Shown here: piece by piece, positions 1-64,000 of the stretch
Numbering within the stretch: the stretch's first letter is position 1
How the letters are laid out: each line of letters starts with the position of its first letter
Program-made: the position numbers and the translations under genes
Origin: Clostridia bacterium
GTDB lineage: Bacteria > Bacillota > Clostridia > Christensenellales > Aristaeellaceae
Reading direction: 5' to 3'
Length of the DNA stretch: 64,000 nt
Assembly (NCBI GenBank): GCA_017508975.1
Contig: JAFWQU010000012.1
Location: 1-64,000, forward strand
Notes under the pieces: generated by a model
Databases searched by the model: none
What the model was told of the DNA's origin: nothing
Seen by the model: only the letters and a program-made list of their open reading frames with translations

Positions 1-366
<366 letters not shown>

Positions 367-388
367 TCAGTTTTGTGAACGGGCGGCG

Positions 389-991
389 CTACTCCGCGAC
401 CACCATCACCATGGCGTGCCGCAGCACATGGTCGCCCATGCGGTACCCTTTCTGCAGAACCTGGCAGACGGTGCCGGGTTCGCCCTGGTCGGGCGTGCCC
501 TGGAGCACGGCGTTCTCCAGGTTCGGATCAAAGCGCTCGCCCACCCGGTCGATGGCGGTGACGCCCAGCTTCTCGTAAACGCCCTGCATCTGCCGCAGGG
601 TCAGGGCCAGGCCCTGTCCCAGGGGTGACTCCGCGTCCGCGAGGCCGACCGCCCGCTCCAGGCTGTCGAGCACCTCCAGCATCGAGCCGGCGACGCTGCG
701 CTGTCCGTCGGCGTAGCTGTCCGCCCGCACGGAGGCGTTGCGCTTGCGGAAGTTGTCGAAGTCCGCCTGCACCCGCTGGGCGAGGGCCAGGTACTCGTCC
801 GCCTTCGCCTGCGCCTCCGCCAGGGGATCCGCCTCCGGGGCGGGCTGTTCCTCCGCGGGAACCGGCTCCTCCGGGGTGGGGGGCGCCTCCTGGAGGAGCT
901 CCTCCTCCGGTGTGCGTTCCAATTCGCTCATGCTGTTCATCCTCCGCTGCGCGGCGTCCTGCCTGCGCTTTTTCTTTTTGTTGGCTTTCAT
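389..991 (-). CDS. grpE: Nucleotide exchange factor GrpE
   Basis: GrpE releases ADP from DnaK. The 200-residue reading frame has an acidic, low-complexity N terminus (about residues 20-60), a coiled-coil stretch (about 60-95) and the GrpE core with FDNFRKRN and the C-terminal beta domain ending KGYRMGDHVLRHAMVMV. Two starts are plausible. The upstream ATG at 991 gives a lysine-rich leader and leaves 4 bp to hrcA, but has only a weak ribosome site. The ATG at 931 (MSELERT) has a GGAGG nine bases upstream and gives 180 residues. The longer form is listed; the shorter may be the real one. Confidence 0.93.
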   Translation of the reverse strand: MKANKKKKRRQDAAQRRMNSMSELERTPEEELLQEAPPTPEEPVPAEEQPAPEADPLAEAQAKADEYLALAQRVQADFDNFRKRNASVRADSYADGQRSVAGSMLEVLDSLERAVGLADAESPLGQGLALTLRQMQGVYEKLGVTAIDRVGERFDPNLENAVLQGTPDQGEPGTVCQVLQKGYRMGDHVLRHAMVMVVAE

Positions 992-995
992 GCAC

Positions 996-2030
996 TCACT
1001 TCCGTTCCGGGCTGCCCGGCTCCCCGAGGAGGTCGGTCAGCTGATGCCCCATCGCCTGGAGAATCGCCATCACTTTGCTGTAGTGCATGCGGGTCGGGCC
1101 GATGACGCCGATGGTGCCCTGCCGCCCGGTGTGGGTCGAATAGGTGGCGGTGACGATCGAGCAGTCGCTCATCTCCGGCACCCCGGTCTCGGGGCCGATG
1201 CGCACGGTCAGCGACACGTCCCCCTGCTGCGCCACGATCGAAGCCAGCTTCTCCCGGGTCTCCAGGAGGCTCAGGAATCCGCGCGCCTTCTCCACGTCGC
1301 TGTATTCCGGCCAGGAGAGCATGTTGCTCGCCCCGCCGATGCCCACGTGGCTGTGGGGATTGCGGTCCCGCGCCTCGCTGATGTAGCCGTGGACCGACTG
1401 GAGGATCGCCGCGTTCTCCTGCATGCGCCCCATGAGGACCGGCATGCGCTCGCAGGCTTCCTCAAGCGTGCAGCCCGACAGCGCCTCGGTCAGCGCCCGG
1501 GAGATGGTGTAGAGCGTGTCCGCGTCCAGCTGCCTGGAGACGCGCACCACGCTGTCCCGCACGACGCCCGCGTCGGTGACGATCACCACCAGCGCGCTCT
1601 CCGGCGAGACGCTCACGAGCTGGATGTTTCGGATCCGCATCCGCGGGCCTGTCGGGGAGAGCACCACCGCCGTGTACTGCGTCAGGGATGAGAGCACCTG
1701 CGCCGCCCGGTCGATGACTTCCTCCATCTTCTGCACGCGCCCGTTGAAGTAGCTGGGCAGCGATTCCTCGCTGCGGAGCTTGCCCGACTGCAGCAGCTGA
1801 TCCACATACAGCCGGTAGGCTTTCGCCGAGGGAATGCGCCCCGCGCTCACGTGGGGCTGGTCCAGGTAGCCGAGCTCCTCCAGGTCGCTCATCTCGTTGC
1901 GGATGGTCGCCGAGGAGAGCCCCATGTCGTACTTCTTGGAGATGGTCCGGGATCCCACCGGCACAGCGGTCAGAATATAGTCGTCAATGATCGCCTGCAG
2001 AATCCGGAATTTCCGGTCGTCCATCGCCAT
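996..2030 (-). CDS. hrcA: Heat-inducible transcription repressor HrcA
   Basis: HrcA binds CIRCE operators and represses class I heat-shock genes; its folding depends on GroEL. The 344-residue protein has the usual length, an N-terminal winged helix (about 1-75) with SSATIRNEM (39-47) and the HVSAGRIPS signature (60-68), then the GAF-like and inserted dimerisation domains. The start ATG at 2028-2030 has a GGAGGGA ribosome site. It is the first gene of the operon, and the CIRCE site 26 bp upstream shows autoregulation. Confidence 0.97.
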   Translation of the reverse strand: MAMDDRKFRILQAIIDDYILTAVPVGSRTISKKYDMGLSSATIRNEMSDLEELGYLDQPHVSAGRIPSAKAYRLYVDQLLQSGKLRSEESLPSYFNGRVQKMEEVIDRAAQVLSSLTQYTAVVLSPTGPRMRIRNIQLVSVSPESALVVIVTDAGVVRDSVVRVSRQLDADTLYTISRALTEALSGCTLEEACERMPVLMGRMQENAAILQSVHGYISEARDRNPHSHVGIGGASNMLSWPEYSDVEKARGFLSLLETREKLASIVAQQGDVSLTVRIGPETGVPEMSDCSIVTATYSTHTGRQGTIGVIGPTRMHYSKVMAILQAMGHQLTDLLGEPGSPERK

Positions 2031-2055
2031 GTGGTCTCCCTCCTCTCTTGGGTTG

Positions 2056-2082
2056 TTAGCACTCGACGACGTTGAGTGCTAA
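2056..2082 (-). promoter_or_regulatory. CIRCE operator (HrcA binding site)
   Basis: Perfect inverted repeat TTAGCACTC - 9 bases - GAGTGCTAA, the canonical CIRCE element. It lies between the hrcA promoter and the hrcA start, so bound HrcA blocks transcription of the hrcA-grpE-dnaK operon. Confidence 0.97.
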
Positions 2083-2093
2083 TCACCATGCAC

Positions 2094-2122
2094 AGGATAA
2101 CACCGAGTCGGGAATTTGTCAA
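2094..2122 (-). promoter_or_regulatory. Sigma-A promoter of the hrcA operon
   Basis: On the minus strand, -35 TTGACA (2117-2122) and -10 TATCCT (2094-2099) are separated by 17 bp. Transcription would begin at the edge of the CIRCE operator. Confidence 0.85.
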
Positions 2123-2188
2123 GAGTATTCAATGAGAATTTGATGAGAGAACAGTGGAGGGGAATTCCGCACGCATTGTAAATCTTAT

Positions 2189-2217
2189 TTGCCAAATCCG
2201 CCGGATTCTGCTATGCT
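2189..2217 (+). promoter_or_regulatory. Sigma-A type promoter
   Basis: TTGCCA (2189-2194), 17 bp, TATGCT (2212-2217), 24 bp upstream of the ATG at 2242. Confidence 0.7.
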
Positions 2218-2241
2218 GATAGCGGAAAAGGAGGATTTTTC

Positions 2242-3222
2242 ATGGCCATGAAGAAGTTATTGATTATAGTTTTATGCACGATGATTGCGCTGGGGGTGTG
2301 CTGTGCCGGGGCGGAGCAGTCCGAGGCGGCGCTGATCCCGTTTTATGACGCGGCGGAGGAGCTGCTGTGCCGGACGGAGAACGTCACGCTGAACGGCAAA
2401 GCGGTCTTCTCGCTGGACGGAGAGACCTTCAAGACCGCGGTGAGCTCCTACGTGCAGGACGGGCGGCGCTCGGTGTGGGATCTGCGCCTGTCCACGCCCC
2501 TGCGGGAGGACAACGGCTTCGTGATTTACGCGGACGGCCTGAAGCGCTATGTGCGGGAAATCTACTGCCCGGAGTATCCGGATACGTACATCACGGGCAC
2601 GGGCGGCGTGGAGACCGCGGTCCTGCGGCCCTCGGTGCGGCTGGATCTGATGAAGGAGATCGCTCGGCAGATGACCCTGCGCGCGGAGGAGATTCTCCCG
2701 GCAGGCGCGTTCCGGCTGGAGACGCTCCCGGATGGCGGCACCCAGGCGGCCGTCACCCTGGACGGCGACATCCCGATGCCGATCGATGCCGCGCTGAACC
2801 TTGGCTGGCAGTTCATCATCCAGCGCTACTTCTATATGAACTATGATCAGCGCAGCGCGGAGGAAATGCCCTCCTTCGACGGCGCCGTCAGCGTCTGGCA
2901 GGGACTGCTGGGCGCCACCTCCACCCTGACGCTGAAGAGCGCGGCCGTCACCATGACGCTGGACGCGGAGGCGCGGCTGACCGCCGTGAACGGGACGCTC
3001 TCCGTCTGGTGCAACGGCTGGAATGAGCCCACCCACCGGCTGGACATCACGTTCAGCCTGGACGTGACCGACCGCGGCGCGAGCGCCGTCCGGGCCTTCG
3101 ACCCCGAGGCCCTCGGCCTGACCCTCCGCGAGCATTGGGCAGACTTCACGCTGTTCGACGAGGAAGAGGAGGAAGAGCAAAGCGGCGTGCCGGGCTTTGT
3201 GTGGTTCAATCCGGGAAAGTAA
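2242..3222 (+). CDS. Secreted protein of unknown function
   Basis: A 326-residue protein with a clear Sec signal peptide: MAMKKLL, a hydrophobic core, and a likely cleavage after CCAGA near residue 24. The mature part is beta-rich and polar with no recognised catalytic motif, and ends in an acidic EEEEEE stretch followed by SGVPGFVWFNPGK. AAGGAGG lies 7 bases before the ATG at 2242, and a promoter lies just upstream. The glycosyltransferase starts 36 bp downstream, so the two are probably cotranscribed. Function not recognised; the style matches the secreted proteins at 14824, 20025 and 27660. Confidence 0.8.
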   Translation: MAMKKLLIIVLCTMIALGVCCAGAEQSEAALIPFYDAAEELLCRTENVTLNGKAVFSLDGETFKTAVSSYVQDGRRSVWDLRLSTPLREDNGFVIYADGLKRYVREIYCPEYPDTYITGTGGVETAVLRPSVRLDLMKEIARQMTLRAEEILPAGAFRLETLPDGGTQAAVTLDGDIPMPIDAALNLGWQFIIQRYFYMNYDQRSAEEMPSFDGAVSVWQGLLGATSTLTLKSAAVTMTLDAEARLTAVNGTLSVWCNGWNEPTHRLDITFSLDVTDRGASAVRAFDPEALGLTLREHWADFTLFDEEEEEEQSGVPGFVWFNPGK

Positions 3223-3258
3223 TCCCTTTTCCTGATCGCATACGGGAGATGATTTGCC

Positions 3259-4269
3259 GTGAAGCTGCTGAGCATCGCTGTTCCCTGCTACAACTCGCAG
3301 GATTATATGGCCAAGGCCGTGGAGTCTCTGCTGCCGGGCGGGGAGGATGTCGAGATCCTGATTGTGGACGACGGTTCGAAGGACGGCACGGCGCAGATTG
3401 CCGACGATTTTGAGCGGCGCTATCCGGGCATCGTCCGCGCCATCCACCAGGAGAACGGCGGGCACGGCGACGCCGTGATGACCGGGCTGAAAAACGCCGC
3501 CGGCCTCTATTTCAAGGTGGTGGACAGCGACGACTGGGTGGACGCGGAGGCCTATCCGCGGATCCTGGCTGCCCTCCGTACACTGGCGGAGCAGCACGTC
3601 GACATGCTGATCAGCAATTACATCTACGACAAGGTCGGCGTGAAGCACAAGCATGTGACGCGCTACCGTCACGCGCTCCCGCAGGGGCGGGTGTTCGGCT
3701 GGGAGGAGACGCGGCATTTCCGCAAGGGACAGTATATCCTGATGCACTCCGTGATCTACCGAACCCAGCTGCTGCGCGACTGCGGCCTGACGCTGCCGAA
3801 GCATACGTTCTACGTGGATGAACTGTATGTGTACCTGCCGCTGGTGAACGTGGAGAGCATCGTCTACCTGGACGAGGACTTCTACCACTATTTCATCGGT
3901 CGGGAGGATCAGTCCGTCCAGGAGCAGATCATGATCAAGCGCATCGACCAGGCGCTGCTGGTGAACCGTCTGCTCGTCAGCTCGGTGGACCCCTACAGCG
4001 TGGAGGACACGCACAAACGCCGCTACATGCTGAAATTCCTGGAGATCATCACGGCGGTCTCCTCCGTCCTGCTGATCAAGAGCGGCACGGCAGAGAGTCT
4101 CCGGAAAAAGCAGGAACTGTGGGAATTCATTGAGCGGGAAAACCCGCGGGTCCACAGATTCCTGCGCTACCGGCTGCTGGGACAGCTGGCCAACCTGCCG
4201 GGCAAAGGCGGCCGCGCGCTAGCACTCGGCGTATACAACATCTCCCGGAAAATCTTCGGGTTTAACTGA
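3259..4269 (+). CDS. Family 2 glycosyltransferase
   Basis: GT-A fold transferase that adds a sugar from a nucleotide sugar to an envelope polysaccharide or lipid acceptor. The 336-residue protein opens with MKLLSIAVPCYNS, carries the nucleotide-binding VDDGS (36-40) and the metal-binding SDD (90-92), and has the NGGHGDAVMTG loop typical of GT2. The C terminus is basic and amphipathic, which suggests membrane association. The start is GTG at 3259 after GGGAGATG. The acceptor cannot be read from the sequence. Confidence 0.88.
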   Translation: MKLLSIAVPCYNSQDYMAKAVESLLPGGEDVEILIVDDGSKDGTAQIADDFERRYPGIVRAIHQENGGHGDAVMTGLKNAAGLYFKVVDSDDWVDAEAYPRILAALRTLAEQHVDMLISNYIYDKVGVKHKHVTRYRHALPQGRVFGWEETRHFRKGQYILMHSVIYRTQLLRDCGLTLPKHTFYVDELYVYLPLVNVESIVYLDEDFYHYFIGREDQSVQEQIMIKRIDQALLVNRLLVSSVDPYSVEDTHKRRYMLKFLEIITAVSSVLLIKSGTAESLRKKQELWEFIERENPRVHRFLRYRLLGQLANLPGKGGRALALGVYNISRKIFGFN

Positions 4270-4290
4270 GCCGCACAAATAAAGAAAAAA

Positions 4291-4343
4291 ACGGAATCCG
4301 GAAGGAGCGCAAGTGTTTGCCAACTTTCCGGATTTCGTTTTTT
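4291..4343 (+). terminator. Rho-independent terminator
   Basis: Near-perfect 13-bp stem (4291-4303 with 4326-4338) followed by six T (4338-4343), 21 bp after the glycosyltransferase stop. Confidence 0.88.
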
Positions 4344-4385
4344 GAGGCTTTGCTGTTCTTGCAGAGCAAGGAATTTCGACGGAGA

Positions 4386-4730
4386 GGATTTCGCGGCCTG
4401 CGGGCCGCGACCAGGTCCGCAGCCGGACTGGCAGCTTTCCGATCGCGCTTTGGACCTTCGGATGCATGTTGTTGCTCGACTTGCAGATTTTGATTGAGAA
4501 CAGTATAAAGAGGTTCCGCGCCTGCGGGCGCGGCCAGAGGCTTTCCGATCGCCTCTGGACTCTTCGGGTGCGACCTTTTGGTGATTTTGGGGATTTGAAT
4601 AGGAACGGCCTCTCTGTCGCTGATGCGGCATCGCCCCAGCAAGCTGGGGCGGCAGAAGAGTGGTTCCGCGCCTGCGGGCGCGGCCAGAGGCTTTCCGATC
4701 GCCTCTGGACTCTTCGGGTGCGACCTTTTG
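4386..4730. repeat. Three inverted-orientation copies of the 139-bp-type element plus a GCCCCAGC palindrome
   Basis: Copy at 4386-4506 is degenerate and ends with a recognisable element terminus (TTGAGAACAGTAT). Copies at 4510-4579 and 4661-4730 carry the CCAGAGGC/GCCTCTGG and CCGCGCC/GGCGCGG hairpins. The 70 bases from 4512 and the 70 bases from 4662 read identical. Between them, 4606-4656 holds the second repeat family with the palindrome GCCCCAGCAAGCTGGGGC. No gene is credible here. Confidence 0.85.
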
Positions 4731-4752
4731 GAGAGTTCTGGCTTTTCGGCAT

Positions 4753-4960
4753 GAGAACCCTCCCCCGCCCCTCCCTACCGAGGGAGGGGAGAGGGCGCGC
4801 GGTCAGCTCGAGAAATTTCTGCTTGAATTGGAGCCCTTACGGTTGAAGAGCAGATCGTGAACGGTTTCTCTTGATGAATTTCGGATGCTGTCCGTAAACC
4901 CGGACAGCAGGGCTGCGGCACACCCCTCCCTCGGTAGGGAGGGGTCGGTGTAGGGTTCTC
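4753..4960. repeat. Inverted-repeat element (208 bp) with palindromic ends
   Basis: The left end GAGAACCCTCCCCC and right end AGGGTTCTC are inverted. Each arm also contains its own hairpin, CCCCTCCCT-accg-AGGGAGGGG on the left and CCCCTCCCT-cggt-AGGGAGGGG on the right. A second full copy lies at 59211-59419, and left halves lie at 32026-32064 and 55219-55258. The inside has no gene. Confidence 0.8.
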
Positions 4961-4969
4961 CTGCGCTGA

Positions 4970-5287
4970 ATATCCCAAAGCCACCAAAAGAGTGCATTCC
5001 GAAGGTCCAGGGCGATCGGAAAGCCCTGGTCGCGCCCGCAGGCGCGAAATCTCTTTGCCCGAAGGGCGGAGGGGCCGTCTCTGTCAAGCTTTCCCCGAAC
5101 CTCCAAAAGAGGATGCTGCCGAAGGTTCAGGGCGATCGGAAAGCCCTGGTCGCGCCCGCAGGCGCGATATCTCTTTGCCCGAAGGGCGGAGGACCCATCC
5201 TTGATATCCCCAAGCCACCAAATAGGTGCATCGCCGAAGGTCCAGGGCGATCGGAAAGCCCTGGTCGCGCCCGCAGGCGCGAAATCT
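4970..5287. repeat. Three tandem head-to-tail copies of the hairpin repeat
   Basis: Cores at 4999-5051, 5119-5171 and 5234-5287 each read CCGAAGGTCC, then the CCAGGGC/GCCCTGG hairpin, then the TCGCGCC/GGCGCGA hairpin. They are spaced about 118 bp apart with similar linkers containing CCAAAAGA or CCAAATAG. The last copy ends 105 bp before the WYL gene. Confidence 0.88.
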
Positions 5288-5392
5288 CTTTGCCCAATTT
5301 TCCAAAACTGCTTGAAGAAACCGCGCTTTCCATGCATAATGGCATCAGACAAAAAATGGATGGGAAACCCGTCGAAGAGAGGAGGGAAGCGC

Positions 5393-6640
5393 GTGGCCTA
5401 CAGTGAGCTGATCAAAAATTTCAGCCGGATCCGCGAGTATATGCGGGAGTTTTATCTGTATGGGTTCAAGAGCCGGGATGAGTACGCAACGCGCCGGAGC
5501 GGGCGCTCCTATGACGATGAGCGGCGGCGGCTGGAGAGCTGGCTGGGCGACGCCATGCGCTTCCGGCAGACGACGGAGGGAAAGAACGTCTTCATCTCGA
5601 TCGACACCCGCGTCTCCCGCCACAACCCGCTCTACGCCGCATGGAAAGCAAAGAGCTTCACCGACGGGGACATCACGCTGCACTTTGTCCTGTTCGACAT
5701 TCTGAGCGAGCCGGAGACCGCGCTGACCCTCGCGGAGCTGATGGAGCGGATCGACGGGTACCTGCAGGGCTTCCGGGAGCCGCGGATGTTCGACGAGTCC
5801 ACCGTGCGCAAGAAGCTCAAGGAGTACGCGGACGAGGGCATCATCACAGCCGAAAGGGACGGGAAGACGGTCCGCTACCGCCGCGCCGGGGCGGAGATGC
5901 AGCCGGACTCGGACCTCCTGGACTTCTTCTCCGAGGTCGCGCCCTGCGGGGTGATCGGCTCCTACCTGCTGGACAAGCAGGGCGCGCACGACGGGCACTT
6001 CGCCTTCAAGCACCACTACATCACTTCCGCGCTGGACAGTGAGGTGGTCTGTTCGCTGTTCCTGGCGATGCGGGCAAAGCGCGCTGTCACGCTGGAGATT
6101 GCCTGGCGGCGGCGCGAGTGGATCCGGGAGCGCCAGGCGGTGCCGCTCCGGCTGATGGTGAGCGCGCAGAGCGGGAGGCAGTATCTGATGGTCTACCTGC
6201 CCAGCATCCAGCGGATCCAATCCGTGCGGACCGACGCCATCCTGTCCGTCCGCCCGGGGGCGGTCTGCGACCGCTTTGACGAGCTGCGGCAGACGCTGGA
6301 CGGCATGGCGCCGCACCTGTGGGGGATCAGCACCCAGGGCCGGACCGGCCAGCGGCTGGAGCACGTGGAGTTCACGGTCCACTACGAAAAGAACGAGCCG
6401 CACATCCACGCGCGGCTGGAGCGGGAGAAGCGCTGCGGGACGGTGGAGCGGCTGGACGGAAACACCAGCCGCTTCTCCGCGGACGTCTACGACGCCGGCG
6501 AGCTGATGCCCTGGATCCGCACCTTCCTCTGCCGGATCACATCCATCTCCTTCTCCGATCCGCTGCTGGAGGCGCGCTTCCGGGAGGACCTGCGGGAGAT
6601 GTACGCGCAGTACGGCCTGGAAGGGGGTGCGGAGGCGTGA
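5393..6640 (+). CDS. WYL-domain protein (putative regulator), first of pair
   Basis: A 415-residue protein. After an N-terminal region (1-120) comes a winged-helix-like segment with FDESTVRKKLKEYADEGII (about 140-160), then a WYL-type domain around 210-320 with RLMVSAQSGRQYLMVYLP and an IQRIQSVRTDAI strand. WYL domains are known ligand-sensing modules in bacterial regulators, often binding nucleic acid or nucleotides. The start is GTG at 5393, 6 bases after GGAGGG (5381-5386). The stop overlaps the next gene by 4 bp, so the pair is translationally coupled. By position it is the likely controller of the RtcB operon downstream; that role is inferred. Confidence 0.82.
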   Translation: MAYSELIKNFSRIREYMREFYLYGFKSRDEYATRRSGRSYDDERRRLESWLGDAMRFRQTTEGKNVFISIDTRVSRHNPLYAAWKAKSFTDGDITLHFVLFDILSEPETALTLAELMERIDGYLQGFREPRMFDESTVRKKLKEYADEGIITAERDGKTVRYRRAGAEMQPDSDLLDFFSEVAPCGVIGSYLLDKQGAHDGHFAFKHHYITSALDSEVVCSLFLAMRAKRAVTLEIAWRRREWIRERQAVPLRLMVSAQSGRQYLMVYLPSIQRIQSVRTDAILSVRPGAVCDRFDELRQTLDGMAPHLWGISTQGRTGQRLEHVEFTVHYEKNEPHIHARLEREKRCGTVERLDGNTSRFSADVYDAGELMPWIRTFLCRITSISFSDPLLEARFREDLREMYAQYGLEGGAEA

Positions 6641-7542
6641 TATTCAGCGAACTGTACAGCGCTTACTACAACACCGTGGCGGCGGTCCTGAAGGCCGCCT
6701 GCGGACACCCGCTGGAGAAGGGGGAGCTGCGGCGCATCATCGGCGAGAAGGCGTTCGGGGAGAGCGCGCTGAACATCGCGCCTGCGCTGGCGGAGGAGCG
6801 CTGGCAGCTCCTGCGGGCGGACGGCACGACGCCGATCGCGCACGCGCCCACGATGCCGCTGACCGCGCTGCAGCTGCGCTGGCTGAAGGCGATCTCCCTG
6901 GATCCCCGGGTCCGGCTGTTCCCGGAGGCGGTCCCCGACCTCCCGGACGTGGAGCCGCTGTTCACGCCGGAGGACTATACGGTGTTCGACCGGTACGCGG
7001 ACGGGGATCCCTACGCGGACGAGGCCTATATCCGGCACTTCCGGCTGATCCTCCGCGCGATCCGCGAGCGGACGCCGCTGGAGATCGAGAGCGCCACCGG
7101 CAGGGGCAGCCGGGTGCGGCGCTGCCTGATGCCCGAGTATCTGGAGTACTCGGAGAAGGACGATAAGTTCCGGCTCATCGGCTCCGGCTGCCGCTGGGGA
7201 AACACGATCAACCTGGGCCGGATCCTTGCCTGCGCGCCGAGCGAACGGCTGCTCGAGCCAGGCCCTGCGGCGCGGCCGGAGCAGGCGGCGGTGGAGCTGG
7301 AGCTCCGGGACCGGCGGAACGCGCTTGAGCGGGTGATGATGCACTTCGCGCACTTTGAGAAGGAGGCGGAGCGGCTGGACGGGGACCGCTACCGGCTCCG
7401 CGTGATCTACGACCGCGAGGACGAGACCGAGATGGTGATCCGCATCCTCGCCTTCGGGCCGATGCTCCGCGTGACGGCCCCGGAGGATTTCGCGGAGCTG
7501 ATCCGGGAGCGCCTGCGCCGGCAGAAAATGTTTCTTTCGTAA
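6637..7542 (+). CDS. WYL-domain protein, second of pair
   Basis: A 301-residue protein starting at GTG 6637, which overlaps the previous stop (GTGA). It has an N-terminal HTH-like region and a clear WYL core: TPLEIESATG, RRCLMPEYLEYSEKDDKFRL and NTINLGRILACAP around residues 145-210, with a C-terminal beta-alpha extension. Paired WYL proteins encoded in tandem often work together. It lies 294 bp upstream of the vWA gene, the gap being filled by a structured RNA. It probably senses a ligand made when RNA is damaged, but no ligand can be read from the sequence. Confidence 0.82.
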   Translation: MIFSELYSAYYNTVAAVLKAACGHPLEKGELRRIIGEKAFGESALNIAPALAEERWQLLRADGTTPIAHAPTMPLTALQLRWLKAISLDPRVRLFPEAVPDLPDVEPLFTPEDYTVFDRYADGDPYADEAYIRHFRLILRAIRERTPLEIESATGRGSRVRRCLMPEYLEYSEKDDKFRLIGSGCRWGNTINLGRILACAPSERLLEPGPAARPEQAAVELELRDRRNALERVMMHFAHFEKEAERLDGDRYRLRVIYDREDETEMVIRILAFGPMLRVTAPEDFAELIRERLRRQKMFLS

Positions 7543-7565
7543 ATCGAGTTCGCAGCTTTTTTTCC

Positions 7566-7594
7566 GTGATTCCCTCCCGGAAACATGGTAGCAT
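7566..7594 (+). promoter_or_regulatory. Possible extended -10 promoter for the Y-like RNA
   Basis: TGgTAGCAT (7586-7594) is an extended -10, with a weak -35 (GTGATT at 7566-7571) 17 bp upstream. The predicted start near 7601 coincides with the first base of the first RNA hairpin, which is why it is listed. Weak on its own. Confidence 0.4.
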
Positions 7595-7599
7595 TCGAA

Positions 7600-7806
7600 C
7601 CGTGAGGAGGAGATCCTCACCCGGAGACGCTCACAGCCGAGAAAAAGTCCAGGCGGGCCGCCCATCTTTCGGGAGGGGCCCCGCATCCAGCCGAAAGGCA
7701 GCGTCTCGTCCTTCAAAGGCACCAGCAGCAATCTCTGCAGCTTACGGTCAGCAGCTGACCCCGGTCAGCCGTGTGGGTTCGAATCCCACTGTACAGGGTG
7801 CCTTGT
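7600..7806 (+). ncRNA. Y RNA-like (YrlA-type) RNA with tRNA-like module
   Basis: A structured non-coding stretch between the second WYL gene and the vWA gene. Visible helices: GTGAGGA/TCCTCAC (7602-7608 with 7614-7620); a long stem GAGACGCT/AGCGTCTC (7624-7631 with 7700-7707) enclosing a GCGGGCC/GGCCCCGC hairpin and a GCC-GAAA-GGC tetraloop hairpin; then a tRNA-like module closed by AAGGCACC/GGTGCCTT (7716-7723 with 7797-7804). Within the module are a D-like arm GCAG/CTGC (7725-7738), a central arm ACGG/CCGT (7744-7772), and a perfect T arm GTGGG-TTCGAAT-CCCAC (7773-7789). Bacterial Y RNAs bind Ro60/TROVE proteins and carry such tRNA mimics. No CCA end and no normal anticodon arm, so not a working tRNA. 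Exact ends are uncertain. Confidence 0.75.
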
Positions 7807-7836
7807 CCCGAATGCTTCCGTTAAGGAGGGAACCCC

Positions 7837-9297
7837 ATGTCCATGCTTGATTTTATCCGGCAGCTGACGAACGTCACCCGGACGGAGAACGGCGCCGTGA
7901 CCCCGCGGACCACCCGCTCCGACTGTCTGGATCTCTTTGCGACGATCGGCGCGCTGCGCTCCGCGGAGGAGCGCGAGATTATCCGCCGCTTCCAGCTCGC
8001 CTGGGCGGAGGACCGCGACCTGGCGGTCCGGACGCTGTTCTACGCGCGGGACGTGCGCGGCGGACTCGGTGAGCGCCGGACCTTCCGTGTGCTGCTGCGC
8101 TATCTGGCTGAGCAGGAGCCGGCGACCGTCCGGCGCAACCTGCGGGCGGTCAGCGAGTATGGGCGCTGGGACGACCTGCTGGTGCTGATCGGCACCCCCT
8201 GCGAGGCGGACGCGGTCAACCTGATCGCGGCGCAGCTCCGCGAGGACCTGGAGCGCGACGCGCGGGACGAGCCCATCTCGCTCCTGGCCAAGTGGCTTCC
8301 GTCCGTCAACGCCTCCAACCCGGAGACGGTGCGGACCGCGCGGCGGATCACCCGCGCCCTCGGGATCTCGGACGCGGTCTACCGCCGGATGCTCACCCGG
8401 CTGCGGACGCGGCTCCGCCTGCTGGAGAACAGCCTCCGCGAGCGGGATTATACCTTCGACTACCAGGCGCAGCCCTCCCGCGCGATGTTCGTCTACCGCC
8501 GGGCGTTCCTGCGCAACGACGGGGAGCGCTACCGGGCTTATATGCAGCGGGTGGCGGAGGGCCGCGCGACGCTGCACACCGGGTCCCTGAACCCCTGCGA
8601 CCTGGTGGGCCAGGCGCTGGACTTCCGCGGGACGCCGGCGGAGCGGCAGGTGCTGGACACCACCTGGCGGGCGCTGGACGACTGGACAGACGGCCGCAAC
8701 GCGCTGTGCGTGGTGGACACCTCCAGCTCCATGTTCTGGACCGGGAACCCCCGCCCCTTCGCGGTGGCGATGTCCCTGGGCCTGTACTTCGCGGAGCGGA
8801 ACCGCGGCATCTTCCGCAACAGCTTCATCACCTTCTCCGACACCCCCCGGCTGATTGAGATCAAGGGGCAGGATCTGGTGGACCGCGTGCGGTACTGCAC
8901 GAACTTCTCCGAGGTGGGCTCCACCAATATCCAGGCGGTCTTCGAGCTGGTGCTCCGCGCGGCGGTGCTGCACCGGGTGCCCCGGTCGGAGATGCCGGAG
9001 ACGCTGTACATCATCAGCGACATGGAGTTCAACGTCTGCTCCCGCAACGCGTCGATGAGCAACTTCGAGTACGCCCGCCTGCTGTACGCGCAGCACGGCT
9101 ACCGGCTGCCGGACCTGGTGTTCTGGAACGTCCAGAGCCGCAATTCGCAGCAGCCGGTCACCCGGGATGAGCGCGGCGTCGCGCTGGTCAGCGGCTACAC
9201 GCCCCGCCTGTTCGAGCAGGTGATCACGGGCTCGACTCCTTATGACATGATGCTTCAGGTGCTCAACGGCGAGCGCTACCGCGCGCTTTGCGCCTGA
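7837..9297 (+). CDS. TROVE-related vWA protein (DUF2828-like), Ro60-type RNA-binding protein
   Basis: A 486-residue protein. The N-terminal two thirds are helical repeats with features of DUF2828/TROVE proteins: FYARDVRGGLGERRTFR (69-85), AKWLPSVNAS (151-160) and a YRRMLTRLRTRLRLLE segment (182-197). The C-terminal part is a von Willebrand A domain with MIDAS residues DTSSS (294-298), the distal threonine in GSTN (361-364) and ISDMEFN. Ro60 proteins are rings that bind Y RNA and misfolded or damaged RNA. The start ATG 7837 follows AAGGAGGG. It sits between two tRNA-like RNAs and directly before rtcB, matching known TROVE-Y RNA-RtcB operons such as that of Salmonella. RNA binding is inferred from family and context. 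Confidence 0.85.
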   Translation: MSMLDFIRQLTNVTRTENGAVTPRTTRSDCLDLFATIGALRSAEEREIIRRFQLAWAEDRDLAVRTLFYARDVRGGLGERRTFRVLLRYLAEQEPATVRRNLRAVSEYGRWDDLLVLIGTPCEADAVNLIAAQLREDLERDARDEPISLLAKWLPSVNASNPETVRTARRITRALGISDAVYRRMLTRLRTRLRLLENSLRERDYTFDYQAQPSRAMFVYRRAFLRNDGERYRAYMQRVAEGRATLHTGSLNPCDLVGQALDFRGTPAERQVLDTTWRALDDWTDGRNALCVVDTSSSMFWTGNPRPFAVAMSLGLYFAERNRGIFRNSFITFSDTPRLIEIKGQDLVDRVRYCTNFSEVGSTNIQAVFELVLRAAVLHRVPRSEMPETLYIISDMEFNVCSRNASMSNFEYARLLYAQHGYRLPDLVFWNVQSRNSQQPVTRDERGVALVSGYTPRLFEQVITGSTPYDMMLQVLNGERYRALCA

Positions 9298-9307
9298 GGC
9301 CCAAGGA

Positions 9308-9384
9308 AAGGCACGCACAGCAATAACCTGCAAATACCTTTTAAGTATTACGGAGCCCCGAGCTCCAGCAAAACAACGTGCCTT
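9308..9384 (+). ncRNA. Second tRNA-like RNA or leader structure with a Lys-type anticodon loop
   Basis: Lies 10 bp after the vWA gene stop and 34 bp before the rtcB ATG. The closing helix AAGGCACG/CGTGCCTT (9308-9315 with 9377-9384) repeats that of the upstream RNA except for its last pair. Inside are a D-like arm CAG-caataac-CTG (9318-9330), an arm with exactly 5 bp and a 7-base loop (AATAC-CTTTTAA-GTATT, 9333-9349), and a third hairpin GGAGC-CCCGA-GCTCC (9352-9366). The 7-base loop equals the anticodon loop of tRNA-Lys(UUU), with U33 and A37 in place. There is no T loop and no CCA. It may be an excised RNA or a cis-acting leader of rtcB. Confidence 0.7.
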
Positions 9385-9418
9385 GTATGAACCAATTCCG
9401 GCGGAAGGAGGAGCTGCC

Positions 9419-10627
9419 ATGCTGGAAATCAAGGGAAAGTTCGCGACAGCGATCTGTTACGCGAAGATTATCGAGGAAGAGGCGATCGAGCAGATCCGCC
9501 GGATGTGCGACACCGAGCTGACTGAGGGATGCCGGGTGCGCATCATGCCGGACGTGCACGCGGGAAAGGGATGCACCATCGGAACCACCATGACCGTGCG
9601 GGACAAGGCGTGTCCGAACATTGTGGGCGTGGACATCGGATGCGGCATGTACACCGTGGCGCTGGCGGAGCGCGAGCTCGACTTTGCGCGCGTCGACGAG
9701 GCGTGCCATTTCATCCCTTCCGGCATGAAGGTCTGGGAGGGACGCGTGGAGCACTTTGACCTGACCGGGCTGCGCTGCTACCGGGAGCTGCTGGACAGCC
9801 GCCGCCTGGAGCGCTCCCTCGGAACCCTCGGAGGGGGAAACCATTTCATCGAGATCGACCGGGCGTCCGACGGGGCGTATTACCTGGTGATCCACTCCGG
9901 AAGCCGGAACCTCGGAAAGCAGGTGGCGGAGTACTACCAGCATCTGGCGGTGGAGCTGCACCAGGGGAAGGAGGAGTACTTCCACCGGCGGGACGAGCTC
10001 ATCCGCACCTACAAGGAGCAGGGACGTCGCAGCGAGATTCAGGAGGCGATCCAGGCGCTCGCGGAGGAATTCCGCGGACGGGAGCCGCTGGTGCCGGAGG
10101 ACCTCTGCTGGCTGCACGGATCCTATCTGGAGGACTATCTGCACGACGTGGAGATCTGCCAGCGCTTCGCGCGCCGGAGCCGGGAGCTCATGGCGGAGAT
10201 CATCCTTCAGCGGACCGGAATGACCGCGCTCGGATCGTTCCACACGATCCACAACTATATCGACACGGACGAGATGATCCTCCGCAAGGGAGCGATCGCG
10301 GCGCACGCGGGGGAGCAGGTGCTGATCCCGATCAACATGCGGGACGGATCGATCCTCGCGGTGGGACGCGGATCCCCCGAGTGGAACTACTCCGCGCCGC
10401 ACGGAGCGGGACGCCTGATGTCCCGCGGAAAGGCGAAGGGAACCCTGGACCTGGAGGCATACCGCGAGGCGATGGAGGGGATCTACACCACCTCCGTCAA
10501 CGAGAACACCCTGGACGAGGCGCCGATGGCGTACAAGTCCCTGGAGGACATCCTCGATGTGGTGCAGGAGGCGGTGGATGTGCTCGACATCCTGAAGCCC
10601 GTGTACAATTTCAAGGCGTCGGAATAA
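9419..10627 (+). CDS. rtcB: RNA-splicing ligase RtcB
   Basis: GTP- and Mn-dependent ligase joining RNA 2',3'-cyclic phosphate or 3'-phosphate ends to 5'-OH ends; repairs cleaved tRNA. The 402-residue protein has DVHAGKG (45-51), VDIGCG with metal ligands D72 and C75, GGGNHF (138-143), HSGSRNLG (159-166), and the guanylylated histidine H328 in PHGAGR. The chosen ATG (9419) follows GGAGGA (9406-9411); an upstream in-frame TTG at 9383 lies inside the tRNA-like structure and was rejected. Glycine codons are strongly skewed: 25 GGA, 6 GGG, 3 GGC, 0 GGT, unlike the neighbouring genes. Short, about 400-residue RtcB forms are common in bacteria. Confidence 0.96.
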   Translation: MLEIKGKFATAICYAKIIEEEAIEQIRRMCDTELTEGCRVRIMPDVHAGKGCTIGTTMTVRDKACPNIVGVDIGCGMYTVALAERELDFARVDEACHFIPSGMKVWEGRVEHFDLTGLRCYRELLDSRRLERSLGTLGGGNHFIEIDRASDGAYYLVIHSGSRNLGKQVAEYYQHLAVELHQGKEEYFHRRDELIRTYKEQGRRSEIQEAIQALAEEFRGREPLVPEDLCWLHGSYLEDYLHDVEICQRFARRSRELMAEIILQRTGMTALGSFHTIHNYIDTDEMILRKGAIAAHAGEQVLIPINMRDGSILAVGRGSPEWNYSAPHGAGRLMSRGKAKGTLDLEAYREAMEGIYTTSVNENTLDEAPMAYKSLEDILDVVQEAVDVLDILKPVYNFKASE

Positions 10628-10639
10628 CATGGCAAACCA

Positions 10640-10679
10640 AAAGCCGCGGGAGGGCCTGTGCTCTTCTGCGGCTCTTTTG
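10640..10679. terminator. Hairpin between convergent genes, possible bidirectional terminator
   Basis: AGCCGC (10641-10646) pairs with GCGGCT (10667-10672), with inner GGGAG/CTCTT pairing, and is followed by CTTTTG. It lies between rtcB and the convergent GNAT gene. Confidence 0.6.
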
Positions 10680-10684
10680 TGGGT

Positions 10685-11464
10685 TCAGGTCTGCGGATGG
10701 GCGTTCAGCTCCTCGATCAGAGTGACCGGTTTGACGGTCAGCTCGACCCAGGTGGGGATGAAACCGCTCTTGACGGCGTTGCGGACGGAGCGGAGGTTGG
10801 ACCAGGCGGAGCAGTAGAAGGGGACCTTCCCCCGGCGCAGAATCTCCCGCGCCAGACGGCTGGTCATCGCGGAGGCGATGCCGCGGCGGCGGTACGCCGG
10901 CAGGACGTCGACGCCGATCTGCCACATGGCGCCGCAGTCCGCGGAGCAGGCGGCCAGGCCGACGAGCTTGTCTCCGTCGTATGCGCCGACGCCGAGCACG
11001 TCGAGCTGCTTCCGGTCCGCGCACAGCGCGTTGCTCCACTCGGGGAGATACAGGGGGTCGAATTCCGGCGGCTCCAGCACCCGCAGCGCGGCCGCGCAGG
11101 ACAGCTCGGGAATCCGCTCCGGGTCCGGGAGGTAGTACTCCGAGAGAAAGCAGGTTTTGTATCCCATCTCCGCCAGCCGGTCGTCCAGCCAGTGCATGGC
11201 GGGCGTCTCAAAGCAGCGGTAGAAGGTGTTCCGCCGGACGTACTCCTCGGCGATCCCGATCACATCGGGCTCCGCCGCGGCGACCACGTTGTTCCCGTAG
11301 GACACCAGGTGGCAGAGGATCGGTTCTTTCAGATAACTGCGGGCGTTCGGGCCGAGGCGGTGCGGAACGATCACGGGACCGTCCGCGCGGAAATCCTCCG
11401 CCCGGCAGCCGATGTCCTCCGCGGACTGCGCCATGGCGATCCGCGGCATCTCCTGTTGGGTCAT
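10685..11464 (-). CDS. GNAT family N-acetyltransferase
   Basis: A 259-residue acyl-CoA-dependent transferase. The C-terminal GNAT fold has IGVDVLPAYRRRGIASAMT (acetyl-CoA pyrophosphate loop RRRGIA) and SGFIPTWVEL at the end. The N-terminal half is an extension found in longer GNATs. The start at 11464 has an AGAGGTG ribosome site. It is the third gene of a minus-strand run (MBL-fold, Nudix, GNAT) with gaps of 12 and 16 bp. Substrate unknown. Confidence 0.85.
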   Translation of the reverse strand: MTQQEMPRIAMAQSAEDIGCRAEDFRADGPVIVPHRLGPNARSYLKEPILCHLVSYGNNVVAAAEPDVIGIAEEYVRRNTFYRCFETPAMHWLDDRLAEMGYKTCFLSEYYLPDPERIPELSCAAALRVLEPPEFDPLYLPEWSNALCADRKQLDVLGVGAYDGDKLVGLAACSADCGAMWQIGVDVLPAYRRRGIASAMTSRLAREILRRGKVPFYCSAWSNLRSVRNAVKSGFIPTWVELTVKPVTLIEELNAHPQT

Positions 11465-11480
11465 AGCGGTGCACCTCTTT

Positions 11481-11930
11481 TTATTTCAGCCTGGGTTTCC
11501 AGTCGTCGGCTCGGTCGAGGAAGAGCTCGGCGAAATCGCCGTCCGCGAAGATGCGCAGGAGCTTGTCCATGTGCCAGATCCAGTGCGACTGCAGCACGTC
11601 CTTGAGCTCCATCCAGAACACCCTGCCCTCCTCGGAGGAGACCAGCTCTCCGGAGAACCGCTCCGCGCGGAACAGAAAGACGACATAGCGCGAGTCGTCC
11701 TCGTTGATCCACTCCTTGACGCCGCACAGCTGCGGATGCTCGATGGTCAGGCCGGTCTCCTCCTTCATCTCGCGGATGACGGAGTCGACGATCGGCTCGT
11801 GCTCCTCGACATGCCCGCCGGGGAAGGTGATCCCGCCGGCATACGGGCCGATTTTTTCCTCGACCAGGACCCTGGATCCGTCCCGGATCATGCACATGTT
11901 CGTGAGAATCACCCGCTCGGTGCGCTCCAT
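11481..11930 (-). CDS. Nudix hydrolase (MutT-like)
   Basis: A 149-residue hydrolase of nucleoside diphosphates linked to another group. The Nudix box runs from G39 to L61 with E45 and the RExKEETGL core (53-61). The C-terminal KEWINEDDSRYVVFLFRA resembles 8-oxo-dGTP diphosphatases of Firmicutes. It lies between the MBL-fold gene (12 bp) and the GNAT gene (16 bp), so one operon. The precise nucleotide substrate is not evident. Confidence 0.88.
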   Translation of the reverse strand: MERTERVILTNMCMIRDGSRVLVEEKIGPYAGGITFPGGHVEEHEPIVDSVIREMKEETGLTIEHPQLCGVKEWINEDDSRYVVFLFRAERFSGELVSSEEGRVFWMELKDVLQSHWIWHMDKLLRIFADGDFAELFLDRADDWKPRLK

Positions 11931-11942
11931 CGCGATGCCTCC

Positions 11943-12623
11943 TCAGCCTTCCAGTATGTCGTTGATGGCTTCCTGCCTGGACTGGGGGACCCAGTGGCCC
12001 TCCAGCACAATGTCCGTGTCCGTGGCCCCGAGGGTTTCCGCGAGTTTCCGGGAGAGCGCCGGATCCTTCTCCCAGGTGGGGAAGGCGCCGCAGTCGGCGT
12101 CCCCGAGGAACAGCACCCGCTCCCCGGGCACGAGCACCAGGGACGCGTCGTCCGTGTGCGGGGACTCGGTCTGGAATACCCGGACCGGACAGTTCCCGGC
12201 GTCGAGCAGGAGCTCGCCCGTGAAGGTCAGATCGGCGGGGACCACCGTCACCGGGCGGCTGCCCGCGTACTCCAGGCGGATCGACGGATCCATGGCGAGG
12301 AACATCTCCCGGCCCTCGCGGGACAGCCGTTCCCGGAAATCCCGCAGGTGGAAGTCCGTCTGCGTGTTGGCGGCGCACAGGCCGCAGACCGCGTGCATTC
12401 CGAAGGTGTGGTCCCAGTGCCAGTGGGTCAGGACCGTCAGCGCTGGCAGGGGCAGCCCCTCCGCCTCCAGGGCCCGGTAGAACTCTGTGACGTGGGCGTC
12501 GGAGTGCCCCGCGTCGACGGCGAGGCTCCAGCGGTCCCCGCGGACATAGCCGAGGTTCGGGCGGTCGCGCTCCTCCTCGAAGGGATAGTACCAGATGCGT
12601 TCCGTCAGTCGGGCCAGGGGCAT
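11943..12623 (-). CDS. Metallo-beta-lactamase-fold hydrolase
   Basis: A 226-residue protein with the dinuclear zinc motif HWHWDHT (67-73), a further HTDDASLV loop and D174-x-D176 in LGDADCG, ending with the EGHW histidine. All main metal ligands are visible. Proteins of this size act as glyoxalase II-like thioesterases, lactonases or phosphodiesterases; the specific role cannot be told. It is the first gene of the three-gene minus-strand operon. Confidence 0.88.
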   Translation of the reverse strand: MPLARLTERIWYYPFEEERDRPNLGYVRGDRWSLAVDAGHSDAHVTEFYRALEAEGLPLPALTVLTHWHWDHTFGMHAVCGLCAANTQTDFHLRDFRERLSREGREMFLAMDPSIRLEYAGSRPVTVVPADLTFTGELLLDAGNCPVRVFQTESPHTDDASLVLVPGERVLFLGDADCGAFPTWEKDPALSRKLAETLGATDTDIVLEGHWVPQSRQEAINDILEG

Positions 12624-12697
12624 GGGATCACCTGCTTTCGTTTACTGTGAGAATAGATCCTTTTATATCTGTTATGGACAATAATACGGATGTATGA

Positions 12698-14656
12698 TTA
12701 TGATTCTTGTTCCCGGTCCCACGCCTCTCCGGCCAGGCCCTCCAGCAGGGAGCCGCAGGCCCAGGGCATCAGCGCGAACCAGGTCGAGGCCGGGGAGCCG
12801 TCCGGGTAGCGCTCCTTGAGTAGCCCCTCGCTGTGGCAGAAGCGCTCGGACATCCAGCCGGTCTTCCCGTAGCCGAACTCCCTGTCGAAGGTGTTGTGGC
12901 ACTGGCAGCTCCACAGCAGCGTGTCCTCCATCCGGCTGCGGATATAGGGGTCCTCCCGGAAGTGCAGATAGTAGGCCAGCTCGTCCAGCACCGAGGAGGA
13001 CATGGGGTGGACGTGCGGGTTGGTGACGGAGGTGATGCTTCCGCCGCAGCTCGACCACCCGACGGTGCTCAGGGGCGGCGTCTGAATCGGCGAGTTGTAG
13101 CAGAATTTGAAGGTGAACTCGTATTCCAGCGCGTCCCGCAGATGGTCCAGCAGCGTCTCCGGGTCGCCGGCGCCGATCGCGTGCAGATGCCGGACCGCCC
13201 GGATGTAGCTCAGAATGCCCTCGGAGTCGACGTTCTTGTCGATGTCCAGGGGTCCGCCGTAGCACTCCCCGTGCCTGATGTAGGCTTCGTGGTACCAGCG
13301 CTCGCTGCGCAGCAGCCCGGGCAGAAAGGCGCGCTCGCCCGTCAGCTCGCAGTAATACGCCGCGGCGGCCATGCACCAGGCGCCGGAGAAGCTGTCGTAC
13401 TCGAGCCCCGCGCCGGTTGTCTCCGAGAAAATATACGGGTACTCGCCGTCCGTGTTCCGGCTCTGCTCGGTTTGCCGAAGCACCTGCCCGGCGAAGGCGA
13501 GCCAGTCCGCGTGCTCCGTTCCCCGGGCCCGCTCGCAGGCATAGGCCTTCAGAATCAGGTAGACGCTCTGACCCACCAGGTAGGCTGCGTGCCCGGGCGT
13601 CCGCTGCCGGTCGTACCACCAGCCGCGGTTGCTCCAGACGCCGTCCTCCTCCGTGAGGTACGGCAGGCCGCTGCGCTCATTCAGGCTGTGGGCGACGATA
13701 TGTCCGATGCAGTCGAGCGCCTGCGCGCGCATATCGGCGTCCCCGAGCCGGTGCGCGGAGAGCAGCATGGGCACCGCCGCCGAGAGGCCGTTGGTCCAGG
13801 TGATGGACGGGAGCGGCCGGTACTCGAAGCGGCCGCCGCGGTCGAACACGAACCCCGCGTAGCTGTGCCGCTCCGGGAGCCAGGCGTCCCGGGCGACGGC
13901 CCCGGCGATCATGCGCACGGTCTCCCGGACGGAGCAGCGGCGGCGCGGCGGTTCGTGCCAGCGGCCGTACACCCATCGGAGCGCCGGCTGGATGCCGCGC
14001 TCGTCCTCCGCGGGGAGGTCGAAGCAGACCACCCGGACGGTCACGGTCTCGCCCTTGCGGATGTGAAAGCAGTTCTCCCCGAGGGGCTTCCGGGGCAGAG
14101 CGGTGTGCGCGTCGAGAAACATCCACGGCGCGTTCTCGTAGCCCAGGGTCGTCCAGACCTCGCCCCGCTCCAGGGAGCAGCCGAAGCCCGCGTACTGGTC
14201 GAAAGCCCCGCGCACGCCGGGCCGCCAGCCCTGCCGGACGCCGTCCGCGTACACATAATAGGGGGTCGCTGCGATTCCCGTGACACGGCCGCGGCAGAAG
14301 ACCAGCGCACAGGGGTGCGACAGCCGGTCGCTGCGCACCATCCACCAGGGCGACGCCGGAAACTCCTCCCGCATCCGCAGGCGGGGCGACTGGCTGTCCG
14401 TCACCAGCGGCGTGTCCCCGCGGTTGGTGCCGTACAGGAATCCGGGGAGGAAGAACCGCGCCGAGGGATCGGCCGGGCAGGCCAGCGCGATCCGGATCAC
14501 GCCCGTGAAATCCTCCTCCGCCGTGATCCGAAGCTCGATCTCCCCGGGATCGCTGCCCGGGACGGGCTTCCTGTCCGCCCGGAGTGCGGCATCCGCCAGG
14601 GATCCGTAGCGTTCCGATCCGCCCTGCCGCCGGGCCGTCAGTTCGATCCGATGCAT
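12698..14656 (-). CDS. Large protein of unknown function, possible six-hairpin glycosidase fold
   Basis: A 652-residue cytoplasmic protein (no signal peptide). The N-terminal third (1-230) is beta-rich. The rest is helical with many Trp/Tyr-rich segments such as LPSITWTNGLSAAVPML, NRGWWYDRQRTPGHAAYL and NPHVHPMSSSVLDELAYYL, which recalls alpha/alpha toroid glycosidases and lyases. No named family is recognised with certainty. It begins at 14656, 167 bp from the divergent secreted gene. Given the GH43 genes nearby, a glycan-processing role is reasonable but unproven. Confidence 0.7.
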   Translation of the reverse strand: MHRIELTARRQGGSERYGSLADAALRADRKPVPGSDPGEIELRITAEEDFTGVIRIALACPADPSARFFLPGFLYGTNRGDTPLVTDSQSPRLRMREEFPASPWWMVRSDRLSHPCALVFCRGRVTGIAATPYYVYADGVRQGWRPGVRGAFDQYAGFGCSLERGEVWTTLGYENAPWMFLDAHTALPRKPLGENCFHIRKGETVTVRVVCFDLPAEDERGIQPALRWVYGRWHEPPRRRCSVRETVRMIAGAVARDAWLPERHSYAGFVFDRGGRFEYRPLPSITWTNGLSAAVPMLLSAHRLGDADMRAQALDCIGHIVAHSLNERSGLPYLTEEDGVWSNRGWWYDRQRTPGHAAYLVGQSVYLILKAYACERARGTEHADWLAFAGQVLRQTEQSRNTDGEYPYIFSETTGAGLEYDSFSGAWCMAAAAYYCELTGERAFLPGLLRSERWYHEAYIRHGECYGGPLDIDKNVDSEGILSYIRAVRHLHAIGAGDPETLLDHLRDALEYEFTFKFCYNSPIQTPPLSTVGWSSCGGSITSVTNPHVHPMSSSVLDELAYYLHFREDPYIRSRMEDTLLWSCQCHNTFDREFGYGKTGWMSERFCHSEGLLKERYPDGSPASTWFALMPWACGSLLEGLAGEAWDREQES

Positions 14657-14688
14657 ATCTCCGCCTCCCGTGTCTCTCTTCCCAGCGC

Positions 14689-14717
14689 AGTATACAACAA
14701 ACCGCCGGAATTGAAAA
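14689..14717 (-). promoter_or_regulatory. Possible promoter of the 652-residue protein gene
   Basis: On the minus strand, -10 TATACT (14689-14694) with a weak -35 TTTTCA (14712-14717) and 17 bp spacing, 32 bp before the ATG. Confidence 0.45.
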
Positions 14718-14747
14718 GCGGACGGCGCCCGACGTCCGAAAAACCGT

Positions 14748-14777
14748 TTGATTTTTCTCCCGCCGATATGGTATACT
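14748..14777 (+). promoter_or_regulatory. Sigma-A promoter with extended -10
   Basis: TTGATT (14748-14753), 18 bp, TATACT (14772-14777) with TGg directly before the -10. It is 46 bp upstream of the ATG at 14824. Confidence 0.75.
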
Positions 14778-14823
14778 GACTTTTATAAAACGAGACCCGC
14801 CTGGGCGGAGAGGGGAGAGCCGT

Positions 14824-15630
14824 ATGAAAAGGATCCTGAGTCTGGTGCTGGCCTGCGCGCTGCTGCTGCCGCTTTTCGGCGCGTTTGCCGAGGCGCCGCT
14901 GTTTGCCACGGTGGGTGAGTCGCGGGAGAAGGCCGAGTGGACCGGCTATTACGGGCTGGACGCGTCGCATTACGTGCTGGTGGTGCTGTCCGGGGATCGG
15001 GTGATCCGGGTTGTGGCGGAGCTGGACGAGGCGACCTCGGAACAGGTGTACGCCCTCCTGTGGGCGGACATGCCGGATGAGGACATGCGGGCGCAGATCG
15101 ACGCGATCGTGGATCCGCTGCCGGTGGCCTGCACGGAGGATCTGACTGATCTGCGGATGGAGCAGGCGGAGCTGGACGCGCTCGTGGGCAAGTCCATACA
15201 GGAGCTCCTGGACGCGGGCTTTGAGGAGAGCAGCGCGGGCTACGGCGGCGAGGACGACGCGGTCGTGTTCACGCTGAACAGGAGCGTGTTCGAATACGAG
15301 TTCACCGTGAACGAAAACACGGCGGCGTATGAGCAGGCGGCCGAGGCGAACGACTACAGCACGCTGACGGTGAAGAGCGCGAACTATTACGGCATCTCCC
15401 ACAACGCGGTGGATCTGTGCTACAAGGCGGACGGCAGCCATGTTCCCATGGAGCAGAACATTGAGGGGTTCGACGAGTTCATGGGGATCCTCGAGATGAT
15501 CATGGCAGCCGCCGAGTCCGGCGAGGCGGTGGACCCCGAGGAACTGATCAACAGGCTGGTTGAGCTTGCCCCGGAGAAGGAGGACGAGATCCGGGAGCTG
15601 GTTCAGTCGGTTTTCCAGATGGCGGAGTAA
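14824..15630 (+). CDS. Secreted protein of unknown function
   Basis: A 268-residue protein with a clear Sec signal peptide (MKRILSLVLACALLLPLFG, cleavage near AFAEA). The mature protein is acidic, with a beta-rich N-terminal half and a helical C terminus rich in Glu. The stretch LVGKSIQELLDAGFEESSAGYGGED repeats a pattern seen in secreted clostridial proteins of unknown role, but no family is assigned. It has its own promoter and is followed by a hairpin terminator and a GH43 gene. Confidence 0.8.
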   Translation: MKRILSLVLACALLLPLFGAFAEAPLFATVGESREKAEWTGYYGLDASHYVLVVLSGDRVIRVVAELDEATSEQVYALLWADMPDEDMRAQIDAIVDPLPVACTEDLTDLRMEQAELDALVGKSIQELLDAGFEESSAGYGGEDDAVVFTLNRSVFEYEFTVNENTAAYEQAAEANDYSTLTVKSANYYGISHNAVDLCYKADGSHVPMEQNIEGFDEFMGILEMIMAAAESGEAVDPEELINRLVELAPEKEDEIRELVQSVFQMAE

Positions 15631-15646
15631 GGTCTTTTCAGCATGT

Positions 15647-15674
15647 CAGGCAGGCGGTAAGCCTGCCTGCTTTC
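15647..15674 (+). terminator. Stem-loop, probable weak terminator
   Basis: Perfect 9-bp stem CAGGCAGGC/GCCTGCCTG (15647-15655 with 15661-15669) with loop GGTAA, followed by only CTTTC. Partial readthrough into the GH43 gene is likely. Confidence 0.6.
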
Positions 15675-15693
15675 AAAATCGGAGGAATGAGCC

Positions 15694-17232
15694 ATGATAA
15701 GCAAGCAATCCACCGCGCGCATCCGTGTCTGCACCCGGCCGGTCTGTGAGGAGGCCTACCCGGCGGGCCTGGCCCGCAGCGTCCACCTGGCCTGCGATCC
15801 GGACGGGACCGGATGGCGGCCCCTGAACAGAAACTACGGCATTCTCTTCGCAGAGGGGCGGATCTCCGAACAGAACACGATCGTGCCCCTGGGCGTCCGC
15901 GATCCCCGGATTTTCCGCATGGCGGACGGCGCCGTCGGGATCACCGCCGTGCGGGTCCACGAGGACGGCTCGGAGGACGAACAGGGCGGCGGCAGGCGGC
16001 TGCTCTGGCGGACGCGCGACCTGATCCATTTTGAGGCACTGGGCCTGCAGGAGCAGGTGCCGGAGGCGTCCGACACCCTGGAGGTGGACCGGGAGATGGC
16101 GGAGGCGGCGCTGCGCTGGTGGAGCCCGATCACGTATCTCCGTGCGGAGGCGCTGGACGGCGGTCGGGCACGGCTGTACTACAGCGACGGCTCCAGCCGG
16201 GAGAAGCGGATCCGCTGGGAGGGCGGCCGGGGCACGCTCACGCAGCAGCGCTTCCGGTTCCCGCTGGCGAAGGGTTACGGCGACCCGGTGATCTTCCCCT
16301 GGGACGGGAAATGGTACTACATCTCCACCAACGACAACCTGAACGACATCGGGATCTATCTCCGGGAGGCGGACTGCGTGGAGGCGCTGTTCGCGGAGGG
16401 GGCGGAGGAGCACCTGATCCTGCCGTTCAGCCCGGAGCGCGGCTTCGAGCAGACCTTCTGGGCGCCCGAGTTCCACGTCATCGGCGGCGAACTGTACATC
16501 CTCTTCGCGGTCAGCGGACACGCCTGGGGGCCGCAGTGCCACCTGATGAAGCGAAGAAAGACGGGCCGCATGACGGAGGAGGACGGCTGGGAGAACCCCA
16601 TCCGCGTGGTGCGCCGGGACGGGAGCCCGCTGGCGGAGGGCGCCATCACGCTGGACATGACCTATGTGAAGGCCGAGAGCGGCTCGTACGTGATCTGGTC
16701 CTACCGGGAGCACATCGGCACGCCGCTGGACTCCGGCTCGATGCTCTATATCGCCCCGGTCGACGAGCGGGAGCCCTGGCGGCTGACCGGTGAGCCGGTG
16801 CTGCTCACGCGCCCGCTCTACGGCTGGGAGAACGTCTCGGGTACGATCAACAACGAGGGTCCCCATGCCTTTGCGCGGGACGGGAAGATCTACGTGACCT
16901 ACTCCGGCGGATCCGCGAACGCGTATACCTACGCGCTGGGCCTGCTGACGGCGGACACGCGGAGCGACCTCACGGATCTGCGCTCCTGGACGAAGAGCCT
17001 CACGCCGGTCCTGACCTTCTACTCGGTGGCCGGCGAGTACGGCCCCGGGCACAACTCCTTCTTCGTCAACGAGGAGGGGGAGCTCATGATCGCCTACCAC
17101 GCGGAGACCGGCCTGAAGGAGTCGCTCCGCTGCGACGGCATCCGCCGGGTGCATTTCCGCGCGGACGGCACGCCGTATTTCCAGATGGCGGCCTGGGAGG
17201 ACCTGCAGGAAGAGGCCGTGCTCGGCGAATAA
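15694..17232 (+). CDS. Glycoside hydrolase family 43 protein
   Basis: A 512-residue five-bladed beta-propeller enzyme, expected to remove arabinose or xylose side groups. Propeller motifs seen in order: VRDPRIFRMADG (about 69-80), GDPVIFPWDGKWYYISTND (about 199-217), FWAPEFHVIGGELYILFA, LDMTYVKAESGSYVIWSY, and NNEGPHAF, whose Glu would be the general acid. There is no signal peptide, so it acts on imported oligosaccharides. Start ATG 15694 after GGAGGA. The adenine deaminase gene follows 21 bp later. Confidence 0.87.
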   Translation: MISKQSTARIRVCTRPVCEEAYPAGLARSVHLACDPDGTGWRPLNRNYGILFAEGRISEQNTIVPLGVRDPRIFRMADGAVGITAVRVHEDGSEDEQGGGRRLLWRTRDLIHFEALGLQEQVPEASDTLEVDREMAEAALRWWSPITYLRAEALDGGRARLYYSDGSSREKRIRWEGGRGTLTQQRFRFPLAKGYGDPVIFPWDGKWYYISTNDNLNDIGIYLREADCVEALFAEGAEEHLILPFSPERGFEQTFWAPEFHVIGGELYILFAVSGHAWGPQCHLMKRRKTGRMTEEDGWENPIRVVRRDGSPLAEGAITLDMTYVKAESGSYVIWSYREHIGTPLDSGSMLYIAPVDEREPWRLTGEPVLLTRPLYGWENVSGTINNEGPHAFARDGKIYVTYSGGSANAYTYALGLLTADTRSDLTDLRSWTKSLTPVLTFYSVAGEYGPGHNSFFVNEEGELMIAYHAETGLKESLRCDGIRRVHFRADGTPYFQMAAWEDLQEEAVLGE

Positions 17233-17253
17233 AGAAGAGAGGAAAACACAGGG

Positions 17254-18963
17254 ATGGAACTGGAGAAATATATCGGCTGTTCCAAGGCCGCCCGGAAACT
17301 GATCCGCTCGGACCTGGTGCTGACCAACGCCCGGATCGTCAACGTCTTCACGGACCGCGTGGAGCTGGGCAGCATCGCCATCAAGAACGGCATGATTGTG
17401 GGCGTCGGCGAGGGCTACCAGGGCGAGAAGGAGCTGGACCTGCAGGGACAGTACGTGACCAGCGGCTTCATCAACGCGCATCTGCACCTGGAGTCCACCA
17501 TGGTCAATCCGCAGGTGCTGATTTCGCAGGCCGCCCGGCACGGCACCACGACCTTCATCGTCGATCCCCACGAGGCGGCTAACGTTTCCGGCCGGGACGG
17601 CATCGACTATATCCTGGACCAGACGAAGCACTCTCCGGCGCACGTCTACGTCATGGTCGCCTCCTGCGTGCCCGCGACGGAGGTCGACGACAACGGCTTC
17701 CGGCTCACGGCGCGGGAGATGGCGTCGTATATCAAAAATCGCCGGGTGCTGGGCCTCGGCGAGGTGATGGACACTCTGGCGGTGATCAACGGCGACCCGG
17801 AGATGAACGCCAAGATCCAGCTCTTCGACGGCAAGATCAAGGACGGGCACGCCCCCGGCCTTTCGCGGGAGGATCTGGCGGCCTACGTGATGGCCGGCAT
17901 CACCACCGACCACGAGAGCACCACCTACGAGCAGGCCATGCTGGAGCGCTCCATGGGCATGGTCTGCCATATCCGCGAGGGCAGCGCCGCGCACGACTTG
18001 GAGGCGATCGTCAAGGGCATTGTGGAGAACAACACGAACACCGAGGGCTTCTGCTTCTGCACCGACGACCGGCACATCGAGGACATCATGCGGGAGGGCG
18101 ACATCGACAACAACGTCCGCAAGGCGGTCAGCATGGGCATCAGCCCCATCGCGGCGATCAAGATGGCGACGATCCAGCCGGCGCGCTGCTACGGCCTGCG
18201 CCGGACCGGCGCGATCGCCCCGGGGTACGACGCGGACCTCGTGGTCTGGGACTCCCTCAAGGACTTCAACGCGCAGATGGTCTTCTACAACGGCCGCCGC
18301 ATCGACGACATGCTGTGCATCAAGCCGGCGCCCTGCCCGCCGCAGCTGCTGGACACCGTGCACCTGGCGCAGATCGACCCGCAGAAGCTGGTGATCCGCC
18401 CCGGCGCCGAGCCCTTCCCCGTGATCCGGATGATCCCCGGCGAGATCGTGACCGAGCGGGTGGACCGGGTGCTCCCCGGCACCGAGGACGGCGGCCCCTT
18501 CGTCCCGGACGAGACCTTCAGCAAGATCGCCTGCTTCGAGCGCCACCACTACACCGGCAAGATCGGCGTCGGCGCGGTGACGGGCTTCGGGATCCGCGGC
18601 GGCGCCATCGCCTCGTCGGTCTCCCACGACAGCCACAACATCATCGCCATCGGCGACAACGACGAGGACATCCTCCTCGCCGTGAAGGAGCTGGAGCGCA
18701 CCCGCGGCGGCTACACCGTCGTCGAGCACGGCCAGGTCTTCGACACGCTGGAGCTCCCGATCATGGGCCTGATCTCCGACCGCAGCTACAATTACGTGAG
18801 CAAAAAGGTCCGCCGGATGACGGCCAAGGCCCACAAGATGGGCGTCCCGGACAACATCGAGCCCTTCATCACCCTCTCCTTCATGGCCCTCCCCGTGATC
18901 CCCGAGATCCGCTGCACCCCGCGCGGGGTCTTCTCGGTGAAGGAGTGGCGGATGCTGACATGA
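17254..18963 (+). CDS. ade: Adenine deaminase
   Basis: Converts adenine to hypoxanthine and ammonia in purine salvage. The 569-residue protein has the usual length of the family. Metal ligands are seen in HLHLES (76-81) and DPHE (about 106-109), followed by GLGEVMD and TDDRHIED motifs. The C-terminal domain has the SHDSHN motif typical of adenine deaminases. The amidohydrolase start strands (LVLTNARIVNVFT) are intact. It sits behind a GH43 gene with only 21 bp between, an unexpected pairing with no obvious pathway link. Confidence 0.95.
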   Translation: MELEKYIGCSKAARKLIRSDLVLTNARIVNVFTDRVELGSIAIKNGMIVGVGEGYQGEKELDLQGQYVTSGFINAHLHLESTMVNPQVLISQAARHGTTTFIVDPHEAANVSGRDGIDYILDQTKHSPAHVYVMVASCVPATEVDDNGFRLTAREMASYIKNRRVLGLGEVMDTLAVINGDPEMNAKIQLFDGKIKDGHAPGLSREDLAAYVMAGITTDHESTTYEQAMLERSMGMVCHIREGSAAHDLEAIVKGIVENNTNTEGFCFCTDDRHIEDIMREGDIDNNVRKAVSMGISPIAAIKMATIQPARCYGLRRTGAIAPGYDADLVVWDSLKDFNAQMVFYNGRRIDDMLCIKPAPCPPQLLDTVHLAQIDPQKLVIRPGAEPFPVIRMIPGEIVTERVDRVLPGTEDGGPFVPDETFSKIACFERHHYTGKIGVGAVTGFGIRGGAIASSVSHDSHNIIAIGDNDEDILLAVKELERTRGGYTVVEHGQVFDTLELPIMGLISDRSYNYVSKKVRRMTAKAHKMGVPDNIEPFITLSFMALPVIPEIRCTPRGVFSVKEWRMLT

Positions 18964-19060
18964 AACAGAGAAAAGAAACATGCTGACTTTGAGCAGACAT
19001 AAGGATTGACTACAGACTGCAGTTGATGATAAGTGCTGCCCGTGGAGGGAGTGAGGCAGG

Positions 19061-19828
19061 ATGAGATCTCGCATACTGGCCTTTCTCTTTCTTTTGATGC
19101 TATGTTTTACGTTCTGCAACTGTGCTTATGCGCATATTCCATGTGAGTGCTATCATTCTCCTGAAGAATGCACATGCTTTATTCAACTGGGTGATCAGGG
19201 AAAAGCAGTAGAAGGGATCATACACGAACTCCAGAAACAAGGATATTTAGGTAAACTCAGGAAAAAGGCTGAGTTTACTGCTGAAGTCAGGCAGGCAGTT
19301 GTTCAGTTCCAGGAAGAGCATGACCTGGAATGTAACGGATATATGGATGATGAGACTTTGAGTGTTTTGCTAACAGGCAGTATGTCAGAAATAGAATCTG
19401 CATACGGTTTTGTTCCAACGGATGGAGGAAGGAAATACCATTCAAATCCGTATTGCTGCTCTATGGATTATCCAAGAAGGATATCATGTGTTAATGCACG
19501 TATATTAGGGATTGTTCCCTGCTTGAAATGTAGTAGAGACGGATATAAACCTTATAGCGAAACGGATGAAATTCATTATATTGCAAGAACAAGAGACTTA
19601 GCGGATGATTATAATACAATAGAAAACGTTAAGAGTGATTCAATATCGTCCGAAGACAATACTGTAGAGCAAAACAGCATCTATATTGGAAACCAGAATT
19701 CACATGTATTCCATTTCAACTTCTGTAGTGCTGTGGATCATATGAGCGAGAAGAATCTGGTGGTATTTCATTCCCGGGAAGAAGCGATGGAAGAAGGGTA
19801 TACACCCTGCAGCAGATGCCAACCGTAA
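19061..19828 (+). CDS. Secreted peptidoglycan-binding-like protein with two cysteine modules
   Basis: A 255-residue protein with a signal peptide (1-24). Residues 41-105 look like a PG-binding_1 domain (QLGDQGKAVEGIIHELQKQGY, then VRQAVVQFQEEHDLECNGYMD). Two modules follow with the pattern H-x-x-x-C ... A-x-x-x-G-x-x-P-C-x-x-C: residues 125-157 (KYHSNPYC to PCLKC) and 215-253 (HVFHFNFC to PCSRC). The pattern resembles the Ada-type metal-binding fold. The DNA is clearly more AT-rich, and uses different codons, than any neighbour, so recent transfer is likely. Confidence 0.8.
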   Translation: MRSRILAFLFLLMLCFTFCNCAYAHIPCECYHSPEECTCFIQLGDQGKAVEGIIHELQKQGYLGKLRKKAEFTAEVRQAVVQFQEEHDLECNGYMDDETLSVLLTGSMSEIESAYGFVPTDGGRKYHSNPYCCSMDYPRRISCVNARILGIVPCLKCSRDGYKPYSETDEIHYIARTRDLADDYNTIENVKSDSISSEDNTVEQNSIYIGNQNSHVFHFNFCSAVDHMSEKNLVVFHSREEAMEEGYTPCSRCQP

Positions 19829-19839
19829 TCCAACTCTTT

Positions 19840-19974
19840 TACTAATCTCAAGTTAAATTACAAATCAAGAAAAGGCATGTAACCGAAGGTCCAGGGCGAT
19901 CGGAAAGCCCTGGTCGCGCCCGCAGGCGCGAAATCCCTCTGTTGATAATAAGCATACGAAACTGAGATCAGTGT
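19840..19974. repeat. Near full-length 139-bp-type element
   Basis: Left end ACTAATCTCAAG, hairpin core at 19883-19935, right end ACTGAGATCAGTGT. The outermost bases are slightly degraded. It lies between the AT-rich gene and a convergent terminator. Confidence 0.88.
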
Positions 19975-19980
19975 TATGTG

Positions 19981-20011
19981 AAAAAAGGCACCGCCCAGTG
20001 CGATGCCTTTT
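19981..20011 (-). terminator. Rho-independent terminator of the minus-strand secreted gene
   Basis: On the minus strand, GGCATCGC pairs with GCGGTGCC (one G-T wobble) around loop ACTGG, followed by six T. Confidence 0.85.
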
Positions 20012-20024
20012 CAGCAGGGAAAAA

Positions 20025-20621
20025 TCAGTCGGTCAGACTCACAGGCTCCTCGCCGAAATCCTGATAGGCCACGATGTCCAGCCCGCAGGACTCCAGATAG
20101 CCGATGAGGAAGGAACGGCGGTACTGCGGCAGATAGCCGTCGGTGCCGTCGCCGGCGGTGCGGTACTCCTGTACCAGGGTCTCATCGCCGCCGCAGAAGC
20201 GCTCGATGTCCTCCCGGTAGGAGCCCTCCTTCGCGAAGTCCGCGGTGACCACGTTCCAGGCGCTGCCCTGCCGGGTGAGCTGCAGCACGCCGGGGTTCTC
20301 GCCGCCGGAGGTCATCTTCAGAACATTGCCGTCCAGCACATAGGTGAAGACCCAGAAGTTGCCGTAGACCGTCGCCGCGGTCTCGTCGCCGTTCAATTCG
20401 GTCTTCAGGAGAATGGGCGCGGGAACCAGCACGCCGCCCGGCTGGGGCGCGTAGCCGAGATCCGCGGAGGTCAGATACTCCATAATGGCGGCCATCATGG
20501 GATCCTCCTCGGCATAGGGATAGACGTAGGGCGGAAGGGCCTCCTCCGCGAAAGCAGTGCACAGCCCCAGCGCCAGTAGGATCGCCGCGGCGGCGACAGA
20601 CAGGATACGCTTGGTCATCAT
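20025..20621 (-). CDS. Secreted protein of unknown function
   Basis: A 198-residue protein starting MMTKRILSVAAAAILLALG with cleavage near CTAFAEE. The ATG at 20621 has AGGAGG seven bases upstream, so longer upstream frames are unlikely. The mature part has ILLKTELNGDETAATVYGNF and a beta-rich centre that resembles a lipocalin- or cystatin-like fold, but no family is recognised. It has its own terminator downstream. Confidence 0.78.
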   Translation of the reverse strand: MMTKRILSVAAAAILLALGLCTAFAEEALPPYVYPYAEEDPMMAAIMEYLTSADLGYAPQPGGVLVPAPILLKTELNGDETAATVYGNFWVFTYVLDGNVLKMTSGGENPGVLQLTRQGSAWNVVTADFAKEGSYREDIERFCGGDETLVQEYRTAGDGTDGYLPQYRRSFLIGYLESCGLDIVAYQDFGEEPVSLTD

Positions 20622-20769
20622 TCTCTTTCCTCCTCGGTCAGTTGTGGATGGCGGGCTTGCGCCATCCGTCACCCAATAAACGACGCGAGCGGCGGATTTC
20701 ATCCCGGTGGACGGGGAAAGATGTGGGAGAGGGTGGACGCAATGCTATGATATGCGAAATACCAATCTT

Positions 20770-20870
20770 ATACCAATCTCAAGAAAAACCGCAAATCAAG
20801 CCCCAGCATGCACCCGAAGGTTCAGGGCGATCGGAAAGCCCTGGTCGCGCCCGCAGGCGCGAAATTAATA
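20770..20870. repeat. 139-bp-type element lacking its right end
   Basis: Left end ATACCAATCTCAAG, with a second partial end (ATACCAATCTT) directly before it, then the core hairpins at 20813-20865. The right terminus is missing; the hydrolase stop codon lies 7 bp beyond. Confidence 0.85.
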
Positions 20871-20876
20871 GTTCCG

Positions 20877-21626
20877 TCAAGCATTCCTTCTCACAATCCC
20901 CCGCACCGCCTCCGCGTAATCCGCAGGGTGATTGATCGAGAAATCGCCGTGGTACAGGCCGGGGAGGACGGTGAGCGTGCTGCCGGGGACGGCCTCGTGG
21001 ATCCGTTCCGCCGAGCGGAGGACGCCGGGGAGTTCTTTGCCTCCGGCGTAGACGTGCACCCGGGCGGCGCAGGAGCGGATGGAATCTTTGAGGGTATAGG
21101 CGGTGTTGGCCCGCAGGAAAGCGGTCATGTCCGCCCGGGAGATCGCGCTGCTGTCCCGGTAGTATTCCTCGAACAGTTCCGGCTTCAGGCGCAGGGAGCG
21201 GAACTGCAGCCGCGCGAAGCACCTGCGGCGGATCAGACCGTAGCTGCAGGCCAGCGATGGCCCGATCAGCGCGTGGGTCAGCCGGGAGGGGAGGACCGTG
21301 GCGCTCTCCACCAGCGCATGGCGGCATACATCGCCGCGCCGGGACAGCATCTCCAGCAGCACCTGCCCGCCGAGCGACAGTCCGCCGATCAGCAGGACGG
21401 ACCCGCCCAGCTCCCGGTCGATCCACGCGATCAGATTCGCCGCGCAGTCCTCGATGGAGGTGAAAGGCCGGCCGCTGCCCGCGTGGCCGTCGAGGATCGG
21501 CAGGAGGACGCGGTATTCGGACTGGAGCAGCTGCGCGGCCTCGCGGCAGCTCCACCAGGAGAGCCCGCCGCCGTGGAGCAGGAGGAGCGTTTTCCCATCT
21601 TTCGGACCGAATGCATGGTATTGCAT
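20877..21626 (-). CDS. Alpha/beta hydrolase
   Basis: A 249-residue alpha/beta hydrolase. Visible are the oxyanion loop LLLLHGGGLSWW, the nucleophile elbow GGLSLGG (serine about 100) and the catalytic histidine in LPGLYHGDFSINHP. The acid is probably the Asp/Glu near HVYAGGKELPG. The substrate is unknown. The gene is flanked on both sides by repeat elements. Confidence 0.85.
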   Translation of the reverse strand: MQYHAFGPKDGKTLLLLHGGGLSWWSCREAAQLLQSEYRVLLPILDGHAGSGRPFTSIEDCAANLIAWIDRELGGSVLLIGGLSLGGQVLLEMLSRRGDVCRHALVESATVLPSRLTHALIGPSLACSYGLIRRRCFARLQFRSLRLKPELFEEYYRDSSAISRADMTAFLRANTAYTLKDSIRSCAARVHVYAGGKELPGVLRSAERIHEAVPGSTLTVLPGLYHGDFSINHPADYAEAVRGIVRRNA

Positions 21627-21656
21627 GGGATACCTCTTTATACTGTGTTCTTACGA

Positions 21657-21922
21657 GGGGATTTCGCGGCCTGCGGGCCGCGACCAGAGGTCCGCAGCCG
21701 GACTGGCAGCTTTCCGATCGCCTCTGGACTCTTCGGGTGCATACCTTTACTTGATTTGTTTTCTTTCAAAAGACGGCCCCTCCGCCCTTCGGGCACCTCC
21801 CCAGCAAGCTGGGGCGGCACAGGTTACCGGACAATGCTGACCCGAACGCTCCAAAAGAGTGCAGCCCCGAAGAGTCCAGAGGCGATCGGAAAGCCTCTGG
21901 CCGCGCCCGCAGGCGCGGAACC
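21657..21922. repeat. Repeat cluster: one inverted and one direct hairpin element with a GCCCCAGC-type palindrome
   Basis: Inverted long-form copy at 21657-21755 (CCAGAGG stem with the AGTCCGGCTGCGGAC insert). Second-family unit at 21776-21840 with CCCCAGCAAGCTGGGG, then a direct copy at 21867-21922 with CCAGAGGC/GCCTCTGG and CCGCGCC/GGCGCGG stems. This fills the 304-bp gap between the hydrolase and MATE genes. Confidence 0.87.
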
Positions 21923-21930
21923 TCCTGCTG

Positions 21931-23274
21931 TTATACCCCGGTGTCAGCTTTCCCGAACTTCCGAAGAATGCCTATGACGATCACGATGGCCAGGATGCCG
22001 GTGAGCAGGTCTGCGGCGGGCTGCGCCAGGAGGATGCCCCGGAAGCCCAGCCAGGCGGTGAGCGCGGTGATGGTGGCGAAGAACAGGATACCCTGGCGGG
22101 AGAGGGAGAGCACCAGCGCGCCGGCTGCGTTTCCCACCGCCTGGCAGACGCAGGTGGTGACCAGGGAGACGCCCACCAGCAGCGAGCTGAGCTGCATGAA
22201 GCGCAGCATCTCGATCCCCGCCTCGATCACCCGCTCATCGTCCAGAAACCGCCGCAGCAGGAACGGCGCGGCGAGGTACAGCACCCCGGCGTAACAGGCG
22301 CCGAGCGCCGCCTCGAAGCCGTACGCGAAGCGGAGCGTGCTCCGGAAGCGGCGGCGGTCCCGGCTCCCGTAGGTGTAGCCGAAGAGCGGCTGCCCGCCGA
22401 AGGCGAATCCGATCAGGGTCATCAGGCAGATCATGTTGATCTTCATGGCGATGCCCATGGCGGCGATGCGCTCGTTGCCGAAGGGCTCCAGCGCGCGGTT
22501 GGTGATCAGCATGCTCAGGCTGGACATGATGTTGGTGACGGAGGCCGGAACGCCGATCCGCAGGATCTCGCCGACCCGCTCCCCGGGAATCCGCGCCCGC
22601 CGCGGATCCAGGGTCATTACGCGGCACTTTTTCCGGATCATCAGGACGTACAGCGCGCAGGAGAGGACGTTGCTCAGCACGGTCGCCAAGGCCGCGCCGC
22701 CGGCGCCCATCCCGAAGGTGAAGATGAACAGCGGGTCCAGCAGGATGTTGGCCGCGGACCCGGCCACGGCGCCCCACATGCCCAGCGACGCGAGCCCCTC
22801 GGAGCGCAGCTGGTTGTTCGGGATCATCGAGAAGATGATGAAGGGCGTGCCCAGGGCGATCCAGGTGAAGTAGTCCGAGGCGTGGGGGAGAGACTGCTCG
22901 TTGGCGCCCAGCAGGCGGAGGATCGGGTTTTGAAAGAGCAGCATCGCCGCCATGAATACCAGCCCCGTGCCGAAGGCGGCGTACAGGCAGAAGGCGGAGA
23001 CCGCGCCCGCCTCGCGGTCCCGCTTCTGCCCCAGCAGACGGGACATGAGCGAACTGCCGCCCAGCCCCCAGATATCGCCCATGGCGACGGACAGGACAAA
23101 GATCGGCGCGCAGACGGAGACGCCGGCCACGAGGTCCGTATCCCCGGTCAGGGAGATAAACCAGGTGTCCACCATGTTGTAGACAACGCTCAGCACCATG
23201 GCCAGGACGACCGGTACGGACAGTTTCAGATACGCCCGCGGCACCGGCGTGCGCTCAAACAGATCCCGCTGCAA
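21931..23274 (-). CDS. MATE family efflux transporter
   Basis: A 447-residue inner-membrane cation/drug antiporter of the DinF/NorM type with 12 predicted membrane helices in two pseudo-symmetric halves. Diagnostic stretches are VPVVLAMVLSVVYNMVDTWFI, GLGGSSLMSRLLGQ and AAMGIAMKINMI in the second half. The start is TTG at 23274 with GGGAGGG seven bases upstream; no ATG fits. Substrate unknown. Confidence 0.92.
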   Translation of the reverse strand: MQRDLFERTPVPRAYLKLSVPVVLAMVLSVVYNMVDTWFISLTGDTDLVAGVSVCAPIFVLSVAMGDIWGLGGSSLMSRLLGQKRDREAGAVSAFCLYAAFGTGLVFMAAMLLFQNPILRLLGANEQSLPHASDYFTWIALGTPFIIFSMIPNNQLRSEGLASLGMWGAVAGSAANILLDPLFIFTFGMGAGGAALATVLSNVLSCALYVLMIRKKCRVMTLDPRRARIPGERVGEILRIGVPASVTNIMSSLSMLITNRALEPFGNERIAAMGIAMKINMICLMTLIGFAFGGQPLFGYTYGSRDRRRFRSTLRFAYGFEAALGACYAGVLYLAAPFLLRRFLDDERVIEAGIEMLRFMQLSSLLVGVSLVTTCVCQAVGNAAGALVLSLSRQGILFFATITALTAWLGFRGILLAQPAADLLTGILAIVIVIGILRKFGKADTGV

Positions 23275-23320
23275 GACGTTTCCCTCCCTGTGAATGGGGT
23301 TTTGCTCATTTCAAGATTAT

Positions 23321-23764
23321 ACTGATCTCAGTTTCATATGTATATTGTCAACAGGCGAATTTCGCGGCTTGCTGGCCGCGACCAGGTCTGCAGCCGGACT
23401 GGCGGCTTTTCGATCGCCCTGGACCTTCGGCAGCATCCTCTTTTGGAGGTTCGGGGAAAGCACGACAGAAACAGCCCCTCTGCCCTTCGGGCACCTCCCC
23501 AGCAAGCTGGGGCGGCACAGGTTACTGGACAATGCTGACCCATTAACTCCAAAGGGGTGCATCCCCGAAGAGTCCAGAGGCGATCGGAAAGCCTCTGGCC
23601 GCGCCTGCAGGCGCGGAATCTTTCTTTGTCGCCCCAGCTTGCTGGGGAGATGTCGCGCAGCGACAGAGGGGCCGTCCTTCGAAAGAAAACGAATCCAGCA
23701 ACGGTATGCACCCGAAGGTCCAGGGCGATCGGAAAGCCCTGGTCGCGCCCGCAGGCGCGAAATC
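23321..23764. repeat. Repeat cluster of four units
   Basis: 23321-23447: inverted element with an intact end ATACTGATCTCAG and long-form core. 23473-23619: second-family unit with CCCCAGCAAGCTGGGG followed by a direct copy (CCAGAGGC stem). 23628-23680: second-family unit in the opposite orientation. 23710-23764: direct short-form copy. No gene in this 529-bp gap. Confidence 0.87.
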
Positions 23765-23803
23765 TTCTTGCTGAAAAACAGCATTCATATTCAAAAATCA
23801 GTA

Positions 23804-24556
23804 TTACAGTTTCTCCCGGAGCCATTCCCGGATGATCGTCCGCATCCGCTCCGGGCAGCGGTCGAAATGGTGGGTCTCGCCGGGGATGACCTCCAGCCGG
23901 CAATCCCGGTAGCGGCGGGCGGCCTCCACAGAGTCCGCGAGGGGCACCACGTCGTCCGCGTCTCCGTGGAGCAGCAGCACCGGCCCAGGAAAGCGTTCGA
24001 CGGCCTCCTCCACATGGATCGTCTGCGCCACGCGGACATAGCCGCTGTCCAGAGTCAGCCCCTTGATGACCGGGACACTGTCAGGGATCCGCAGGGGGTC
24101 GAAGCGGGTGCCCAGCATGTCCCCCTCCCGGGCGCAGCGCGGGATCATGAAGGCCGGCGCGCGGAGAATCAGCCCGCGGACGAGATCCGGCGCCATGCCG
24201 GCCACGAGGGCCGCGGTCAGGCCGCCCTGGGAGTGCCCGGACAGCCAGACGGAGGAGACGAAATCCAGCCCCCGGACCTCGTCGATCACGGCCAGCGTGT
24301 TGGAGATCCACTTGTGGAGCGTGTGCTTCCGGAACGCGCCGCCGCTCTCTCCGTGGCCGTACAGGTCCACCCGCAGGGTCGCGCAGCCGGCCTCGCGCAT
24401 GGCCTCGCAGGAGGCGATGTTGTGCGGGCGGTCCTTGCTGCTGGTGAAGCCATGCAGAAAAATTACCAGCGGGCGGCGCTCCGGGTTCGGCCGCTCCAGC
24501 ACGGCGCTCAGCCGGATGCCGTCGTCGAGGATGATTCTGCGCTCAGCGATGGACAT
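23804..24556 (-). CDS. Alpha/beta hydrolase, feruloyl-esterase-like
   Basis: A 250-residue serine hydrolase with oxyanion loop FLHGFTSSKDRP, nucleophile elbow GHSQGG, the acid in HGDADDVVPL and the histidine in GETHHFDRCPE. These features match cinnamoyl/feruloyl esterases of gut bacteria that free hydroxycinnamates from plant arabinoxylan. Such a role would suit the GH43 genes, but other ester substrates are possible. It follows the ACT-domain gene by 6 bp on the minus strand. Confidence 0.85.
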   Translation of the reverse strand: MSIAERRIILDDGIRLSAVLERPNPERRPLVIFLHGFTSSKDRPHNIASCEAMREAGCATLRVDLYGHGESGGAFRKHTLHKWISNTLAVIDEVRGLDFVSSVWLSGHSQGGLTAALVAGMAPDLVRGLILRAPAFMIPRCAREGDMLGTRFDPLRIPDSVPVIKGLTLDSGYVRVAQTIHVEEAVERFPGPVLLLHGDADDVVPLADSVEAARRYRDCRLEVIPGETHHFDRCPERMRTIIREWLREKL

Positions 24557-24562
24557 AGCGCT

Positions 24563-24931
24563 TCACGCCTCCGTTTCGTATCCGGTTCGCGCCAGCGCGC
24601 GGATGGCGCCGTCGAGCTGATCCGCCTTGACCAGGAGATAGTCCGTGTTGAAGGTGGAGACGGCGAAGAGACTGATCCCCTCCGCCGCGAGCGCGGAGGA
24701 CAGGCGCGCCAGAATTCCGACGAGCGAAAAGTCGAGCACGCCCTCCACGCGCAAGCCGCGCCAGCCGTCCTCCCGCGCCGTTGTGCGGGTGGGAACGTCC
24801 CCGGTTGCGCACACCAGGGAGAGCTCCTCGTCGGTTTTGGCGAGGAAGTAGAAGTGGCTGGTGAGGTCAGCCTCCGACAGAGAGGCAAGCTTGCAGACGG
24901 TCAAAGCGTCCGGCAGGAGTTTCAGTTTCAT
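24563..24931 (-). CDS. ACT domain-containing protein
   Basis: A 122-residue protein made of two ACT-like halves. The second half, EGVLDFSLVGILARLSSALAAEGISLFAVSTFNTDYLLVKADQL, is a typical ACT_7 amino-acid-binding motif. ATG at 24931 follows GGAAGG. Proteins of this type are small ligand sensors. It sits 6 bp upstream of the esterase-like gene and is likely cotranscribed with it; no functional link is obvious. Confidence 0.85.
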   Translation of the reverse strand: MKLKLLPDALTVCKLASLSEADLTSHFYFLAKTDEELSLVCATGDVPTRTTAREDGWRGLRVEGVLDFSLVGILARLSSALAAEGISLFAVSTFNTDYLLVKADQLDGAIRALARTGYETEA

Positions 24932-24965
24932 ATATTTTTCCTTCCAGAGTATTGAAATCTTACAG

Positions 24966-25112
24966 GGAGAGGTTTCGCGGCCTGCGGGCCGCGACCAGGG
25001 CTTTCCGATCGCCCTGGACCTTCGGACTGCACTTTTTTGGAGTATTCGGGTCAGCATTGTGCAGTAACCTGTGCCGCCCCAGCTTGCTGGGGCGGTGCCC
25101 GGAGGGCGGAGG
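24966..25112. repeat. Inverted hairpin element joined to a GCCCCAGC-type unit
   Basis: Inverted short-form copy at 24966-25030 with extended TCGCGGCC/GGCCGCGA stem, followed by a second-family unit (25049-25112, GCCCCAGCTTGCTGGGGC). The rest of the gap to 25251 shows nothing recognisable apart from a T-rich stretch at 25149-25164. Confidence 0.85.
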
Positions 25113-25251
25113 CAGATTGTTTCTGACAATGCCTGCCATGGGGAAATCCTTTTTTATTTTTTTGTTCAGGTACCAACCGGATCAAAACAGCGTATCAAGG
25201 TATGGGGACACACCCGAAACGTCCGGCGGCGGACTCGGCCATGCATCCCCG

Positions 25252-25731
25252 CTAAATCTCCTCCACCGGGAAAAAGAGCCTGTTCCGGCCGGTGATGGGC
25301 TCCGTGAAATCGCAGACGGCGCCGGAGAGGCGCAGCCCCTTGGACGGAATCACCCGCTCAAGCACCTCGGTGAAGACCTCGCCGTACTGTCCCGGCGGGA
25401 CATCGGCCACCAGCCAGCGGCGGGCGGGCAGCGTCCACTTCTGCCAGCCGGGCGGCGGGACCGCGGCGGGGTTCACCTGGAGCCCCGCGAGATACAACCC
25501 CCTGGAGAAGCCGTCGGACCACGGCAGGAAGGAGCGGCTCACGTCGCTCATGGCGCCCCAGAAGCCGGCGAACAAGCCGTCCGGGTTGAGCTGCCCCAGA
25601 GGGGCGATCTCCTGAAAGTGCGCTTCCGCGTCCGCCCACAGCTCCCGGACGACATTGTGCTCCGCGGTGCACAGGCCCTCCTTGCCGATCACGGCGATCT
25701 CGGGAAGATCCATGATTTCAATGTCGATCAT
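25252..25731 (-). CDS. GyrI-like small-molecule-binding protein
   Basis: A 159-residue protein with the SOUL/GyrI-like fold: DLPEIAVIGKEG at the start, YLAGLQVNPAAVPPPGWQKWTLPARRWLVADV in the middle and FTEPITGRNRLFFPVEEI at the end. The family binds small hydrophobic molecules or acts as an isolated effector domain of multidrug regulators. Its ATG overlaps the methyltransferase stop by 4 bp (ATGA), so the two are coupled. Confidence 0.8.
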   Translation of the reverse strand: MIDIEIMDLPEIAVIGKEGLCTAEHNVVRELWADAEAHFQEIAPLGQLNPDGLFAGFWGAMSDVSRSFLPWSDGFSRGLYLAGLQVNPAAVPPPGWQKWTLPARRWLVADVPPGQYGEVFTEVLERVIPSKGLRLSGAVCDFTEPITGRNRLFFPVEEI

Positions 25732-26669
25732 CGGGGTACCTCCAGTCGGCCGACGGCCAGCAGATTATCCTTGCCCATCCCGCACACATACGGGTTTGAG
25801 TCGAAACGGTAGCAGAAGTCCAGGAATGCCTCGCGCTGCTGCGGATCGCGCATGATCCGGACCAGCACCTCCCGGGGAACGGTCCTGCCGTAGGCGCCAG
25901 GCCCTGAGAGTTCGATGTCCTTCACGCCGTACCCCGCCAGGATGGACGTGAGCTCGTCCGGAAGAAAGGTGTAGGTGATGCACCAGGGCGCACCGCCGCG
26001 CTCGTACTCGGCAATCTCCTCCGCGCCGCCCATCAGTCCGTCGGACAGGACCTGCTCCGCGCGGCGCGGATCGAAGGTGAAGCGGTCGACCATGCGTTCC
26101 CGGTTTTCCACGCACCAGCGCACAAACGGATCCTCCGATTGCTCATCGAGAATGAACTGGTTCTTCTGGATCGGATTAGCCAGGTAGGGCAGCGTGCCCA
26201 GCCGGCTCGAGACGCTGAGCATCACGCGCTTCGCGGCGATGCGCACCAGCTCGCCGATGACCTCTTTCTGGCGCGGATAGGTGTAGGAGACCGGCGCGTC
26301 AAAGGAGATCACCAGGTCAAAGGCGCGGTCGGGGAAGGCGCTCAGATCCTCCAGCGCACCCTTCACGAAGGTCATCCGGTCCAGCACGCCCGCCTGCGCC
26401 GCCAGCTCCCGCGCCTTGTCGATCATCGGCTGGGAGATGTCGAAGTGGGTAACCCGGCAGCCGCGCCTGGCCAGCAGGATGGAGAAACGCCCGCAGCCCG
26501 CGCCGCCGTCGAACACGGTGCGGATTCCGTCCAGCTGCTCCAGCAGCTTCCGCTGGAGATGATCCTTCTGAATGATGTCGTCGATATAGGTTTCCTCGCG
26601 GCGGCTCTCCAGCTCGCCCTTGTCCGGCAGATTCCACTGCCGTTCCGCAATCAGCCGGCTATAGTCCAT
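25728..26669 (-). CDS. Class I SAM-dependent methyltransferase
   Basis: A 313-residue cytoplasmic methyltransferase. Motif I FDGGAGCGRFSILLARRG binds S-adenosylmethionine, followed by HFDISQPMIDKARE (motif II acidic residue) and AFDLVISFDAPVSY (motif IV region). The ATG at 26669 has AAGGAG six bases upstream; a longer open frame upstream is not coding. A promoter is seen 49 bp upstream. Small-molecule rather than RNA methylation is suggested by the domain type; the substrate is unknown. Confidence 0.88.
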   Translation of the reverse strand: MDYSRLIAERQWNLPDKGELESRREETYIDDIIQKDHLQRKLLEQLDGIRTVFDGGAGCGRFSILLARRGCRVTHFDISQPMIDKARELAAQAGVLDRMTFVKGALEDLSAFPDRAFDLVISFDAPVSYTYPRQKEVIGELVRIAAKRVMLSVSSRLGTLPYLANPIQKNQFILDEQSEDPFVRWCVENRERMVDRFTFDPRRAEQVLSDGLMGGAEEIAEYERGGAPWCITYTFLPDELTSILAGYGVKDIELSGPGAYGRTVPREVLVRIMRDPQQREAFLDFCYRFDSNPYVCGMGKDNLLAVGRLEVPR

Positions 26670-26717
26670 ACGGTTCTCCTTGTGCAATCTCCCGGGACCG
26701 CCCGGTTTCATGGTTCC

Positions 26718-26746
26718 ATGATAGCACGAAAGGGAGCGTTTGACCA
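26718..26746 (-). promoter_or_regulatory. Promoter of the methyltransferase-GyrI operon
   Basis: On the minus strand, -35 TGGTCA (26741-26746) and -10 TATCAT (26718-26723) with 17 bp between. Confidence 0.6.
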
Positions 26747-26774
26747 GACGGGAATCCCGCATATCGGCGGATGC

Positions 26775-26803
26775 TTGCTTCTCAATCGGCAGGCCGCTAT
26801 AAT
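26775..26803 (+). promoter_or_regulatory. Promoter of the short-chain dehydrogenase gene
   Basis: TTGCTT (26775-26780), 17 bp, consensus TATAAT (26798-26803), 20 bp before the ATG, so the leader is very short. Confidence 0.8.
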
Positions 26804-26823
26804 GGCCGCGTGAGAGGGGGACG

Positions 26824-27555
26824 ATGAAGATGAAACTATTCGAGGGCAGAACGGCGGTTGTGACCGGCGGGGCGCATGGGATCGGCCGGGCGGTTGCGGA
26901 CGCGTTTCTCCGGGAGGGCGCGGCGGTGCATATCATCGACCGGACGCCCGGAGACTGGTTCGTGGGCGACGTGGCGGACAAGGCGGCGCTCGAGCGCTTC
27001 GCGGCGGAGGTCACCGCGCAGAGCGGGAGGGTGGACTTCCTGGTCAACAACGCGCTGCCGCTCATGCGGGGCATCGACACGTGCTCCTGGGAGGACTTCT
27101 CGTACGCGCTGGCGGTGGGCGTCACCGCGCCCTTCTATCTGACGAAGCTGCTGCTGCCGGCCTTCGCCCCGGGCGCGTCCGTGGTCAACATCGCGTCCTC
27201 GCGGGACCGGATGAGCCAGCCGCAGACGGAGAGCTATACCGCGGCGAAGGGCGGCATCGCGGCGCTGACCCATGCCCTGGCGGTCAGCCTGGCCGGGCGG
27301 GCGCGGGTCAACAGCATCTCGCCGGGCTGGATCGACACCACGGGCGCGGAGATCACCGGTGCGGACGCCGCGCAGCAGCCCGCGGGCCGGGTCGGGAAGC
27401 CGGAGGACATCGCGGAGACGGTGCTGTTCCTGTGCTCGGAGAGGGCCGGGTTCATCACCGGCGAGAACATCTGTGTCGACGGCGGCATGACCCGGCTGAT
27501 GATCTACCACGGGGATCACGGGTGGACGTATGACCCCGGAAACGGAACGGTATGA
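26824..27555 (+). CDS. Short-chain dehydrogenase/reductase (SDR)
   Basis: A 243-residue classical SDR. It shows the NAD(P)-binding TGGAHGIG (14-21), the DFLVNNA strand, and the catalytic Ser and Tyr-x-x-x-Lys in ASSRDRMSQPQTESYTAAK; ISPGWIDT and the C-terminal GFITGENICVDGG are also standard. Acidic IIDRT after beta-2 favours NAD over NADP. The gene is divergent from the methyltransferase gene. Substrate unknown. Confidence 0.92.
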   Translation: MKMKLFEGRTAVVTGGAHGIGRAVADAFLREGAAVHIIDRTPGDWFVGDVADKAALERFAAEVTAQSGRVDFLVNNALPLMRGIDTCSWEDFSYALAVGVTAPFYLTKLLLPAFAPGASVVNIASSRDRMSQPQTESYTAAKGGIAALTHALAVSLAGRARVNSISPGWIDTTGAEITGADAAQQPAGRVGKPEDIAETVLFLCSERAGFITGENICVDGGMTRLMIYHGDHGWTYDPGNGTV

Positions 27556-27659
27556 TATCTTCCGCGGCGAAAAAACACAGTCCGGGATAGTTTCCGGACG
27601 ATGCCGCGTTAGGTTACGGGAAGGCGTCAAAGCCTTCGGAGAAAGAGAGGTATCGAAAA

Positions 27660-28676
27660 ATGAAAAAGATGATTTCCTGGATGCTGTGCATCATGCTGAT
27701 GCTGACGGCCGCGTGTGCGTGCGCGGAGACCGCGGAGCCGTTCTTCGGAACCTTCGCCGGGATCGAGTGGAGCTTCTCGAGCGGCGTAGGCGCCTGGTCC
27801 ACGGATCTGCGGATCCTTGAGGACGGCTCCTTCGCCGGCGAGTTCCACGACAGCGAGATGGGCGAGAGCGCCGAGACCTACCCCAACGGCACGGTCTACG
27901 GCTGCTCCTTCACCGGCACGATGTCCCTGGCGGAGACGGTGGACGAGAACACCTGGAAGATCCGCGTGGACACGCTGACGATGGACGAGGGACAGGTTCC
28001 GGAGGCGATCGACGACGGGATCCGCTATGTGACGACGGAGCCCTACGGCATCAGCGCGGGCGACGAGATGCTGCTGTACAAACCGGGCACCCCGGTGGAG
28101 GCGCTCCCCGAGGAGCTGGTCTTCTGGGCGCATGTGATGGATCAGGAGAACCCGCCGGCGGCGCTGGAGACCTGGTTCCTGTGCAGCGCGAAGAACGAGA
28201 GCGGCTTTGTGGGATTCGCGGCCGAACCGGCCGTCGGGATGATCAACCCCTGGGTGGACCTGACCGCGGAGGAGCTGCTGGCGGAATCCGGCCTGTCCTT
28301 CGGGGTGCCGGAGGGCGCGAAGAATGTGATCTACCGCTATCTGCCCTCGCAGGGCCTCGCCGAGATGCAGTTCACGATCGACGGTGACGAGTTCTGCGCG
28401 CGCATCCTGCCTGTTGCCCTCGAGGAAGGCCAGCTGATGAACATCTCCGGCATGTACTTTGCCTGGGAGTACGAGGAGCCGGTGACCGTCGGCCGCTGCC
28501 CGGGCACCATCGGACAGGCGCAGACCGGCAGCGAGGACTGGGTGGAGCTCTGCCAGTGGTATGATCTGGTGCCGGGCCTGATGTATTCCCTCTCCGTCTC
28601 GACGACGGATCTGGACGGCCTGGACCTGACCGCCGTCGCGGAGCAGGTGTATGTTCCGGTGCAGGGAGAGGTCTGA
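27660..28676 (+). CDS. Secreted protein of unknown function
   Basis: A 338-residue protein with a Sec signal peptide (MKKMISWMLCIMLMLTAACACA, cleavage before ETAEP). The mature part is acidic and beta-rich. It opens with a module resembling a small barrel (ILEDGSFAGEFHDSEMGESAETYPNGTVYGCSFTG), whose pattern of Gly, Glu and aromatic strands is seen in other secreted proteins of clostridia. No enzyme motif is visible and no family is assigned. Confidence 0.8.
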   Translation: MKKMISWMLCIMLMLTAACACAETAEPFFGTFAGIEWSFSSGVGAWSTDLRILEDGSFAGEFHDSEMGESAETYPNGTVYGCSFTGTMSLAETVDENTWKIRVDTLTMDEGQVPEAIDDGIRYVTTEPYGISAGDEMLLYKPGTPVEALPEELVFWAHVMDQENPPAALETWFLCSAKNESGFVGFAAEPAVGMINPWVDLTAEELLAESGLSFGVPEGAKNVIYRYLPSQGLAEMQFTIDGDEFCARILPVALEEGQLMNISGMYFAWEYEEPVTVGRCPGTIGQAQTGSEDWVELCQWYDLVPGLMYSLSVSTTDLDGLDLTAVAEQVYVPVQGEV

Positions 28677-28708
28677 GACTCTGAACCATGGGGAATGTGG
28701 GGTCAGGA

Positions 28709-29152
28709 GAATTCGGAATTCGGAATGCGGGATTCGGAATTGAGACGGCCCCACTGCCGCTGGCGCGGTATCGCCCCGGCGAGCTGGGGCGACTGAAGAG
28801 AGATTTCGTGGCCTGCGGGCCACGACCAGAGGGCTTTCCGATCGCCCTCTGGACTCCTTCGGGGTGCACTCTTTTGGAGTAATTGGGTCAACATTGTTCA
28901 GTAACCTGAGCCGCCCCAGCTTGCTGGGGAGGTGCCCGAAGGGCGGAGGGGCCGTCTCAAGCTTTCCCCAAGCCTCCAAAAGAGGATGCTGCCGAAGGTC
29001 CAGGGCGATCGGAAAGCCCTGGTCGCGCCCGCAGGCGCGAAATCCTTCCTCCAAAATAAGCACATTCCGTTAAAAGTTGGAACCCGAAGGACCAGGCCGA
29101 TCGGAAAGCCGCCAGTCCGGCTGCGGACCTGGTCGCGCCCGCAGGCGCGAAA
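28709..29152. repeat. Dense repeat cluster of six units
   Basis: 28709-28741: GGAATTCGGAATGCGG microrepeat. 28743-28795: GCCCC-GGCGAG-GGGGC palindrome unit. 28799-28867: inverted copy whose helices carry compensatory changes (TCGTGGCC/GGCCACGA, 9-bp CCAGAGGGC/GCCCTCTGG). 28886-28958: second-family unit. 28990-29043: direct short form. 29082-29152: direct long form with the GCCAGTCCGGCTGCGGACC insert. Together these fill most of the 677-bp gap. Confidence 0.87.
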
Positions 29153-29263
29153 CCTTTGCTGAAAGGATGCAGACCTCCGTCGTGAGGCGGAGGTTTGTTG
29201 GACCTGTGCTGGACAACACAGCATTTAGTTGGAAAAGAATCCGCAAAAAAAGGCGTTTCTGAC

Positions 29264-29292
29264 TGGAATTTGGTGAGACGGTCTGGTATAAT
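29264..29292 (+). promoter_or_regulatory. Extended -10 promoter for the ABC exporter operon
   Basis: TGgTATAAT (29284-29292) is a consensus extended -10; the -35 (TGGAAT, 29264-29269) is weak. It lies 62 bp before the ATPase ATG. Confidence 0.72.
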
Positions 29293-29353
29293 GCGCCGAA
29301 GGAAAAGGTTTTCGCCCTTTCCCGATCTGCGCACAAAGAGCGAGGAGGACACC

Positions 29354-30274
29354 ATGGAGTATATACTGGAGACCCATGACCTGACCAAGGTCTACGGCCA
29401 GAAGGAAGCGGCCCGGGATGTGAACCTGCACATCCGGGAGGGACAGATCTACGGCCTGATCGGGCGCAACGGCGCTGGCAAGACCACCATCATGCGCATG
29501 ATCAGCGGCCTGTCCACCCCCACCCGGGGCAGCTATTCCCTTTTCGGGAAGACGGGCTATGAGATGGGCAAAATGCTCAAATACGTGGGCGTGCTGATCG
29601 AGCATCCCGGCCTGTATCCCAAGCTCTCCGCCTATGAGAACCTGAAGATCAAATGCCTGGCCATGGGCATCAAGCCCGAGGACTATGTGGAGCAGCTCCT
29701 GCAGACCGTGGGCCTGGAAAACACGGACAAAAAGAAGGCCTCCGGGTCCTACTCCCTGGGCATGCGGCAGCGGCTGGGCATCGCCCTGGCGCTGGTGGGC
29801 GACCCGAAGATCATCATCCTCGACGAGCCCATCAACGGCCTGGATCCCCAGGGCATCGTGGAGGTGCGGAAGACGCTGGTGCGTCTCCGGGACGAGCAGG
29901 GCATCACCATCATGGTCTCCAGCCACATCCTCGATGAGCTGAGCAAGGTGGCGGACGCCTACGGCATCATCAACGAGGGCACCCTGCTGGACGAGTTCAG
30001 CGCGGATGAGCTGCACAAGCGCAGCGGGGAGTATGTGGTCATCCGCAGCGGCGACAACACGGCCGCGGCGGAGGCGCTGAAGGGCATCGGCATCGGGCGG
30101 ATTTCTGCTGAGACGGACGGTTCCCTGCGGGTCGACGAGCGGATCGACGACACGGCGGCCATGGCGAAGGCCATCGTGGATGCCGGAATCCCGCTGGAGG
30201 AGATCTATCTGCGCAGCATCTCCCTGGAGGATTACTATCTCGGCGTGACGGAAGGAGGGAAGCACAATGGGTAA
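29354..30274 (+). CDS. ABC transporter ATP-binding protein
   Basis: A 306-residue ATPase of the exporter (BcrA/CcmA) type. Walker A GRNGAGKTT (about 39-47), signature SYSLGMRQRLGIA, Walker B IIILDEPINGLDP and the switch histidine in VSSHILDEL are all intact. A C-terminal 80-residue domain is typical of lantibiotic or peptide self-protection ATPases. The ATG at 29354 follows GAGGAGG. The permease gene overlaps its end by 8 bp, so the two form one transporter. Confidence 0.93.
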   Translation: MEYILETHDLTKVYGQKEAARDVNLHIREGQIYGLIGRNGAGKTTIMRMISGLSTPTRGSYSLFGKTGYEMGKMLKYVGVLIEHPGLYPKLSAYENLKIKCLAMGIKPEDYVEQLLQTVGLENTDKKKASGSYSLGMRQRLGIALALVGDPKIIILDEPINGLDPQGIVEVRKTLVRLRDEQGITIMVSSHILDELSKVADAYGIINEGTLLDEFSADELHKRSGEYVVIRSGDNTAAAEALKGIGIGRISAETDGSLRVDERIDDTAAMAKAIVDAGIPLEEIYLRSISLEDYYLGVTEGGKHNG

Positions 30275-31037
30275 CCTGATCCGGATGGATTTGTACCGCA
30301 TGCGCAAGGGCAAAGGCTTCCTGGTCTGCCTGATCCTGGCCTTCGTGTTCGCCTTTATGCAGACGCCCTTCGCCTGGCTGCTGACGCTCCTGGGCCGGAT
30401 GATCTCCGGTGAGGTGATTCCGCTGGCCCCCACGGCTCCGCTGACCGAGATTCTCTCCAATCCGCTTCCCCTGCTGAACGCCATGCTTGTCATGCTGTCA
30501 GCCTGCGCCTTCTTCTACGCGGACGTGGAGTACGGCTATATCAAGAACATCGCCGGGCAGATGCCCAAGCGGGGCTTCACCATCCTGTCCAAGTTCATCG
30601 CCATCATCCCCCACAACCTGCTGTTCATGCTGGCGGGCGTGATCGGCAACCTGATCGGCACTCTGATCTTCCAGCGGATCAGCTTCGAGGGGGACATCGC
30701 CCACAGCCTGCTGGTCTTCGTGCTGCGGCTCCTGCTGCTCCAGAGCATCTGCTCGATTCTGCTGCTGGTCACCTCCGGTCTCCAGAGCAAGCCCCTGGGA
30801 ACCGTGCTGGCGGTGCTGCTGGGCATGGGCCTGCTGGGCGTTGCCTATATGGGCATCGACGCCGGCATCAATCAGCTGTTGCACCTGGAGAATTTCTCGC
30901 TCGCGCGATATATGCCCGATCAGCTTCTGGGCAAGGCGAATCCCCCGACCCTGGACGCCATCCTGGTGTCCGCGGTGACCACCGCGATCTTCCTGCCGCT
31001 CTCCATCCGCGTGTTTGACCGGCGGGACGTGAAATAA
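30267..31037 (+). CDS. ABC transporter permease
   Basis: A 256-residue integral membrane protein with about six helices, starting MGNLIRMDLYRMRKGKGFLVC as in ABC-2 (BcrB/YtrF-like) permeases. It overlaps the ATPase gene by 8 bp; GGAGGG precedes the ATG. Likely exports a peptide or antibiotic, or supports envelope stress resistance; the substrate is unknown. Confidence 0.85.
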   Translation: MGNLIRMDLYRMRKGKGFLVCLILAFVFAFMQTPFAWLLTLLGRMISGEVIPLAPTAPLTEILSNPLPLLNAMLVMLSACAFFYADVEYGYIKNIAGQMPKRGFTILSKFIAIIPHNLLFMLAGVIGNLIGTLIFQRISFEGDIAHSLLVFVLRLLLLQSICSILLLVTSGLQSKPLGTVLAVLLGMGLLGVAYMGIDAGINQLLHLENFSLARYMPDQLLGKANPPTLDAILVSAVTTAIFLPLSIRVFDRRDVK

Positions 31038-31082
31038 CCCCTGAAGAAGGGTTATGGCAATACAAGAAAGGAAGGATTTCTC

Positions 31083-31505
31083 ATGACTACGGAGTTTTCC
31101 CCCAAGACCCATACTGTGCTGGCTGTCGTGCTGGGCATTCTCGGCATCCTGATCGGCTTTCTGCTGACCTTTGTCGGCGGCGTGGTCGCCGGTGCGCTCG
31201 CGCTGATTCTCGGCGTGGCCGCGCTTCTGATCGGCGTGAAGGACTATAAGGCGACGAAGAAGGGCATGGGCTCCATCATCGTCGGCGTGCTGGCGATTCT
31301 TGTGGCGATCGTGATGACCGTCACCAGCACCGCCATCTTCAGCGCCCTGCAGGAGAAGGCTGTGGAGGAGAATCAGCCCAAGCTGGCGGAGTGCCTCGAC
31401 AAGCCCTACCTTGGCATGATCGGCCTCTTCATGAATGTAGGCAGCCAGAGCGAGGCGAGCCTGCAGGAAATGATGGACCAGCTGAACGCCCTGCAGAACA
31501 ATTAA
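31083..31505 (+). CDS. Small membrane protein of unknown function
   Basis: A 140-residue protein with three hydrophobic segments (about 12-32, 32-50 and 62-84) joined by a basic KDYKATKKG loop, then an extracellular or cytoplasmic tail of about 50 residues ending LQEMMDQLNALQNN. It lies 45 bp after the permease and before a strong terminator, so it belongs to the exporter operon. Function not recognised. Confidence 0.78.
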   Translation: MTTEFSPKTHTVLAVVLGILGILIGFLLTFVGGVVAGALALILGVAALLIGVKDYKATKKGMGSIIVGVLAILVAIVMTVTSTAIFSALQEKAVEENQPKLAECLDKPYLGMIGLFMNVGSQSEASLQEMMDQLNALQNN

Positions 31506-31520
31506 TCCGGAACAAAACGA

Positions 31521-31551
31521 AGCCCCTCTCTCTTGATGGGAGAGGGGTTTT
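31521..31551 (+). terminator. Rho-independent terminator of the ABC exporter operon
   Basis: CCCCTCTC/GAGAGGGG stem (31523-31530 with 31540-31547) followed by TTTT. Confidence 0.9.
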
Positions 31552-31560
31552 GGTATGCTG

Positions 31561-31699
31561 ATACCAATCTCAAGTAAGAAATACGAATCCAACAACAGCA
31601 TGCGCCCGAAGGTCCAGGGCGATCGGAAAGCCCTGGTCGCGGCCCGCAGGCCGCGAAATCTCCCTGTTGACAATAAGCATTCTAAACTGAGATCAATAT
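31561..31699. repeat. Full-length 139-bp element
   Basis: Complete copy: left end ATACCAATCTCAAG, CCAGGGC/GCCCTGG hairpin, extended TCGCGGCC/GGCCGCGA hairpin, right end CTGAGATCAATAT. Length 139 bp, the same as the copies at 51708 and 63386. Confidence 0.92.
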
Positions 31700-32167
31700 G
31701 AAACGGCTCCTCTGCGGCTGCGCGGCTTCGCTCCGGTAAGCGATGGAGCGACAGAGAGGAGGTTCCGCGCCTGCGGGCGCGGCCAGAGGTCCGCAGCCGG
31801 ACTGGCAGCTTTCCGATCGCCTCTGGACTCTTCGGGGATGTACCCTTTTGGAGTGAATGGTTGTTATGCGGGAAACGGCCCCTCTGTCGCTGACGCGACA
31901 TCTCCCCAGCAAGCTGGGGCGATAGAGAAGAGGTTCCGCGCCTGCGGGCGCGGCCAGAGGCTTTCCGATCGCCTCTGGACTCTTCGGGGCTGCACTCTTT
32001 TGGAGCAGGTCGGGATTTCTTGCGTGAGAACCCTTCCCCGCCCCTCCCTACCGAGGGAGGGGAGAAGGCGCGCGGCTCCTTTGCTGCTGTCCCCGAGCTT
32101 CCAAAAGAGGATGCTGCCGAAGGTCCAGGGCGATCGGAAAGCCCTGGTCGCGCCCGCAGGCGCGAAA
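31700..32167. repeat. Repeat cluster with half of the 209-bp element
   Basis: 31761-31851: inverted long-form copy (CCAGAGG stem with insert). 31876-31926: CCCCAGCAAGCTGGGG unit. 31933-32003: inverted copy with CCAGAGGC and CCGCGCC stems. 32026-32064: left half only of the 209-bp inverted-repeat element. 32115-32167: direct short-form copy. No gene here. Confidence 0.85.
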
Positions 32168-32194
32168 TCCCATTGCGAAAACAGAATTCCGACT

Positions 32195-32242
32195 AAACGG
32201 AGCTTCCCACCACTGCCTCAGTGGCCGGAAACTCCGTTTTTT
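32195..32242. terminator. Stem-loop with T tract
   Basis: AAACGGAG (32195-32202) pairs with CTCCGTTT (32232-32239), with an inner CCACTG/CAGTGG hairpin, then TTTT on the plus strand. It may also end the convergent minus-strand gene. Confidence 0.65.
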
Positions 32243-32249
32243 CTCCCTG

Positions 32250-32840
32250 TCAGACAGAAACCCTGCGGCGGAAAAGCCCGTGCTGATTGCAATAGATATA
32301 CAGCCAGCCGCTGCCCCGGAAGAAGAACCGGGCCTCCGCGGCGCCCTCCGGGTACAGCGCGATGATCTCGCAGCGGTCCGGCGTCATGTAGGCGGCGAAG
32401 GAAAGGAAATGCGTCTTGCTCATCGGATGGTCCAGGGAGACGAAAATCTCGTCCTCCACCCGCTCCACGCTGACCGCGTGAGCCGGGTCCGGCTCCTCCG
32501 CCTCCAGCGCGGGAAGCTGGATGCCGCAGCAGGAGAACAGCGCGTCCCCCCGCGCGAACACCACGTTCCCGCAGACGGGACAGACGGAGAACCGGCTCTT
32601 CAGCATATTCGCGGCCCGGTTCGCGTTCACGATGGCCTGCCCGCAGAGCAGCTCCGCCACGGAGACACGGAGCGCCCGGCTCAGGGGCTCCAGCAGGGAG
32701 ACATCGGGAAAGCCGCGCCCGGTCTCCCATTTCGACACCGCCTTGTCGCTGACGCAGAGCTGGGCGGCCAGCTCCGCCTGGGTCATGGAGCGCTTCTCGC
32801 GCAGCGCCCGGATCGCGGCGCCGGTGACATAGTGATCCAT
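32250..32840 (-). CDS. XRE-type HTH regulator fused to a desulfoferrodoxin-like domain
   Basis: A 196-residue fusion. Residues 8-62 are a Cro/C1 helix-turn-helix (MTQAELAAQLCVSDKAVSKW). Residues 87-105 hold CPVC and CC, spaced as in the desulforedoxin Fe(Cys)4 site. Residues 121-187 hold H121, H138, H144, C184 and H187, with the H-x5-H and CNQHG spacing of the superoxide reductase iron centre. All ligands of both iron centres appear present. It is likely a redox- or superoxide-sensing repressor with a metal centre as sensor; enzyme activity cannot be excluded. ATG at 32840. Confidence 0.85.
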   Translation of the reverse strand: MDHYVTGAAIRALREKRSMTQAELAAQLCVSDKAVSKWETGRGFPDVSLLEPLSRALRVSVAELLCGQAIVNANRAANMLKSRFSVCPVCGNVVFARGDALFSCCGIQLPALEAEEPDPAHAVSVERVEDEIFVSLDHPMSKTHFLSFAAYMTPDRCEIIALYPEGAAEARFFFRGSGWLYIYCNQHGLFRRRVSV

Positions 32841-32961
32841 TCGGCCTCACTCCTTCTTTTGAAAATACATCGCGCTTTCGCATCCAGCAGTCAGAAATAC
32901 GATGCATGATCAGCATAGCGGAGAAGCCCGGCGCGCGCAACCTACGGACCGTAGACTCTGT

Positions 32962-33408
32962 TCAGCGGCGCAGCACGAAGACCTGGTTCGGATAGCCGAA
33001 CTCCTCGGTCAGCGCGTCCGGCCGGAAGCCGAATTTCACGTACAGCGCCCGGGGCGCGGTGCCCTTCGGATCCCCCTCGCGGAAGGTGGAGACGGTCACG
33101 TCCCGCCGGCTGTCCAGCTCCGCCAGGGCGGCGTCCAGCAGGGCGGAGGCCGCGCCCCGACGACGGTGCTCCGGCGCGACCGCCAGGCAGCAGATCATGT
33201 TCCGGCTCCGGGAGAAGAGCAGCACCCCGAGGATCTCCCCGCGCGCTTTGATACAGAGCGCCTGCTTCTTGAGCATGAATTTCAGGACGGTCTGCCGGTG
33301 CTCCGCCAGGGCCTCCTCCGTCTCCAGACCGGGAAAATTCCCGCGGACCCGGCGGACCAGCTCCATCCAGGCGTTCAGATCGGCCGGGACGCCGAAACTG
33401 ACTTCCAT
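32962..33408 (-). CDS. GNAT family N-acetyltransferase
   Basis: A 148-residue single-domain acetyltransferase with ICCLAVAPEHRRRGAASALLDAAL (acetyl-CoA loop RRRGAA) and the C-terminal YVKFGFRPD strand. It starts 1 bp after the sugar kinase stop, so the two are coupled. Substrate unknown. Confidence 0.88.
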   Translation of the reverse strand: MEVSFGVPADLNAWMELVRRVRGNFPGLETEEALAEHRQTVLKFMLKKQALCIKARGEILGVLLFSRSRNMICCLAVAPEHRRRGAASALLDAALAELDSRRDVTVSTFREGDPKGTAPRALYVKFGFRPDALTEEFGYPNQVFVLRR

Positions 33409-33409
33409 A

Positions 33410-34345
33410 TTACACGGTTTCCTTTCCGGAATTTGAGCGGTTCAGCAGCGCCTGCACCTCCTCCAGCCGCGGGGGATGCAGCGGGAGCGGGAAGCGGGAG
33501 ATCGCGACGGCGGAGCAGGCGCTGGCGAAGCGCACCAGCGCCTCGTCGTCCAGCCCGTGCAGCAGACCGTACACGCAGCCGGCCTTGAAGGTGTCGCCCG
33601 CGCCCAGCGTACTGCGCACGGCAACGGGGAAGGGCTTCATGTGTCGGATGGGTTCGCCCCTCCGGCCGTAGAGCATCTCGCCGCCGCCCTGGGTGAGAAT
33701 CGTCAGTCCGTCGGTCTCCCGCTGCAGGAGCGGCAGGATCTCCCCGGGGGACATTCCCGCGTAGTGCTGGGAAGTGCACTCTTTGGACACCACGTTGACG
33801 GCCGCGAGCCGGTGCAGCGGGGAGCCGTGCGGGCTGTCGATGGTGACGAAGGGGATGCCGTGCTTCCGGCAGAGCTCCGCGGCCAGCAGCGACTCCGCCC
33901 CAAAGAAGGGGTCGACGGCCGCTGCCCGGCAGTCCGCCAGGTCGGATTCCCGGGGCACGCTCCACCAGCGCTTTCCCGAGGAGAAGAGCGCCTGGAAACG
34001 CCCCATGGGGGAGCGCACGAGCCCGGCGATCACCACATAGTCCATCACGCCGGGGTCCTCCGCCCAGCGGTGCAGCGGGGACAGGTCGATCCGCTTATCC
34101 GCATAGAAGGCCTCGAGCATCGGCGCGACCTCCGTGCCGATCCAGGTGCCGTCCACGCGGACCGGCACGCCCAGCGCGTCCAGCACGGTGGCCGCCGTGC
34201 CGGTCTCCCCGCCGGGGAGAAAATACTGCTCCCGGATCTCAGCGTACTCGTCCGGCTGCAGGAAGCCGTCCTTCAGGAGAAAAGAGTGGGTGCCCAGCAC
34301 CTGACCGAAGAGATAGACGTCACAGGGAAATCTCCCGGAGCTCAT
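33410..34345 (-). CDS. PfkB family carbohydrate kinase
   Basis: A 311-residue ribokinase-fold kinase. The C-terminal signature STLGAGDTFKAG holds the catalytic Asp and the anion hole, and LPGGETGTAATVLDALG is the N-terminal substrate-binding motif. The ATG at 34345 has GGAGG upstream; an upstream in-frame ATG at 34432 lacks a good site. The sugar may be ribose, a ketose or a deoxy-sugar; none can be picked from the sequence. Confidence 0.88.
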   Translation of the reverse strand: MSSGRFPCDVYLFGQVLGTHSFLLKDGFLQPDEYAEIREQYFLPGGETGTAATVLDALGVPVRVDGTWIGTEVAPMLEAFYADKRIDLSPLHRWAEDPGVMDYVVIAGLVRSPMGRFQALFSSGKRWWSVPRESDLADCRAAAVDPFFGAESLLAAELCRKHGIPFVTIDSPHGSPLHRLAAVNVVSKECTSQHYAGMSPGEILPLLQRETDGLTILTQGGGEMLYGRRGEPIRHMKPFPVAVRSTLGAGDTFKAGCVYGLLHGLDDEALVRFASACSAVAISRFPLPLHPPRLEEVQALLNRSNSGKETV

Positions 34346-34459
34346 CGCGCATTCCTCCGATCCATGTTTCGCAACGCGTGTTCTGCAACATATGTTACAT
34401 TCCGGCGGCTGATTTGTCAAGCGGAGAGCCATGGGACATGTTCTCTCCCGGAATGAATG

Positions 34460-34616
34460 ATACCTATCTCAAGTAAAAACTGCAAATCCAGTAACAGCAT
34501 GTGACCGAAGATCCAGGGCGATCGGAAAGCTGCCAGTCCGGCTGCGGACCTGGCCGCGGCCCGCAGGCAGCGAAATCCCGGTGTTGACAGGAAGCATATG
34601 AAACTGAGATCAGTAT
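34460..34616. repeat. Full-length element, long form (157 bp)
   Basis: Ends ATACCTATCTCAAG and AAACTGAGATCAGTAT. The core carries the 18-base insert (GCCAGTCCGGCTGCGG region) that accounts exactly for 157 instead of 139 bp. The second hairpin is imperfect here (CGCGGCC/GGCAGCG). Confidence 0.9.
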
Positions 34617-34714
34617 GAGAAGGATATCGGACTTGACAGCGGGGGATGCTTTATGAGAAGATGCACCTGCCGCCGGGAGCAGGCGGACGATGCAGGAAGC
34701 GGGGAGAGCGGCCT

Positions 34715-35689
34715 ATGAACCGGAACGATTATCTCAAAACCCCCTGGAACACGCCTTTTATCGCGCAGCGCGCGGACCCGTACGTGACCCGGGAGGGAGA
34801 GCGCTGGTATTTCACGGCCTCCGTGCCGGAGTACGACCGGATCGCGCTCCGGACGGCGGACACGCTGGAGGGGCTGCGGACGGCGGAGGAGACGGTGGTC
34901 TGGCGCGCCCATGAGAGCGGCGTGATGAGCCGGCACATCTGGGCGCCGGAATTGCACCGCATCGACGGCGTCTGGTACCTGTATTTCGCGGCGGGCGAGC
35001 GGGAGGACATCTGGAAGATCCGTCCCTGGGTGCTGCGGTGCGAGGGGGAGGACCCGCTGCGCGGCCCCTGGACGGAGTGCGGGAACCTGCGCCGCGCGGA
35101 CGGCGACGAGTTCAGCTTCACGGACTTCTCGCTGGACATGACCGTCTTTGCCCACAACGGCAGGAGATACTGCGTGTGGGCGGAGAAGGTGAGCGTGGGG
35201 CGGAAGATCTCCAACCTGTATATCGCCGAGATGGCCGACGCGCTGACCCTGCGGACGCCGCAGATGCTGCTCACGTCCCCGACCTACGCCTGGGAGCGGC
35301 ACGGCTACTGGGTGAACGAGGGCCCCGCGGTGCTGCGGACGGAGGACAAGCTGGTCCTGACCTACTCCGCCAGCGACACCGGCCCGGCCTACTGCATGGG
35401 GATGCTGTGGATGGACGCGGACGCGGATCCCATGAACATTTCCGCCTGGCATAAGGCCAGCCGGCCCGTGTTCGCCACGGACGCGGAGAAGGGGCTCTTC
35501 GGCCCGGGGCACAACAGCTTCGTCCGGGACGCGGACGGACAGGCGTATCTGGTCTACCACGCCCGGCCTTACGACGAGATTATCGGCGATCCGCTCTACG
35601 ACCCCAACCGCCACGCCTACGTGATGCGGCTGGCCTTCCGGGACGGGCTTCCGGTGTTCAGCCTGGATGGACAGATGTTTCAGAAATAA
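34715..35689 (+). CDS. Glycoside hydrolase family 43 protein
   Basis: A 324-residue single-domain five-bladed propeller without a signal peptide. The opening NTPFIAQRADPYVTREGERWYFTASV holds the catalytic Asp, IWAPELHRIDGVWYLYFA follows, LDMTVFAHNGRRYCVWAE holds the pKa-tuning Asp and WVNEGPAVL the general acid Glu. The pattern suits an alpha-L-arabinofuranosidase acting inside the cell. ATG 34715 after GGGGAGAG. Confidence 0.9.
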   Translation: MNRNDYLKTPWNTPFIAQRADPYVTREGERWYFTASVPEYDRIALRTADTLEGLRTAEETVVWRAHESGVMSRHIWAPELHRIDGVWYLYFAAGEREDIWKIRPWVLRCEGEDPLRGPWTECGNLRRADGDEFSFTDFSLDMTVFAHNGRRYCVWAEKVSVGRKISNLYIAEMADALTLRTPQMLLTSPTYAWERHGYWVNEGPAVLRTEDKLVLTYSASDTGPAYCMGMLWMDADADPMNISAWHKASRPVFATDAEKGLFGPGHNSFVRDADGQAYLVYHARPYDEIIGDPLYDPNRHAYVMRLAFRDGLPVFSLDGQMFQK

Positions 35690-35698
35690 ACCTTCAGG

Positions 35699-35731
35699 GC
35701 ACGTGACGGCAAAACGCCGGCGTGCTTTTTT
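35699..35731 (+). terminator. Rho-independent terminator
   Basis: GCACG...CGTGC with inner CGGC/GCCG pairing, followed by TTTTTT (35726-35731), just after the GH43 gene. Confidence 0.85.
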
Positions 35732-35776
35732 CGTCCGCGTTTTTCGGATTTATGTCCGTTTTCTGAAAATTGGTGC

Positions 35777-35805
35777 TTGACAATTTCGAGAGTTTTCGCT
35801 ATTAT
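35777..35805 (+). promoter_or_regulatory. Strong sigma-A promoter
   Basis: Consensus TTGACA (35777-35782), 17 bp, TATTAT (35800-35805), 66 bp before the secreted GH43 gene. It may also serve the transporter operon by readthrough. Confidence 0.87.
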
Positions 35806-35871
35806 TCAATCAGGGAATTCACTTAATGTTTAGGAAAGATCCAAAGCAAAGCGGCTGAAGGGGATGCTTCC

Positions 35872-37308
35872 ATGAGACTGAGACGGATGCTGACGGCGGT
35901 GCTGGGGATGTGTGTGATCGGAATGGCCTGCGCGGGATGCCTGGCGGAGGAGGCGGAGGAAGTGGTCAAACCGCTGAAGTACGCCAGCGTCTCGGTCCAC
36001 GATCCGTCGATCATCCGGGCGGAGGACGGCACCTTCTATATTTTCGGCAGCCACATGGCCGCCGCCCGCAGCGACGACCTGATCGGCTGGAAGAGCATCA
36101 GCCGGGACGCTCAGGCGGGCTGCACGCTCGTGGAGAACGTGCAGGAACAGATGAAGGAAGCCCTCACCTGGGCGAGGACCAAAACCTTCTGGGCGCCGGA
36201 CGTGCAGCAGCTCCGGGACGGGCGCTACGCCATGTACTACTGCACCTGCGAGGGCTCCAGTCCGCTGTCCGCCCTGGGCCTGGCCATCGCCGAGAAGCCG
36301 GAGGGGCCATACGTGAACCAGGGCGTCTTCCTGAAGAGCGGCATGGCGGGCTACAACGCGACCTACTACCCCAACGTGGTGGACCCCTGCGCCTTCTTCG
36401 ACAAGGACGGCCGGATGTGGATGGTCTACGGCAGCTACTCCGGCGGCATCTTCATCCTGGAGATGGACGGGGACACGGGCTTCCCGCTGGAGGGGCAGAA
36501 CTACGGCAAGAAGCTGCTGGGCAAGAACCACGCCCGCATTGAGGGCCCGTACATCCTCTACAGCCCCGAGACGGACTACTACTACCTCTTCCTCTCCTTC
36601 GGCGGGCTGGACAGCAACGGCGGCTACAACATCCGCGTGTGCCGGTCCCGGAACCCCGACGGACCGTATGAGGACCACCTGGGCCGCGACATGATCGCCT
36701 GCGGCGGCGCGCCGGGCACCTTCTTCCACGACCCGGACTACGAGCCCTACGCCGTGAAGCTCATGGGCGGCTACAAGTTCGAGCCCGCGGACAGCGACAC
36801 CAACCGCGTGGCGCAGGCGCTCCGCTCCCCGGGCCACAACAGCGCCTACTACGACGCGGAGACCGGCCGCTACTTCCTGGTCTTCCACACCCGCTTCGCC
36901 AACAGCGGGGAGAGCTTCACCGTCCGGGTGCACCAGATGTTCATGAACGAGGAGGGCTGGCCGGTGGTGTCCCCGCTGCGCTACTCCGGCGAGGGCCGGG
37001 AGGCGCCTGCGGCGGAGAACCGCCCCGGCGTGTACAAGGTCCTGTTCCATGAGCACGACATCAACACGGTGGAGCATGTGTCTCAGATCGCTTCCCTGCA
37101 TCCGGACGGCACCGTGGACGGTGCCTGCGCCGGGAGCTGGGAGAGCACGGAGGACGGCACCGTGCGCCTGACCCTGGACGGGCAGACCTACACCGGCGTG
37201 TTCACCCGCGCCCTGGACGGCGCGCAGAGCGCCTGGGTCAGCTGCTTCACCGCCCTGAACGGAAACGGCGAGGCGGTCTGGGGAATCCGGACGGATCCGG
37301 TGGAGTGA
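35872..37308 (+). CDS. Secreted glycoside hydrolase family 43, endo-arabinanase-like
   Basis: A 478-residue extracellular enzyme. The signal peptide ends in a lipobox-like MACAGC (C23), so it may be lipid-anchored. The propeller shows VSVHDPSIIRAEDGTFYIFGS (catalytic Asp about 44), FWAPDVQQL, NVVDPCAFFDKDGRMWMVYGS and ARIEGPYI with the acid Glu. The C-terminal 100 residues form an extra beta domain (about 375-478) as in GH43_4/5 arabinan endo-1,5-alpha-arabinosidases. It probably cuts polymer outside the cell and feeds the import system downstream. Confidence 0.87.
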   Translation: MRLRRMLTAVLGMCVIGMACAGCLAEEAEEVVKPLKYASVSVHDPSIIRAEDGTFYIFGSHMAAARSDDLIGWKSISRDAQAGCTLVENVQEQMKEALTWARTKTFWAPDVQQLRDGRYAMYYCTCEGSSPLSALGLAIAEKPEGPYVNQGVFLKSGMAGYNATYYPNVVDPCAFFDKDGRMWMVYGSYSGGIFILEMDGDTGFPLEGQNYGKKLLGKNHARIEGPYILYSPETDYYYLFLSFGGLDSNGGYNIRVCRSRNPDGPYEDHLGRDMIACGGAPGTFFHDPDYEPYAVKLMGGYKFEPADSDTNRVAQALRSPGHNSAYYDAETGRYFLVFHTRFANSGESFTVRVHQMFMNEEGWPVVSPLRYSGEGREAPAAENRPGVYKVLFHEHDINTVEHVSQIASLHPDGTVDGACAGSWESTEDGTVRLTLDGQTYTGVFTRALDGAQSAWVSCFTALNGNGEAVWGIRTDPVE

Positions 37309-37320
37309 GCGGAGAGACAA

Positions 37321-37439
37321 TTTGGAATGCGGAATTCGGAATGCGGAATTAAGAATCCGGAATTCGGTTCCCGCACGGGTCGCTCCCGAAGGTCCAGGGC
37401 GATCGGAAAGCCCTGGTCGCGCCCGCAGGCGCGAAATCC
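37321..37439. repeat. GGAATTCGGAATGCGGAATT microrepeat followed by a hairpin element core
   Basis: 37321-37366 is built from GGAATTC and GGAATGC units, as at 28709-28741. 37386-37439 is a direct short-form copy of the hairpin repeat. Both lie between the GH43 gene and the binding protein gene. Confidence 0.8.
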
Positions 37440-37499
37440 CCTTTCTGAATAAAAGCATTCCAGCTAAAGACGATAACGAAAAACCAGGAGGTGCGTCTC

Positions 37500-40370
37500 A
37501 TGCGCAGAGGATTGGCCTGGCTGGCGGCACTGGTGCTGCTGGCGGGCTGTGCTGGCCCCTGGAGCGCTCGGGCGGAGGAGAACGTCCGCATGGGCCGAAC
37601 GGAGCCGCTGTATTCCCAGGCCTCGGCAGCCTATACCCTGCCGGTTTACGCGGGGGAGCCCGTCTCCGTGGAGACGGACCTGTCCGTGTCCTCGGGGGAG
37701 AGCGCCGAGGTACACTTCAGCGCGCCGGAGGACGGCCGGTATGAAATCTGGCTGACCTACCGCAGCCTGACCCAGTCCATGCTGCCCACCGAGCTGATCG
37801 TCCGGGTGGACGGCGAACTGCCGTTCTACGAGCTGCGCCGCGTGAAGCTCACCTCCCTGTGGGTGACCGACGGCAGCCCGACGCCCACGGACCGCTACGG
37901 CAACGAGATTGCGCCGACGCCCTTCTCCGCCGAGGCGGAGCAGGAGGTCGGCCTGACGGACTCCACGGCGCGGATCGACACGCCCTTCCTGTTTGAGCTG
38001 AAGGCCGGCGAGCACACGCTGACCTTCGAGTGCCAGGACAGCGGCGCGCGGATCTCCGCGGTGACGCTCAAAGCGCCTGAGACCCTTCCGGCCTACGCCG
38101 GGGAAGCGGCGCAGGGCAACGGGCTGATCGTGATCGAGGGCGAGAACATCACCGCGCGGAACAAGTCCTCCATCCGCGGCGCGGGTGAGTTCAGCGCCGT
38201 CCTGACGCCCTACAGCACCGACCACCGGGTGATCAACCACCTCGCCGGCGCCTCCTTCGACACGGCGGGCGACCGGGTCAGCTATACCTTCACCGCGGAA
38301 CAGGCGGGCTGGTATAACCTGGATTTCCACTACAAGCAGACCGTGAAGGCCGACTTCCCGGTGTTCCTGGACCTGCTCATCGACGGGGTGATGCCCTCCG
38401 AGGCCGCCCACCAGGTGCGCATGGACTATGCCACCTCCTTCACGGACCGGACCGTCCAGTGGGAGGGAAAGCCGCAGACCTTCTATCTCTCCGAGGGCGA
38501 GCACACGCTGACCCTGCGGATCAACGCCGCGCTGCTGACGCCGGTGTACGAGATGATCGACCGGGTGCTGAGCGAGATCAACAGCCTGAGCCTGGAGATC
38601 ACCCGCCTCTCCGGCGGCACGGCGGACCCCTACCGCAGCTACAACGTGCGGGAGTACATCCCGGACATCGAGGACCGGCTCAACGGCTGGGGCGACGACT
38701 GCGCCGCGGCGGTGGACTACATCAAGCAGTTCTCGGCCAGCGGCTCCGGCAGCGCCTTTGCCAGCCTCACCCTGTGCGCCGACCAGCTGCACCGCCTGGC
38801 GGAGAAGCCGGAGGACCTGCCCCGGCGCCTGTCCGAGCTCTCGACGGGCTCCAACTCCGCCTCCCGGATGCTGGCTCAGCAGCTGCAGGACATGGCCAAC
38901 AACGACCTGTCCATCGACCAGATCATCTTCTACCAGGACGGCGCCTCCCTGCCGAAGCGCGCGGGATTCCTGGCCTCCGCGGGCCGGAGCGTGGAGCGCT
39001 TCGCCACCTCCTTCGCCAGCCAGGACTACGCGGCGGGCAGCGGCAAGAACGGCCACCTGCAGGTCTGGATGGGCCGCAGCCGCCAGTATGTGGAGCTGGT
39101 GCAGAACCTGATCGACGTCGAGTTCACGCCGGCGACCGGCATCGAGGTCGACATCTCCCTGATGCCCGACGCCAACAAGCTGGTGCTGGCCAACGCGGCG
39201 GGCACGGCGCCGGACGTGGTGCTGAGCCTGCAGTACGTGGTGCCCAGCTACCTGAACATCCGCGGCGCGCTGTATGACCTGACGCAGTTCGAGGACTTCG
39301 GCGAGGTCGCGCAGCGCTTCTCGCCCGGCCTGTTCATCCCCTACACCCTGGGTGACGGCGTGTACGCCATGCCGGAGACCGTCAACTTCTGGGTGCAGTT
39401 CTACCGCAAGGACATCCTGGACGCGCTGTCCATCGCGGTGCCGGACAGCCTGGAGGACGTGAAGCTGATCCTTCCCGAGCTCCAGCGCCGGAACATGAAC
39501 TTCTACTTCCCCACCGCGGGCATGGGCGGCATGAAGGTCTTCCCGGGCACACTGCCCCTGATTCTGCAGGCCGGCGGTTCCATCTACGCGGACTTCATCG
39601 GCGACACGACCCTGGACAGCGACGCCTCCCTGAAGGGCTTCCGCGAGATGACGGAGCTGTTCACCGTGTACAACATGCCCACCGACGTGCCCTCTCCGGG
39701 CTTCTACCAGCAGTTCCGGGACGGCACGCTGCCCATCGGCATCGCGGACCTGGCGACCTATAACCTGCTGCTCAACGCCGCGCCGGAGCTCGACTCCCTC
39801 TGGGACATCTCCCTGTTCCCCGGTCTCACCCAGGAGGACGGCAGCGTGGCGCGCTGGACCACCGGCGGCGCCGAGACCATGGCCATCCTCTCGCAGACCG
39901 AGATGCCCAACGAGGCCTGGGAGTTCCTGAAGTGGTGGAGCAGCGCGGAGGTGCAGGCGGAGTTCGGCTCCCTGCTGCAGAGCACCTACGGCTCGGAGTA
40001 CATCTGGCCCACCGCCAACACCGAGGCCTTCGAGACCCTGCCCCTGCGCAGCGCCCACAAGAAGGTCATCATGGCGCAGATGGAGTGGATGACCGAGGCG
40101 CCCTGGGTGCTGGGCACCTACATGCTGGAGCGCGAGCTGTCCAACGCGTTCATCTCCGTGATCGTGGACGGCGTGGACGCCCGGCGCGCGCTGGACACCG
40201 CCGTGAAGCGCATCAACCGCGAGACCTTCCGGAAACTGGAAGAGTTCGGCTACTACAAAAACGGCGAGATGCTCAAGCCGTTCCCCACGCCCACCATGGA
40301 CGTGGTCCGGCGCTACATTGACGCGTGGAACGCGGCGCATCCGGTCGCAGAGGAGGGAGAGCAGCCATGA
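37500..40370 (+). CDS. Large extracellular solute-binding lipoprotein with N-terminal binding modules
   Basis: A 956-residue lipoprotein (lipobox LLAGC, C17). Two beta-sandwich modules (about 40-195 and 200-360) resemble carbohydrate-binding domains, with [21 protein letters not shown] and [20 protein letters not shown]. The ABC-type family 1 binding domain lies at about 520-956 ([52 protein letters not shown]). This is about twice the length of a usual binding protein. The ATG at 37500 has AGGAGG eight bases upstream; GTG at 37491 overlaps that site. The permease gene overlaps its end (ATGA). Confidence 0.88.
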
Positions 40371-41254
40371 GGACCAAAAAAAGCACGCCCTACCTGTTTC
40401 TGGCGCCGTATCTGATTCTGTTCCTGGTGTTCATCGTCATCCCCACGGTGATGGCCATCGGCCTCTCCTTCACCAACTACAACGCCGTGCAGGCGCCGCA
40501 GTTCGTGGGGCTGACCAACTACATCAACCTCCTGACCCAGGACACGATCTTCCTGCAGTACGTGCTGCCCAACACGATCCTCTTCGCGGTGATCGTCGGC
40601 CCGGTTGGCTACCTGCTGGCCTTCTTCCTGGCCTGGTCGCTGAGCCAGCTGACCCGGCTGCCCCGCACGATCCTCGCGCTGATCATCTACTCGCCCTCCA
40701 TGACCATGGGCGTGGCCATGACGGTCATGTGGCGCGTGGTGTTCCTGGGGGATCAGAGCGGCATCGCGAACTATGCCCTGACGCAGTTGGGAATCATCAC
40801 CGAGCCGATCGTATGGATGCTCAACACCCAGTACATCATGCCCATCGTGATCATCGTGGCGCTGTGGAGCAGCATGGGCGTGGGATTCCTGGCGATGCTG
40901 GCGGGTCTGCTGAACATCAACGCGGAGCTCTATGAGGCCGGCGCGATCGACGGCATCCGCAACCGCATCCAGGAAGTCTTCTACATCACGATCCCGTCCA
41001 TGAAACCGCAGATGCTCTTCGGCGCGGTGATGAGCGTGGTCGGCGCGTTCCAGGCGGGCAACATCGGCGTGATGCTCACCGGCTCCAACCCGACGCCCCA
41101 GTACGCGGCGCAGCTGATGGTCAACCACATCGACGACTACGGGTTCACCCGCTACGAGATGGGCTACGCGGCCGCCGTGTCGGTGAGCCTGCTCGGCCTG
41201 ATCTACGCGTTCTCCTTCGTGGCGCGCAAGCTGTTCACCGCGAAGGACGAGTGA
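40367..41254 (+). CDS. Sugar ABC transporter permease (MalF-like), system 1
   Basis: A 295-residue inner-membrane protein with six helices and the EAA loop ([16 protein letters not shown]) that docks to the ATPase. The ATG overlaps the binding protein stop. No ATPase gene is present in the locus; such CUT1 systems usually share a housekeeping MsmK-type ATPase. Confidence 0.92.
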
Positions 41255-41302
41255 CCTCCCGCGGCGTCCCCCAATCCTCCAACGAAAGGTCGGTGTTGAT
41301 TC

Positions 41303-42169
41303 ATGGCGGTCGGCGGCACGAAGGTGAATCCGAAGAAGTTCCATAAAAACCAGATCCCGCTGTATCTGTATCTGGTGCCCATTGCCATCTTCATGGGCGC
41401 ACCCATCGTCTATATCGTCAACCACGCGTTCAAGCCCATGGACGAGCTGTTCGCGTTCCCGCCCCGGTTCTTTGTCTCCCACCCGTCGCTGGTCAATTTC
41501 CGGAACCTGTTCGAGACCACGGCCGGCTCGTCCATCCCGATCAGCCGCTACATCTTCAACTCGCTGATCGTGACGCTGGCGGTCGTGCTGCTCTCGGTGC
41601 TGATCTCCACCATGGCGGGCTTCGCGCTGTCCAAGATGAACTTCAAGCTCAAGGGCCCGATCTTCGAGGTCAACAACATCGCGCTGATGTTCGTGGCGAC
41701 CGCGGTCACGATTCCGCGGTACCTGACCATCAACACGCTGGGCATCCTGGACACGTATTTCGCGCACATCCTGCCCCTGATCGCCATGCCGGTGTGTCTC
41801 TTCCTGATCAAGCAGTTCATCGACGGCGTGCCGAACTCGCTGATCGAGGCGGCGCAATTGGAGGGCGCGAGCGCGTTCACGGTCTACCGGAAGATCATCA
41901 TCCCGCTGACCAAGCCCGCCATCGCCACCGGCGCGATCCTGGCCTTCCAGAGCGTGTGGACCAACGTGGAGACCTCCAACCTGTTCACCTCCGCCGAGGG
42001 CATCCGCACCCTGCCCTTCTACATGAACACCCTCACCAGCGTCGGCACGGTGCAGGGCCAGGGCATGGCCGCGGCGGCGGCGCTGATCATGTTCATTCCC
42101 AATCTGCTCTTGTTCATCGTGATGCAGTCCAGCGTCATGAACACCATGGCCTATTCGGGCATTAAGTGA
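41303..42169 (+). CDS. Sugar ABC transporter permease (MalG-like), system 1
   Basis: A 288-residue permease with six helices and EAA loop IEAAQLEGASAFTVYRKI. It pairs with the preceding permease to form the channel. It is followed 12 bp later by the NHL/Yip1 gene. Confidence 0.92.
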   Translation: MAVGGTKVNPKKFHKNQIPLYLYLVPIAIFMGAPIVYIVNHAFKPMDELFAFPPRFFVSHPSLVNFRNLFETTAGSSIPISRYIFNSLIVTLAVVLLSVLISTMAGFALSKMNFKLKGPIFEVNNIALMFVATAVTIPRYLTINTLGILDTYFAHILPLIAMPVCLFLIKQFIDGVPNSLIEAAQLEGASAFTVYRKIIIPLTKPAIATGAILAFQSVWTNVETSNLFTSAEGIRTLPFYMNTLTSVGTVQGQGMAAAAALIMFIPNLLLFIVMQSSVMNTMAYSGIK

Positions 42170-42181
42170 GGAGGGGAAGCC

Positions 42182-44221
42182 ATGCGAAAAATCAGAGCGG
42201 CGCTTCTCCTGCTGGCGATCCTGACGGTGCTGGCCGCCTCGGCGCAGGCCTCGGTGCCGTACCGGACGTTCACCCTCGGCGTGAACGGCAACCTGGTGCA
42301 GACCCAGGCCGCCTACGAGCCCATCCGGACCATGACCCGCTTCGGCGAGGAGACCCTCAAAAACCCGGCGGACATGCGCCTTGGCCCGGACGGGAATCTC
42401 TACATCGCCGATGACGGCAACACCCGCATCCTGGTGATCACCCAGAGCGGCGAGTTCGTGAAGATCATCGGCAGCAAGAAGACGCTGAAATCCGCCCGCG
42501 GCGTGTTCGTGGACGACAGCCTGAACGTCTTCGTGGCGGACGAGAAGGGGCGTGCCGTGGTGGTGTTCGGCCCGGACGGCGAGCAGCTGCGCACCTACAC
42601 GAAGCCCACCGACACCCCGCTCTTCGGGGAGAACGCGGCCTTCAAGCCCAGCAAGATCGTGCTGGACAAGCGCGGCAACCTGTACATCGCCTCCACGGGC
42701 AACACCAACGGCATCGTGCAGCTCAGCCCGGTGGGGGACGGCGAGTTCCTCGGCTACTACGGCGCAAACCAGAGCCGGGTCACCTGGATCACGGCGATCC
42801 GCCAGAAGATTCTGAGCGAGGATCAGCTGAAGATGCAGGCGGACATCGTGCCCACCTCCGTCAAGAACCTGTGCATCGACGAGAAGGGCATGGTGTACAC
42901 CGTGTCCGAGTCGGAGAACGCGGCGCTGCGCCGGCTCAACGTGGCGGGCAGCAACACCCTGACCACCGACTACAACACCGAGCGCACCGCGGCCGTGGCC
43001 GTGAACAGCTCGGGCTCCATCTTCACCGCGAGCAAGGACGGCTCCATCATGGAGTACACCTCCGAGGGCAGCACGCTGTTCCTCTTCGGCGCGTCCGACA
43101 CCGGCGACCAGCGCGTGGGCACCTTCAAGTCCGTCACGGGCCTGGCGGTCACGGACGACTATCAGATCTTCGTGCTGGACGAGATCCTCGGCAGCGTGCA
43201 GGTCCTGCGGGCCACGGAGTTCACGGGCCTGGTGCACGAGGCGTTCAGGCTCTTCCAGGACGGCCGCTACGCGGAGTCCAAGGTGCCGTGGACCGAGGTC
43301 CTGCGGATGAACAGCCTGTTCACCTACGCCAGCACCGGCCTGGGTGAGGCGCTCTACCGCGAGGGCAACTTCGAGGAGGCGCTGACCGCCTTCCGCAACG
43401 GCGGCAACCGCAAGGGCTACTCCGACTCCTTCTGGGAACTGCGCTCCGACTGGCTGCACCGGAACCTCGGCGTGATCCTGATCGCCGTGGTGGTCCTGGC
43501 GGTGCTCCTGAAGGTCCTGGGCGTCCTGGACCGGAAGACGGGCGTCCTCCGGCCGGTTCGTACCGCGGCCGGGAAGGTGGGCGGCATCCCGATCCTCCGG
43601 CAGGTGGGCTGGTGCTTCACCATGATGCGCAACCCCTTCGACTGCAGCTACGGCATCAAGAAGGAGAAGCGCTCCTCCGTCTGGGCGGCGGTCATCATCG
43701 TGGTGCTCCTGTTCATCCTGCAGACGGCCAACAAGTACTACTCCGGCTTCCTGTTCAAGACCGTGCGCGAGGGCGAGTTCGAGATCCTGCGCGACGCGGC
43801 GATCACCTTCGGCGCCTTCCTGCTGCTGACGATCTGCTGCTATCTGGTCTGCACGATCAAGGAGGGCGAGGCCCGCTTCACCGATATTGTCATCGGCGGC
43901 GCGGCGGCGCTCACCCCCATGCTGATCGCCCTGCCCATCCGGCTGGCGCTGAGCAACGTGCTCTCCTTCAACGAGCAGTTCTTCCTGACGCTGCTGGACA
44001 CGGTGGCCTACGGCTTCACCGGGGTGCTGATCGTGCTGGCGCTCATGTACCTGAACGATTACAGCTTCAAGAAAACGCTGGGAATCATTGTCATCACGCT
44101 GTTCACCGTGCTGGTGACCGTGGCGCTGCTGTTTGTGGTCTACGTGCTGATCGGACAGCTGATCGACTTCGTTTCCTCGATCTACGGAGAGGTGGTGTAT
44201 CGCTTTGTCAGCAAGGGTTAA
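42182..44221 (+). CDS. NHL-repeat, TPR and Yip1-type membrane protein
   Basis: A 679-residue protein: signal peptide (1-23), an NHL-like propeller (about 45-370) with NPADMRLGPDGNLYIADDGNT and similar repeats, a TPR-like pair of helices (about 380-425), then a transmembrane helix near 440-460 and a C-terminal Yip1-type domain of five helices (about 500-675). The extracellular propeller probably binds a glycan or a partner protein. Proteins of this layout are found next to CUT1 sugar transporters in Clostridia, but their function is unknown. It overlaps the next gene by 17 bp. Confidence 0.85.
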   Translation: MRKIRAALLLLAILTVLAASAQASVPYRTFTLGVNGNLVQTQAAYEPIRTMTRFGEETLKNPADMRLGPDGNLYIADDGNTRILVITQSGEFVKIIGSKKTLKSARGVFVDDSLNVFVADEKGRAVVVFGPDGEQLRTYTKPTDTPLFGENAAFKPSKIVLDKRGNLYIASTGNTNGIVQLSPVGDGEFLGYYGANQSRVTWITAIRQKILSEDQLKMQADIVPTSVKNLCIDEKGMVYTVSESENAALRRLNVAGSNTLTTDYNTERTAAVAVNSSGSIFTASKDGSIMEYTSEGSTLFLFGASDTGDQRVGTFKSVTGLAVTDDYQIFVLDEILGSVQVLRATEFTGLVHEAFRLFQDGRYAESKVPWTEVLRMNSLFTYASTGLGEALYREGNFEEALTAFRNGGNRKGYSDSFWELRSDWLHRNLGVILIAVVVLAVLLKVLGVLDRKTGVLRPVRTAAGKVGGIPILRQVGWCFTMMRNPFDCSYGIKKEKRSSVWAAVIIVVLLFILQTANKYYSGFLFKTVREGEFEILRDAAITFGAFLLLTICCYLVCTIKEGEARFTDIVIGGAAALTPMLIALPIRLALSNVLSFNEQFFLTLLDTVAYGFTGVLIVLALMYLNDYSFKKTLGIIVITLFTVLVTVALLFVVYVLIGQLIDFVSSIYGEVVYRFVSKG

Positions 44222-46361
44222 GCTGGGTCTCCTGCTGTGCCTGGCTCTGGCGCTGTGCCTCCTCACGGCGGCTGCGGAGACGATCCCGCCCGAATACCGC
44301 CTGGCGGCGCAGTCCGGCCGCTTCAATCTCTATGTGCGCGAGGACACGCTGGCCATCATCGTGGAGAGCCGCGCCAGCGGGAAGCTCCTCTATTCCACGG
44401 TGCAGAATCCCGACGATTTCAAGGACCAGGCGGCCTGGAAGGGTTTCTACCAGAGCGGCGTGGTCATGGAGTTCATCGAGGACGTGAAGAGCACCAACAC
44501 CCAGGCGGACTTCATCAACCTGGAGAGCCAGGTGACGGTGACGGACCTGGACAACGGCTTCTCCGCGGACGTGCTGTTCCCGGCCTACGGCGTGGGCTAC
44601 ACCGTGCGCGTGGAGCTGGGTGAGCGGGGCCTGACCGTGACGGTTCCCCGGGAGAGCATCCGCAACGGGGAGGCGGACGGCCACCGCTACACGGTGTCGA
44701 CCTTCACCCTCTACCCCTTCCTTGGGTACAGCACCCTCGGCGCGGACGCGGGCTACATGATCATCCCCGACGGCCAGGGCGCGCTGATCGACCTGAAGGA
44801 CAACGAGAAGCGCTACTCCTCGCCCTTTGACCGGCCGGTCTACGGCACGAACATCGGCATCGAGGACACGGTGAACTCCCGCTGGAGCGTGGATACGGAG
44901 CCGGTGATCATGCCCGTGTTCGGCATGGTGCACACCGACGACCAGATCGGTTTCCTCGGCGTGATCGAGCAGGGGGACACCGCCGCGCGCATCCGCGCCT
45001 ATCCCAACGGTGCGAACAACCTGAGCTTCGACTGGGTCAGCGCGAAGTACACCTACCGTATGGTGTACAAGCAGCCCACCGGCCCCTCCTCCGGCGCCGT
45101 GGACATGCTGACCGAGGCGCCCCGCAGTTTCGACATCGTCCAGCACTTCCTGCTGGCGGACGGCGAGGACGCCACCTACGCCGGCCTGGCCTGCGCCTGG
45201 CGGGACTATATGGAGGAGAAGGGCTTCTTCGCCAACGCGGAGCCCAACCGGCCCTTCGACGTGGAGATCGACTTCCTCGGCCTTGAGCGGGAGAACGACG
45301 TCCTCGGCAAGACGGACGTGGTCATGACCACCTTCCAGCAGGCCGGCGAGATTCTGGACCTCATGAAGACCGACGGGGTGGAGCGCGTCTCCGCCGTGTA
45401 CCGCGGCTGGCAGACCAACGGCCTGACCGGCGGCGTGCCCACGGACTACAGCCCCTCCGGCTCCCTCGGCGGGGGCGGCGGGCTGGCGGCGCTGATCCGC
45501 AAGGCGTCCGGACTCGGCATGGATTTCGCCCTGGAGGCGGACTTCCTGACCCTGAACGCCGAGACGCACCCCACGCTGACCTACTCCGCCTTCAAGAAGA
45601 TCACCAGCCAGACCTGGTCGCGGCCGACCTTCGGCATGGTGTACGCGGCGGTGAACTACCTGACCCCCGACCGCTCCCGGTCGCAGGGCCTGAGCACCCT
45701 GAACGCCATGCGTTCCGCCGGGATTCCGGGCGTGGTGCTCACGGGCATCACGCAGCTGATGGCCGACTACTACGCCCAGGGCCATTACCAGGAGTCGGGC
45801 CGGCTGGCGGAAACCTACCGGGAGATCGCCCGGACCGCGGCGGAGAGCTTCCGCACCACGCTGGAGTCCTCCAACGCCTACCTGTGGCCCTACGCGCACG
45901 CGCTGAGCGATCTGCCGGTCACCGGCTCCGACTACGCCTACGTGAGCCGCGACGTGCCGCTGCTGGCCATCGCCCTGTCCGGCCGGATGCCCGCGTACCT
46001 CGAGTACGTCAACTTCCAGGCCAACGCGCACAAGTTCTTCCTGCGCCTGGCGGAGCAGGGCACCCGCCCGTGCTTCCTGATCAGCATGGAGGACCCGATC
46101 AAGCTTCAGAATACCAACTCCTCGAACATCTACTCCTCCCGCTGGGACCTGTACCGTGTCACCATCGCCAGCTGGTTCAGCCAGCTCAACGACCTGCATG
46201 GGCTCATCGACGGCGCGTCCATCACGGCCCATGAGATCGAGGGCGACATGACGCGGGTCACCTGGTCCAACGGCGTGCGGGTTTACCTGAACTACGGCGA
46301 GGTTCCGGCGGAGCTGGACGGCGTCGCGCTGGAGCCCATGACCTGGAAGGCGGTGAAGTGA
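44205..46361 (+). CDS. DUF5696-type secreted protein
   Basis: A 718-residue protein with a signal peptide (about 1-24: VKLGLLLCLALALCLLTAAA). The start is probably TTG at 44205 after GGAGAGG; no ATG or GTG is in frame nearby. The N-terminal half is beta-rich. The C-terminal half looks like a TIM-barrel: VERVSAVYRGWQTNGLTGGVP, SGLGMDFALEADFL and AGIPGVVLTGITQLM. I recognise it as DUF5696-like from its context. A glycoside hydrolase role is plausible; candidate acids are visible but not proven. Confidence 0.8.
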   Translation: MSARVKLGLLLCLALALCLLTAAAETIPPEYRLAAQSGRFNLYVREDTLAIIVESRASGKLLYSTVQNPDDFKDQAAWKGFYQSGVVMEFIEDVKSTNTQADFINLESQVTVTDLDNGFSADVLFPAYGVGYTVRVELGERGLTVTVPRESIRNGEADGHRYTVSTFTLYPFLGYSTLGADAGYMIIPDGQGALIDLKDNEKRYSSPFDRPVYGTNIGIEDTVNSRWSVDTEPVIMPVFGMVHTDDQIGFLGVIEQGDTAARIRAYPNGANNLSFDWVSAKYTYRMVYKQPTGPSSGAVDMLTEAPRSFDIVQHFLLADGEDATYAGLACAWRDYMEEKGFFANAEPNRPFDVEIDFLGLERENDVLGKTDVVMTTFQQAGEILDLMKTDGVERVSAVYRGWQTNGLTGGVPTDYSPSGSLGGGGGLAALIRKASGLGMDFALEADFLTLNAETHPTLTYSAFKKITSQTWSRPTFGMVYAAVNYLTPDRSRSQGLSTLNAMRSAGIPGVVLTGITQLMADYYAQGHYQESGRLAETYREIARTAAESFRTTLESSNAYLWPYAHALSDLPVTGSDYAYVSRDVPLLAIALSGRMPAYLEYVNFQANAHKFFLRLAEQGTRPCFLISMEDPIKLQNTNSSNIYSSRWDLYRVTIASWFSQLNDLHGLIDGASITAHEIEGDMTRVTWSNGVRVYLNYGEVPAELDGVALEPMTWKAVK

Positions 46362-47470
46362 GCGTGGGAAACTGGCTGTATGAAAAAGTCCTGCCCTTGC
46401 TGAGCAACCTGCCCTGGGTGCTCCTCATCGGCGTGTGCGCCGGCTTTGTGGCCGCGCTGGTCTACGCCATCGTCCGCACCGTGCAGAAGAAAACCCTGCG
46501 GCGCAGTGTGCGCGAATCCCTGTGGGGCTACTTCTTCATCTTCCCCTGGGTGGTGGGCATCTGCATCTTCTTCCTGAGCGGCGTCGCGGACTCCCTGCTG
46601 TACTCCTTCTACAACCTCAAGCTGGAGGGCGGACTGCAGCTGGCGCCGCTCACCGGCACGGACGAGCTCGGCAACACGGTCTACGCGCCCTTCGCCAACT
46701 ACGTCGCCGTGTTCAACAAGGAGCTGAACTATCCGGTCACGCTGGCGAACTTCGCGGTGAGCCTGGTGCTGCAGCTGCCGATCATCATCTCCTTCTCGCT
46801 GATCATCGCCCTGATGCTCAACGGCAAGATCAAGGGCCGCGGCGTCTTCCGCACGATCTTCTTCCTGCCGGTGATCATCGCCACCGGCCCGGTCATGAGC
46901 AAACTGACCGCGCAGGGCGTCTCCAGTGTGCCGATGGTGAGCCAGAACACCATCACCTCGATCCTGGCGGGCATGCCTGAGTTCATCGTCACGCCGATCA
47001 CCGATCTCTTCTCGCAGTTGATCCTGATCCTGTGGAACTCGGGCATCCAGATCCTGATCTTCCTGGCGGGCCTGCAGAAGGTTCCGTCCACCCTCTATGA
47101 GGCGGCGAAGATCGACGGCGCGTCCGGCTGGGAGACCTTCTGGAAGATCACCCTGCCGACCCTGCGCTCGATGATCCTGCTGAACTCCATCTACACCGTG
47201 GTCACCCTGGCCACGGGCAGCACGAACCCCATCATCGACCTGATCTACAACGCCACCTACGCCGTGACCAAGGGCTACTCCTACGGCGCGGCCATGACCT
47301 GGATGTACACCGTGATCGTCGCGGTGCTGCTGCTCATCACCTTCCTGCTGATCCGCGAGAAGAAGGAAAAGAAATCCAACGCGGTCTGGCGCCGGGACGT
47401 GGAGAGCGCGCGGCGCGGCATGCAGAGCGGAAAGGTCCGGAAACTGCTGGAGAGGGGGAAGCACGCGTGA
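46358..47470 (+). CDS. Sugar ABC transporter permease, system 2 (first)
   Basis: A 370-residue permease with an N-terminal extra helix and six core helices. The EAA loop is YEAAKIDGASGWETFWKI. The start is GTG, overlapping the previous stop (GTGA). It is distinct from the system 1 MalF homologue in length and sequence. Confidence 0.9.
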   Translation: MSVGNWLYEKVLPLLSNLPWVLLIGVCAGFVAALVYAIVRTVQKKTLRRSVRESLWGYFFIFPWVVGICIFFLSGVADSLLYSFYNLKLEGGLQLAPLTGTDELGNTVYAPFANYVAVFNKELNYPVTLANFAVSLVLQLPIIISFSLIIALMLNGKIKGRGVFRTIFFLPVIIATGPVMSKLTAQGVSSVPMVSQNTITSILAGMPEFIVTPITDLFSQLILILWNSGIQILIFLAGLQKVPSTLYEAAKIDGASGWETFWKITLPTLRSMILLNSIYTVVTLATGSTNPIIDLIYNATYAVTKGYSYGAAMTWMYTVIVAVLLLITFLLIREKKEKKSNAVWRRDVESARRGMQSGKVRKLLERGKHA

Positions 47471-48456
47471 GTCAGAACGATGCCGCGCTGAAGGCCCGCA
47501 GGCGCGAAATCCGGCGGGACCGCTTCAAGAAGCGCATGCTCGGCAGCGCCGACAAGCGGGGTCTCCTCATGTCGGTCGTCATCTATGTGCTGCTGATCAC
47601 CATCGCGTTCATCTACCTCTACCCGATCCTGTACATGTTCTCCCGCTCCCTGATGGACCGCAGCGACCTGCTGGACGCCTCCGCCAAGTGGCTGCCGTCC
47701 CAGATCACCGGGAAGAACTACAATGACGCCATCCTGACCCTCGACTACTGGAACAGTCTCTGGAAGAACTTGGTGCTCGCCCTGATCCCCACCGTCTGCC
47801 AGGTGTTCATCTGCTCCATGGTGGGCTATGGCTTCGCCCGGTACAACTTCCCGCTGAAGCGCTTCTGGATGGGCGTGCTGATCCTCGCGTTCCTGCTGCC
47901 CACCCAGGTGACGAGCCTTCCAAACTACCTGACCTTCTCCCGGCTGAAGCTCGCGGACGGAACGGTTAAACCTTTCCTGATCACCGCGCTGCTCGGCCAG
48001 GGCTTCAAGAGCGTGCTGTGCATCCTGATCTTCTACAACTTCCACCGGCAGACGCCCCAGTCGCTGGTGGAGGCGGCGGAGATCGACGGCGCCGGGCACT
48101 TCAAGGCCTACTGGCGCATCGCGGTGCCGCTTTGCACGGCGGCCATCGTGGTGGTGACGCTCTTCAGCTTTGTCTGGTACTGGAACGAGACCACGCTGGT
48201 GCGCGAGTATCTCGGCTACGGCCACACCCGCGCCAAGGGCCTGACGACGCTGATGATCGAACTGCAGAAGTTCGAGGACAGCTACAGCGTCACCTTCGAC
48301 GCCCGGGCCAGCTCCGTCACGTCGACCAACAAGATCAACGACGCGATCCGCATGGCGGGCACCATGCTGGCCATCGCCCCGCTGCTGGTTCTGTACTTTG
48401 TCCTGCAGAAGCAGTTCGTGGAGTCCGTGGACCGCGCCGGCATCACGGGCGAGTAA
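47467..48456 (+). CDS. Sugar ABC transporter permease, system 2 (second)
   Basis: A 329-residue MalG-like permease with EAA loop VEAAEIDGAGHFKAYWRI. It starts with GTG overlapping the previous stop, after GGAGAGGGG. It carries a long cytoplasmic basic N terminus (RRREIRRDRFKKRM). Confidence 0.92.
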   Translation: MSQNDAALKARRREIRRDRFKKRMLGSADKRGLLMSVVIYVLLITIAFIYLYPILYMFSRSLMDRSDLLDASAKWLPSQITGKNYNDAILTLDYWNSLWKNLVLALIPTVCQVFICSMVGYGFARYNFPLKRFWMGVLILAFLLPTQVTSLPNYLTFSRLKLADGTVKPFLITALLGQGFKSVLCILIFYNFHRQTPQSLVEAAEIDGAGHFKAYWRIAVPLCTAAIVVVTLFSFVWYWNETTLVREYLGYGHTRAKGLTTLMIELQKFEDSYSVTFDARASSVTSTNKINDAIRMAGTMLAIAPLLVLYFVLQKQFVESVDRAGITGE

Positions 48457-48524
48457 GCGCCCGGCCATCCCGTATCAAGGCCCGCAGCTGGGCTTATGAT
48501 AAGAATTTGAAGGAGGAACAGACC

Positions 48525-49943
48525 ATGAAGAAGCTTCTTTCCCTGCTGCTCGCTCTGTCGATGCTGCTGTCCCTGGCCGGCTTTGCCGCCGCCGAGGAAG
48601 CGATCCCCGAGCTGAACACCACCGACGAGATCACCATCACCTTCCTGACCTGGGACGATTTTGAACTGACCCAGGCGCTGGCGGACAAGTTCCACGAGCT
48701 GCATCCCAACATCACCGTGGAGATCGTCCAGACCACCACGGCGGACTGCACCGCGACCCTGACCAACAAGGCTGCGGACAACGACCTGCCGGACGTGTTC
48801 TTCTGGCTGGACCTCGATCCCCTGCTGGCCAACAAGATGTGCCTGGACATCGCCCCCTATCTGGAGGCCGATGAGGAAGCCCAGACCCTGCTGTATCCCT
48901 CCCTGCGCAAGGTGGGCTACGTGGACGGCGAGCACTGCCTGTTCATGGCCGGTGAGTTCCTGCCCGCTGTCATCTATCTGGACAACGCCGTGTTCGCCAA
49001 GCTGAACAAGGAGCTGCCGCCCCAGGACTGGAAGTGGGAGGACATGCTCGAGCTGATCGAGACCATGACCGACCCCGCGCAGGGCATCTGGGCGTACAAC
49101 TTCTACATGGGCCCCGTGACCCTCGGCCCCGTGGCGCTGACCGACAACGCCATCGGTGAGTTCGGCTGGGACGGCGAGAACTACCACTTCGACACCGGCT
49201 GGGTGGAGATGGTGGAGAAGCAGGCTGAGTACGCCCGCCTGGGCTATCAGGCCATCGGCGGCAGCGAAGCCTACCTGGCCGTGGTGCCGGACGACATGTG
49301 GCCCGGCGAGTCCGGCCATGTGGCCATCCAGATGGACGCCTACTGGACCATGAACAACATCTACACCCAGCCCGCGGCCCTCGAGCGCGGCCTGCAGATG
49401 GTTCCCTACAACGCTCCTCTGGGCAAGGACAGCGAGAATGCCGGCCAGTTCGGCTGGATCGACATGGTCTCCATCTCCGCCACCACCGAGCATCCCCGCG
49501 AGGCCTATGAAGTCGCGAAGTTCATGACCTGGGGCAAGGCCGGCTGGCTCGAGCGCGCGCAGCAGTACGGCGTGATCACCAACGCCGCCGGCGACAAGCT
49601 CTACCGTCTGCCCGGCTCCCTGCCCATGATCCAGGACGACGAGGTGAACGCCGCGATGGCGCCCCTGTTCCCCGACCTGGGCTACTGGAACGACTGGGAA
49701 GCCTATCTGGCCAACATCCAGAACCCCGTGACCTTCGGCGGCCGCACGATTCCCGGCTTCAACACCTTCATCACCGACTACTATCACGGCTCTGACTACA
49801 ACGGCTACACGGGCATCGAGGCCGCGATCAACGCCGGCGCCATCGATCCCTACGACTACACCGACAAGCTGAACGAGGCGGGCCGCCAGTACTACGAGGA
49901 CGCCATGGCGGTGTTCCAGGCCGCGTACGGCTACGGCGAGTAA
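48525..49943 (+). CDS. Extracellular solute-binding protein, family 1, system 2
   Basis: A 472-residue binding protein with a Sec signal peptide ending GFAAAEE; there is no lipobox Cys. The mature region begins ITITFLTWDDFELTQALADKF and has two lobes. Aromatic residues along the cleft suit sugar binding. ATG at 48525 has AGGAGG eight bases before it. It closes the operon and ends 33 bp before a strong terminator. Confidence 0.92.
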   Translation: MKKLLSLLLALSMLLSLAGFAAAEEAIPELNTTDEITITFLTWDDFELTQALADKFHELHPNITVEIVQTTTADCTATLTNKAADNDLPDVFFWLDLDPLLANKMCLDIAPYLEADEEAQTLLYPSLRKVGYVDGEHCLFMAGEFLPAVIYLDNAVFAKLNKELPPQDWKWEDMLELIETMTDPAQGIWAYNFYMGPVTLGPVALTDNAIGEFGWDGENYHFDTGWVEMVEKQAEYARLGYQAIGGSEAYLAVVPDDMWPGESGHVAIQMDAYWTMNNIYTQPAALERGLQMVPYNAPLGKDSENAGQFGWIDMVSISATTEHPREAYEVAKFMTWGKAGWLERAQQYGVITNAAGDKLYRLPGSLPMIQDDEVNAAMAPLFPDLGYWNDWEAYLANIQNPVTFGGRTIPGFNTFITDYYHGSDYNGYTGIEAAINAGAIDPYDYTDKLNEAGRQYYEDAMAVFQAAYGYGE

Positions 49944-49975
49944 TCTCTGACCCCGAACCCATTTGTATGAACCGG

Positions 49976-50014
49976 CGCCGGGCGGAGCCATTCAGGCGCT
50001 CCGCCCGGCGTTTT
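49976..50014 (+). terminator. Strong Rho-independent terminator ending the transporter operon
   Basis: 13-bp stem CGCCGGGCGGAGC/GCTCCGCCCGGCG (49976-49988 with 49998-50010) followed by TTTT. Confidence 0.92.
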
Positions 50015-50048
50015 CCCGGGAAATCCTCACCGAAAGCGAGGAGCTGCC

Positions 50049-50960
50049 ATGCTGAGAATTCCTTCTTTCCGGGCCGGTATGCCCATCTTCAAAGCCCTGT
50101 CCTCCGAGACACGGATGGCGATCCTGGAGCTGCTGCAGTCGGAAGGGGCCATGAGCATCACCGCCATCGCGCAGCGGCTGAACCTGACTGCCGGATCGCT
50201 GACGCCGCATATCCGCATCCTGCAGGAGTGCGGGCTGATCAGCATCTCCATGACGGAGGGAAAGCACGGCACGATGAAGATGTGCTCGACGGAGGTCAAC
50301 AGCCTGATGGTCTCCGCGCCGGACATCTCGGTGCTCAAGAACATCTACGAGACAGAGATCGGCATCGGGCAGTACACCAACTACGAGGTCCGGCCGACCT
50401 GCGGCATCTGCACGCCGGAGCACATCATCGGTCAGGTGGACGTCCCGGAGTACTTCTCCGATATGGAGCGCACGAACGCGCACATCCTCTGGTTCTCCAG
50501 CGGCTATGTGGAGTACATGCTCCCCTGCTTCCTCAAGGAGGGACAGAATCCCCTGGAGCTGCAGCTCTCGATGGAGATCTCCTCCGAGGCGCCCGGGGTG
50601 CAGGAGAACTGGCCCAGCGACATCCATTTCCGCCTGAACGGGGTCGACCTCGGCTACTGGACCAGCCCGGGAGACTTCGGCCGCATCCACGGCATCTACA
50701 ATCCGCCCTGGTGGTTCCCCAACTGGAACCAGCACGGGCTGTACAAGCTGCTCTCCATCAATGAGCAGGGGACCTTCATGGACGGCGGACGGATCGGGGA
50801 CGCCACGATCGACGACATCCGCATCCGCCCGGGCCGCGCGATCGCCTTCCGCATCGAGGTGCCCGAGGACGCCCAGCACGTGGGCGGCGCCACCCTGTTC
50901 GGCAAGGGCTTCGGCAACTATCCCCAGGACATCCGCATGCGGATGCACTACGCGAGTTGA
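50049..50960 (+). CDS. ArsR-type HTH regulator with C-terminal sensor domain
   Basis: A 303-residue protein. Residues 10-75 are an ArsR-like winged helix (FKALSSETRMAILELLQSEG, MSITAIAQRLNLTAGSLTPH). The C-terminal 200 residues have RPTCGICTP and Trp-rich segments (ILWFSSGYVEYMLPCF, NPPWWFPNWNQHGLYK), which looks like a sugar-binding beta domain. Such regulators lie beside carbohydrate loci in Clostridia, so it likely controls the upstream transporter and GH43 genes. Confidence 0.85.
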   Translation: MLRIPSFRAGMPIFKALSSETRMAILELLQSEGAMSITAIAQRLNLTAGSLTPHIRILQECGLISISMTEGKHGTMKMCSTEVNSLMVSAPDISVLKNIYETEIGIGQYTNYEVRPTCGICTPEHIIGQVDVPEYFSDMERTNAHILWFSSGYVEYMLPCFLKEGQNPLELQLSMEISSEAPGVQENWPSDIHFRLNGVDLGYWTSPGDFGRIHGIYNPPWWFPNWNQHGLYKLLSINEQGTFMDGGRIGDATIDDIRIRPGRAIAFRIEVPEDAQHVGGATLFGKGFGNYPQDIRMRMHYAS

Positions 50961-50965
50961 TTCTA

Positions 50966-51095
50966 ATACTGATCTCAAGTAAGAACTCCAAATCAAGAAA
51001 AGGCATGTAACCGAAGGTCCAGGGCGATCGGAAAGCCGCCAGTCCGGCTGCGGACCTGGTCGCGCCCGCAGGCGCGAAATCTGTCGGTTGACAGA
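50966..51095. repeat. Long-form element with lost right end
   Basis: Left end ATACTGATCTCAAG lies 5 bp after the regulator stop. The core has the GCCAGTCCGGCTGCGGACC insert. The right part ends in CGGTTGACAG and then differs from other copies. Confidence 0.88.
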
Positions 51096-51147
51096 TGGAT
51101 GCTTCGTCTGGAAGCAGCATGAGACACGGAAACGGGAGGACGGACAT

Positions 51148-51708
51148 ATGGAATATCGGGGGATCCGAAAAATCCACGAGGGCAGGTTCATCACCCGCTA
51201 CGACGTGGAGTATGTCACCGCGGAGGGGCATCCGAAGACCTATGAGATCATCAGCCGGAATCCGGATATCCGTTCCTTCGAGGAGCTGCAGAACAAGGAA
51301 GCCAACGCGGTCGTCATGATCCTGACGGACCTGAGCGGGGAGCGCATCCTCGTCAACCGGGAATACCGCATGGCCATGGCGCAGTGGATCTACAATTTCC
51401 CGGCCGGGCTGATCGATCCGGGGGAGAGCCCGGAGGAGAGCGCCAGGCGCGAGCTGTGGGAGGAGACCGGGCTCACGCTCGTGCGCATCGACGATGTCCT
51501 GGACAACAGCTACAGTGCCATCGGCTTCTCCAACGAGCGGAACGTCTGCGTTTTCGGCGCCGCCGAGGGTGAGTTCCGCAAGAGCACCTCTGACCTGGAG
51601 GAGATCACCCCCGGCTGGTACACCAAAGAGCAGATGCGCGCGCTTCTCCGCACCGAAGCCTTCGCGGCCAGAACCCAGGCCTACTGCTACGCCTGGGCAA
51701 ACAGCTGA
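51148..51708 (+). CDS. Nudix hydrolase, ADP-ribose pyrophosphatase-like
   Basis: A 186-residue enzyme expected to split ADP-ribose or related sugar nucleotides. The Nudix box starts at GLIDPGESPEESARRELWEE and ends ETGL. REYRMAMAQWIYNFPAG upstream is typical of ADP-ribose pyrophosphatases. ATG 51148 follows GGGAGG. Its TGA stop shares its last base with the first base of a full-length repeat element. Confidence 0.9.
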   Translation: MEYRGIRKIHEGRFITRYDVEYVTAEGHPKTYEIISRNPDIRSFEELQNKEANAVVMILTDLSGERILVNREYRMAMAQWIYNFPAGLIDPGESPEESARRELWEETGLTLVRIDDVLDNSYSAIGFSNERNVCVFGAAEGEFRKSTSDLEEITPGWYTKEQMRALLRTEAFAARTQAYCYAWANS

Positions 51709-51846
51709 TACTGATCTTAGCTTAGAATGCTGATTGTCAACAGTGAGATTTCGCGGCCTGCGGGCCGCGACCAGGGCTTTCCGATCGCCCTGGACCTTCG
51801 GTCACATACTGTTGCTGGATTTGCAATTCTTACTTGAGATTGGTAT
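51708..51846. repeat. Full-length 139-bp element starting at the Nudix stop codon
   Basis: Inverted orientation: ends ATACTGATCTTAG and TTGAGATTGGTAT. It begins at the A of the TGA stop. Core stems TCGCGGCC/GGCCGCGA and CCAGGGC/GCCCTGG are perfect. Confidence 0.92.
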
Positions 51847-51959
51847 GAATTTCCGGCCGATCGAAAACCCTGCCAGTCCTCATCTGCGAGGAGGCAGGGT
51901 TTTGTATTTGCGTCAAACATTTTTACCGGAAGTACCAACGCCACCAAAAGGGGGAGCAT

Positions 51960-52141
51960 CCCGAAGGTCCAGGGCGATCGGAAAGCCCTGGTCGCGCCCG
52001 CAGGCGCGAAAATCCGCTGTTGACATTTAGCACACGATACTGATACTGCTCTCAAGTAAAAGCTGCAAATCAAGCAACAGGATGCATCCGAAGGTCCAGG
52101 GCGATCGGAAAGCCCTGGCCGCGCCCGCAGGCGCGGAACTC
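51960..52141. repeat. Two adjoining direct copies of the hairpin element
   Basis: 51960-52042 has the core and a right end (CACACGATACTGAT); 52043-52141 starts with ATACTGCTCTCAAG and has the core with a CCGCGCC/GGCGCGG stem. The ends abut (GATACTGATACTG), so one element appears inserted against the other. Confidence 0.87.
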
Positions 52142-52159
52142 CCGCGACATACAGTCAGT

Positions 52160-52621
52160 CTATTCTATACTCCGAAGCCCCTCATAGAGGTCATTGAAGG
52201 ACCGGCTCCGGTTGCACCGGCCGTAGGAGAAAGCCCTGTTTTCCCCAAACTCCAGCAGAAAGCACTTGGCCAGCTCCTCCACGGTCTGCTCCAGGGCGGT
52301 GAAAAACTGCCGGTAGGCGAAATCGCAGGCGGGCGTGCCTTCTTCAAACTGGCTCAGAATCAGGGATTCGGTCATCTGATCCAGCGGATAGAGCTTGATG
52401 TGCATCAGCTCGTGGATGATGACCTCCTCGAGGTTCTCCTGTTTGGGATTGACGATGTTCAGCATCAGGATCGCCTTGCGGTCGTCGCAGTCGATCTTGA
52501 AATCCCCCGTCTTGGGCCAGGCGGGGTCGTCCACCAGCTCAAGCTTCACATCCCACGCGGGCGTGATCCGGAGTTTTTGGCAGTATTTCTCAAATAACAG
52601 GGAGAGCGCTTCCCGGTCCAT
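52160..52621 (-). CDS. Small HExxH metallopeptidase-like protein
   Basis: A 153-residue cytoplasmic protein with zinc-binding HELMH (70-74) in the helix EEVIIHELMHIKL. This resembles SprT-like or ImmA-like minimal zincins, although the third ligand is not clear. ATG 52621 follows AAGGAGGT, which excludes the longer upstream frame. It is 13 bp downstream of the P-loop kinase gene on the minus strand. Role unknown. Confidence 0.8.
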   Translation of the reverse strand: MDREALSLLFEKYCQKLRITPAWDVKLELVDDPAWPKTGDFKIDCDDRKAILMLNIVNPKQENLEEVIIHELMHIKLYPLDQMTESLILSQFEEGTPACDFAYRQFFTALEQTVEELAKCFLLEFGENRAFSYGRCNRSRSFNDLYEGLRSIE

Positions 52622-52634
52622 GAGGGTACCTCCT

Positions 52635-53303
52635 TCAAATGCTTTCCGGACAGTCTGCCGCAGCCGTACCGTCCAGGCCGAAGATCTGCTCCGCCAGGGC
52701 AAGGGTCTGCGCCGCGCTGCGGTGCTCGTCCCGGAGGAGCACCGGAAACCCGGCGCGGAGGAAACGCTCGTAGCGCTCCGGGGAGTTGACCCGCATCAGG
52801 CACTGCCGGAAGTTTTCCAAGGCCTGTGCAGGATCGGGCTCCTCGAGCATCAGGCGGTAGAGAAACTGCTTCTCCCGGTCGGGGCGGTCAAAGAAGCGCC
52901 GGACGGAGATCTCCGGGTCCGCCAGCATGACGAGCACATGCCGCCGGTCCGTGATGCGCCGGAGAGTTTCCAGCGAGACGTTGGTGTCCACGAACACCGG
53001 TTTGCCCTGTTCGCTGATCCGGTCCAGGATCCGCAGCTCCAGCCGCTCGCACTCCGCCGCTGCGCCGTCCACCCAGGCCTCGTACGCGTCCGGGGTGCGG
53101 CGGACGAAGTCGTGCCAGTCCCGCAGATCCCGGGTATAGCAAAGGCAGGGGAATTCCGCCGGATCCAGCGAGCTGTCCATCAGCTCCTCATGGTAGTTCT
53201 CCCGGCAGGCAATGCCCCCGTGCTTCTCCGCCAGCCCGGCGACCAGCGTCGATTTCCCCGCATAGGCGGTTCCCGTGACAAAATAGACGTGTTCCAGATT
53301 CAT
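52635..53303 (-). CDS. P-loop kinase-like AAA protein
   Basis: A 222-residue nucleotide-binding protein. Walker A GTAYAGKS (11-18) lies at the very N terminus; the Walker B-like strand is PVFVDTNVSLE and a lid Arg pair is in FFDRPDREKQF. This layout matches small nucleoside or shikimate-type kinases. ATG 53303 has GGAGG eight bases upstream. The phosphate acceptor is unknown. Confidence 0.8.
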   Translation of the reverse strand: MNLEHVYFVTGTAYAGKSTLVAGLAEKHGGIACRENYHEELMDSSLDPAEFPCLCYTRDLRDWHDFVRRTPDAYEAWVDGAAAECERLELRILDRISEQGKPVFVDTNVSLETLRRITDRRHVLVMLADPEISVRRFFDRPDREKQFLYRLMLEEPDPAQALENFRQCLMRVNSPERYERFLRAGFPVLLRDEHRSAAQTLALAEQIFGLDGTAAADCPESI

Positions 53304-53323
53304 AGGGGGGTCCTCCGTCAGGA

Positions 53324-53971
53324 TTAACCGGATGGCTGCATGTTTCTCATCTGCCCCATCACCCACGCAAACGCCTTTGCCATGCGGAGTTCCGGGTCCT
53401 TGAAATGGTTTCCCTCGTTCCACTCCAGTGTGCAGCGGACGCCCCGGGAGAGGAGAAAGCTGTGGCATTCCCGGATGCGGTCGCCGACGGTTGCCATCAC
53501 CGGGTTGCGGGTTTTCTCCTCGCGGTCGCCGAGGCTCAGGCAGACGGTTCCGGCCCGGATCCCGCCGGACTTCAGGGCGTCCACGTAGCCGGGGAACCAG
53601 ACCGAGGGGGAGGCCGCCGCGACGCCGGCGAAGACGCCCGTCTGTCCGGCGGCCCAGAGCGCAAACAGACCGGCGAGGGAGTAGCCGCCGATGCAGCGGA
53701 CGCTGCCGCGGCCCTCGACCTGGCGCAGAACCTCTGCCAGCGTCTGCGCCGCGGCCCCGCCGAAGGCCTCCCTGCCGAAGACCGGCGGGGCGGGCCAGGG
53801 GGACAGGTCCCGGTTCCAGTCGTCCACCTGCAGGGCCAGGAGACAGAAGTCCTCCCCGGTCAGCTCACGGATCAGCGCCGCTTCCCGCTCCAGCGCGGAC
53901 AGCTCGTGCTCGCCCACCGGCTGGACAAGCAGCGTGGGGGAGGCGGGATTGCCGAATTCGAGGTGCCTCAT
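53324..53971 (-). CDS. Esterase-like alpha/beta hydrolase
   Basis: A 215-residue protein of the putative esterase (esterase D/Fes) type with nucleophile elbow GGYSLAG, SLGDREEKT near the acid and WNEGNHFKDPE with the histidine. No signal peptide. Its ATG overlaps the stop of the YdeI-like gene upstream (4 bp). Confidence 0.84.
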   Translation of the reverse strand: MRHLEFGNPASPTLLVQPVGEHELSALEREAALIRELTGEDFCLLALQVDDWNRDLSPWPAPPVFGREAFGGAAAQTLAEVLRQVEGRGSVRCIGGYSLAGLFALWAAGQTGVFAGVAAASPSVWFPGYVDALKSGGIRAGTVCLSLGDREEKTRNPVMATVGDRIRECHSFLLSRGVRCTLEWNEGNHFKDPELRMAKAFAWVMGQMRNMQPSG

Positions 53972-54564
53972 GTGCAGGACTCCTTTGAGCCGGATGGTCC
54001 GCAGGTGCCATAGTACTTCTCGATGCCGCCGTAGCCCTGGATGAGCTTGCCGCGGCGGGTCTTCTCCAGAAAGCTTTCGAGCCGCTTCCGGAACTCGTCC
54101 GGGCGCTTCCGCGCCGCTTCAATATAGGCGATCCGGATCCGCCGGTAGGACTCGGGAAACCGCCGGTAGTTCTCCCACACGGTTTCATCCTCCCGCAGAG
54201 CGTCGAGGATGTCCGGCGGGAACACGAACGGCGTCTCCAGAATCGGCAGCACGCTCTCCCGGACGCGGGGGAGGAGCAGGCCCCGGGCGTCCAGCCAGAG
54301 CAGCCGCTCGATGTTCGGCTGGGAGTACGGGCTTCCCGGCTTGCGCGGGGAGAAGCGGCGGACGCAGTGTCCCTCGTCCAGCCGGCGGTTGACGCTGTCG
54401 ATCCAGCCGAAGCAGAGCGCCTCCTCCACGGCGTCGTTGTAGGAGAGGCTCTCCTCCCCGGAATCCTTGAGCGGGAACACAAACCAGACCTCCGGGGAGC
54501 GTTCGCAGTGCTCCGCGAGATACCGCCGCCACGCAGCCCGGTCGCTTGTGCGGAATGTCTCCAT
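53968..54564 (-). CDS. YdeI/OmpD-associated family protein
   Basis: A 198-residue protein with the family hallmarks YNDAVEEALCFGWIDSVNRR and the C-terminal RIAYIEAARKRPDEFRKRLESFL. Homologues are widespread bacterial proteins, some tied to peptide resistance, with no firm biochemical role. It is coupled to the downstream esterase gene by a 4-bp overlap. Confidence 0.88.
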   Translation of the reverse strand: METFRTSDRAAWRRYLAEHCERSPEVWFVFPLKDSGEESLSYNDAVEEALCFGWIDSVNRRLDEGHCVRRFSPRKPGSPYSQPNIERLLWLDARGLLLPRVRESVLPILETPFVFPPDILDALREDETVWENYRRFPESYRRIRIAYIEAARKRPDEFRKRLESFLEKTRRGKLIQGYGGIEKYYGTCGPSGSKESCT

Positions 54565-54600
54565 CGCGTGTTCCCCCTCCCGTCATAGTATGGATACGGC

Positions 54601-55074
54601 TCAAGTGATCTTTTCCCGCCACCGCATCGCGCGATACCCGGAATCATCGTCCCGGAAGCCCACAGAGCGGTACAGCGGATAGCCGTTCTCCGTGGCTTTC
54701 AGCTCTACGACGGACAGCGCCTTCTCCCGCGCTCCGGCCAGCAGGGCCTCCATAACGGCTTTGGCATATCCCTTCCGACGGTGGGACGGTCGGGTATACA
54801 CATTCAGCACGAGGCCTGTTTTTCCGTTGGGGAAGGAGGGGCTCATGGGTTTCTCCACGAGCAGGAGGAACGCGCAGGAGACGAGTGTTTCCCCGTCCCG
54901 GATGCCATAGACGAACAGGTCTTTTCCCAGGTGCGCCCGGAAATACCCGGGAAGATCCCGCTGAATAGATTCGGCATCGCGGGCGTCCAGCGCGCCGTGG
55001 TCCTCGGTCAGGTAGGCCAGGCGCAGGCTTACCAGGGCGTCGATGTCGTTCAAACCGGCTTGTTCAACACGCAT
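54601..55074 (-). CDS. GNAT family N-acetyltransferase
   Basis: A 157-residue acetyltransferase with LVLNVYTRPSHRRKGYAKAVMEALL (acetyl-CoA loop RRKGYA) and YPLYRSVGFRDDD near the end. ATG 55074 has GGAGGAA upstream. The open frame further upstream is translated repeat sequence and not coding. Confidence 0.9.
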   Translation of the reverse strand: MRVEQAGLNDIDALVSLRLAYLTEDHGALDARDAESIQRDLPGYFRAHLGKDLFVYGIRDGETLVSCAFLLLVEKPMSPSFPNGKTGLVLNVYTRPSHRRKGYAKAVMEALLAGAREKALSVVELKATENGYPLYRSVGFRDDDSGYRAMRWREKIT

Positions 55075-55110
55075 GCGGGGTTCCTCCGTAGTTCGGTGCA
55101 GCAGTATGGG

Positions 55111-55401
55111 GATTTCGCGCCTGCGGGCGCGACCAGGTCCGCAGCCGGACCGGCGGCTTTCCGATCGCCTCTGGACTCTTCGGGTGCACCTTTTTGGAAG
55201 TGCTTGAGCATTCGCCGTGAGAACCCTCCCCAACCCCTCCCTATCGAGGGAGGGGAGAAGTTGCGCGGGTTCACGCTGCTTTCCCAAAGCCACCCAAAAG
55301 GTGCAGCCCGAAGGTCCAGGGCGATCGGAAAGCCCTGGTCGCGGCCCGCAGGCCGCGAAATCTTTCTGCTGACATTTTTCTCACGATACTGAGATCAGTA
55401 T
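55111..55401. repeat. Repeat cluster: chimeric inverted copy, half 209-bp element, direct copy with intact end
   Basis: 55111-55195: inverted copy pairing a CCAGG half with a CCTCTGG half, so apparently a recombinant of two subtypes. 55219-55258: left half of the 209-bp element. 55308-55401: direct copy with extended TCGCGGCC/GGCCGCGA stem and intact end ACTGAGATCAGTAT, which reaches into the next gene and supplies its stop codon. Confidence 0.87.
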
Positions 55402-56738
55402 TGGGAAGTGATCTGACTGATGAAGTCGGCGATGTTCCCGATGACCTGGGGGTCCATATGGGCGCCGCGGGCGTAGACGTTCGAGCCTTCGGTTTTCTGG
55501 CCGGGGGTGAAAGCGTGGGTCAAGCCCGGGTAGGTGACCATCGTCCAGCCGGGATTCTTCCCGAGAGCGTTCTGCCAGAGCGCGTAGTCCTCGAGCGTGA
55601 CCTGATAATCCTCCTGCCCCTGCAGCAGCAGGCAGGGAACCGTGATCTCCCCGGCGGCGGACAGCGCGTCGTAGGATGCCAGCCAGCGCCAGTAGGGGAC
55701 GTAGGCGCCGGCGATTGCCTCGCTCTCGGGCAGGCTGTCCAGATCCCGCAGCCTGTCCAGGCTGGCGAACAGAGCGTCCTTTTGAGCCTCCATCTCCGGG
55801 GGAACGTTCGGCAGCAGGGAGTACAGGAAGTCGGTCTGCTCGCGCATCAGTACGTCCAGCGGCCGGGCCGAGGCCGCCATCAGGATGTATCCGCAGGCCT
55901 TGACCGGGGCCTCCCGCAGCGCCCGGTCGACGGCGGGAATGAGGTTGCCGCCGAGACTGTGCCCGAGCACCAGAATGCGGGCCGGGTCGATCTTCCCCTG
56001 CTGCGCCAGCAGCTGTACCGCGGCTGCGGCATCCTCGACCGACTCCTCCACCGGCGTGAAGGAGATGTCGCTCATGATCTCCTGCCCGTACACATAGGTG
56101 CGCTTGTCAAAGCGGTAGACCGCGATGCCCCGGGCTGCCAGTCCCTCCGCCAGGTCCCGGAAGGGCTTCACCAGGCCGAGCGTCTCGTCGCGGTCGCTGG
56201 GGCCGGAACCGTGGATCAGCACCACCGCCGGGAAGGGCCCTTCGCCCCGGGGGAGCGTCAGCGTTCCCGGCAGCTCCCCGTTCAGCGAGGCCACCGGCAG
56301 CGCCAGCCCGATCTCCTCGAAATCGGCCTCGGACGCCTCCTCCGGCTGGCCGGAATAGGGGGCGGTATTCAGCCCCGCGACCGCGCCGTCCTCGAGAACC
56401 AGCATCAGGTCAACGGAGGACAGGGTAAAGACACAGGGGAACTGATAGATCTGATACCCCTCGATGCTGATTTCGTTGGGGGCGCCGATCTTGACCAGGC
56501 TTCCCAGCGAGGCGAAGACCCTGGCCATGCCCTTCATGCCGCCGAGCTGCGCCACGGACGCCTGTACCTGCTCCGTCACGGCCCAGCCGCTGTCCAGCGT
56601 CTCCGGCGCGTCTCCGAACAAGATGGAGATCCACTCCGCCGCGTCCTCGGCGGATTCAATGGTTCGGGGCCCCTCCGCCTGCGCGAAGACAGGCGTGAGG
56701 AGAGTCAGGGCGAGAAGAAGAACGAGGATTCTTTTCAT
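55395..56738 (-). CDS. Secreted alpha/beta hydrolase with N-terminal DUF3887-like domain
   Basis: A 447-residue secreted protein: signal peptide (1-21, cleavage after FAQAE), a DUF3887-like domain (about 30-125), then an alpha/beta hydrolase with VVLIHGSGPSDRDETLG, the nucleophile elbow GHSLGG, LLQGQEDYQV (acid) and YPGLTHAFTPG (histidine). The last codons are set by a repeat end: TIR bases encode the final Tyr and the TGA stop, so the original C terminus may have been changed. Confidence 0.88.
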   Translation of the reverse strand: MKRILVLLLALTLLTPVFAQAEGPRTIESAEDAAEWISILFGDAPETLDSGWAVTEQVQASVAQLGGMKGMARVFASLGSLVKIGAPNEISIEGYQIYQFPCVFTLSSVDLMLVLEDGAVAGLNTAPYSGQPEEASEADFEEIGLALPVASLNGELPGTLTLPRGEGPFPAVVLIHGSGPSDRDETLGLVKPFRDLAEGLAARGIAVYRFDKRTYVYGQEIMSDISFTPVEESVEDAAAAVQLLAQQGKIDPARILVLGHSLGGNLIPAVDRALREAPVKACGYILMAASARPLDVLMREQTDFLYSLLPNVPPEMEAQKDALFASLDRLRDLDSLPESEAIAGAYVPYWRWLASYDALSAAGEITVPCLLLQGQEDYQVTLEDYALWQNALGKNPGWTMVTYPGLTHAFTPGQKTEGSNVYARGAHMDPQVIGNIADFISQITSQY

Positions 56739-56783
56739 CGGGAGGACTCCTTTCGACAGTAGATTTGGACTTTATTACAGCTG

Positions 56784-56902
56784 ATACCAATCTCAAGTAA
56801 TACTAATCTCAAGTAAGAATCACAAATCCAGCAACAGTATGTGCCCGAAGGTCCAGGGCGATCGGAAAGCCCTGGTCGCGGCCCGTAGGCCGCGAAATCT
56901 TT
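56784..56902. repeat. Element with doubled left end
   Basis: Two left termini in a row (ATACCAATCTCAAGTA and ATACTAATCTCAAGTA) precede a core with CCAGGGC/GCCCTGG and CGCGGCC/GGCCGCG stems. The right terminus is absent. Confidence 0.87.
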
Positions 56903-56939
56903 TGACGATGTCTCATGTGCCGGAAAAGACGCGGAAGGC

Positions 56940-58511
56940 TTATTCCGCACAGAGATCATAGAGTTTCTGCGTGTCCAGGAATTTGCCGTAGTAGCTGCTG
57001 TTCATCACGACGCAGAGGTAGCGCTCATCCCGGACGGTGAAGATGGAGACCAGGCAGTTCCCCGCCCGGGTGGTGGTTCCGGTCTTCACGCCGGCGACGT
57101 CCTCATTATAGTAACCGCTGTTGGCATGGAGCATCTTGTTCGTGTTGCTGAGGGAGACGCGCTTGCCCTCCGCGCTGGTGATCCTGTCCGTGGGCAGGCG
57201 GCAGATCTCCGCCAGCAGCGGCTGGTCCAGGAAGGCCTTCGCGAGAATGAGGATGTCCTCTGCGGTGGTAAGCTGGCCCTTCGCGTCGAGCCCCACCACA
57301 TTGACCGCCTTCGTGTGCGACGCACCGAGCGCCGCCGCCTTCCGGTTCATCGCCGCCACAAAGGCCGCGACGGCCTCCTCGGCGGAGAGCCGCTCGTTTC
57401 CCTCCAGCTTCCGCCCGCAGTAGACGCCCAAGGCGTAGGCCGCGTCCGCTCCGGAGGGCAGGAGCAGCCCCTCCAGCAGATCCCGCACGGTCAGCGTCAT
57501 CCCGTATTCCAGCCCCGCCCGGGAAGCGTCCAGCGGGGGAATGTAGATCTCTGTGCCCAGCTTCACCCGTTCTTCGGGCCCGGCGATGTCCAGCACGGTC
57601 AGCGCGGTCAGCAGCTTGATCGTGGAGGCCGGATAGATGGGCGTCTGGCTGTCCGCGGCGAAGACCGTCAGGTCCTCTCCGGAGCCCTCCGCGAGCCGCA
57701 CCAGCAGGACGTTCCGCGCCTCCAGCGCCAGCTGCCCGGTGCGGTAGACCCGCGGCGTCGGCGCCGGCGTGGCCTCGGCCTCCGGCTCCGGGGTAAGCGC
57801 GGCCTCGACCGGAACCTCCGGCGCCGCGGGCACGCTGACCTCCCAGATCCGGGTCTTCGGGATGGTGACAACGTAGTTCACCGTGAACAGCACGACCTCC
57901 ATTGAGACGACGAGGAGAACGCAGAAGCGGTTCAGGAGCATATGCCGCTTCCAGGCGCGGGGAATCCGGGGCAGCAGCACGCGGCCCACCCGCGTCCGGT
58001 CGAAGCCGAGCTTCTGCTGCAGCATGCACAGGAGCGCGCCCAGCACGCCGCCGATCGTGTTGAGGATGATGTCGTCCACGTCCGAGACGCGGTAGTTGAA
58101 GCACTGGGCGAACTCCACAAACAGGGAGACGCCGGCCGCCGTGGCCGCGGAGAGGAGCAGCTGCTTTTTCCGGCTGTCGGCCGGGTGCAGCAGCACCTCG
58201 AAGAAGCCCAGCGGCATGAAGAGCAGCACGTTTCCGAAGAAATTGAGCGGGTGGGCCAGCCACTCCGACAGCACCCGGAACGGCACCAGGTTCAGCCGCT
58301 CGGTGGAGAAGGCGAAGCGCCGGAAAAAATAGGTCGGGCTCAGGAGCGCGTAGAACAGATGCCCTAAATACATGGCCAGCATGACCAGCAGGATTTTCAG
58401 CCAGACGTTCTTTTTGTATTCCAGCAGGGGCTTGCGGAAGACAAGCGCGAGCAGTCCGACGGCATAGAGCTCGGTGATCGCAAAACGGATCCAGGAGTCG
58501 ATACTCAGCAT
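56940..58511 (-). CDS. VanZ-like membrane domain fused to D-alanyl-D-alanine carboxypeptidase
   Basis: A 523-residue fusion. Residues about 10-210 hold five or six membrane helices including a VanZ-type core (45-165, with SERLNLVPFRVL and DVDDIILNTIGGVLG). After a Pro/Glu-rich linker (230-252) comes an S11 penicillin-binding domain with STIK (296-299) and KTGTT (476-480). The second motif reads SGA (353-355) instead of SxN. It is expected at the outer membrane face trimming peptidoglycan stems. VanZ links to teicoplanin and lipoglycopeptide resistance in other contexts. It overlaps the upstream gene by 7 bp. Confidence 0.9.
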   Translation of the reverse strand: MLSIDSWIRFAITELYAVGLLALVFRKPLLEYKKNVWLKILLVMLAMYLGHLFYALLSPTYFFRRFAFSTERLNLVPFRVLSEWLAHPLNFFGNVLLFMPLGFFEVLLHPADSRKKQLLLSAATAAGVSLFVEFAQCFNYRVSDVDDIILNTIGGVLGALLCMLQQKLGFDRTRVGRVLLPRIPRAWKRHMLLNRFCVLLVVSMEVVLFTVNYVVTIPKTRIWEVSVPAAPEVPVEAALTPEPEAEATPAPTPRVYRTGQLALEARNVLLVRLAEGSGEDLTVFAADSQTPIYPASTIKLLTALTVLDIAGPEERVKLGTEIYIPPLDASRAGLEYGMTLTVRDLLEGLLLPSGADAAYALGVYCGRKLEGNERLSAEEAVAAFVAAMNRKAAALGASHTKAVNVVGLDAKGQLTTAEDILILAKAFLDQPLLAEICRLPTDRITSAEGKRVSLSNTNKMLHANSGYYNEDVAGVKTGTTTRAGNCLVSIFTVRDERYLCVVMNSSYYGKFLDTQKLYDLCAE

Positions 58512-59080
58512 GGGCGGGTCTCCTTCGCGTCGGGATCGGCCAGATAGGCCTGCACCTGCCGTATCACGGCCTCCAAATGGCGGATGTCCAGCGCGACGTC
58601 CCCGGTCTCCAGGGAGTGGTTGGCGTTCTCCGTGAGGAACAGCGGAATGCGGGAAGCCTCGCAGAGGCGGCGGATCTCCGCGGTTTCCGCCCAGGGGTCG
58701 GCAGTGCCGTGGAAGGCGACGGCGTCCCGGACCGGGTGCGCGAAAGTCTCTGCGAGCGGCGTGAAGAGCACATGGCGGCAGGGGAGACCGTGGGCGGCGG
58801 CGTAAGCCGTGGCGGCGGCGGTGCCGATACTCTTGGAGAAGAAGACGATCTGCTCGCAGGCGCTCCAGTCGATGTCACGGAGCAGTTCCTCCGTCTGCGC
58901 GAGGGCGATGTCCATGCTCTGCCGCAGACGGGCCCGGTCTCCGCGGACCTTCGCCGGGAAGCCGCCGTACGGGACCGGAAGAATCTCCCAGCCGAGGGCG
59001 CGCGCCAGCTTGCCGCTGTAATACAGGAGCGGCTTGTCGCAGGTATAGCCGATCCCCGGCAGGAGCACGGCCAGCTTCAT
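58505..59080 (-). CDS. Small alpha/beta-fold hydrolase-like protein
   Basis: A 191-residue protein. The core has LLPGIGYTCDKPLLYYS, a possible nucleophile elbow FFSKSIGTAAATAYA, LFTPLAETF, FHGTADPWAE (acid) and ENANHSLETGD (histidine), a layout of compact alpha/beta hydrolases acting as esterase or phosphodiesterase. ATG 59080 follows AAGGAAG. The longer frame upstream is repeat sequence. Confidence 0.78.
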   Translation of the reverse strand: MKLAVLLPGIGYTCDKPLLYYSGKLARALGWEILPVPYGGFPAKVRGDRARLRQSMDIALAQTEELLRDIDWSACEQIVFFSKSIGTAAATAYAAAHGLPCRHVLFTPLAETFAHPVRDAVAFHGTADPWAETAEIRRLCEASRIPLFLTENANHSLETGDVALDIRHLEAVIRQVQAYLADPDAKETRPC

Positions 59081-59105
59081 CCCGGACACTTCCTTTCTTA
59101 TAGAC

Positions 59106-59182
59106 TGATATGGATCAAAAGGAATTTCGCGCCTGCGGGCGCGACCAGGGCTTTCCGATCGCCCTGGACCTTCGGGTGCACC
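59106..59182. repeat. Inverted copy of the hairpin element
   Basis: Core with TCGCGCC/GGCGCGA and CCAGGGC/GCCCTGG stems and a trace of the left end (GACTGATATGGATCA). Confidence 0.82.
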
Positions 59183-59210
59183 TTTGGAAGAATTCTGGCT
59201 TTTTCGGCGT

Positions 59211-59419
59211 GAGAACCCTCCCCCGCCCCTCCCTACCGAGGGAGGGGAGAAGGCGCACGAGCAGCTTGAGCGGTTCCAGCTTGAATTGGAGCCCTTTACG
59301 GTTGAAGAGCAGATCATGAATTGTTTCTCTTGAAATAACCGGATGCTGTCTGTAGACCTGAAACAGCAGGGCGGCGGCACACCCCTCCCTCGGTAGGGAG
59401 GGGTCGGGGGAGGGTTCTC
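59211..59419. repeat. Full 209-bp inverted-repeat element, second copy
   Basis: Ends GAGAACCCTCCCCC and GGGGGAGGGTTCTC. Each arm has the CCCCTCCCT/AGGGAGGGG hairpin. Interior shares TTGAAGAGCAGATC and TTTCTCTTGA with the copy at 4753-4960. Confidence 0.87.
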
Positions 59420-59457
59420 CTGCGCCGAATTTCCCCGAACCACCCAAAAGTGCATTC

Positions 59458-59567
59458 CCGAAGGTCCAGGGCGATCGGAAAGCCGCCAGTCCGGCTGCGG
59501 ACCTGGTCGCGCCGACAGGCGCGAAATTTCCCTGTTGACATTTATCACACGATACTGAGATCCATAT
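59458..59567. repeat. Long-form element with intact right end at a stop codon
   Basis: Core with the insert; second hairpin has loop CGA instead of CCGCA. The right end CGATACTGAGATCCATAT runs to 59567, the last base of the TAA stop of the RNA ligase-like gene. Confidence 0.88.
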
Positions 59568-60079
59568 TAGAGTGTCATTCCGCGGCCGATCACGGTGTAG
59601 CGCATGCCGGGCTCGGACTGGTACAGGCAGACCTCGCGCACCGTCAGGACGGCGGCGGGGACGGCGAACTCCGGGAGACTGAATCCCTCCGGCAGGCGCG
59701 GCTTCCGGGCCAGCGTGATATGCGGAAAAAAGGGCTGACGGTCGAAGGGAATCCCCGCTCCGTCCAGGATGCGCCGGACCTCCGCCGCGAGACAGTCCAG
59801 CTCCGCGGAGGGCTCCACCCCGGCCCACAGGACGTCCGCCCCCGGGAAGATCCCCAGCTGGGACAGCGTGAGCGGGAACGGCCGCCGGATCGGGGGCAGC
59901 AGCGTCGTGACGTCCTCCGGCCACATCCCGATATAGGCCAGCGTCATATGCAGACAGGCCGGGTCCGGCCAGCGTCCGGCAACGCCTGCAGCGCGCAGGC
60001 GGTCCTGGAGGGCGGCCAGCGCATCCCGGAATTCCGGGGAGGGCTCCAGGGCGACGAAGAGACGCGGCATCGGGGTCAC
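59567..60079 (-). CDS. thpR: RNA 2',3'-cyclic phosphodiesterase (2'-5' RNA ligase family)
   Basis: A 170-residue 2H phosphoesterase with both catalytic H-x-T motifs, HMT (44-46) and HIT (120-122). The family opens RNA 2',3'-cyclic phosphates to 2'-phosphates and may join 2'-5' RNA ends. It overlaps the PaaK-like gene upstream by 4 bp, so it is probably cotranscribed with a gene of unrelated chemistry. Its TAA stop coincides with the end of a repeat element. Confidence 0.92.
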   Translation of the reverse strand: MTPMPRLFVALEPSPEFRDALAALQDRLRAAGVAGRWPDPACLHMTLAYIGMWPEDVTTLLPPIRRPFPLTLSQLGIFPGADVLWAGVEPSAELDCLAAEVRRILDGAGIPFDRQPFFPHITLARKPRLPEGFSLPEFAVPAAVLTVREVCLYQSEPGMRYTVIGRGMTL

Positions 60080-61401
60080 TCCTCCCGGCAGATGTGCTTG
60101 AACTTTCCGCTGACCGGATGGGCCTGCGGCGGCCGCCCGTCGTGCGTGATGACGAGATCCCGCACGCCTTTCTCCGCGAAGAAGGCCCGCAGCCGCCGCT
60201 CCGCCTCGGCGAAGGCCTCCTCGGGCCGGTCGCCGACCAGGCGCAGGGAGAGCCGGTCCGGGGCGGACTGCACCAGCTGGAACCGGCGGATGGACGGGAT
60301 CTCCTCGAGGATCTTGTAGAGCGACATCGGCGCGACCTTCACGCCGCCGGCGAAAGTGAGCGTATCGTCCGTCCGGCCCTCGATCTCAAGCCAGCGCGTG
60401 TGCCGGCCGCAGCCGCAGGGCTCCTCGTGCACGATCACGCGGTCGGTCAGCTCATAGCGGATAAAGGGCTGGATCCGGTTTGCCAGGTTCGTGATCAGCA
60501 CCTTGTCGGAGAGCACGCCGGGCGCCACGGGCCGGTTGTCCCGGTCCACCGGCTCGACGATCACCCAGTCCTCGTTGAGGTGCAGGTGTCCGTTGGCACA
60601 CTCGCATGCGATCTCCCCGCCCTCCGTACAGGAGTAGTGCGTCTGGACATAGCAGCCGAACCGGTCCGCCAGCTTCTTCCGGACCGCGTCCGTCAGCAGC
60701 TCCCCGCCGGTGATCACCACGTCGGGATGGATCCGCAGCGCGTCGAAATCCGCCAGCAGGGCCAGGTTCGAGGGGTAGCCGCTGAGCATGGCCGGCTGGA
60801 AGGCGTTGAGCTCCCGGATGATCTGCTCCTCCGGCGCGTTGACGTCCACGGTGATCTTGGTCTGCCGGCCGGGCATTTTCAGCTGCAGATAGCGCGACAT
60901 GCCGCAGGCCAGGTAGAAGCCGTAGTTCGCGAACACGCCCGCGGTCTTTTTTCCGTGGCGCATGAAGGCTTTGTAATCCTCCCGCCGCGCGAAGGTGCGG
61001 AACGCCGCGACCGCGGAGGAGACGTCGATCATCTTCTTGTCGTAGAGCACGACAGCGGGATTGCCCGTGGAGCCGGAGGTTCTGAAAACCAGATACTTTC
61101 CGTCGAGCATCCGGCCGATGTGGTCCGGGTCCGCCGTGAAGGCGTCGACCCGCGCCATCGTGACCCCGCGGTCGGTCAGCACGTCGTCAAAACGGGCCAT
61201 CAGCTTTGGCTTGCTGACGGGCGGCAGATCCGCCAGCCGGTATGCCGCCGGAATCCCCGCGAAGCGCTCCCGGTAGAAGGGGCTGTTCTCCCGCGCGAAG
61301 TCCACCAGCGCCCGCAGCCGGCGTTCCTGCAGTCCCGCCAGCCGCTCCCCGGAAAGCCGTCCCCCGCGAGCGGTCTGGACCATTGTGTGTAAAAGGCTCA
61401 T
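60076..61401 (-). CDS. PaaK-like AMP-binding ligase
   Basis: A 441-residue acyl-adenylating enzyme related to phenylacetate-CoA ligase and F390 synthetase. The nucleotide loop FRTSGSTGNP (106-115) is clear. A Cys pair and His/Cys cluster (EEPCGCGRH) may bind zinc, as in that family. The C-terminal domain ends VSGKFKHI with the conserved lysine. The substrate acid is unknown. ThpR is coupled downstream. Confidence 0.87.
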   Translation of the reverse strand: MSLLHTMVQTARGGRLSGERLAGLQERRLRALVDFARENSPFYRERFAGIPAAYRLADLPPVSKPKLMARFDDVLTDRGVTMARVDAFTADPDHIGRMLDGKYLVFRTSGSTGNPAVVLYDKKMIDVSSAVAAFRTFARREDYKAFMRHGKKTAGVFANYGFYLACGMSRYLQLKMPGRQTKITVDVNAPEEQIIRELNAFQPAMLSGYPSNLALLADFDALRIHPDVVITGGELLTDAVRKKLADRFGCYVQTHYSCTEGGEIACECANGHLHLNEDWVIVEPVDRDNRPVAPGVLSDKVLITNLANRIQPFIRYELTDRVIVHEEPCGCGRHTRWLEIEGRTDDTLTFAGGVKVAPMSLYKILEEIPSIRRFQLVQSAPDRLSLRLVGDRPEEAFAEAERRLRAFFAEKGVRDLVITHDGRPPQAHPVSGKFKHICREE

Positions 61402-61445
61402 AACTCTTCTCCTGATATGTACGCTTTTGCTTGATGTACAGCTCT

Positions 61446-61532
61446 CTTCAAAAGGGTGAACCCGAAGGTCCAGGGCGATCGGAAAGCCGCCAGTCCGGCT
61501 GCGGACCTGGTCGCGCCCGCAGGCGCGAAATC
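61446..61532. repeat. Long-form hairpin element
   Basis: Direct copy with the CGCCAGTCCGGCTGCGGACC insert and the TCGCGCC/GGCGCGA hairpin; ends degraded. Confidence 0.85.
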
Positions 61533-61555
61533 TCCTTGCGCAAAACTCGCATGGA

Positions 61556-62257
61556 TCATGGAATCTCTTCCGTCCCCTCCAAGTCCTCCGGATCCGGAAG
61601 CGCCTTGCCGCTGAGAATGATGCGGGTGAGCGCCTTGAGCTCGTTGTGGCTCATTTTGTACTGGCGGTAGTCGACGAACGTGTCCCCACTGAGGGCGTCG
61701 CCGACCTTGGCGGTGCGCACCGAGATCTTGACATTCCGGCTCGCGGAGGCGCAGATGGTGACCTTCCAGCTCTCCAGATGCTCCCGGAAATACGGCGCGT
61801 TGTAGTGGGTGCCCCGGTACATGCTGTAGACGCCGTCCAGCAGCACCAGCCGGCCGGTATAGCCCTCCTGCGCCAGGTACGCGGCCAGCACCGTCGCGGG
61901 ATAGCCGCCGACGGAGTAGCCGATCAGAATGATCTCGCTGCCCTCCTGTGCCCAGCTGAGCAGCTGGGGACGGAGGTCCTTCATCACGGCGTCGCTCGCG
62001 ACGGAGCAGGAATTGTACTGGCTGTCCGCCTGGGGGATCAGCAGCGTTCCGTCCGCCGCGGCCAGACCGTCGGTGTTTCGCAGGGCGGTAAAATAGTCCC
62101 CGGAGCCCGTGAAGAAGATGTACCGCTTCATCAGGTCCTCCTCCGTGGCCGGCAGGAGCAGACAGCTGGTTTTCCCGATCCGGACAATCTCCGCGGAGGC
62201 AGATGCGGACAGCATAATCAGAAATACCAGCAGAAGGAGCCAAACTCTCTTGATCAT
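61556..62257 (-). CDS. Secreted alpha/beta hydrolase-like protein
   Basis: A 233-residue secreted protein: signal peptide (1-22, MIKRVWLLLLVFLIMLSASASA). The elbow IGYSVGGYPATV suggests an alpha/beta hydrolase serine, and the VYSMYRGTHYNAPYF region follows. The C-terminal histidine is HNEL or is absent, so activity is uncertain. ATG 62257 has AGAGGAAA upstream. Confidence 0.78.
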   Translation of the reverse strand: MIKRVWLLLLVFLIMLSASASAEIVRIGKTSCLLLPATEEDLMKRYIFFTGSGDYFTALRNTDGLAAADGTLLIPQADSQYNSCSVASDAVMKDLRPQLLSWAQEGSEIILIGYSVGGYPATVLAAYLAQEGYTGRLVLLDGVYSMYRGTHYNAPYFREHLESWKVTICASASRNVKISVRTAKVGDALSGDTFVDYRQYKMSHNELKALTRIILSGKALPDPEDLEGTEEIP

Positions 62258-62392
62258 CCGGTTTTCCTCTGTTTCATGAAATATGAGGGTCGAATCCTGT
62301 GTCGATTTGGAGAGAATCCAGAAGGGCGAAGGCCCTGCCCAAGCTGACTTCAAACCTCCAAGCTGACCCAAAGCCTCCCCCAAGGCGCATTG

Positions 62393-62445
62393 CCGAAGGT
62401 CCAGGGCGATCGGAAAGCCCTGGTCGCGCCCGCAGGCGCGAAATT
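62393..62445. repeat. Short-form hairpin element
   Basis: Direct copy of the core with CCAGGGC/GCCCTGG and TCGCGCC/GGCGCGA stems. Confidence 0.87.
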
Positions 62446-62504
62446 TTTTATGAAGAAATTGCCATGTGTCGCGTATATCCGTATAAATTGGCAGGAAAAC
62501 ATCT

Positions 62505-63218
62505 TCAGAACCGAGAGGAACGCCTCTCCCCATGCTCGTCAACACTCTCCAGCCGGAAGCGCCCTTCCTCAACAATCATCGCCGTGAGCCGGCCGCCCTT
62601 CCCGCACCCCGTGTCGATACAGATCACCCCGCACTCCGGCAGAACATGCCACTCACCGGGCTGCAGCGGCTGCGTCTTCTGCTTTCCCCCGGGAAACCAG
62701 ACCGGGTAGTCCAGGGCGATATGCCCCACCACCGTCAGCGGCCCGGCATAGACATTGGTCTGCACGGTTTCATGGTCGTGCAGCAGGGTCTGCGGATCGT
62801 TTTCTTCCACGGGCGTTTTCCGGACGGCGGCATGGACGGCCTGGAAAGCCGTGTCCTTCCACCAGAGCCGGCAGTGCTCCCGCAGCCAGGGGATCGCGTC
62901 CTCCATCCGGGCATGGTGCGCCTTGAAGCTCCGGACCGTTGCCTGGCGGCCCACCCGGTTCCAGACCATCTTATCCGAGAAGGACAGTTTCTCGGCCAGC
63001 AGGTAGTCCTCATGGTTCCCCCGCAGAAGCACAAAGCGCTCGCCGAAGTCCTCCGCCAGCTCCCGCACGGTCCGGAAGACCTCCCAGGAGTCCGGCCCCC
63101 GGTCGAACAGATCCCCCAGCAGAACCAGCGTGTCCTGCCGCCCGGCCCCGACCTTCTCCAGCAGGGACTGGAGCGCGCTGTCGCAGCCGTGAATATCGCC
63201 AATCAGGATGGTTCTCAT
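62505..63218 (-). CDS. Metallophosphoesterase (PrpE/ApaH-like Ser/Thr phosphatase type)
   Basis: A 237-residue phosphatase with GDIHG (7-11), GDLFDRG (35-41) and GNHED (about 67-71), which bind the two metals, and later histidine motifs HAAV and GHIALDYPV. The layout matches bacterial serine/threonine phosphatases and diadenosine tetraphosphatases. Substrate unknown. Confidence 0.93.
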   Translation of the reverse strand: MRTILIGDIHGCDSALQSLLEKVGAGRQDTLVLLGDLFDRGPDSWEVFRTVRELAEDFGERFVLLRGNHEDYLLAEKLSFSDKMVWNRVGRQATVRSFKAHHARMEDAIPWLREHCRLWWKDTAFQAVHAAVRKTPVEENDPQTLLHDHETVQTNVYAGPLTVVGHIALDYPVWFPGGKQKTQPLQPGEWHVLPECGVICIDTGCGKGGRLTAMIVEEGRFRLESVDEHGERRSSRF

Positions 63219-63281
63219 TATAAGCTTCCCCGTTATGCTCGTTTCCTAAGAAAGAATTGACCTCTTTCAAAGGTGTATTCC

Positions 63282-63524
63282 CCGAAGGTCCCCCGAAGGT
63301 CCAGGGCGATCGGAAAGCCCTGGTCGCGGCCCGCAGGCCGCGAAATCCCCTGAAAAAATCATCTTCCAGAGAGAACCCGAATTTCATACCAATCTCAAGA
63401 AAGAATTGCAAATCCAGCAACAGCATGTGGCCGAAGGTCCAGGGCGATCGGAAAGCCCTGGTCGCGGCCCGCAGGCCGCGAAATCTCACTGTTGACAATA
63501 AGCATTCTAAACTGAGATCAGTAT
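63282..63524. repeat. Short-form copy followed by a full-length 139-bp element at a stop codon
   Basis: 63282-63347: direct copy with a duplicated CCGAAGGTCC start. 63386-63524: complete element, ends ATACCAATCTCAAG and ACTGAGATCAGTAT; its last base is the last base of the TGA stop of the ABC gene on the minus strand. Confidence 0.92.
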
Positions 63525-64000
63525 CAGATCCCCGTATTATTCTGAACAGCGATCGAAACCAGCCGGCTGTTCTCAATGTGATAGCGCTTGTTGCAGATCG
63601 CCAGCGCCGCCCTGCGGTGGGTGACGATGAGGACGGTCTTGTCCCGCAGCGCGGCGATGTTGTGCAGAATGCGGGCCTCCGTGGTCTCATCCAGCGCGGA
63701 GGTGGCCTCGTCCAGCAGGAGAATCGGCGCGTCGGACAGCAGCGCCCGGGCGATCGCCACCCGCTGCGCCTGGCCTTCGCTCAGCCCGACGCCCCGCTCG
63801 CCCAGCCGGGCGTCCAGACCGATCTCCCGCACCAGCTCCTCCAGACAGGCGGCCTCGATGGCCTGCTGCAGTCGCTCGTCGGTCGCTCCGTTGGTGAACA
63901 TCGCCAGGTTGTCCCGGAGTGTGCCGGAGAACAGCGTGTTCCCCTGGGGCACATAGGCGAAGAGCCCACGGGTGCCCCGGCAGGCGGGGATGGCCTCCTC
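63524..64000 (-). CDS. ABC transporter ATP-binding/permease protein, C-terminal part (cut by window edge)
   Basis: The last 158 residues of an ABC exporter half-transporter. They hold the Q-loop region (FAYVPQGNTLFSGTLRDNL), the signature GLSEGQAQRVAIARAL, Walker B ILLLDEATSALD and the switch histidine in IVTHRRAAL. The frame is open to the window end; the transmembrane part lies beyond it. The last residues (NNTGI) precede a TGA that shares a base with a repeat end. Confidence 0.92.
   Translation of the reverse strand, partial: EEAIPACRGTRGLFAYVPQGNTLFSGTLRDNLAMFTNGATDERLQQAIEAACLEELVREIGLDARLGERGVGLSEGQAQRVAIARALLSDAPILLLDEATSALDETTEARILHNIAALRDKTVLIVTHRRAALAICNKRYHIENSRLVSIAVQNNTGI

What the first reader, a model, noticed from the sequence alone, without database searches (positions are those of the whole stretch)
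5393..10627. RNA-repair-type operon: two WYL proteins, a TROVE-related vWA protein and RtcB with two tRNA-like RNAs
Sequence shows WYL1-WYL2 (overlapping), a structured RNA, a DUF2828/TROVE-like vWA gene, a second tRNA-like fold, and rtcB, all on one strand. Known systems such as the Salmonella rsr-yrlBA-rtcBA operon join Ro60, Y RNA and RtcB under the CARF-domain regulator RtcR. Here the regulator slot is filled by WYL proteins and the Ro60 slot by a DUF2828-like protein. Inference: an inducible unit that senses and repairs cleaved RNA, possibly part of defence against phage or anticodon nucleases.
Basis: partly seen in the sequence, partly recalled or inferred. Interest (0 to 1): 0.9.

Follow-up and report, generated by a model that had tools for sequence, protein, structure and literature searches.

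The report
Ro-like repair operon with tRNA-mimic RNAs
A bacterium related to rumen Clostridia carries a gene set that probably repairs broken tRNA, and beside it several small RNAs that share one handle but imitate pieces of tRNA, perhaps as baits for RNA-cutting toxins; many large phages carry related sets.

Summary
WYL1-WYL2-vWA(DUF2828)-rtcB lie on one strand. RNAs B (7716-7805) and C (9308-9385) share an outer 'clamp', AAGGCAC-NN-[AG]CAGCAA...GTGCCTTG; A (7623-7708) is a divergent candidate. In the 80 related loci kept, a scanner finds 252 such RNAs in 75, nearly all upstream of vWA. Chosen by 5' motif alone, 215 of 228 sites have their own complementary arm downstream, against 10% for another site's arm; the motif is absent from the minus strand. 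Cores vary greatly, but many imitate translation RNAs: 62 of 252 have a tRNA T-arm; anticodon stem-loops are enriched (39 of 191 cores without T-arm, shuffles 2.7); four or five resemble 23S rRNA near 1935-1965. RNA-C carries a tRNA-Lys(UUU)-type anticodon stem-loop. Permuted members match Rfam YrlA below threshold, and the vWA protein is remotely TROVE/Ro60-like. Many phage DUF2828 genes carry the same RNAs. I favour RNase baits plus RtcB repair; a Y-RNA tether is the main rival. Nothing was bench-tested; 140 of 252 cores remain unexplained.

The parts
5393..6640 (+). WYL1 regulator (415 aa, GTG start): winged-helix-like region about residues 100-187, then WYL
   Evidence: PADLOC WYL 9.4e-9; a profile of 32 WYL1 proteins hits a 'transcriptional regulator-like protein' chain of PDB 7p5x (0.0013), ArsR-type HTH chains (0.012 and weaker) and PafC (0.15)
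6637..7542 (+). WYL2 (301 aa), overlaps WYL1 by 4 nt; no HTH recognised
   Evidence: (PADLOC WYL 5.6e-9)
7549..7595 (+). conserved promoter/operator-like block TTCGCAGCTTTTTTTCCGTGATT...TAGCAT
   Evidence: block in 53 of 80 loci on +, 1 of 80 on -, 0 of 80 viral loci; with up to 1 mismatch in 3 of 40 related genomes, all three with a vWA homologue, but absent from the other 4 vWA genomes in that set; the -10-like element is read by eye
7623..7708 (+). RNA-A, divergent clamp RNA candidate (stem 7624-7630/7701-7707, ACAGC)
   Evidence: NOT found by model R1 at E<=1 nor by the scanner
7716..7805 (+). RNA-B, clamp RNA with tRNA-like core in normal order; T-arm 7773-7789
7837..9297 (+). DUF2828/DUF7788 vWA protein, Ro60/TROVE-like (486 aa)
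   Evidence: (phrog_850 'RNA-binding protein' 3.2e-128)
9308..9385 (+). RNA-C, clamp RNA with anticodon stem-loop of the tRNA-Lys(UUU) type, AATAC-CTTTTAA-GTATT at 9333-9349
9419..10627 (+). RtcB RNA ligase (402 aa); the only RtcB found in this 66%-complete genome

Best explanation
This is an RNA-protection and repair operon built around a Ro-like RNP. Shown from sequence: a remotely TROVE/Ro60-like vWA protein is encoded beside RNAs with one constant end-stem (clamp: AAGRYRC-NN-ACAGCAA...GYRYCTTG) and highly variable cores, many of which imitate anticodon stem-loops, whole tRNAs (normal or permuted order) or a 23S segment near 1935-1965 (helix 71 by recall); RtcB and two WYL regulators complete it. 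Inferred: the vWA protein grips the clamp as Ro60 grips Y RNA; the cores act as baits for ribonucleases that cut tRNA anticodon loops or rRNA; RtcB reseals cut tRNAs (or baits); WYL1/WYL2 sense a damage signal and switch on the promoter ahead of the RNAs. Phages carry the RNP part among their tRNA genes, probably as counter-defence.
For: Clamp: 270 hits on + versus 6 on - (L004, held reversed, has real ones on -) and 2 after local shuffling, over 1.14 Mb of L002-L089. Picked by the 5' motif alone, 215 of 228 sites have their own complement+G downstream versus 10.2% (mean of 200 shuffles, max 16.9%) for another site's arm; 0 sites on the - strand. Model R1: 214 matches at E<=0.01 in the 80 loci, all on + (32 are its training sequences). 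In 60 related genomes R1 hits 5, all among the 7 with a vWA homologue and next to it (Fisher 3.8e-6). Mimicry: 39 of 191 cores without T-arm have a strict anticodon stem-loop versus mean 2.7, max 7 in 100 shuffles; 26 of the 39 loops equal loops of real tRNA genes versus mean 0.3, max 3 in 200 shuffles; relaxed rule 59 of 191 versus 8.3 (max 14 of 30), reverse complements 14, vWA-gene segments 11; 13 of 14 loci with two or more such RNAs show different anticodons. 23S matches: 90.6% over 32 nt (L087), 24/24 (L039), 21/21 (L068), 19/19 nt (L020); no shuffle reached 0.001 in 10 runs. Ro/Y link. Viral loci: 110 + versus 1 -; 56 of 72 own complement versus 6.0%; 10 of 11 strict stem-loops equal real tRNA loops.
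Against: No binding, cleavage or induction data exist. 145 of 252 RNAs show neither a T-arm nor a listed tRNA loop (140 if five 23S-like cores are taken off), so most of the library is unexplained. Five of 80 loci have no clamp RNA by the scanner (L010-L012, L046 whose upstream side is not held, L047), and G009 and G012 have vWA homologues without an R1 match. No TROVE hit by Pfam in any of 50 vWA proteins, no PDB hit by profile, and the N-terminal half alone does not match TROVE. No anticodon nuclease was looked for near the loci. Salmonella YrlA was not seen to be cut by the tRNA-cutting nuclease there (PMC7790460, passages).
Confidence: 0.5

Rival explanations
1. Y-RNA tether/gate: the clamp RNAs dock the Ro-like protein to effectors such as PNPase, RtcB or tRNA-processing enzymes; tRNA-like cores are docking modules, not baits.
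For: Known YrlA biology: the basal stem holds Rsr and the tRNA-like domain holds PNPase (PMC8394870, passages). Permuted members match RF02553 YrlA below threshold.
Against: One effector would not need up to eight RNAs per locus with different cores, nor a panel of different anticodons or 23S pieces.
Confidence: 0.3
2. Damage sensors: cutting of the mimic releases an end that WYL1/WYL2 read, so the RNAs are trip-wires that turn on the operon.
For: WYL regulators adjoin the RNAs in many loci; the block ahead of the RNAs is rare elsewhere; RtcR is switched on by cut tRNA (PMC7790460, passages).
Against: In the 80 viral loci held no relative of the window's WYL proteins was found, so the RNAs must do something without them.
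Confidence: 0.1
3. Cis-acting leader: the folds control expression of the downstream vWA and rtcB genes.
For: Most lie in the leader of the operon (239 of 257 within 1.5 kb upstream of vWA).
Against: Several closed units per leader, a copy between vWA and rtcB (window), copies downstream of the gene in SEP9 and FelixO1, cores mostly unrelated to each other.
Confidence: 0.05
4. Decayed tRNA genes in a tRNA array.
For: ARAGORN tRNA calls often lie beside or inside them.
Against: Decay does not keep a covarying end-stem and ACAGCAA, and 190 of 252 cores have no T-arm.
Confidence: 0.03

Closest known systems
Salmonella rsr-yrlBA-rtcBA RNA-repair operon (PMC7790460, passages)
   Same: Ro-type protein, Y-type RNAs with tRNA mimicry and RtcB in one unit
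   Different: No RtcA and no RtcR among the genes scanned here; two WYL regulators; DUF2828 instead of TROVE; several RNAs with another end-stem and diverse cores
YrlA / bacterial Y RNA (RF02553)
   Same: End-stem plus internal tRNA-like module; permuted members match the model at E down to 1.2e-7 in relatives
   Different: Window RNAs do not match; matches in relatives stay below the gathering score; anticodon-loop and 23S mimics are not mentioned in the passages read
Phage 'Ro-like RNA binding protein' / RNA-binding protein (phrog_850; LeBron gp53, FelixO1 ORF42)
   Same: Same protein family with clamp RNAs beside it
   Different: No relative of the window's WYL or RtcB in the 80 viral loci; Listeria phage LP-048 has an annotated RtcB 1.3 kb downstream
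Phage tRNAs proposed to resist anticodon nucleases (eLife 85183, passages; PARIS/T5, PMC11455837, passages)
   Same: RNA means of surviving tRNA-cutting nucleases; tRNA-Lys is a target of AriB and PrrC
   Different: Those are working tRNAs; here mostly fragments on a presumed protein-binding handle

Membership tests
rsr-yrl-rtcBA RNA-repair operon | RtcB ligase | tested here: met
rsr-yrl-rtcBA RNA-repair operon | RtcA cyclase in the operon | tested here: not met
   none of the four operon proteins or three neighbours scanned hit RtcA; the rest of the genome was not searched for RtcA
rsr-yrl-rtcBA RNA-repair operon | RtcR (CARF, sigma-54) regulator | tested here: not met
   regulators are WYL proteins
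Ro60/Rsr (TROVE) | Pfam TROVE PF05731 | tested here: not met
   0 of 50 aligned vWA proteins; no match in the window's genome
Ro60/Rsr (TROVE) | N-terminal TROVE part plus C-terminal vWA in this order | tested here: inconclusive
   hhalign 97.8%, E 7.9e-13 over 372 columns with 8 TROVE proteins; vWA part alone 96.8%; N-terminal part alone 1.0%; a first run with 3 TROVE rows gave 9.3%
Ro60/Rsr (TROVE) | ring structure binding Y RNA | not testable with these tools
   structure prediction switched off
Y RNA (YrlA) | end-stem formed by 5' and 3' ends | tested here: met
Y RNA (YrlA) | match to RF02553 at gathering score 69 | tested here: not met
   best 47.7 bits in L032, nine sub-threshold matches in four of the five loci given; LeBron 39.8 bits; none in the window
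Y RNA (YrlA) | bound by the adjacent Ro-like protein | not testable with these tools
   needs binding assay
RtcB ligase | Pfam RtcB match over the domain | tested here: met
   NCBIfam RtcB models match below their cut-offs; catalytic residues not tested
WYL regulators | WYL domain | tested here: met
   PADLOC 9.4e-9 and 5.6e-9; Pfam WYL in 31 of 32 WYL1 proteins at E<=1, window itself 0.4

The most novel reading that the evidence does not exclude
A heritable decoy library: bacteria and phages keep arrays of RNAs that all carry one handle for a Ro-like protein and each display a different toxin target (anticodon loops of Lys, Ser, Asn, Arg, Met, Tyr and others; permuted tRNAs opened at the anticodon; a 23S segment near 1935-1965). 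The library is renewed by duplication and swapping of cores, and works as a broad shield against ribonuclease toxins and anticodon-nuclease defences, with RtcB mending what is still cut.
Probability: 0.35. Interest if true: 0.96.

Novelty: new variant of a known kind. Interest (0 to 1): 0.9.

Why it matters
It would widen Ro/Y-RNA biology from one or two RNAs to arrays of up to eight, link a widespread phage 'Ro-like' protein (682 INPHARED records with a homologue) to RNA partners, and offer a reason why such genes sit in tRNA clusters. If the bait reading is right it is an RNA-based way of blunting many toxins at once, and each core would name a nuclease target. Cultured Clostridia and phages of laboratory E. 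coli with the gene make it testable now.

Tried and rejected
Rfam and ARAGORN on the window: nothing. PDB by profile for the vWA protein: nothing at E<=10. TROVE relatives in viral contigs with one protein: none. hhalign with only 3 TROVE rows: 9.3%, replaced by 8 rows and 167 DUF2828 rows; no unrelated vWA family was run as a negative control. The pattern AAGRYRCNNACAGCAA alone is not specific: 54 of 300 genomes, against 21 hits of the reversed control in 19 of the 300; of the 54 I looked at single hits in three genomes without a vWA homologue (G004, G018, G025), which had no partner arm. Pair counts at stem positions 1-7 are biased because the scanner required pairing; one search is the test that does not. 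The 252 RNAs include a few probable false hits away from the array (e.g. L019 1469, L066 2880). The viral counts include near-identical contigs (e.g. L097/L098); one search removed identical cores. rRNA: no match below E 0.05 to E. coli 16S or 5S; exact strings for sarcin-ricin, H69, decoding site, PTC 2451, A-loop and anti-SD gave none, a P-loop 8-mer one. Many 'osc23S' rows are tRNA genes in the 1.5 kb flanks of L191 and were left out of the 23S count. L027 (E 0.009) is by itself at chance level (shuffles gave 0-2 rows below 0.01 per run) and is counted only for its layout. The H38-like core (L060, E 3.6e-7) was left as a lead because six look-alikes share only short strings. The loop list was typed, holds four loops not among the reference tRNAs and allows one stem mismatch, so 107 of 252 is generous.

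Literature: held library only. RtcB+WYL+vWA+tRNA-like gave 2 papers (passages), DUF2828+RtcB 0, Y RNA+Ro-like+phage 0, DUF2828 4 plant papers (listing only); others (listings; passages). Burroughs & Aravind 2016, Chen 2014, Sim & Wolin 2018 and the PARIS tRNA paper are not held, so parts of this may be in print there.
Full report
What is there. The window carries, on one strand, WYL1 (5393-6640), WYL2 (6637-7542), a DUF2828/DUF7788 vWA gene (7837-9297) and rtcB (9419-10627). Between WYL2 and vWA lie RNA-A and RNA-B, between vWA and rtcB lies RNA-C. ARAGORN and Rfam at gathering thresholds see nothing in the window. The genome is an unnamed, 66%-complete assembly; the nearest vWA relatives in genome contigs (74-76%) are Clostridia MAGs, two of them from sheep rumen and omasum.

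Synteny. Of these 80, 45 have both WYL genes, 39 RtcB, 28 all of these, 24 none (hits over 150 aa). WYL1-WYL2-vWA-RtcB on one strand is the commonest full order (20 loci). In the 39 loci where WYL2 is read in the same direction as vWA, 230-3753 nt separate them; RNAs lie in that space, and in four loci rtcB as well.

The clamp. Reading the spaces showed tandem units with one design: 5' AAGRYRC, two bases, [AG]CAGCAA, a variable core, then the complement of the first arm and G. A scanner that demands pairing finds 270 on + and 6 on - in L002-L089 (1.14 Mb), 2 after local shuffling; L004, held reversed, has real ones on -. After dropping repeats and nested hits there are 252 in 75 of 80 loci, one to eight per locus, a few of them probably false. 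In one search, 239 of 257 lie within 1.5 kb upstream of vWA and 14 more within 5 kb. To avoid the scanner's bias I picked sites by the 5' motif alone: 228 sites, 221 of them within 3 kb upstream of vWA, 0 on the other strand; 215 of 228 have the exact complement of their own arm plus G within 260 nt, while an arm borrowed from another site is found in 10.2% (highest of 200 shuffles 16.9%). Eleven arm types were each seen at least twice, so the stem covaries. A covariance model (R1) trained on 32 short members finds RNA-C at E 6.6e-7 and RNA-B at 5.4e-5 in the window, 214 matches in the 80 loci, all on + (32 are training rows), and in 60 related genomes hits five, all among the seven with a vWA homologue; G009 and G012 have the homologue but no match. 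RNA-A is not found: its stem begins GAG and ACAGCAA reads ACAGCCG; I keep it as a candidate because it sits where G006 has a regular unit, with a similar 3' hairpin.

The cores. All-against-all comparison leaves 140 of 255 cores (252 plus the three window RNAs) as singletons: the cores are far more variable than the clamp. Yet many imitate translation RNAs. (a) 39 of 252 have a T-arm close to the 3' clamp arm, mostly (by eye) a normal-order tRNA-like fold, RNA-B's kind; 23 have an internal T-arm, of which by eye 16 continue with acceptor and D-arm, i.e. a circularly permuted tRNA opened at the anticodon, 6 are of RNA-C's type with an inserted T-arm, and 1 (L079) is nearer the first kind. (b) Among the 190 cores without a T-arm plus RNA-C, 39 of 191 hold a strict anticodon stem-loop (5 bp, 7-nt loop YUNNNRN), against a mean of 2.7 and a maximum of 7 in 100 dinucleotide shuffles. 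Twenty-six of the 39 loops are identical to loops of 639 tRNA genes that ARAGORN finds in the loci, against 0.3 by shuffling. A looser rule gives 59 of 191 against 8.3 (highest 14 of 30), 14 in reverse complements and 11 in segments of the vWA gene. Lys(UUU/CUU), Ser(UGA), Met, Asn, Tyr and Arg(UCU) recur, and in 13 of 14 loci with at least two such RNAs the anticodons differ. RNA-C carries AATAC-CTTTTAA-GTATT, the Lys(UUU) loop. I aligned it with ten RNAs of its type, taken and by eye: the loop CTTTTAA stands in 7 of the 11, with a two-pair compensated stem in L080 (AATCA/TGATT); L055 and L075 have Glu-type loops; L056 and L063 depart. (c) Four cores match 23S around E. coli 1935-1965: L087 90.6% over 32 nt, L039 24 of 24, L068 21 of 21, L020 19 of 19 (E 1.7e-7 to 4.5e-4); no shuffle reached 0.001 in 10 runs and no reverse complement 0.01. 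A fifth, L027, is 90% over 20 nt (E 0.009), at chance level by itself but with the same layout. In L020, L039, L068 and L027 the strand GAAATT follows the hairpin instead of preceding it as in 23S, another permutation. The helix name (71) and the recollection that a mycobacterial MazF cuts 23S near 1940 come from no call. In sum 107 of 252 RNAs have a T-arm or a listed tRNA loop, 112 with the five 23S-like ones, by a generous list; the other 140 are unexplained.

The Ro/Y connection. Pfam TROVE is absent from all 50 vWA proteins scanned and PDB gives nothing. With 167 DUF2828 and 8 TROVE proteins, hhalign gives 97.8% (E 7.9e-13) over 372 columns in the same order; the vWA part alone gives 96.8%, the N-terminal part alone 1.0%, so homology outside vWA is suggested only by the joint alignment, and I ran no unrelated vWA family as control. 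Independently, Rfam's YrlA model matches permuted clamp RNAs of L032 (47.7 bits, E 1.2e-7), L043, L014 and L080 (nine matches in the five loci given, none in L059, all below the gathering score 69) and one beside LeBron's 'Ro-like RNA binding protein' (39.8 bits).

Phages. After removal of identical cores 53 remain, and 10 of 11 strict stem-loops in them equal real tRNA loops. No relative of the window's WYL or RtcB was found in those 80 stretches. In INPHARED 682 records have a homologue; I read five of these regions. FelixO1 has four clamp RNAs with a changed stem (AGACC) among its tRNA genes, one with a permuted tRNA-like fold; SEP9 and LP-048 have three each, LeBron about three, phiM7 at most one or two weak ones; a Bacillus plasmid with a DNA-packaging gene has three to six, one with the Lys loop. 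In the FelixO1, LeBron, LP-048 and SEP9 feature tables no RNA is annotated at these places.

Regulation. A block TCGCARCTTTTTTNCC followed by a TATRAT-like box recurs in 53 of 80 loci, in the printed list mostly just ahead of the first RNA (1 of 80 on the other strand, 0 of 80 viral). With one mismatch allowed it is in 3 of 40 related genomes, three of the seven with a vWA homologue. WYL1 looks like a DNA-binding WYL protein. That WYL1/WYL2 act on this block is inference.

Mechanism. Shown: gene set, clamp, mimicry, phage counterparts. Inferred: binding of the clamp by the vWA protein, bait action, RtcB resealing, WYL sensing. I favour baits over a plain Y-RNA tether because a single effector does not explain a panel of anticodons and rRNA pieces; the tether reading is the main rival and both could hold. 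A role of the tRNA-like domain as competitive inhibitor of the tRNA-cutting nuclease has been raised for YrlA (PMC7790460, passages), where YrlA fragments were not seen. Phage tRNAs with changed anticodon loops are proposed to evade such nucleases (eLife 85183, passages; PARIS and T5, PMC11455837, passages).

Novelty. In the held library I found no paper on DUF2828 with RtcB or on these RNAs; key papers are not held. I file it as a new variant of the Ro/Y-RNA/RtcB kind; a proven decoy library would be a new category.

Noticed in passing
window 4434-5314 and elsewhere in the window: A palindrome-rich repeat (GCGATCGGAAAGCCCTGGTCGCGCCCGCAGGCGCG...) stands in three direct copies upstream of WYL1; a 49-nt piece has 33 BLAST matches across the window on both strands.
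   Followed up: partly
L194 (G000:C5:42000-57000): The same genome has a second DUF2828 gene (43% identical) with no clamp RNA, WYL or RtcB relative in the 15 kb read.
   Followed up: partly
L010, L011, L012: Closest vWA relatives (74-76%) keep the promoter block but lack RNAs, WYL genes and RtcB in the DNA held.
   Followed up: partly
L048, L053, L071: 26-28 ARAGORN tRNA calls lie upstream of vWA, some inside clamp RNAs; L053 and L071 have rtcB among them, L048 shows none in the DNA held.
   Followed up: no
L024 7199-7520 and 7636-7956: A block of three clamp RNAs looks duplicated and diverged, suggesting how arrays grow (by eye).
   Followed up: no
L060 3831-3912; look-alikes in L018, L027, L050, L051, L057, L068: A recurring core type CTGAATRGGCTA...AACCYTATCAA; L060 matches Oscillibacter 23S near 901-944 (81.8% over 44 nt, E 3.6e-7).
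   Followed up: partly
L014 6304-6740; L176 1460-2011 (Listeria phage LP-048): Sub-threshold GOLLD (65 of 150 bits) and ROOL (90 of 99.1 bits) RNAs lie in the same tRNA/clamp neighbourhoods.
   Followed up: no
L017 8373-8613: A second, partial vWA match (two pieces, query residues 24-107) lies downstream of the full one.
   Followed up: no
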